In this document: positions 1 to 22,381 of the stretch, in pieces | How positions within the stretch are numbered: position 1 is the stretch's first letter | Layout of the letters: each line of letters starts with the position of its first letter | DNA from: a virus | IMG/VR virus record: IMGVR_UViG_3300025282_002284 | Location: 1-22,381 of that record | Direction: 5' to 3' (one strand) | DNA length: 22,381 nt | Notes under the pieces: model-generated | Database searches by the model: none | What the model was told of the DNA's origin: nothing | What the model saw: only the letters and a program-made list of their open reading frames with translations | Program-made: the position numbers and the translations under genes

Positions 1-239
1 GAAAGATCATGGCTGTTGAATGCAAGGTTGCACAGTTGCAGAGCCTGGGAGCCAGTAGCCTGGCTGATGACTTGTCTTGGCTGCAAAGCCACCGAGTCAC
101 CCACTTCGTTGAGGAAGGTGGTGACCTGGTATCCGGTCACGGTGTCTTCGTTGGTGACGAGTTTGACTTGTGGCCTAGCAACTTCACTTGGGTTGATGAT
201 GGCAATACCTGCCTTGGCACGGAGAGTGACAAGGTCCAT
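1..239 (-). CDS. Probable 5' part of a minus-strand protein gene running off the left edge (strand uncertain)
   Basis: The minus strand is open from a stop at about 358-360 down to base 1. The first ATG in that frame is at 239, giving at least 79 residues that begin MDLVTLRAKAGIAIINPSEV. The composition is ordinary (rich in V, T, Q, N; few Trp, His or Cys) and suggests a beta-rich structural protein, but I do not recognise the family. No good ribosome site precedes the ATG; an upstream GTG at about 293 would also be possible. The plus strand holds a codon-aligned competing ORF at 9-338 (109 aa, starts MAVECKVAQL), with more Trp and His and only a weak ribosome site. Codon-aligned antisense frames both show an RNY pattern, so codon bias cannot settle the strand. 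I favour the minus strand on amino-acid composition only. Confidence 0.4.
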   Translation of the reverse strand, partial: MDLVTLRAKAGIAIINPSEVARPQVKLVTNEDTVTGYQVTTFLNEVGDSVALQPRQVISQATGSQALQLCNLAFNSHDL

Positions 240-339
240 GCCAATGCTCAGTGGTACGTTGATGCTGTTGGAATCCCGGTGGTTAGCCACACTGCCAACA
301 AGCTCTACACACCAACCAAGGGTATCCCACTGGGATAGG

Positions 340-491
340 ACAGTAGCCTGGCATGGCTACTACACACTCACCACCACCGGGGCTGGGTACACACCTAGTG
401 TGCCTGGCCCCGGTAGGGCGGCTGGAGTGCCTGGCGTGGGTTCTTTGAGAATGCCGCCAGAGCAGCCTAAGCCGCCAGAAAGAGGGCAACG
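340..491. other. Non-coding gap with a long hairpin
   Basis: No convincing gene or consensus promoter was seen on either strand. The main content is a long inverted repeat at 376-414. Just before the next gene, the motif GCCGCCAGA occurs twice (about 453 and 471), followed by a GAGGG ribosome site for the gene at 492. If 1-239 is minus-strand coding, this gap separates two divergent genes. Confidence 0.5.
376..414. repeat. Long inverted repeat / hairpin without T-tract
   Basis: The outer arms ACCGGGGC (376-383) and GCCCCGGT (407-414) are perfectly complementary. The stem continues through TGGG (384-387) paired with CCTG (403-406, two G-T pairs), a 2-nt bulge, then CACAC (390-394) paired with GTGTG (398-402) around a CTA loop. 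This gives about 17 pairs in 39 nt. Neither strand has a T-run after it, so a classic intrinsic terminator is unlikely. A transcript structure or a protein-binding dyad is more plausible. Confidence 0.7.
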
Positions 492-785
492 ATGACACCA
501 ATACTCTGGACCGCAGCCAACCTAGCTGCAATGGCAGCGTTGGCATGGATAACCCTGAGACACAAGAAGAAAGGAGAACTGGGCTACACGATCAAGGCTA
601 GTCCGCCAGAGAGTGAGGCTGGTGGGTTCGATCTTGAGCCGCCAATGGCTAGTCGATGGCGTTCTATACGGTGTCCAGATTGCAACTACTACAGCGTTCT
701 GGATACTCGCACAGGCCACCTCTTTGACGAGCTTACACAAGGAGATCACGAGAGGATTTATCCGCCTGTTAACCCCAGTAACTAG
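492..785 (+). CDS. Small membrane-anchored protein with a CxxC motif
   Basis: 97 aa. The ATG follows an AGAGGG ribosome site at good spacing. Residues about 4-21 are a hydrophobic N-terminal segment, probably one membrane helix, followed by a basic HKKK stretch, suggesting anchoring with the rest in the cytoplasm. A CPDC motif near residue 60 could be half of a zinc site, but a second Cys pair is not visible. Residues in the middle read GFDLEPPMASR and match GFELEPPMANR in the MoxR-type ATPase downstream, at DNA level too. Family not recognised. The gene ends 13 nt before the next start, so the two are probably co-transcribed. Confidence 0.65.
   Translation: MTPILWTAANLAAMAALAWITLRHKKKGELGYTIKASPPESEAGGFDLEPPMASRWRSIRCPDCNYYSVLDTRTGHLFDELTQGDHERIYPPVNPSN
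624..651 (+). repeat. 28-bp segment shared with the AAA+ ATPase gene (copy 1)
   Basis: Bases 624-651 match 2123-2150 at 25 of 28 positions, in the same reading frame. Both encode GF(D/E)LEPPMA. In the ATPase this is the segment after sensor 1 that leads to a conserved Arg. Confidence 0.7.
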
Positions 786-798
786 AAGGAAATCAACG

Positions 799-1665
799 AT
801 GAATGAAGCACAACGCTACCCACTGACTGGTCAACAAGTCTTCTGGGACAACGCACCCACACCCCGTGAGGATCTTCGGAAGGTTCTCGATGCCCACCAA
901 CTGTCTGCTCTGCTGCCAGACGAGGTGACCAACGAGAAGGCTCTTAGGCAGGCGCTCTCTGTCCTCACTAGTGAGCTTTCGATTCCCGACGGACACGCAT
1001 GGTACATCCGTGGGCTGAAGCACCTCAAGATGAATGGCTACGAGGTCAAGCTGGAAGTGAAGGACGAGACTGAGAACGGTGCTACTCAGGCATTCCGTGT
1101 CAAGATCGTCAACCGTATCGTTGTCATTGAGAATGATACCCTGTCTTTCTCTCTGGTTCCCACGGTTACGGGAGCCAAGCAGCAGAGGCTTCAGGAACTC
1201 TACGATAAAGCCAAGGCTACCGTGCCTGGTGCTGACGTTGGAGCCATCCTGACCAGAATCCTGAAGACCTATCGCCCGATGGTCGTAGCACTACGTCCAA
1301 TGGGCGGGCTGTACTGGATTCCGGACGTACACAAGGTTGCGTTCGAGTCCTTCTGCGATGACCTGTTGGCTGCGTGTCCCGGCAACGTAGTCACTCCCAT
1401 GAACTGGGAGATGACTCCCAAGGGACTGAGCCGTGTCAAGGACAGCATGCTCAAAGAGATGCAGAAGGAGTGCCAGTCACTCCTGAGTGACATCCTCGGT
1501 GGCACGCTTGGACACGAGGCTATGGACAACAGGCTGAGACGGTGCATCGAGCTTCAGGATGAAGTCACACACTCTGACGAGATACTCGGTGAGTTCAGTA
1601 GCACTCTCAACACGATACTGGATTCAGCGAGACAGGCTGCGACACACGGACTGCTGACCTGCTAG
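799..1665 (+). CDS. DUF6744-like phage protein
   Basis: 288 aa. The start at 799 is chosen because AAGGA (786-790) lies 8 nt upstream; in-frame codons back to 613 would run through the previous gene. The protein is soluble and mixed alpha/beta, with no signal peptide or membrane segment. The central RPMGGLYWIPD stretch (about residues 168-178) resembles phage proteins grouped as DUF6744, which precede AAA+ ATPases in some phages; this is from memory and tentative. The C-terminal third is helical with many acidic and basic residues. The gene lies 43 nt upstream of the MoxR-type ATPase and probably shares its transcript. Biochemical function is unknown. Confidence 0.8.
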   Translation: MNEAQRYPLTGQQVFWDNAPTPREDLRKVLDAHQLSALLPDEVTNEKALRQALSVLTSELSIPDGHAWYIRGLKHLKMNGYEVKLEVKDETENGATQAFRVKIVNRIVVIENDTLSFSLVPTVTGAKQQRLQELYDKAKATVPGADVGAILTRILKTYRPMVVALRPMGGLYWIPDVHKVAFESFCDDLLAACPGNVVTPMNWEMTPKGLSRVKDSMLKEMQKECQSLLSDILGGTLGHEAMDNRLRRCIELQDEVTHSDEILGEFSSTLNTILDSARQAATHGLLTC

Positions 1666-1708
1666 TAAGCGTTTCACTAGGACGCGGGCCACACAAGGAG
1701 ATATTGAG

Positions 1709-2890
1709 ATGGTATCAATGGCTAATGCTGCGGGCTGGGTGACAGCCCAAGTGGGTGAGACTCCCCTGTTCTCTGGGCCACCTGGCTCAGTGAAGACCGA
1801 GGTTGCCAAGGCTTTCGTCAGGTGGGCTGGAAGAAAGCCATTCTGCCTGATTGGGTCGATCATCGACGCGCCTGACGTGGGTGGCTACCCCGGCGTCGTT
1901 GAGTCGGATGGCAAGCGGTACTGTGAGATGATGCCGCTTGACTGGGCCATGAAGACACACGAGCAACCCTCTGCTCTCATCATCGACGAGCTGACTACCA
2001 GCCCGCCACCTGTTCAGGCTGCCATGCTTCGCATCATCTGCGAACGCAAGATTGGCAACTTCGACCTGCCTGCTGACCTGTGGATCATCTCCATGTGCAA
2101 CCCTCCGGGCTGTGCAGCCAACGGGTTCGAGCTTGAGCCTCCGATGGCTAACAGGCTGGGTCACTACACCTGGAAGACTCCGTGGGACACGGTGATGGCT
2201 GGGTGGAAGAACGGGCTGAACTTCCCTGACCTTGAGTACCCCAAGGTTCCTGAGAACTGGATGGAATACCAGCCAGCCATCGGGAACCTCTGTGCCGCCT
2301 TCCGTGAGCGGAAGCCTGAGTTGTTCGAGCCTGCTACCGACAGTGCCGGCAACATGAAGCTCTCTGACTCTGATCAGGGTGGTGCATACGGGACTGCCCG
2401 TAGCTGGACTGCTCTCCAGAAAGTCTGGGCTGGCCTTGAGGCTGTCGGTCTGGGTGACGAGGAGAAGTTTGAGGCTGGTGCAGCCTACGTTGGTGTCGAT
2501 GCTGCTGCTGAGTTCGCCACCTACTGCAAGGAACTGGACCTGCCTGATCCTGAAGCGTGGCTGGCTCGGTTCCATGCCGACCCTGCTGCTGACTTCACTC
2601 CTCTGGACAGGCCGGACCTGACGATTGCTTTCCTTGGCAGCCTGGAATACGCCGTCAAGGAAAACAACACCAAGGAACGGTGGGAAGCAGCGATGGGTCT
2701 TCTCAACAGCCTTGTCACCAAGCCGGGCCAGAAGGTGTTTGTCACGGAGTCTGCAAGGTCACTCCATGGCGACGACAAGAACGGTGAGAAGATTGTCAAG
2801 AACAACTACAACCTGCCTGCATCACTCGGCGTGGAGCTTCAGTCCATGCTGCGTGCCAGGCTCAACGTCAGTGACAGAGGGAGTGAGTGA
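1709..2890 (+). CDS. MoxR-type AAA+ ATPase
   Basis: 393 aa. The ATG has AAGGAG 8 nt upstream. Visible ATPase parts, in order: Walker A GPPGSVKT (residues 23-30), Walker B ALIIDE with the Asp-Glu pair at 93-94, sensor-1 Asn at 131 in MCNPP, and a conserved Arg at 149 in LEPPMANR. This order fits the MoxR/RavA branch, chaperone-like ATPases that work with von Willebrand factor A (VWA) partners, and the next gene is exactly such a partner. The stop codon overlaps that gene's ATG by 1 nt, implying translational coupling. The C-terminal 200 residues are helical and unassigned. In cellular MoxR-VWA pairs the role is metal insertion or protein remodelling; the phage substrate is unknown. Confidence 0.88.
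   Translation: MVSMANAAGWVTAQVGETPLFSGPPGSVKTEVAKAFVRWAGRKPFCLIGSIIDAPDVGGYPGVVESDGKRYCEMMPLDWAMKTHEQPSALIIDELTTSPPPVQAAMLRIICERKIGNFDLPADLWIISMCNPPGCAANGFELEPPMANRLGHYTWKTPWDTVMAGWKNGLNFPDLEYPKVPENWMEYQPAIGNLCAAFRERKPELFEPATDSAGNMKLSDSDQGGAYGTARSWTALQKVWAGLEAVGLGDEEKFEAGAAYVGVDAAAEFATYCKELDLPDPEAWLARFHADPAADFTPLDRPDLTIAFLGSLEYAVKENNTKERWEAAMGLLNSLVTKPGQKVFVTESARSLHGDDKNGEKIVKNNYNLPASLGVELQSMLRARLNVSDRGSE
2123..2150 (+). repeat. 28-bp segment shared with the gene at 492-785 (copy 2)
   Basis: Partner of 624-651. It encodes GFELEPPMA, just ahead of the conserved Asn-Arg of the MoxR-type ATPase. Confidence 0.7.
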
Positions 2891-4134
2891 TGACTAACAA
2901 GTTTGGACTCGACGAGAGTAGGTTCGCAGTTTATCAACAACTGCCCTACTTACAGAGGCACATGAACTCGCTGATGCCGGTGGAGTCACCGGGTCTGGGT
3001 ACATTTGCCATGGATCAGTACGGTCGTATCTACTACGACCCTGCCCTGTTCGATGAGTGGACACTGAAAGAGTGCGGTGGAGTATGTCTCCACGAGCTAC
3101 TCCACGACGTACTCAACCACTGTGGCAGGGCGAAGGAACTGTTTGGGGATCACCCCTCACAGGAACAGCTTGAGAAGTGGAACATTGCCTGCGACATGGT
3201 AATCAATACCATCGTCAGGGATGCCAACTTCAAGCTGCCGGAAGGCTGCGTCTGGCCCAAGAACTACGGGTTCGAGGAAGGCTTGACTGAGCTGGAGTAT
3301 TACGAAGCCCTGCCAGACAAGCCTGAGCAGGAAAAGAGGCCGGGACGTAAGGAGCCTGGTGACGGTGACGGTGGTGAGGGAGATGGTCAAGGTGATCCTA
3401 GCGACCCACCAGAAGGTGGCTCCTGCTCTGATGGGCAGGACAGGGACTGGGAACTTGGCCCACCCACCGATGCGAACCCCGGCATGAACGGGGTGGACAA
3501 GAAGATTCTTCAGTCGCAGACAGCCAAGGCTGCTGAAGAACACTCCAAGACCAAGGGTTCGCTGCCGGGTGCTATTGGCCGCCTGTGCGACGATATCCTG
3601 CGTCCGACTGTTGACCCCAAGAAGCTGCTCCAAGCGGCTGTGAGGTACGCTGTTGCCTCTGTGAGGGGCCATCAGAACCTGAACTGGAAGCGTCCGTCAC
3701 GCCGGCAGGTTGCCGGGTGCGGGATGCTGCCTTCCAGACAGGACCCTCTGCCCAAGGTTGCTATCCTGGCGGACACGTCAGGCAGCATGGACAAGAGGGA
3801 CCTGAGTATGTCACTCGGTGTCATCGACAAGGTTCTGAACGCACACCAGACGAGCATCACCGTCTACGCTGGCGATGCTTCACTGGGTGTGGCACAGGAT
3901 GTCTTCGACGTGAAGAAGGTTGAGTTCGATCAGGGTGGTGGAGGCACTAGGATGGGTGAACTCGCTACCGAGATCCAGGAACTCTCTGACCCTGATGTCA
4001 TCATCATCTGTACCGATGGTGAGACTGGCTGGCCAGACGCAAAGCTACGGGCAAAGACCGTGGCCTGCGTTACCCGTGAGTCAGACTCCTACCCTGTACC
4101 TGACTGGATGACGAAGGTTCAGCTTGAAGTCTGA
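2890..4134 (+). CDS. VWA protein with metallopeptidase-like N-terminus (DUF2201-like)
   Basis: 414 aa. The ATG at 2890 overlaps the ATPase stop by 1 nt (TGATG); a GAGGGAG ribosome site lies upstream. The N-terminal part has a zinc-type motif HELLHDVLNH (residues 68-77, HExxH with a third His). A Gly/Asp-rich low-complexity linker follows at roughly residues 155-200. The C-terminal VWA domain shows the MIDAS motif DTSGS (295-299) and a CTDGE segment (Asp376) for metal coordination. The arrangement matches putative metallopeptidase/VWA proteins (DUF2201 type) that sit beside MoxR ATPases. The pair probably forms a remodelling complex in the cytoplasm; no signal peptide is seen. Whether the peptidase site is active is unknown. 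Confidence 0.88.
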   Translation: MTNKFGLDESRFAVYQQLPYLQRHMNSLMPVESPGLGTFAMDQYGRIYYDPALFDEWTLKECGGVCLHELLHDVLNHCGRAKELFGDHPSQEQLEKWNIACDMVINTIVRDANFKLPEGCVWPKNYGFEEGLTELEYYEALPDKPEQEKRPGRKEPGDGDGGEGDGQGDPSDPPEGGSCSDGQDRDWELGPPTDANPGMNGVDKKILQSQTAKAAEEHSKTKGSLPGAIGRLCDDILRPTVDPKKLLQAAVRYAVASVRGHQNLNWKRPSRRQVAGCGMLPSRQDPLPKVAILADTSGSMDKRDLSMSLGVIDKVLNAHQTSITVYAGDASLGVAQDVFDVKKVEFDQGGGGTRMGELATEIQELSDPDVIIICTDGETGWPDAKLRAKTVACVTRESDSYPVPDWMTKVQLEV

Positions 4135-4141
4135 CCACAGA

Positions 4142-4157
4142 CTGCTGCCCATAGCAG
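4142..4157 (+). repeat. Small hairpin with GCCCAT loop
   Basis: CTGCT (4142-4146) and AGCAG (4153-4157) pair around a GCCCAT loop. The AGCAG arm can pair instead with CTGCT at 4194-4198 as part of the larger hairpin that follows, so the two are alternatives. The sequence TGCCCATAG recurs in a hairpin loop at 5444-5452. Confidence 0.4.
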
Positions 4158-4198
4158 GGTGCGGCGGGCGGAGCGTTCCGCTCGCCGGCACTCCTGCT
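4153..4198 (+). repeat. Long GC-rich hairpin after the VWA gene
   Basis: AGCAGG-GTGC (4153-4162) pairs with GCAC-t-CCTGCT (4188-4198). Inside, GGCGGAGCG around 4167-4175 pairs with CGCTCGCC at 4179-4186 with one bulge and a TTC loop. It lies 19 nt after the VWA stop. No T-run follows, so it may be a 3'-end-protecting or attenuating structure rather than a standard terminator. Confidence 0.5.
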
Positions 4199-4255
4199 GG
4201 GGGTACGCAGAGACGAACACCGTACAACCACACTCACGAACATAAGCCGCCACGC

Positions 4256-4720
4256 ATGAACAAGCCGCCAAGAAAGATAGTCGAATACAATTTCGAGCGT
4301 GAGCTTAGGGACGTACTCAAGAGACTCGAGGAGTCGAACGATAGACGCATAGCCAGACGCAATGCCAGACGTGCTGCCAGTGGGCTTCTAGCACGGATGC
4401 AGAATCACATTCAGAATACTTATCCCGCCATAGGCAAGGATGGCAGAGAAGTAAAGACACCCGAGCGTATCAAGTGTCCCGATTGTGACACTGTATGTGG
4501 CTCTGGGTTTGGCCTGGTACAGCACATCATGACTAAGCACCCCGGTATGATACAGGCACGCGACCAGCACCTTGGAAAACAACTACGCTGCGTATGTGAC
4601 AGGACATTCAAGGGTAAGACAGGTCTAGCTGCCCACCTGGCTCACCAACACAGGAGTGGGACACTCAAGTCTCACTGGACAATCGGCAGCACAACCATGT
4701 TCTTGGAAGGAAAGATATGA
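4256..4720 (+). CDS. Small protein with two C2H2-type zinc fingers
   Basis: 154 aa. The N-terminal half is basic and helical (many Arg at residues 30-40). Two zinc-finger-like units follow: C74-x2-C77-x12-H90-x4-H95, and C112-x-C114 with H127-x4-H132. The second has a shortened CxC instead of CxxC but keeps the Gly-Leu-x-x-His signature. Nucleic-acid binding is likely; the target is unknown. The in-frame ORF extends back to 4124 inside the VWA gene and through the hairpin, so I take the ATG at 4256, although it has no clear ribosome site. The stop overlaps the next start by 4 nt (ATGA). Both this gene and the next begin with ATGAACAAGCCG. Confidence 0.75.
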   Translation: MNKPPRKIVEYNFERELRDVLKRLEESNDRRIARRNARRAASGLLARMQNHIQNTYPAIGKDGREVKTPERIKCPDCDTVCGSGFGLVQHIMTKHPGMIQARDQHLGKQLRCVCDRTFKGKTGLAAHLAHQHRSGTLKSHWTIGSTTMFLEGKI

Positions 4721-5334
4721 ACAAGCCGGTACTCACAGAGGGGCACATCCGCAGCCAGACGGCTAGGGATGAGAACGGAAACACAGGATTGCTGAAGGGT
4801 AAGTGTTGCCCAGAGTGCAAGAGGGCAGGCAGGTTCACCATCACGGTGATGGCGTTCGGATATCTCACTGACACTGGACTGGCACTCCAGTCAGGACAGG
4901 AAGACAGGATAGCACCCTGCTCCAGAGTGACCTGTGACAGCTTGGGGTCAACAGTCGGAAAAGAGTGCGAATGGAGCGGGTACTACCGTGACCTGGAAGT
5001 CATGGACACTGAGACATGGCCTGAGTTCAAGGAAGGAGACAGGGTCATCAGCTTCGGGCCACGACAGAACTCCGGCTGGAAGTGTGTCTGGGAGTGTGCT
5101 GTCTACGTTGCGAAGCAGAGACGCAGGGATGGCGTGGTCACATGGCGACGTGACGGGCAGCCATTCAGCACCTCCACTGATATGCAATCGGCACAGCGCT
5201 ACTGTACTAACAAGCAACAAGAGATCGAACGGAACGATGGAGTCAAGCTGAGGATCATGCAGGGCATCAAGCGGGGTACTGTGATCCTCAATTCCGACAC
5301 CGCTACTGACCACCTGCTGAGAGGAGGAGAGTAA
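4717..5334 (+). CDS. Cys-rich hypothetical protein
   Basis: 205 aa. The ATG overlaps the previous stop by 4 nt and has GGAAGGAAAG just upstream. An N-terminal CCPEC motif (about residues 30-34) with further Cys at about 68, 73 and 84 suggests a zinc-binding module. The middle has a beta-type WPEFKEGDRVISF stretch that resembles a small barrel (KOW/SH3-like), followed by a basic segment. Family not recognised. It ends a block with the zinc-finger gene; a 220-nt non-coding stretch follows. Confidence 0.75.
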   Translation: MNKPVLTEGHIRSQTARDENGNTGLLKGKCCPECKRAGRFTITVMAFGYLTDTGLALQSGQEDRIAPCSRVTCDSLGSTVGKECEWSGYYRDLEVMDTETWPEFKEGDRVISFGPRQNSGWKCVWECAVYVAKQRRRDGVVTWRRDGQPFSTSTDMQSAQRYCTNKQQEIERNDGVKLRIMQGIKRGTVILNSDTATDHLLRGGE

Positions 5335-5337
5335 GAT

Positions 5338-5378
5338 ACAGGGTGATCCCGCCCTCAACGGCGATAGCCCTGTGTTTT
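5338..5378 (+). terminator. Possible intrinsic terminator / attenuator hairpin
   Basis: The stem ACAGGG (5338-5343) with CCCTGT (5368-5373) encloses a second stem CGCC/GGCG (5350-5353/5360-5363). A short T-run (TTTT, 5375-5378) follows. It begins 3 nt after the stop of the Cys-rich gene. The 3' arm has an alternative perfect partner, CACAGGG at 5388-5394, which would disrupt this stem. Confidence 0.45.
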
Positions 5379-5498
5379 CAGACATGGCACAGGGTGCGTA
5401 GCCTGGGGATCGGTACGCTCAGAGAGCCGTGGGAAGAACCTTCTGCCCATAGTTAGAAGGTCGCGTCACTAGCATGTGGCGTGCTTTCCGAGACTGAC

Positions 5499-5534
5499 AC
5501 CACCACAGTCCGCCCAATCCTGAGCGGTGGTTTT
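5499..5534 (+). terminator. Weak terminator-like hairpin before the accessory gene cluster
   Basis: ACCACC (5499-5504) pairs with GGTGGT (5526-5531), with an alternative inner CCGC/GCGG, and TTTT covers 5531-5534. The loop is large and the T-run short, so termination would be inefficient. It lies 24 nt upstream of the next gene. Confidence 0.3.
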
Positions 5535-5557
5535 CATACACAGTATTGAGGAAGCAA

Positions 5558-5806
5558 ATGATGACAAAGATACCTAGGTTGCCACACGGAAAGATCACCA
5601 AGAAGAACACCAGAACTATCCGGAAGAACGGTGTAATCACCGGGTGGCTGGCAGATTGTTGTGAGTGTGGGGTGGAGGTTGAGTTTGCCAAGGCTCCTAC
5701 TGTGGTATTTCCTCAGCCGCCACCACCTCACGTCTTCACAACCAGAGAGAAACCTGACAACTACGCTATGTGCTGGGCCTGTGCTAACCCGAAGGAGGAG
5801 AAGTGA
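5558..5806 (+). CDS. Small protein with two CxxC pairs
   Basis: 82 aa from the ATG at 5558; the adjacent ATG at 5561 is better spaced from GAGGAAG (5548-5554) and may be the true start. The N-terminus is very basic. Two Cys pairs, CxxC in DCCECGV and CWAC near the C-terminus, suggest a treble-clef or zinc-ribbon fold. A proline run PQPPPP lies between them. Family not recognised. The stop overlaps the next ATG by 1 nt. It is the first of a cluster of short coupled genes. Confidence 0.65.
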   Translation: MMTKIPRLPHGKITKKNTRTIRKNGVITGWLADCCECGVEVEFAKAPTVVFPQPPPPHVFTTREKPDNYAMCWACANPKEEK

Positions 5807-5937
5807 TGGATGCTGAAGAACTTTACCACGAGCTGCGATACTTTCTCAGTGACAGGGACATAGAGGTCAGTGACGAGGCAGATCAAGCCTTGGGTGACAC
5901 CTGCTGGCTTATCTTGCCTGGGAAGGAGGAGAAGTGA
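5806..5937 (+). CDS. 43-aa acidic small protein
   Basis: The ATG overlaps the preceding stop (TGATG), and AAGGAGG sits about 7 nt upstream. The protein begins MDAEELYHELRY, is acidic, and ends PGKEEK. Its stop overlaps the next ATG by 1 nt. The 18 nt at its start junction (5791-5808) are repeated exactly at its end junction (5922-5939). Family not recognised. The strong ribosome site and coupling on both sides support a real gene. Confidence 0.65.
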   Translation: MDAEELYHELRYFLSDRDIEVSDEADQALGDTCWLILPGKEEK

Positions 5938-6293
5938 TGTACCACACTGAAATGCAAGCGTGTCAACACAGCCTTCTGTGTGCTGCTCAGTTGGCAAGGG
6001 ATTACATTGGTGAGCAGGTTGGCCGTGCCCTTCCTAACCAGCCCAGCCAGAACACTCTGTTCGTCATGGGCAAGCTGGATACTGCCATCCAGAACATCAC
6101 TGTACCCAGTCTGCGGCCAGCGGAGATCGGACACTTCGAGGAGTACGAGGACTTCCCCTTGGAAGACTGGAAGGAGCAGATTGCGAACGACGATACTCGC
6201 ATGGGGTATCACGAGTGGGCTGACTGCGCTGAGGCAGTCCGTGACGAGAAGGAGTATGACGAGGAACAGGCTCAAACAGAGAAGGAGAACTAG
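5937..6293 (+). CDS. Small acidic phage protein, function unknown
   Basis: 118 aa. I take the ATG at 5937, which overlaps the previous stop and has AAGGAGG at good spacing. The first 60 residues are helical, with Cys and His near the N-terminus (MYHTEMQACQHSL). The C-terminus is strongly acidic (many Glu/Asp). No motif recognised. It lies 2 nt before the next gene, in the coupled cluster. Confidence 0.7.
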   Translation: MYHTEMQACQHSLLCAAQLARDYIGEQVGRALPNQPSQNTLFVMGKLDTAIQNITVPSLRPAEIGHFEEYEDFPLEDWKEQIANDDTRMGYHEWADCAEAVRDEKEYDEEQAQTEKEN

Positions 6294-6295
6294 GC

Positions 6296-6526
6296 ATGCC
6301 AGGCACACAACCAAAGTACCCAGACGTCTGGGTTCCACTGGAAGGTGAGGATGGCAACGCCTTCTCCATCATCGGCAGGGTGGGCGTAGCCTTGAAGCAG
6401 GCTGGCGTACCCAGAGAGGAGATCGAAGAATTCCGCACGGTCATAACGAGTGGTGACTACAACCACCTGCTCCAGACAGTGATGGCTTATGTCAACGTGG
6501 GCCACCACCCAGAGGAGGACGAGTAA
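6296..6526 (+). CDS. Conserved small phage/plasmid protein (KYPDV type)
   Basis: 76 aa. The sequence KYPDVWVPLEGEDGNAF, followed by a GRVGVALKQAG helix and SGDYNHLLQTVM, matches a short protein type I recall from many phages and plasmids, of unknown function. The ATG has AAGGAG upstream. The stop overlaps the next ATG by 1 nt. Full length for this type. Confidence 0.8.
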   Translation: MPGTQPKYPDVWVPLEGEDGNAFSIIGRVGVALKQAGVPREEIEEFRTVITSGDYNHLLQTVMAYVNVGHHPEEDE

Positions 6527-6912
6527 TGACTATCACAACGTACCCTGATGCTGTTGATCCCGCCAAGGTTGGGGAATACTCATCACTCTCCTTCTCTGGA
6601 GGAGGTAGGTTCTACGATGATGTCCTTGAGTACAGGGTGTGGTGTCATCCCGGTGACGGCGATGACTACTACTGTTGCTTTGAAACCTACGCTGAGGCCC
6701 TGAAGTATTCCAGAGGACGACACTGGACTAACAAGATCAAGGAAGAACCAATTGTCGTCGTCAGGCAACTTGAGTGGGTGGCTGAGGACGAGGATGGTGT
6801 ACGGAGCCACGAGACAGGCGAGCGCATCACCGAGTGGAGAACGGAGTGGCTTGACGGCTCCAAGCGAACTGAAGATTCCATCCGTGATTTCTTGGCTAAG
6901 GAGGACGAGTAA
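6526..6912 (+). CDS. Conserved phage protein (YRVWCHPGDGDDYY type)
   Basis: 128 aa. The central segment YRVWCHPGDGDDYYCCFET, then AEALKYS and a beta segment PIVVVRQLEW, match a small conserved protein often found beside the previous family in phages and plasmids. Function unknown. The start overlaps the previous stop by 1 nt and has GAGGAGG upstream. It ends KEDE, encoded by the ribosome site of the next gene. Trp-rich and acidic. Confidence 0.8.
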   Translation: MTITTYPDAVDPAKVGEYSSLSFSGGGRFYDDVLEYRVWCHPGDGDDYYCCFETYAEALKYSRGRHWTNKIKEEPIVVVRQLEWVAEDEDGVRSHETGERITEWRTEWLDGSKRTEDSIRDFLAKEDE

Positions 6913-7292
6913 TGGGACTGGACCAACAGGCTGTGGCTAGAAGGTTCGCAAACTCTGAGGACCAAGAGCTACTGCAAACCTGGCGTAAGCATCCCAACCT
7001 GCAAGGGTGGATGGAGAGGCTCTGGGAGAAGAAGGGCAGGCCCAACTACGATGGGCATAACGACGACAACGCTCTGTCCGGAGCCTTCAACTGTGTCGAT
7101 CTTCCACTGACACTGGAGGATATCGACAGGCTTGAGGTTGACATCAAGGCCGGCACGCTGCCTTCGACCGCTGGCTTCTTCTTCGGTAACAATGCTGACG
7201 AAGCCTATATGGACGAGGACTTGGAGTTTTGCAGCAACGCTCGCAAGGCTCTGTCCGAGAAACTGGAAGTTATCTACCGCTGCTGGTACTAG
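6912..7292 (+). CDS. Conserved phage protein (WRKHPNLQGWME type)
   Basis: 126 aa. The signature WRKHPNLQGWME, then FNCVDLPLTLEDIDRLEVDI and TAGFFFG, fits a phage protein sometimes annotated, wrongly in my view, as phosphoglycerate kinase. The C-terminal helix ends in a Trp-Tyr. The start overlaps the previous stop by 1 nt with AAGGAGG upstream. It stops at TAG (7290-7292) before the next junction motif, so that motif is non-coding here, unlike at neighbouring junctions. Confidence 0.8.
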   Translation: MGLDQQAVARRFANSEDQELLQTWRKHPNLQGWMERLWEKKGRPNYDGHNDDNALSGAFNCVDLPLTLEDIDRLEVDIKAGTLPSTAGFFFGNNADEAYMDEDLEFCSNARKALSEKLEVIYRCWY

Positions 7293-7303
7293 GAGGACGA
7301 GTG

Positions 7304-7666
7304 ATGAATAAGCAAGAACCTGCTGAGGCTATGGAGGAGCGAGACGATATCCTTCAGCGTCTAGTCAAGGACAACACGACGAGCGTAGCGTTCGTTCCGT
7401 ACTTCGGGATGCAAGCTGGGCATGTTGTAAGGACGATTCAGGGGAAGGTTCGGATAATGATGGACTTCCCTGATGTGCAGGCTTCTATCATGTGGCTTGC
7501 TGATGCCCAAGGATGCTGTCTTCTTCCTTCGGACGTGACACTCTACAAGAGTGACGCTATTGACGATGACATCAAGGACTCCAATGTGTTTGTCGTCAAG
7601 CGTAAGGGTGACAGGCCAGAGGACTTCATGCTTCACGAACGCACCATCTCAGAGGAGGGTGTGTGA
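7304..7666 (+). CDS. Hypothetical protein, 120 aa
   Basis: The ATG at 7304 is preceded by AGGAGG (7291-7296); in-frame codons back to 7229 would overlap the previous gene by 63 nt and are not used. The sequence begins MNKQEPAEAMEERDD and has a beta-rich core (VAFVPYFGM, VRIMMDFPDV). No recognised domain. The stop overlaps the recombinase ATG by 1 nt. Confidence 0.7.
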   Translation: MNKQEPAEAMEERDDILQRLVKDNTTSVAFVPYFGMQAGHVVRTIQGKVRIMMDFPDVQASIMWLADAQGCCLLPSDVTLYKSDAIDDDIKDSNVFVVKRKGDRPEDFMLHERTISEEGV

Positions 7667-8448
7667 TGCCGAAGGTTTGTGCCTACCTGCGTGTCAGCAA
7701 GGACGAACAGAGCCTCAACGGTGAGTCTCTGGATGACCAGGCTGCAAGGGCTACGGCATACTTCGAGCTTCTCAAGACCCTGCCCACTTCAGACTCCGGT
7801 CTGGAGTGGGGAGGGTTCTTCTTTGAGAAGGGAGAGAGTGCGTGGAAGACTAGGCTGGTTGACCGTGAGGAGGGACGCCGGCTCAACAAGAGCCTTGAGC
7901 GTGGCGATCACGTTGTCTTCCTGCGGATGGACAGAGCCTTCCGATCAGTGCAGGACTTCACGACAACGCTCCCGATGTGGGAGCAGCGTGGGATTACGAT
8001 TCACTTCATCGACCAGTCAGTGAACCTAGCCACGCCGAACGGAAAGTTCTTCGCAAACGTACTCGTTGCCGTGGCACAGTGGGAGAGTGACATCAAGAGT
8101 CTGCGTAACAGGGAGGCTGCCGCCAAGCGTAAGTCTGAGGGCAGGATGAACACACGTCAGCCGCCAATCGGTTACATGGCTATCGGCAAACGTAACGTCC
8201 TGGTCAAAGACCCTGCCCAGATCGCTGTCATGCGTCTCATATTCTTCATGAGGACCAAGCATGGCTACAGCTTCGATGTCATCAGTGACAAGGTTGAGGA
8301 TATCCTGTCCAACAGGGACGGCAGAAAGTTCCGACGACGCAACGGGTTCGATGGCTCACGTCCTTGGCCGAGGGACAGGGTACGCAAGGCATTCCACAGG
8401 TACGAGCAGATCATTGCGTCCGACGAACCTGTCTACACGGAGAGGTAA
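7666..8448 (+). CDS. Serine recombinase (resolvase/invertase type)
   Basis: 260 aa. The N-terminal YLRVSKDEQ holds the catalytic Ser11 and nearby Arg9, followed by the E-S-L-D-D-Q segment. The segment VVFLRMDRAFRSVQDF carries the conserved Asp-Arg of the active-site face, and ANVLVAVAQWESD starts the long dimer helix. After about residue 150 comes a partial recombinase domain (PPIGY near 165). At 260 aa it is longer than a simple resolvase and much shorter than large serine integrases (usually 450+), with no Cys zinc module. It could be the phage integrase, an invertase or a resolvase. The start overlaps the previous stop by 1 nt; the 3' end overlaps the convergent nuclease gene by 16 bp. Confidence 0.88.
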   Translation: MPKVCAYLRVSKDEQSLNGESLDDQAARATAYFELLKTLPTSDSGLEWGGFFFEKGESAWKTRLVDREEGRRLNKSLERGDHVVFLRMDRAFRSVQDFTTTLPMWEQRGITIHFIDQSVNLATPNGKFFANVLVAVAQWESDIKSLRNREAAAKRKSEGRMNTRQPPIGYMAIGKRNVLVKDPAQIAVMRLIFFMRTKHGYSFDVISDKVEDILSNRDGRKFRRRNGFDGSRPWPRDRVRKAFHRYEQIIASDEPVYTER

Positions 8449-8822
8449 TCTTCCGCATGCCCGATGGCTACCATCTCTTGGTTCAGGTTGACCGGCGTGC
8501 CGGCAGGCTTCCGCTTGCCGATGATCTCTACCAGCCAACGACCATACTTGCCAGAGGCGTCGATAGGATTCTTGGAAGATTGCTTGTGCGTCTTCACCGT
8601 GTGTAGCAGCATGCCCTCTGCCAGAGATGTCTCGTTGAGCAGCTTGGACAACGCTGCCTTTGCCGCCTTGCCTTCATCCGTGTTCATCTCAGGTGCGTTG
8701 ATTGAGTAGAGCCTTGCCTTCATCCGGAAGGCTATGCCGAAGCCGCAGTCAACGATGATCTCCACGCTGTCTCCGTCGATCACCCGCATGATCTGAGCGT
8801 TGTAGACATAGCGTGTCTTCAA
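8433..8822 (-). CDS. Staphylococcal-nuclease-like (thermonuclease family) endonuclease
   Basis: 129 aa. Family motifs are present in order: VIDGDS (Asp16, Asp18), an RLYSINAPE segment with Arg37 and Glu45, and GKYGRWL with Arg95. These match the calcium-binding Asp and the Arg-Glu-Arg catalytic set of SNase, which cuts DNA or RNA phosphodiester bonds. There is no signal peptide, so it acts in the cell or virion. The start is a TTG at 8822 overlapping the previous stop (TTGA); an internal ATG at 8789 would remove the first strand, so TTG is preferred. It is the last gene of its operon. Possible roles are host DNA breakdown or processing. Confidence 0.85.
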   Translation of the reverse strand: MKTRYVYNAQIMRVIDGDSVEIIVDCGFGIAFRMKARLYSINAPEMNTDEGKAAKAALSKLLNETSLAEGMLLHTVKTHKQSSKNPIDASGKYGRWLVEIIGKRKPAGTPVNLNQEMVAIGHAEDYLSV

Positions 8823-9292
8823 GGTTCCACCGTAGCCTTGATCTCACCCTCGACTGATTCGATGAGCAAATCGAACTCTATCGGCGTGACTTTTTGGTCT
8901 CCAGGACCATGGGGTTTGGACGACTCGGGATTCTCCACCAGGGCAGGGGTTTGGACGACGCTATTCTCGGCAGGTGCTGCCGCGTCCGTGAGCATTTGCA
9001 TTCCGACAGTTCCAAGTCCACCCGCCCCGAGCAAACTTGCGGCCAACAGTGCGCCCTTGAGAAGTCCGCCGTTGTTGTGAACGACGGTGTTGTTGGCAGG
9101 GTGAGATGGATATGTTCCCACGTCGATGTCCCCCAACCCCATGGCCATGGCCTCCGACTTCCTTCTTATCTTCAGACGGTGTTCCACGTCATGCGCCCAA
9201 AGATTCGACAGCAGCGACCTCGCTTCCCTAGCTGATGCTGCCGTCGCCGCCGCTTCCGTCACGCACTTGTGGTGTGGGTGGCTCTCCGTCAT
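8819..9292 (-). CDS. Hypothetical protein with one hydrophobic segment
   Basis: 157 aa. The ATG at 9292 has AGGAGA at good spacing. The N-terminal 50 residues are polar and Ala-rich. A hydrophobic Gly/Ala/Leu segment beginning GLLKGALLAASLLGAGGLG (about residues 75-100) may span a membrane. A polar Pro/Glu tail follows. Family not recognised; lying between lysis-type genes and the nuclease, it could be virion- or membrane-associated. The coding sequence contains two direct copies of GGGGTTTGGACGAC in different reading frames. The start lies 65 nt inside the preceding gene's 3' end. Confidence 0.65.
   Translation of the reverse strand: MTESHPHHKCVTEAAATAASAREARSLLSNLWAHDVEHRLKIRRKSEAMAMGLGDIDVGTYPSHPANNTVVHNNGGLLKGALLAASLLGAGGLGTVGMQMLTDAAAPAENSVVQTPALVENPESSKPHGPGDQKVTPIEFDLLIESVEGEIKATVEP
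8911..8924 (+). repeat. Dispersed repeat GGGGTTTGGACGAC, copy 1
   Basis: Exact 14-mer, also at 8946-8959 and 11077-11090. It lies inside a minus-strand gene, in a different codon frame from copy 2, so it is a DNA-level and not a protein-level repeat. Confidence 0.75.
8946..8960 (+). repeat. Dispersed repeat GGGGTTTGGACGACG, copy 2
   Basis: Direct repeat of copy 1, 35 bp away. It is preceded by GGCA, as is the shorter minus-strand version at 10585-10597. Confidence 0.75.
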
Positions 9293-9464
9293 TGGTGTCT
9301 CCTCTCACCCAGCCCACCATGGCCATGTCCAGCGCGTGGAGGCTTTCCATCGTGCGACTGCTCTGCTCACCGACACGCAGGCATGCCGTCACCGCTTCGA
9401 TCAAGCGACCACGGTCGTCAAGATCGACTAGACGCTCTGCCTCCGCACGCAACTCATCAGCCAT
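9228..9464 (-). CDS. Hypothetical helical protein, 78 aa
   Basis: Begins MADELRAEAERLVDLDD and is helical and acidic for about 50 residues, then Gly/Asp/Ser-rich. The copy of AGGGGTTACGACA ends 1 nt before the ATG and may double as a weak AGGGG ribosome site. The last 65 nt overlap the next gene, so the tail reads through the following ribosome site. Family not recognised. Confidence 0.55.
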   Translation of the reverse strand: MADELRAEAERLVDLDDRGRLIEAVTACLRVGEQSSRTMESLHALDMAMVGWVRGDTNDGEPPTPQVRDGSGGDGSIS

Positions 9465-9498
9465 TGTCGTAACCCCTACCTGGGAAACAGGTCTAGGG
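9465..9498 (-). repeat. Dispersed repeat (short form) with adjoining hairpin
   Basis: TGTCGTAACCCCT at 9465-9477 (minus-strand reading AGGGGTTACGACA) is exactly repeated at 10585-10597 and 15669-15681. Adjoining it, ACCTG/CAGGT (9478-9482/9488-9492) forms a hairpin that can extend with CCCT/AGGG. The element fills the gap between two genes and ends right at the start codon at 9464. Confidence 0.6.
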
Positions 9499-9502
9499 CA
9501 GA

Positions 9503-9703
9503 CTAACCGGCGTTGATGGGTGCTTCACGGTGCATGATCTGCCGGATGGCAGCGGCCTGCACGGGATCAGTCTCGGCATGCAGCTTGAGCATGACCCGAT
9601 CTAGGATCGCCATGAAGTTCGTGCTGGCATCCGACTGTCGTGCCAGCCGCTCGCCACTTGCTGCCGTCAGCAACTCTTGGAGGTTCACATTTCCTTCGGC
9701 CAT
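9503..9703 (-). CDS. Hypothetical protein, 66 aa
   Basis: The ATG at 9703 overlaps the protease stop by 1 nt (TAATG) and has AAGGGAGA upstream. An in-frame extension to 9763 would lie inside the protease gene and is rejected. The protein is helical (MAEGNVNLQELLTAASGERL), with no recognised motif. It is translationally coupled to the protease, so it may be a virion or lysis accessory. Confidence 0.65.
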   Translation of the reverse strand: MAEGNVNLQELLTAASGERLARQSDASTNFMAILDRVMLKLHAETDPVQAAAIRQIMHREAPINAG

Positions 9704-10677
9704 TACTCTGTCTCCCTTGGAACCAGACGCAAGCGGACCCGCGCCTTGAAGTTGGTCGTCCATTCTTCAAGATCAGACAACCGTCTGTTGATGTCAGTCG
9801 TGCTGGCGTCGGCTCCGTCCGTGCCATTCGCGCCGTCTTTTCCTGCCGGACCCACCGGCCCAACAAACTTATCTTTGTTGTCCACAAAAAATTTTGTGAT
9901 GCCCTGGAGAGTTACGACGTCCTTACCCCTTGTGTGCTCTTGGGATTCGAGCATGTCGATCCGTGCCTGCAACGCCGCGATGGTTTTCTCAAGCCTCTCG
10001 ATGGCCTCAGCCATCTTGTCATCGCTGCCTAGCCTGTCGGGTCGGGCGTAACCTTCCACGAACGCAGCCAGTTGACTTGGTGTAGCGGCGTAGGCTTCCG
10101 TGTCCTCATCACTACCATGGGAGATGACACCTACCAGTTCCCCGGCCTTGTTGAATACCCCGCCACCACTGTCACCGTTGCCGAACTTCCCCTCCTTCAC
10201 GGAGTAGTGGGCGCGGAGAACCTTGAGGTTGCTGGGGGTGGTGGTCCCGATATAGCTGAAGACCTTGGGCCGAAGTGTCTTGCCTGCCCGGAATCCGTAT
10301 GCCCTGACGAACACCTCCGGGCGGGGTAACGACGACGCAATTCTCCCAGGTGCAGCCGGCATTTTTGTAACTTTTGGTAACACATCTGTCACCACGAACA
10401 TCGCCAGATCATATTGCCCGTCAACGCGGACCCACTTGGCAGCGTGCTTCGTGCCATGCCGGTCATAGACAGTGACCGACTTGCCGACCTCGGCTCCGCA
10501 ATGTGCCACGGTCAGGCCCACTGTCTTATCACCAAGGCGGACAAGCGTGCCGGAACAACCCGCCACCCGCACACTAGCATCCTCTGTCGTAACCCCTGCC
10601 AGGTACCGTGGGGTTTCGGCAGCGGCCAAGGCTACGCAGAGAGCCAGTGCTGCCAAGGTTGTCAGTGTGCGTGCCAT
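9703..10677 (-). CDS. Secreted trypsin-like serine protease with coiled coil and collagen-like segment
   Basis: 324 aa. An N-terminal signal peptide (hydrophobic residues about 5-20, AAA-E cleavage-like) suggests export. The catalytic triad is clear: His59 in LTVAHCG, Asp90 in YDLAMF, Ser170 in GNGDSGGGVF. After the protease domain (to about 215) come a helical, probably coiled-coil stretch (about 218-250) and a Gly-x-y run (GPVGPAGKDGANGTDGADA, about 276-294), then a second short helix. The tail resembles trimerising elements of phage fibres, so a virion-attached or envelope-acting protease is possible. It lies next to the holin-like gene. The codons for residues 27-31 contain one copy of the AGGGGTTACGACA repeat. 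Confidence 0.85.
   Translation of the reverse strand: MARTLTTLAALALCVALAAAETPRYLAGVTTEDASVRVAGCSGTLVRLGDKTVGLTVAHCGAEVGKSVTVYDRHGTKHAAKWVRVDGQYDLAMFVVTDVLPKVTKMPAAPGRIASSLPRPEVFVRAYGFRAGKTLRPKVFSYIGTTTPSNLKVLRAHYSVKEGKFGNGDSGGGVFNKAGELVGVISHGSDEDTEAYAATPSQLAAFVEGYARPDRLGSDDKMAEAIERLEKTIAALQARIDMLESQEHTRGKDVVTLQGITKFFVDNKDKFVGPVGPAGKDGANGTDGADASTTDINRRLSDLEEWTTNFKARVRLRLVPRETE
10585..10597 (-). repeat. Dispersed repeat AGGGGTTACGACA inside the protease gene
   Basis: Exact 13-mer shared with 9465-9477 and 15669-15681, preceded by CCTGGC on the minus strand. That preceding block is shared with 12490-12503. Confidence 0.65.
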
Positions 10678-10684
10678 GACCCAC

Positions 10685-10714
10685 AGTCTAGTACCGGCCT
10701 AGACCGTGTGTCAA
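10685..10714 (-). promoter_or_regulatory. Possible promoter for the protease operon
   Basis: On the minus strand, TTGACA (10709-10714) is followed after 18 bp by TAGACT (10685-10690), 7-8 nt ahead of the protease ATG. The -10 matches consensus at 4 of 6 positions. Transcripts would start at or very near the ATG. The -35 overlaps the holin stop codon. Confidence 0.3.
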
Positions 10715-10911
10715 CTGTCGTCCTTCTTGCCGTTCGCAAGTTTCCGTTTGAGTGCCTCGAATCCCCCGGCCAGAATCATCAGTTCAACGATGGTCGTAAT
10801 CTCAGTCTCGTCAAACGTGGCAGCGTTGAGGTACAGAAAGACTGTGACCCCTGCAAACATGATGACCAGACGGATGAGTGACCAGACGGGATGCTCTGTG
10901 TCGCGTGGCAT
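10711..10911 (-). CDS. Holin-like membrane protein
   Basis: 66 aa. ATG with a strong AAGGAGG ribosome site. Two hydrophobic segments, about residues 11-28 (LIRLVIMFAGVTVFLYL) and 38-52 (IVELMILAGGF), are separated by an acidic turn, with a basic, then acidic C-terminus (KRKLANGKKDDS). Size and topology fit small two-helix phage holins, which permeabilise the inner membrane. Neighbours (secreted protease, another membrane protein) agree with a lysis or envelope cassette, but no endolysin is recognised here. The upstream leader is covered by a candidate antisense RNA on the plus strand. Confidence 0.7.
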   Translation of the reverse strand: MPRDTEHPVWSLIRLVIMFAGVTVFLYLNAATFDETEITTIVELMILAGGFEALKRKLANGKKDDS

Positions 10912-10921
10912 GATGCCTCCT

Positions 10922-10930
10922 TGCTACAAT
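10922..10930 (+). promoter_or_regulatory. Extended -10 promoter for the small RNA
   Basis: TGCTACAAT (10922-10930) is an extended -10 (TGnTACAAT). The -35 region is poor, as is usual with extended -10 elements. A start about 7 nt downstream would be near 10937. It overlaps the holin ribosome site on the other strand. Confidence 0.45.
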
Positions 10931-10936
10931 GGTGGG

Positions 10937-11003
10937 ATGCCCAGACGCCAGAGGGATCTCACGGTCTGGGACAGGTGGGCCACGGACGGCCCGCCGATTT
11001 TTT
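10937..11003 (+). ncRNA. Candidate two-hairpin small RNA with ANGGA loops, antisense to the holin leader
   Basis: After an extended -10, a hairpin CCCAGAC/GTCTGGG (10940-10946/10964-10970) contains an inner GAG-GGAT-CTC, exposing AGGGAT. A second hairpin GGTGGGCC/GGCCCGCC (10974-10981/10988-10995, one G-T pair) has the loop ACGGAC and runs into TTTTTT (10998-11003): a textbook intrinsic terminator. Size about 67 nt. Both loop regions contain ANGGA, the core recognised by CsrA/RsmA, and this phage encodes a CsrA homologue. The RNA is fully complementary to the leader of the holin gene. An ATG at 10937 opens a plus ORF through the terminator, but a non-coding RNA fits better. Inference, not proven. 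Confidence 0.5.
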
Positions 11004-11009
11004 ATAACA
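11001..11009 (-). promoter_or_regulatory. Possible extended -10 promoter for the holin gene
   Basis: On the minus strand TGTTATAAA (TGnTATAAA) lies opposite the T-run of the small RNA. A start near 10994 would give a holin leader of about 80 nt covering the whole small-RNA region. No good -35 is seen. Confidence 0.3.
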
Positions 11010-11050
11010 GAAGCGGAGATGACGTGACCACCAGGTTCCCTGGAGGGCAA

Positions 11051-11096
11051 CGTCGTCCGAACCCTTGCGCGCGCGAGGGGTTTGGACGACGATTTT
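11051..11096 (+). repeat. Near-perfect 16-bp inverted pair of the dispersed repeat, followed by TTTT
   Basis: CGTCGTCCGAACCC (11051-11064) faces GGGTTTGGACGACG (11078-11091), with one G-T pair. The stem extends by two more pairs around a GCGCGCGCG loop, and ATTTT follows on the plus strand. It could act as a plus-strand terminator, an RNA structure or a protein-binding palindrome. It lies in the 234-nt gap 10912-11145 between two membrane-protein genes. Confidence 0.75.
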
Positions 11097-11145
11097 CTCC
11101 GGCTGTTTCCCCCGAAGTTTTTACCTCTGTCGGGCCATGTTGGTT

Positions 11146-11445
11146 TTATCGGAAATAAGCGAGGCAAACGCCAGCCTGAACCAGCCCGATTGTTACCCAG
11201 ATCAGGCGGTAACCCCTGGTGTTACGGCGTTCGATCTCGAACAGCGTGGTCAACACGACACCAAGCCCGGCAGACTTTGCAGCAATCAGCCCCTCAACGC
11301 CGACACTATCAATGACCGCAACGCAGAGCGGGTTCAGTTCCACGTCACGCAGGAACTCTGCATCCTGCACGCAGAAGTAACTGTCAACTGACGTTCCGAG
11401 TATGACCAGAGCTATTGGCCAGAGCCTTTTGATTCTGTTGAGCAT
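11146..11445 (-). CDS. Small multi-helix membrane protein
   Basis: 99 aa, ATG with GGAGAAAG upstream. Three hydrophobic segments: about residues 8-20, 50-68 and 80-97. A polar DVELNPL segment between the first two resembles small DUF5658-like membrane proteins; this is tentative. Its position two genes from the protease and next to the holin-like gene suggests a lysis or envelope role, perhaps a second holin or antiholin. The start overlaps the 3' remnant of the RusA gene. Confidence 0.65.
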   Translation of the reverse strand: MLNRIKRLWPIALVILGTSVDSYFCVQDAEFLRDVELNPLCVAVIDSVGVEGLIAAKSAGLGVVLTTLFEIERRNTRGYRLIWVTIGLVQAGVCLAYFR

Positions 11446-11801
11446 GAGACTTTCTCCACGGTGAGCACAACCCTCGGATCGGTCTTGCTGACGCTGAACT
11501 CAACAGGCAAGTAGGTAATCTTGTTGTCGTCGCTGAGTATCCCGGCATCGACAAGACCGTCGATGGCTGATTTGAGACTTCACAATCCATTGTCAGGATC
11601 ACGACGACGCTTGTCCTTGTGGAAGAATTCTATGCGCACCATGGCAGCGGACCAAGGTTCATCAGGGGCCACCATCCTGCCCATCTCCTCCGAGAGGGAA
11701 CGGTATCCCCGGACGGCAGCAGCCTTAGCCATATAATGCACCCTTGCGTTCGGGGAACATTCCCCAGGCGGCAACGGTAGCACTACGCGAACCCTGTCCA
11801 T
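11412..11801 (-). pseudogene. rusA: RusA-type Holliday junction resolvase interrupted by an in-frame TGA
   Basis: From the ATG at 11801 (AGGGAAGTG upstream) the frame encodes 73 residues beginning MDRVRVVLPLPPGECSPNAR and ending RRRDPDNGL, then TGA at 11582-11580. The same frame continues without shift as SLKSAIDGLVDAGILSDDNK and on to VVLTVEKVS, stopping at 11412. RusA enzymes need the Asp pair of DxDN (Asp68, Asp70) and the later DD (91-92); both are present, one on each side of the stop. Full length would be 129 aa, normal for RusA. A CGA-to-TGA change, readthrough, or a sequence error would each explain it. The enzyme resolves four-way junctions from recombination or replication and suits this operon. 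Confidence 0.75.
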
Positions 11802-11850
11802 GGTCACTTCCCTCGGAATCCTGTCGTCGGGACACCCATTATACCAGCGA

Positions 11851-13602
11851 TCACTGGTCGGGTGAACCCGAGTGTATTCCAAGGTGGTGCTGGAACTCCT
11901 CGTTGTCTATGGAGTTCTGCGCCCACTCAAGGTACTGGGTAGGCATGTCCTTGATCTTCATGCCACGGTACTTTCCGAACCGCATCACGAAGTCAGAGCC
12001 GGACTGAGCCTTCAGTTTGCTGATGATAGCACCGGCCTGTGCCTTGCTGCACTGGATGGCAAGCTGCCTGTCCACCCCAAGGTCAAGCATGTAGGCAACC
12101 TGCTTGTCACTGGCCCCGCCTACCAACTGGCCCATGTGCCTGATAGCCCGTGACTGATCACCGAAGGGGTCAACCCACTCCCGCGAGTAGCGTGCCGTCG
12201 CTCTTATCCTGGCACGCCGGGCACGTTCCGAGCGTCTCTCCTCCGCCAGCTTCTCAAGCCTCGCCCTTGCCTCGTCAAGAGACTCCGCTGTGTTGGAAGG
12301 CTTCTTCTTGTCCTTCATTGTCTTGACAGCCTCAGCTATCTCCTCGTCACTGTAGCTGCTGCCAAGCACGTTGGCTGACGAGACGAGCTTATGCCTGCCG
12401 GAGTTTCCCACGAAGTCCAGCACCGTGACCTTCGGCTTCGCACTTTCAGAGATCGCCCTTACCCTGTCGCCGGCACGGGGTACGGACTCCACAACCCCTG
12501 CCAGGGTCCGCGTCCCCCGCCCGATGCACTGACAATAAAGTGCCAGAGATTTCGTCGGTCGGGCCATGGCAATCACCGAACAGGCGGGGGCATCGAAGCC
12601 CTCGGTGAAGACACCGACACCCACTAGCATCTGTAAGCGGCCATGCTGGAAGTCTCTCACCGCACGCTTGCGGTCATCATCCCGTGTCTCAGACAGGATG
12701 CACTGTGCCGTCACCCCGTCATGTCTGTTCAGCACATCGGTAAGCCTGCGTGCGTGGTGTTTGTTCACGGCGAACACAAGGGTTGGTCTGCCGTCAGCCT
12801 CCTTCACCGTGGGGTCAGCGATGGCGTGAAGCATCTTCTCCTGCTTCTGTAGCAGGTGAAGTTCTCCTGCCCCCATGCCCATGGCAGCAGCCAAGTCCTG
12901 TTCGTTGAAGTCGCCAGCCTTGGTACGGACCTTGCTGAAGTCTAGTGACTCGATGACGACGTAGCGTTGCTCGATGTCAACCAGCCACCCCTCACTGATC
13001 CCCTGCTGTATGTCCATCTGGTAGGCGACCGTGCCAAAGGTAGCACCAAGGCCACGCTTGTCGTGTCTGTTCGGGGTAGCCGTGACACCGAGAACCTTCG
13101 TGTCGCTACCCTGGCTGAAGTATTCGATAACCTTCTGGTAGCTCTTGCTGGGAGCGTGGTGTGCCTCGTCTACGACGATGCAGTTGAACTCGGCAGGATC
13201 AAACCTCTCCCGCCTAGCCTTGCGTGCAAGCGTCTGCACCGAGCCGATCACAGCGTTGCTCTTGACCATCAGGCCGTGACGGTTGGCTCGCCTGTCACCC
13301 ATCTCTACGTTGGGTACGGAGCCAGTGTGTAGCCCTGTCTTGTCCCGTGCCTGGTCCACCAGTTCCTTACGGTGTGCCAAGATGAGGACTCGCCCAGCCC
13401 CCTGCTCCCACCTACGGACGACCTCTGAAAAGATCACCGTCTTGCCCAACCCCGTCGCCATCACTAGCAGGGTACTGGGTGAGCGAGTCCACTCATCAAA
13501 GATGGCATCGACAGCCTCCTGCTGATATGGACGTAGCCGGAAGGCTCCGGATACGGATGGCGTTTCCACATGGGCAGGATCAAACAGTCCTAGTTGAGAC
13601 AC
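11851..13602 (-). CDS. SF2 DEAH-box helicase with C-terminal DUF3820 domain
   Basis: 583 aa, GTG start overlapping the previous gene by 13 nt. Motifs: Q-type RPYQQEAV (about 24-31), motif I ATGLGKT (49-55), motif II DEAH (145-148), motif III TATP, and motif VI QCIGRGTR (358-365): a complete ResIII-type helicase core. A charged coiled segment (about 430-480) links to a C-terminal FGKYRGMKIKDMP...YLEW unit (542-583), resembling DUF3820, a small module found on or near nucleases. Probably an ATP-driven DNA translocase in phage replication or recombination. The codons near motif VI contain a partial copy of the dispersed repeat (12490-12503). Confidence 0.88.
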   Translation of the reverse strand: MSQLGLFDPAHVETPSVSGAFRLRPYQQEAVDAIFDEWTRSPSTLLVMATGLGKTVIFSEVVRRWEQGAGRVLILAHRKELVDQARDKTGLHTGSVPNVEMGDRRANRHGLMVKSNAVIGSVQTLARKARRERFDPAEFNCIVVDEAHHAPSKSYQKVIEYFSQGSDTKVLGVTATPNRHDKRGLGATFGTVAYQMDIQQGISEGWLVDIEQRYVVIESLDFSKVRTKAGDFNEQDLAAAMGMGAGELHLLQKQEKMLHAIADPTVKEADGRPTLVFAVNKHHARRLTDVLNRHDGVTAQCILSETRDDDRKRAVRDFQHGRLQMLVGVGVFTEGFDAPACSVIAMARPTKSLALYCQCIGRGTRTLAGVVESVPRAGDRVRAISESAKPKVTVLDFVGNSGRHKLVSSANVLGSSYSDEEIAEAVKTMKDKKKPSNTAESLDEARARLEKLAEERRSERARRARIRATARYSREWVDPFGDQSRAIRHMGQLVGGASDKQVAYMLDLGVDRQLAIQCSKAQAGAIISKLKAQSGSDFVMRFGKYRGMKIKDMPTQYLEWAQNSIDNEEFQHHLGIHSGSPDQ

Positions 13603-14399
13603 TCCCTGTCCTCGTCACTCAGTCGATTGTAGGTCCCTCTAACAATCCAGCCACAGCCGTTACACAGGTCACAGCCCGAAGCACAGGCGTCCTGTCCGAC
13701 AGCCTTCGGGCATTCGGTATGGTACATCCCGTGTGTGATTTCTTCCTTAGCCTGCTTCACGGCACGCTCGAACTCTGACAGGTCGATGCACTCCCCGCCC
13801 GGATTACTTGCCATGTCCCTGACCTCAGCCATGAGGCTGCCGAGGTTGAACACGACACGTCGCAGGTTGGCAACAGAAGCCTGTGTTTCCAGCAGGTGTT
13901 CCGGCACTGGGCGACCAAGCTCATCCACAGCACCCTTGACCACCTTCTTCTTCGGCGGAGCCTTGAGATGCTTCTTGACCGCCTTGTTCACAGCCGAGGC
14001 AGTCACCTTCTTGCTGCCACCAGGTGCATCGGGAGCGTTCTCAACAACCTCAGCCCATACCTTATCCCGTTTGCCGGCTGGGGCCTTGAGCAGTTCCCGC
14101 ATCTGCCCCTCGTTCTGTGGCAGGGGCAAGCCGGGAACCCTGTTGAGCTTGGCGTATGCGTCCGCCGCTGCCATCAACTGGCGGGCACGCCTCTGCTCCA
14201 TGCCCCACTCTTTCTTGAGGAAGGCTCCCATTGTCTTGCAGCCGTCAGCCTCGTAGAGTTTCTTGGTGCCGATCTCTGTCAGTATCTCACCACACCTGAT
14301 GAAACCTGCCATGACCGACTCGGACACCTTGGCGTACTCGTCAATCAAAGACTGGAGTTGCGACTTCTTGTCTGGTGCAACAACCGTTGTTTCCATCAT
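13590..14399 (-). CDS. DNA-binding-like protein (ParB/KorB HTH type) with C-terminal Cys cluster
   Basis: 269 aa. Starts at ATG 14399 (or 14396), overlapping the Gp157 stop by 4 nt, with AAGGA upstream. Residues about 30-110 (GEILTEIGTKKLY..., WGMEQRRARQLMAAADAYAKL, PLPQNEGQMRELLK) resemble the helix-turn-helix region of ParB/KorB-like phage proteins without the ParB nuclease motif. A Lys-rich stretch at about 145-165 could contact DNA. The end (about 224-250) has six Cys (TECPKAVGQDACASGCDLCNGCGW), probably zinc-binding. It may bind the dispersed repeats or the replication origin, which is speculation. Confidence 0.7.
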   Translation of the reverse strand: MMETTVVAPDKKSQLQSLIDEYAKVSESVMAGFIRCGEILTEIGTKKLYEADGCKTMGAFLKKEWGMEQRRARQLMAAADAYAKLNRVPGLPLPQNEGQMRELLKAPAGKRDKVWAEVVENAPDAPGGSKKVTASAVNKAVKKHLKAPPKKKVVKGAVDELGRPVPEHLLETQASVANLRRVVFNLGSLMAEVRDMASNPGGECIDLSEFERAVKQAKEEITHGMYHTECPKAVGQDACASGCDLCNGCGWIVRGTYNRLSDEDRECLN

Positions 14400-14893
14400 C
14401 GTATCCTTAGATGCGTGGTCTGCCTGATCTCCGTGCCTGGAACATCGAGTTCCTCTTTCAGTGCATCGAGAATCTTCCTCTTGTCCAGCACTGGCTCAGG
14501 CGTGTTGAAGTATTCCTCGGGTATGTCCTTTGGCGTGATGATCTCAACGCTCGGCGGACCCTTGGAGACCCTGACATCAAAGACGCCAGCCATCATGTGG
14601 TCAATGCCAAGCCGGGTCATGTTGTCGTAGACGTAACCCTTCAGCCATTCAGCCTTGCGCTTGGCCGAGTTGGCCAGCTTCCTGAGACGGTCAGACTCCT
14701 CCTTGCACCGGCGACTGTCTGCCGTGTACTCAGCGTGAATCTTCAGACAGCCTTCGACCTTGGTCTTGATGTCAGCCTGTATCGTCTCAAGGTGTACGGC
14801 AATCTCCTGCGGATCGTCGTCATCCTCAAGGTTGTCCAGCTTCTCAAGGATGTCCTCGAAAGCCTCTGCCAGCTCGTAGAGTTTAGCCGGCAT
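14396..14893 (-). CDS. Siphovirus Gp157-like protein
   Basis: 165 aa from ATG 14893; the in-frame extension to 14953 lies inside the preceding gene. Begins MPAKLYELAEAFEDILEKL and has a long helical, coiled-coil-prone region (about 40-105) with CLKIHAEY and EWLKGYVYDNM, then a beta segment VFDVRVSKGPPSVEI and DIPEEYF. This layout fits the Gp157 family, which sits in recombination operons of siphoviruses beside single-strand annealing proteins. In some lactic phages it is linked to phage resistance; its biochemical job is uncertain. Overlaps both neighbours (11 nt and 4 nt). Confidence 0.85.
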   Translation of the reverse strand: MPAKLYELAEAFEDILEKLDNLEDDDDPQEIAVHLETIQADIKTKVEGCLKIHAEYTADSRRCKEESDRLRKLANSAKRKAEWLKGYVYDNMTRLGIDHMMAGVFDVRVSKGPPSVEIITPKDIPEEYFNTPEPVLDKRKILDALKEELDVPGTEIRQTTHLRIR

Positions 14894-15068
14894 AGTCCGA
14901 TCCCCTACCGTCAGTGGGATACCCGTAGTGGTCGAAGCGTCCGAAGCGTCCACTCTCCCAGTAGGGTCTGCGTGGGTTCGGTGTCAGGTCTGGACCCTTG
15001 TACTTGGGGTTGTTCGTATCCACCTCGTCTTCTTCCTGATCTTCAGGCTCTATTCGTTCTTCGGACAC
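14883..15068 (-). CDS. Small acidic hypothetical protein
   Basis: 61 aa, GTG start with AAGGTGAG upstream. The N-terminal half is very acidic (EERIEPEDQEEDEVD); the C-terminal half is rich in Tyr, Gly and Arg (WESGRFGRFDHYGYP). Disordered by composition; no family recognised. Overlaps the previous gene by 19 nt and the Gp157 start by 11 nt, in line with its neighbours' packing. Confidence 0.5.
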   Translation of the reverse strand: MSEERIEPEDQEEDEVDTNNPKYKGPDLTPNPRRPYWESGRFGRFDHYGYPTDGRGSDYAG

Positions 15069-15349
15069 AGGCTCACCTTCTTTCTCTGTTCGTGCGCCAC
15101 GCTATCAATGATGAGAAGGCAGTGCATGCACGTCACTCTTGCGATATCTGATATTTTTCTAGGACTAGGAGACGTGTGTTTTCTTTTCAGCACTGGCTCT
15201 CCGTTTGAGTACCGTCGCACCTCTCCAGTTTCCTTGTCGATCTGTTCATCCATGAACATACTATCACGATGGTCTTCATACTCTTTGCGGTAGATCGGGC
15301 ACTGGAACGCCGATGCTGAGTATGAACCGTAGTGAATGTCTCTAGCCAT
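15050..15349 (-). CDS. Hypothetical protein with C-terminal CxxC
   Basis: 99 aa from ATG 15349, with AGGAGA about 10 nt upstream; an upstream ATG at 15406 would lie inside the Rad52-like gene. Begins MARDIHYGSYSASAFQCP. A CMHC motif near residue 78 and an earlier Cys suggest zinc binding. No family recognised. It sits 13 nt after the Rad52-like gene. Confidence 0.6.
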   Translation of the reverse strand: MARDIHYGSYSASAFQCPIYRKEYEDHRDSMFMDEQIDKETGEVRRYSNGEPVLKRKHTSPSPRKISDIARVTCMHCLLIIDSVAHEQRKKVSLCPKNE

Positions 15350-15362
15350 ACCCGGAGTTCTC

Positions 15363-16208
15363 CTATCCAGCAATGTACTGCTTCGCTTCATCCAGCATGT
15401 TGTCATAGTGTATTCCGTTGCTGTGTCGACGTATCAGCTCTACCACTACGACCTCGGCACAGTCACGACGTGCATCGTCAACCGTGGATACAGTTCCGTT
15501 GCTTGCCCAGAAGACTACCGTGTTGGCAGACTGTGCGTCCTCACAACCAATATCATGCTGAAGTATGATCTCAAGCTGCTTGACCCACTCCTCCGGGGTG
15601 GCCATCGGTTCTTCCTCCACGGCAGCCATGAACTCACCAACCTCATCCTCCCCAGCTTCCTCGTCCGGTGTCGTAACCCCTGACACGTTTGGTCCGGAGG
15701 GCACAGCCCACGCCGGCAGAGCGGGTGGATGCCACCAGAACCAGACGTCACCTGCCTGGGAACCTGAGTTCTTTCCCTTCGCCTTGAACCACCCATCCCC
15801 AGGCTTCTGTCCGGTGCGACACTCGGCAAAGTTGGTGTCAAGGTTGTAGAGATATCTGCCGATACCCCATAACACAGCCGCACGCTTCATGGCGTCCGAC
15901 AGTCCACCCTTCACGGACTCGAACTCAGTGTTCTCTGCGCCGTCCCACTTGGTGACCCAGTCCTCCCCCACTCGGAGAGAGAGGCCACAGAGCACTCCGC
16001 CCTGTGGCCCCTTCCGAAAGCGGTTGTACCAGTTCGCTGGCCCCACGATGGAATCCAGTCTGGTTTGAATGGCCCTGTTGGTGATGTACGCCAGGCACAT
16101 CGCCCATGGCACACCATCCTTGGCACCACTCTTGCCAATACGCCATCCAATGTCCTGCTCGGGGAACGGTTCCCTGAGCTGTTCAAAGACATCAACCGTT
16201 TCAGTCAT
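15363..16208 (-). CDS. Rad52/22-like single-strand annealing protein
   Basis: 281 aa, ATG 3 nt after the CsrA stop. The N-terminal 140 residues carry the family pattern: AYITNRAIQTRLDSIVGPANW, then GVLCGLSLRVGEDWV, a KWDGAENTEFESVKGG segment and SDAMKRAAVLWGIGRYLY. This fits phage Rad52-type annealing proteins (Sak / DUF1071 group), which coat single-stranded DNA and pair complementary strands. The C-terminal part is an acidic Pro/Glu linker with a helical tail; such tails often contact single-strand-binding protein. The linker codons for SGVTTP contain a copy of the AGGGGTTACGACA repeat. Neighbours Gp157, helicase and RusA make a recombination set. Confidence 0.88.
   Translation of the reverse strand: MTETVDVFEQLREPFPEQDIGWRIGKSGAKDGVPWAMCLAYITNRAIQTRLDSIVGPANWYNRFRKGPQGGVLCGLSLRVGEDWVTKWDGAENTEFESVKGGLSDAMKRAAVLWGIGRYLYNLDTNFAECRTGQKPGDGWFKAKGKNSGSQAGDVWFWWHPPALPAWAVPSGPNVSGVTTPDEEAGEDEVGEFMAAVEEEPMATPEEWVKQLEIILQHDIGCEDAQSANTVVFWASNGTVSTVDDARRDCAEVVVVELIRRHSNGIHYDNMLDEAKQYIAG
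15669..15681 (-). repeat. Dispersed repeat AGGGGTTACGACA in the Rad52-like gene
   Basis: Exact 13-mer shared with 9465-9477 and 10585-10597, all in the same orientation. Here and at 10585 it is read as Gly-Val-Thr-Thr, and at 9465 it is non-coding. Confidence 0.65.
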
Positions 16209-16210
16209 CG

Positions 16211-16402
16211 CTACCTCGCTTGTTGCTCATCATGTTGCACTTTGGCAGCGACCTCTCCTCGCAGGATTGATACATCCTCGGGGAAGTCGAACCCCAGCTT
16301 GGCCTTGCCGTCCAAGGTCCGTATCAGAATCACCGTGGACACCCGACCCTGTCCATCGGTCAGGTTCACACGACCCTCATCACGCACCGTTAGAACCAGC
16401 AT
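16211..16402 (-). CDS. csrA: CsrA-like carbon storage regulator homologue
   Basis: 63 aa. The start at 16402 gives MLVLTVRDEGR, the classic CsrA opening, with GGAGG 6-7 nt upstream; in-frame codons back to 16444 are inside the previous gene. The rest matches CsrA strand by strand: VSTVILIRTLDGKAKLGFDFP, then EDVSILRGEV with Arg48 in the place of the RNA-binding Arg44. The length is also typical (about 60 aa). CsrA dimers bind ANGGA motifs in mRNA leaders and small RNAs and control translation. The GGAGGATGG just ahead of its own start could allow autoregulation. It lies between a basic protein gene and the Rad52-like gene in the early operon. Confidence 0.82.
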   Translation of the reverse strand: MLVLTVRDEGRVNLTDGQGRVSTVILIRTLDGKAKLGFDFPEDVSILRGEVAAKVQHDEQQAR

Positions 16403-16688
16403 GACCATCCTCCGTGAGTTCGTTGCTGTTGGAGAACTTGACAACCCGACGCATCAGGGCGTGGGCCGTCCGCATGTCTCCACCGATGCGCTCGTAGGTT
16501 TCGATTGCTGCCTGGGCAGCCTCGACCCCACCCATCAGGCGGACATACTCGCTCGTCTTAGCGAGCTTGCTCAGTGCCACGTTGATGTCAACCGTAGCCC
16601 TCTCCTTGCCCTTGGCCCGCTTCTTGCGCCACGCCGCCCTCAGCTTTCGCGAGTGGGCTTTTCTGCGTTCTTCAGTCCAGGCCGCCAT
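16380..16688 (-). CDS. Basic helical protein, first gene of the early operon
   Basis: 102 aa from ATG 16688, which has GGAGG 8 nt upstream. An ATG at 16742 (120 aa, begins MEISRRCGVSPLEL) is only about 12 nt from the -10 box and could be used from a near-leaderless message. The N-terminus (WTEERRKAHSRKLRAAWRKKRAKG) is strongly basic and DNA-binding in character, similar to leading segments seen in phage NUMOD3-type proteins. The remainder is helical. Overlaps the CsrA start by 23 nt. Function unknown. Confidence 0.65.
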   Translation of the reverse strand: MAAWTEERRKAHSRKLRAAWRKKRAKGKERATVDINVALSKLAKTSEYVRLMGGVEAAQAAIETYERIGGDMRTAHALMRRVVKFSNSNELTEDGHAGSNGA

Positions 16689-16754
16689 GTCGTGTGCCTC
16701 CAGTTCAAGTGGCGAGACGCCGCAGCGCCTCGAAATTTCCATGCCCGCGACTCG

Positions 16755-16783
16755 TTTATAGCCGCGCCGATTCGAGCCGTCAA
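16755..16783 (-). promoter_or_regulatory. Sigma70-type promoter of the early/recombination operon
   Basis: On the minus strand, TTGACG (16778-16783) and TATAAA (16755-16760) are separated by exactly 17 bp. Transcription would start near 16748 and run through the basic protein, CsrA, Rad52-like and later genes. Confidence 0.7.
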
Positions 16784-16799
16784 GACCCTCGGTCTAAAT

Positions 16800-16829
16800 A
16801 ATTCCGGAATTGAAAAAAAAAATTCAATC
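16800..16829. promoter_or_regulatory. AATTCCGGAATT palindrome and A10/T10 hairpin between repressor and early promoter
   Basis: A perfect 12-bp palindrome (16800-16811) lies 16 bp upstream of the -35 box. Directly next to it are ten A residues (16813-16822, T10 on the minus strand) flanked by TTGAA/TTCAA arms, just after the repressor stop codon. The T10 could end the repressor transcript; the palindrome could be an operator or activator site. Confidence 0.5.
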
Positions 16830-17042
16830 CAGAAGATCGGCGGGTCGAATCTCCACGGCTGTCGCAATTCTCTGCAACGCCGGGATTGAGGGCCAACGCT
16901 CTCCACGTTCGTACTTGTACCAGGAGTCGCCGTGGAGGTCGGCCTTGTATGCCGCTTCAACAACACTCAGTCCACGTCGCACCCTGTGCGAGCGGAGCCT
17001 TTTGCCAAACCTTTTCTGGCTATTAGTGTGTTCTCTTGCCAT
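16824..17042 (-). CDS. XRE-family helix-turn-helix repressor
   Basis: 72 aa from ATG 17042 (MAREHTNSQKRFGKRLRSHR); an in-frame extension to 17093 crosses the promoter and is rejected. The pattern GKRLRSHRVRRGLSVVEAAYKADLHGDSWYKYERGERWPS is a full Cro/CI-type HTH: helix 2 at the VVEAAYKAD turn, recognition helix DSWYKYERG, then the IPALQRIATAVEI closing helix. There is no C-terminal dimerisation or cleavage domain, so it is Cro-like or a short repressor. No ribosome site is seen, consistent with a near-leaderless mRNA. The operator dyad at 17067-17084 suggests autoregulation. Confidence 0.82.
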   Translation of the reverse strand: MAREHTNSQKRFGKRLRSHRVRRGLSVVEAAYKADLHGDSWYKYERGERWPSIPALQRIATAVEIRPADLLD

Positions 17043-17047
17043 TAGAC

Positions 17048-17079
17048 GTGTTGTATAATGCCATAGGCACAAAGTCAAC
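17048..17079 (-). promoter_or_regulatory. Repressor promoter, near-leaderless
   Basis: On the minus strand, GTTGAC (17074-17079) and TATACA (17052-17057) are 16 bp apart, and only 9 nt separate the -10 from the repressor ATG. The transcript would therefore begin at or next to the start codon. Confidence 0.5.
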
Positions 17080-17084
17080 TGTGC
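17067..17084. promoter_or_regulatory. Operator-like dyad over the -35 of the repressor promoter
   Basis: GCACA (17067-17071) and TGTGC (17080-17084) form a perfect inverted pair with 8 bp between them, covering the -35 box. Size and place fit a dimeric HTH repressor. Confidence 0.5.
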
Positions 17085-17088
17085 AAAC

Positions 17089-17123
17089 GACACAACCCCG
17101 GCTGGCTAGACCAGGGTTGTGTC
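17089..17123 (-). terminator. Strong hairpin, probable end of the structural operon
   Basis: GACACAACCC (17089-17098) and GGGTTGTGTC (17114-17123) are perfect 10-bp complements, with an inner CTGG/CCAG pair. On the minus strand only GTTTGC follows, so the T-run is weak. Confidence 0.5.
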
Positions 17124-17152
17124 CATCGTGGGGCACACAACTCACACGATGG
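17123..17152 (-). terminator. Second tandem hairpin at the structural operon end
   Basis: CCATCGTG (17123-17130) pairs with CACGATGG (17145-17152), an 8-bp perfect stem. On the minus strand it comes 24 nt after the Lys-rich gene's stop and directly before the hairpin at 17089. No T-run. Confidence 0.4.
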
Positions 17153-17175
17153 CATGGCTCGCCGGACACTGCGCC

Positions 17176-17313
17176 CTAGTAGCCGCTGGACTTCTTCTTG
17201 CTGTTCTTCTTCTTGCCCATCTCGGCCTTGCCCTTGACGTTCTTGACGTACTTGCCGAACCTCGGCTTCGCAGCACTGGATTCGGAGTAGCCGCCACTCT
17301 TTTTCTTGGCCAT
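17176..17313 (-). CDS. 45-aa Lys/Gly/Ser-rich basic protein
   Basis: ATG 17313 with GAGGTGA upstream. Begins MAKKKSGGYSESSAAKPRFG and ends KKKNSKKKSSGY; 15 of 45 residues are Lys. It lies 14 nt after the large virion-type gene and is the last gene of the structural operon. Small basic proteins like this may bind nucleic acid or be packaged with DNA; no family recognised. The ribosome site, compact spacing and following terminators support a real gene. Confidence 0.65.
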   Translation of the reverse strand: MAKKKSGGYSESSAAKPRFGKYVKNVKGKAEMGKKKNSKKKSSGY

Positions 17314-17327
17314 GTCTTCACCTCGTT

Positions 17328-20300
17328 CTAGTAGAGTTGTGCTCTGCGAGCCTCCTCGGCCCGCTCCCTGGCTCGCTTGGCAAGCATACGCTTCAGGTTC
17401 ATGATAAGCTCTGCCTGCTCCCTCTCACCCGGAGCCATTGTAGCAATCACTTCCTCTGGCAGGTAGACGTTCCGGAATGTTTTGCCGCCCGGTATCTCCA
17501 GGATAGCTTCCTCGGCAGCCTCTCTAAGCAGAGCCTCCTGTGTCCTCGGTGGCAGATCGCTCACCCGGAAGCCTGTGCCCAGGTTCGCCATCGTACCAAG
17601 CACACCCTTCCGTGGGTCGGTCAGTGTTCTAGCTGTGGTCAGGAACCTGGAGAAGGGACTGTTGAGCATCAGGTGCTCGAAGGTCTGGTTGACCAGAGGA
17701 TCAACCCTGCCCGTCCTCTGCCCCGTCATCAGGTCACTGATGTTAGCCATGGTCCTGCCCATGGTCGGGTCCAGGTCAGTCAGCGGACGTCCGCCCATCG
17801 GACCCTTCTGGAAGAACGTCTGTCCCGTGGCTGTCTCACCAAGGAACTTGAGCATGGGGTTGAGGCGAGATGCCGTCTCCATCAAGGGGTTCGTGAGGAC
17901 CTCTCCGCCCGTGGTGGGCATGAAGGTGAACGGGTCCATGGACATCAGGTCCAGGGTTGTCAGGTATCTAGGATCACCTTTCGGACCCTGCATCATTTCC
18001 GGCAGCTCAACAGCCATTGACTGTTGCAGGTACTCTGGGAGAGGACGTGTCTGGTCGCCCTTCAGGTGGCGGGTGCCGCGCACCACCTTCGCCAGCCTTC
18101 CACCAGGTCGTTCCGCCAGCTCCTTGATTACGAAGGGCATCTGCCTGCTGGAGAACTTGTAGAATGGGAACAGTCTCTGAGCTATCTCCCTCTCGAACGC
18201 CGTGTATGCCTTGGACGAGTAGTCCACCTGCGCTGCATTGATCCGCTTCATGGCTGCCGCCGGGTCAATGCCACGCCTCAACGACTCGATGAACGGGGTC
18301 AGTCGGTTGAGGTCCTCAACGTACTGGCCCAGCATTTCACCGGCAGCCGATGGACCGTACCCGGACACAGCCCTGCCGCTGACACCACGCTGCTCTGTCA
18401 GCATGGACCTGACATTCAGAGGGCCACTAGCTTCCGGAACCTTCTTACCAAAACCGAACCACGTTCCTATCATTTCGGGAATCGTCGCAGGCGCGTCCGT
18501 GCCGCCAATACCACCGACGTATCTGCCGCCAATCCCCTCCGTCAACGCCTCGCCCGTCACATCGTCTACGTTCGAGACAGCACCAGCCCGCTCGAACACC
18601 TCGCCCATCTGACGCTTGGGAGACTGGACATAATACATCTCGCGTATCAGGTCCGTTGCAACCTCGTCGTTCAAGGCCCTGGTTTCCACGCCCCTTGCAA
18701 GCCTGTCCGCGTGCATCCTCCGCACAGCGGCGAGGCCCGATGCGCCCTCCATCACCCCGCCCTTGGCGACGTGCCTCGCTGTTAGTAGTGCTCCAGGCAT
18801 ACGGTGCAGCTCCACCAGCCCGGCCACCCAGTTCCTGATCTGTCCGGAGATGCCGTTGCGTGTATGGAACGCCAGCCACGGTGCGGTCAGCATCCCCTTT
18901 ATCATGTTAGTAGCACTGTCAAAGCTCTTGGCAATCTCGCCAACGACCTCGGGATTCCTGAACGACTGGTGGAACCGGGTCAGGTCGTCCGCCAAGTCAG
19001 CAGGAACGTGCATCTTTGAGATTTCCCTGATGACCTTCGACATTTCCTCCGGGTCATCGACGTGCCTGCCCATCAGCTTGGCTATCTTCTGGTAAACCTC
19101 AGCCCCTTCTCCTGTCTCCTTGACGAACCGGGTAGACTTCAGCTTCAGCGACGAAACCAACTCGCTGACCGTCTTGCTCCCCTCGCTGGTCGCTGTTGTG
19201 GCCTTGGAGGCGAGGGTCCTGACGGCTGCCTTGGTGCTCTCGATGTAGTCATTGAACGTACTGACACGACGGGTCAGGGCACTGACCGGATCAACGTAGA
19301 TGCCAGCCTGCATCATGTCCGGGTCCATCCCCTTCATCCATTGCGCCAGCTCCTCCCACCTGTTTGCCTGGCTGGCTCCCGCTACCACCTCAGTGATCAC
19401 CTCTCCCGTCGCCGGGTCCCTGGTGAACGAGGTGGTCTTCATCTCCTCAAAAATATCGTCAGCCAGATGCCCCCAGCGGTCACCAAGATGCTGTGCCGCA
19501 TCGTCCATCTTGCCTGTCTCAAGGAGACGGGACAGGTGCGGGTCCTGTGTCATCTCCCTGAGTGCGCCTGTGCCGGACTCCTCGAACCCTCGGGTGAACG
19601 CCACTCTCCCCGCAAGGTGAGGGTCCGCCCCGTACAGGGGGCCACGGGAACCGGCGGCCTCGGCACCCTCTTTCGCCACCAGCCTGGCGAAGTATTCTTC
19701 GGGAGCTATGAACTCATCTATATCGTCCAATCGCCTCTGGGCTGCATCAATGGCCATTGACCTGTCCAGAGACTCCACGGTCGGGAACGCGCCTGGAGGC
19801 AGCGCCCCCGGTAGTTCCTCGGCTGCCGCTAAAGCCTTCTCGGCATCTACTCTGCGCGCTAATTGCTCTGAGGCTTCATGGCCGTACAGCTCCATGAAGT
19901 TGGCACCCCACTCGTCCGCATCACCCTTCATTGAGCCGAGGGTTTTCCGGACGCTTGCCACCATGTCGAAAGTTTCCTGGCTGATGCCTTTCGTCAGCAG
20001 CAAATCCTCTGGCATTTCCATCAGCTTGTATGTCGCCGTGACCACGTCCGGGTGAGACATCAACGCCCTGTCGGTATCCCTCGTGAGGGACTTCAGGGCA
20101 TCCTTGTCGAAGCCCTTGGTCATCAACGCCCCGGTGTCAGGGTCGGTGTACCTGACCCATGCCTGTCCGGTGTCCTCGATCTTAAGAACCTTGGCATTGG
20201 CGGGAAGGTCGAGACCTGATACCCAGTCCCCCTCGATGGGTATTCCTTCCTCCAGCCCTGCCCTCATCTCATGGAGAGGACGTTCAAAATCATGAACCAG

Positions 20301-21344
20301 CTCAAGGTCTTCCAGGTTCCTGCCAAGCACCGTCTCCATCTCGCTGCCGGCTTCCCTGCCGAGCACCTCTGCCTGGACCTTCTTGTCATACAGTGCCTGA
20401 GCGGTTTTCTGCCCAGCCTCCGTTGTCGTGTCCATCACGCTGGGCCTGAACAGCCTGCTCAAAGCCCGGCCAGCACCCGTCTTGTATCTCAGGTGATTGC
20501 CGAACGCATCCAGCACTGCGTCAGCCCGCTTCCCTGTAAACGGTATGGGTGGCGCACCCATGTGCAGGGCAGGCATGCCCGGAGCCTTCCACCGGGCGAA
20601 GCTGCCTACTGGGTCGTAAAGGATATCGTCAAGGTTCTGTCCTACGTCAGTAGCGGCTTCCGAGAACAGCTTACGCTGCCCAATTGCAACTTCCCCCTGC
20701 CTCGCCAAGTCCGAACCGGCGTCCATCATCTCGTCGGAATACTTCATCATGTCAAACGGAGTCACCTCGCTGCGTGCCTGGCGGGCACCAATCTGGGTGA
20801 CTTCATCAAACGCTTCCGATAAAGTCTTGCCGCTTTTCTCAGCAGTCTCTCTCGCTGTCCACGCTGCTGCCTCCATAGCCGCATCATCCATTCCGGCCAC
20901 AGATTTCCTGGTGGCAACCTTGGCTATGTCGTCCCACTTGCCCATGTGCTTCACCACCTGCCCCCCCTTGGTGGCAGCACTAGCCCCAAGAGACAGGTAG
21001 GTCAGCGGGTCAAGCAGCACCTCCGCTGCGAAGCCTGTCAGACCCGGCGTCCACCCGGATTCGTCCCTGTCAAATCCGAACAGCTCTTGACCGGATGTCC
21101 TGCCCTCCTGGCTGGTCCAGTTCCACGGCAGTAGCTGGTCAAGAGGATTCTCCAGAGCGAGGATGTCACGAACCATGGACCCCGGAATGTCCAGTATGTT
21201 CGCTGCACCTGTCAGCCCACTGATGCCACGCTGCACCAGTGACCTGTTGATCTCCTCCTCCTCCCAAGGAGCGAGATCACGGTCCTCCATGTGGCGGGCC
21301 GATCTACCAAGAGTGGGGAGCGTTGGGAGTATGGGGAGTCGCAT
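17328..21344 (-). CDS. Very large virion-type protein (1338 aa, polyvalent/internal virion protein-like)
   Basis: 1338 aa, mostly helical and Ala/Glu/Arg-rich. Near the N-terminus GLTGFAAEVLLDPLTYLSLG (about 101-120) is a hydrophobic segment seen in large phage internal virion proteins. At about 815-850 APWLAFHTRNGISGQIRNWV and at about 1030-1075 AQVDYSSKAYTAFEREIAQR followed by LFPFYKFSSRQMPF resemble segments of phage large polyvalent proteins that precede a Phe/Pro-rich membrane-type region. These proteins are thought to be carried in the virion and ejected with DNA. No enzyme motif recognised. The start is uncertain: ATG 21344 is 2 nt after the previous stop with only GGGTAG upstream; Met19 is an alternative. 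Confidence 0.75.
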   Translation of the reverse strand: MRLPILPTLPTLGRSARHMEDRDLAPWEEEEINRSLVQRGISGLTGAANILDIPGSMVRDILALENPLDQLLPWNWTSQEGRTSGQELFGFDRDESGWTPGLTGFAAEVLLDPLTYLSLGASAATKGGQVVKHMGKWDDIAKVATRKSVAGMDDAAMEAAAWTARETAEKSGKTLSEAFDEVTQIGARQARSEVTPFDMMKYSDEMMDAGSDLARQGEVAIGQRKLFSEAATDVGQNLDDILYDPVGSFARWKAPGMPALHMGAPPIPFTGKRADAVLDAFGNHLRYKTGAGRALSRLFRPSVMDTTTEAGQKTAQALYDKKVQAEVLGREAGSEMETVLGRNLEDLELVHDFERPLHEMRAGLEEGIPIEGDWVSGLDLPANAKVLKIEDTGQAWVRYTDPDTGALMTKGFDKDALKSLTRDTDRALMSHPDVVTATYKLMEMPEDLLLTKGISQETFDMVASVRKTLGSMKGDADEWGANFMELYGHEASEQLARRVDAEKALAAAEELPGALPPGAFPTVESLDRSMAIDAAQRRLDDIDEFIAPEEYFARLVAKEGAEAAGSRGPLYGADPHLAGRVAFTRGFEESGTGALREMTQDPHLSRLLETGKMDDAAQHLGDRWGHLADDIFEEMKTTSFTRDPATGEVITEVVAGASQANRWEELAQWMKGMDPDMMQAGIYVDPVSALTRRVSTFNDYIESTKAAVRTLASKATTATSEGSKTVSELVSSLKLKSTRFVKETGEGAEVYQKIAKLMGRHVDDPEEMSKVIREISKMHVPADLADDLTRFHQSFRNPEVVGEIAKSFDSATNMIKGMLTAPWLAFHTRNGISGQIRNWVAGLVELHRMPGALLTARHVAKGGVMEGASGLAAVRRMHADRLARGVETRALNDEVATDLIREMYYVQSPKRQMGEVFERAGAVSNVDDVTGEALTEGIGGRYVGGIGGTDAPATIPEMIGTWFGFGKKVPEASGPLNVRSMLTEQRGVSGRAVSGYGPSAAGEMLGQYVEDLNRLTPFIESLRRGIDPAAAMKRINAAQVDYSSKAYTAFEREIAQRLFPFYKFSSRQMPFVIKELAERPGGRLAKVVRGTRHLKGDQTRPLPEYLQQSMAVELPEMMQGPKGDPRYLTTLDLMSMDPFTFMPTTGGEVLTNPLMETASRLNPMLKFLGETATGQTFFQKGPMGGRPLTDLDPTMGRTMANISDLMTGQRTGRVDPLVNQTFEHLMLNSPFSRFLTTARTLTDPRKGVLGTMANLGTGFRVSDLPPRTQEALLREAAEEAILEIPGGKTFRNVYLPEEVIATMAPGEREQAELIMNLKRMLAKRARERAEEARRAQLY

Positions 21345-21346
21345 GT

Positions 21347-22381
21347 CTACCCTGTCAGTGGGCCTGGACGGGGAGCTTGACCTGTGGCTGAATCCCTGTC
21401 ATCAGCACCATGCCACCATCTCCATTCTTCACCGGACTGGGGACCCAGTCCCGCCCTCGCGGCCTTGTCTCTCGGAACCCAATGCTTCGCCCTAAGATGA
21501 TTGGCGTTACTCGACTCCCACGACCTCTTTCTCTCCGGACTGTTGATTCCGTAGTGCCAGTCATCGGGATCCTCTCCCGCCGGAGCTTCCATTTTGTAGA
21601 ATTCTCTTAGTTCTTCTTTGGTGTAGTTACTATAATTCCTTACTGCCCAATCCGCCCATGATGTACTATCGGCACCAAGCCAGTGTTCATCTTTCCATTT
21701 GTCGCTATATAAATCACGCAGCAAGTTGTGCTCATCTGATGGGTTAGCTCGCATCTGTCCTATTAGTCTCTGTCGTCTTCTGCCGGAGTCACCGTCAGGT
21801 CCCTGGTCAAACTCGGGCGCATTCATTACAGCCTCCTGCCGTGCCCATCCACGGTCGTTCGCATAGCCTTCCGGGACCGCTGCGGTTGTAGTGGCTGGCG
21901 TGGCTGGTGTGGCTGGTGTGGCTGGTGTGGTTATCGACGACATGAGAGAAGGTGGCCCCGGTGGCCCCTCCCGGATTAGTCTGTCTCTTTCCTTTTTAGC
22001 TGCCGTGATTTGATTCGGGGTGGAGCGTCCGTCTTTGTTGTCGATAATACCTTGCTGAACAGCGATGGCCTGGTCATGACGTTTCTCTCGTCCCGCCGCC
22101 AGCTTTGCTTCCGCTGCCGCATCCTTGTCTTCCGTTCTCTCGCCCGCCCTCGTTTTGATTGCGGCCTCAGCTCTCTTATCCTCTACGTTCCACCTGTGTA
22201 GCTGCGCCTGCCACTTCTTCTCTGACTGCACCTCGGCCTTGTCGCCGCGCCGTGTCGCCTCCGCCTCCTTCCTCACTGATTCCTGGTATTGAAGTTTCCT
22301 CCACTCCTCATCACTCCGGCGGTCCTCGCGATAACCTGACAGCCTATCTCTTTGCAGGCCAAGGGTTGCCCTCTGGTACTC
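21347..22381 (-). CDS. Coiled-coil structural-type protein, open at the right edge
   Basis: The frame is open from 22381, adding 35 codons before the GTG at 22276, so the gene is partial (at least 344 aa). The N-terminal visible half is a charged helix (Glu, Lys, Arg, Ala-rich), strongly coiled-coil-like. A repeat PATPATPATPAT, encoded by 9-bp tandem repeats at 21893-21928, forms a hinge. The C-terminal half is Trp-, Asp- and Arg-rich. It lies directly ahead of the large virion-type gene, as virion assembly or internal proteins do. No family recognised. Confidence 0.6.
   Translation of the reverse strand, partial: EYQRATLGLQRDRLSGYREDRRSDEEWRKLQYQESVRKEAEATRRGDKAEVQSEKKWQAQLHRWNVEDKRAEAAIKTRAGERTEDKDAAAEAKLAAGREKRHDQAIAVQQGIIDNKDGRSTPNQITAAKKERDRLIREGPPGPPSLMSSITTPATPATPATPATTTAAVPEGYANDRGWARQEAVMNAPEFDQGPDGDSGRRRQRLIGQMRANPSDEHNLLRDLYSDKWKDEHWLGADSTSWADWAVRNYSNYTKEELREFYKMEAPAGEDPDDWHYGINSPERKRSWESSNANHLRAKHWVPRDKAARAGLGPQSGEEWRWWHGADDRDSATGQAPRPGPLTG
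21893..21928. repeat. Four tandem 9-bp repeats (Pro-Ala-Thr hinge)
   Basis: GGCTGGCGT followed by three GGCTGGTGT units. On the minus strand they encode Thr-Pro-Ala repeats. Copy number is likely to vary by slippage. Confidence 0.85.

Follow-up and report, generated by a model that had tools for sequence, protein, structure and literature searches.

Genes for CsrA are known from phages and plasmids, and this raises the question of how a mobile element itself switches such a CsrA on and off. In excerpts of a survey of csrA in phages, 30 of 2517 phages carried the gene and no phage decoy RNA is mentioned (PMC7366521), while for RsmQ, the CsrA homologue of plasmid pQBR103, excerpts of a separate report describe binding to ANGGA at hairpin apices and a preference for ACGGA there (PMC9928087). 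Here we address this question at a locus in a viral DNA stretch of 22,381 nucleotides (IMG/VR record IMGVR_UViG_3300025282_002284, hereafter the window), in which a csrA gene lies 5.3 kb from a compact element with two hairpins. A preliminary description of this element had proposed a small RNA that pairs with the leader of a holin mRNA, binds CsrA, or both, and thereby acts as a lysis-timing switch.

A compact element with two looped ANGGA sites

The element lies on the plus strand and is surrounded by a block of minus-strand genes (Table 1). All of the parts named in the preliminary description are present in the sequence, namely an extended -10, a 7-bp hairpin with AGGGA, a hairpin with an ACGGAC loop, and a T6 run; no -35 is recognisable upstream of TGCTACAAT on the plus strand. 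The two ANGGA sites of the predicted RNA are spaced 30 bases apart. Positions 10937-11003 fold at -34.1 kcal/mol (z -4.3), with none of the shuffled sequences equally stable, and a terminator finder also detected hairpin 2. Two looped ANGGA sites were obtained in 2 of 1500 dinucleotide shuffles of the element, which is also the most stable stretch with a double looped ANGGA on either strand of the whole window. Single ANGGA hairpins occur about once per 10 kb, which is near the chance frequency and reflects little enrichment in these genomes, and the case for the element thus depends on the two sites occurring together in one short, bounded unit, on where that unit lies, and on how well it is conserved. 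Assignment of the element to a plus-strand gene was considered and rejected, there being no plus-strand gene downstream of it in the window.

Table 1 Features of the window and of two outlying relatives
Feature	Position	Strand	Remarks
Predicted small RNA, ~67 nt	10937..11003	+	start inferred from -10, end from T-run
Extended -10 of the RNA, TGCTACAAT	10922..10930	+	sequence; TACAAT at 10925-10930
Hairpin 1	10940..10970	+	7-bp stem CCCAGAC/GTCTGGG (10940-10946/10964-10970); ANGGA site AGGGA at 10952-10956
Hairpin 2, intrinsic terminator	10974..11003	+	T6 tail 10998-11003
Stem of hairpin 2, GGTGGGCC/GGCCCGCC	10974-10981/10988-10995	+	8 bp, one U-G
Hexaloop of hairpin 2, ACGGAC	10982-10987	+	
Opposing extended -10, TGTTATAAA	11001..11009	-	read from 11009; overlaps T-tail of the RNA; conserved only in some members of group A
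Membrane-protein gene	10711..10911	-	66 aa, single hydrophobic segment; "holin" of the preliminary description, identity unproven
Shine-Dalgarno of membrane-protein gene, CCTCCTT as read on +	10916-10922		shares one base with the RNA promoter
Trypsin-like protease with collagen-like stretch	9703-10677	-	directly downstream of membrane-protein gene; conserved in relatives
Phage csrA	16211..16402	-	63 aa from MLVL; PF02599 E=2.4e-7, above Pfam cut-off
Two looped ANGGA sites in csrA coding region	16297-16366	-	
14-mer GTCGTCCAAACCCC	8911-8924, 8946-8959, 11077-11090	-	
14-mer GTCGTCCAAACCCC	11052-11065	+	
Palindrome containing GTCGTCCAAACCCC	11051-11091		conserved in group A
1338-aa protein	17328-21344	-	
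AAA ATPase, then DUF2201 metallopeptidase/VWA-like protein	1709-4134	+	ATPase: phrog_1297
HTH (Cro/CI-like) gene, L010	about 1040-1300	-	
HTH (Cro/CI-like) gene, L095	about 4440-4640	-	

Other features of the window were also recorded. The 14-mer GTCGTCCAAACCCC is present in three exact copies and one with two changes, against 0.23 expected, and two of its copies fall in a strong palindrome that may be an operator or another recognition site. The 1338-aa protein matches nothing in Pfam or in cultured phages, and its one PHROG similarity is weak (E=0.011). The AAA ATPase and the VWA-like protein that follows it form a pair in the style of MoxR-VWA.

Conservation in uncultured relatives

Cultured phages yielded neither a DNA-level match to the window nor a relative of the 66-aa membrane protein encoded beside the element. 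Scans of viral contigs with this protein and with a 67-aa protein encoded two genes further on recovered about 20 related records, and the element is conserved beside this small membrane-protein gene in related uncultured phages. The order in the relatives examined is rusA, sometimes a gene for a 99-aa membrane protein, the element, the 66-aa membrane protein, a trypsin-like protein with collagen-like repeats, the 67-aa protein, and a nuclease-like protein. In a genome collection the membrane protein had no true relative, a short match in a Bacteroidetes bin being the one hit, and for this reason no host is assigned. A DNA pattern joining the promoter and ACGGA, when searched in viral contigs, matched mostly one recurrent phage coding sequence besides the known relatives, together with a few unrelated places that lack the membrane-protein gene neighbourhood.

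Group A (the window, L003, L004-L006, and L007-L009) retains the -10, both hairpins, and the T-tail, and the plan of L004-L006 and L007-L009 is that of the window. The -10 word TGCTACAAT is identical in L004 and L007. Between the window and L004, the stem of hairpin 1 changes from CCAGAC/GTCTGG to CCAGCC/GGCTGG and its loop is also altered, with ANGGA kept as the site passes from AGGGA to ACGGA. In the terminator stem, 24 of 24 cells are paired across three variants, and the changes comprise one double compensatory replacement and two G-U pairs.

The layout has fully diverged in group B (L024-L027, L029-L032, L075, L091, and L092, with L028 left out; L010 and L028 are one virus record). Here a three-way junction with a GC-rich closing stem bears two ANGGA hairpins at a spacing of exactly 18 bases, and the sole varying base in the hairpin cores TCATCANGGATGA and GGGGANGGATCCCC is the N of ANGGA, which is A, C, or T. 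The -10 reads TTGTTATAAT in most of the group and TTGTTATACT in L027. Promoter and terminator signals of their own are both present in the group A sequences, whereas group B has no T-tail or other terminator, and the 3′ end of its predicted RNA is unexplained by sequence signals. Three further records (L093, L094, and L104) were matched at 41.7 bits (E ~1e-9) by a model derived from group B; they have a different hairpin 1 stem (AGTC/GACT; AGUC/GACU in the RNA) around a site that is still ACGGA, and in L093 the homologous fold lies 3.3 kcal/mol above the best fold and is thus not the minimum-energy structure.

Two outliers complete the set. In L010 the terminator hairpin is unrelated in sequence and has the loop AGGGAC and a T5 run, and L095 has a hairpin with the loop ACGGAC; in both, the one full ANGGA is accompanied by a plain GGA as second site, and the -10 is weak or absent. 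On the RNA strand of both, an HTH gene begins about 20-30 bases past the ANGGA hairpin, so the element could be a leader there.

Across the relatives, a -10 of the form TGNTAYAAT/TATAAT persists, and looped ANGGA sites occur in both hairpins in the window, L004, L007, and group B. Scored by lineage, such a pair appeared in 0-6 of 1500 shuffles; L010, scored on one site only because it has one full ANGGA and one GGA, gave 47 of 1500. Covariation points in the right direction but is weak, with shuffle controls not significantly exceeded and few distinct sequences available.

The strand of the predicted RNA

Hairpins of this kind can form on either strand. The -10, the T-tail of group A, the invariant loops that match ANGGA, and the changes in the stems all point to the strand antisense to the membrane-protein gene as that of the RNA. 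Where only one side of a stem varies, 5 of 5 positions give G-U on this strand and would give A-C on the other, which corresponds to about 0.03 by a sign test on few distinct sequences. One caveat applies to group B, in which the second hairpin shares sequence with the end of rusA, encoded on the opposite strand, and the varying N doubles as the third position of a rusA codon.

Linkage to csrA

The CsrA homologue that the preliminary description had placed about 5 kb away was confirmed by Pfam (Table 1). Among 26 related records searched, csrA was detected in 12. The 14 others are short, do not reach past about 5 kb upstream of the membrane-protein gene, or lack that gene, while 12 of the 12 records that reach beyond about 5 kb upstream have csrA; every record able to show the gene therefore has it. 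In two group B records, the coordinates place csrA about 7.6 kb upstream of the membrane-protein gene.

The CsrA proteins of groups A and B share 32-39% identity, and L4 and the arginine at the position of E. coli R44 do not vary among them. Both L4 and R44 of CsrA contact RNA. R44 is also cited in excerpts of two papers (PMC7652899, PMC9928087). CsrA can span two sites separated by 10 to 63 bases and does so best above 18 (reviewed in PMC7652899), and the spacings of 30 bases in the window and 18 bases in group B lie within this range. In three unrelated phages with csrA, one of them covered over 49 of 64 kb, no double-ANGGA structure of comparable stability was found. By comparison, then, the proposal of a CsrA-type RNA gains support in that the ANGGA loops are kept while stems and flanks change, and this in phages that encode csrA.

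Two observations concern the csrA gene itself. Its coding region in the window contains two looped ANGGA sites, which could hint at autoregulation, and around the second strand the group A proteins are longer by a few residues than those of group B and E. coli CsrA.

The membrane-protein gene and the opposing promoter

The neighbouring gene, described earlier as a holin, has no holin family match in Pfam or PHROG; its product has a single hydrophobic segment, and in one group the gene lies directly behind rusA. The complementarity between the RNA and the leader of this gene is real, but it follows from the geometry of the locus, and the predicted start of the RNA leaves a gap of about 15 bases to the Shine-Dalgarno, which thus lies outside it. 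An extended -10 on the opposing strand is likewise present in the window, as had been noted, but it is not general: it occurs also in L007, is degraded in L004 through loss of TG, and is absent from L010 and group B. As the holin identity is unsupported, the opposing promoter not conserved, and the RNA predicted not to reach the ribosome-binding site, the lysis-timing switch is unsupported and is speculation. The RNA could possibly still affect the membrane-protein gene in cis as an antisense.

Comparison with known RNAs

Neither the curated nor relaxed thresholds of Rfam brought up a credible covariance-model match, whether to RsmX, RsmY, RsmZ, RsmW, CsrB, and TwoAYGGAY or to any other family. 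An alignment between the terminator hairpin of the window and one RsmW hairpin was not significant (13.4 bits, E=4.8). Like the CsrA decoys RsmX/RsmY/RsmZ/RsmW and CsrB/CsrC, the predicted RNA is non-coding and presents ANGGA in hairpin loops, including that of the terminator; unlike them, it is phage-encoded, has only two sites in about 67 nt, and falls below the curated Rfam cut-offs. TwoAYGGAY RNA (RF01731), which has two hairpins with AYGGAY loops and for which CsrA sequestration has been proposed (PMC4333381, PMC2864571), shares the two ANGGA-type hairpins, but its model spans 168 positions in another layout and gave no match to the element even at E up to 10. We file the element as a candidate CsrA-decoy RNA, alike in proposed function to RsmY/Z, CsrB, and TwoAYGGAY and outside all Rfam models.

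The excerpts concerning RsmQ and phage csrA (PMC9928087, PMC7366521) resemble the present case in that a mobile element has its own CsrA/RsmA; they describe the protein and no decoy RNA from the same element. A search of the open-access literature turned up no report of a phage-encoded RNA that acts as a decoy for CsrA, which does not in itself prove novelty. The c4 RNAs of P1/P7 are cis-antisense phage RNAs (cited in PMC2864571) and are likewise short, structured, and antisense to a phage message, but nothing here indicates that pairing is the function of the window RNA, and its conserved feature is the predicted protein-binding loop.

Discussion

Comparison among relatives supports the structure, the conserved motif, the strand, and the linkage to csrA. 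We consider it probable, judging from these features of the sequence, that positions 10937-11003 on the plus strand encode a minimal decoy RNA of the RsmY/CsrB kind, which would capture one CsrA dimer of the phage and perhaps of the host. Synthesis of this short non-coding RNA would be driven by an extended -10 and stopped by a terminator that both belong to the element, and the ANGGA in each hairpin, at the 30-base spacing, would allow one RNA to hold both faces of one CsrA dimer. When made, the RNA would take phage CsrA, and possibly that of the host, off its mRNA targets, as RsmX/Y/Z or CsrB do. We infer transcription, CsrA binding, titration, and the existence of responding mRNAs. Two sites are few compared with classical CsrB, and titration would need high expression. 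Also counting against this reading are the missing T-tail of group B and the overlap of its second hairpin with rusA, the single full ANGGA and weak or absent -10 of L010 and L095, the small covariation counts, and the suboptimal homologous fold of L093.

That the RNA instead acts in cis, by pairing with the membrane-protein leader or through collision of its promoter with transcription of the membrane-protein gene, so as to set the level of that gene, with any CsrA binding incidental, appears unlikely. In all relatives the RNA lies antisense to the sequence that immediately precedes the membrane-protein gene, its -10 overlaps the ribosome-binding site of that gene, and an opposing -10 faces it in the window and L007; however, the uncovered Shine-Dalgarno and the loss or degradation of the opposing -10 elsewhere argue against this, and pure pairing leaves unexplained both the retention of ANGGA loops amid stem change and the G-U pairs confined to the RNA strand. 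The geometry of the locus together with the CsrA motifs would also be consistent with a decoy whose CsrA binding governs its pairing with the membrane-protein mRNA, making a CsrA-dependent switch, but nothing ties CsrA to this gene, which has no holin match, and we regard such a dual role as quite improbable.

The HTH genes of L010 and L095 suggest a further origin, in which an HTH regulator gene once had the hairpins as its leader or attenuator under CsrA control, and they have outlasted the gene where it was lost. This is very unlikely, given that no gene follows on the RNA strand in the window, group A, or group B, where the structure is best conserved. The chance frequency of single ANGGA hairpins would allow an ordinary terminator beside a fortuitous hairpin, with no dedicated RNA, but several lineages have two looped sites and a promoter at the equivalent position, joined in group A by a terminator, and coincidence is the least plausible account.

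Returning to the decoy RNA, it is about an even call whether it forms, with the phage's own CsrA, a self-contained Csr circuit with a dedicated two-site decoy that times phage genes or overrides the Csr system of the host. If the decoy reading is true, the RNA would be a very small CsrA decoy, with just two ANGGA sites, encoded near the csrA of the same phage. The two would constitute a directly testable control circuit and would provide a guide to where other phages bearing csrA may encode decoy RNAs.
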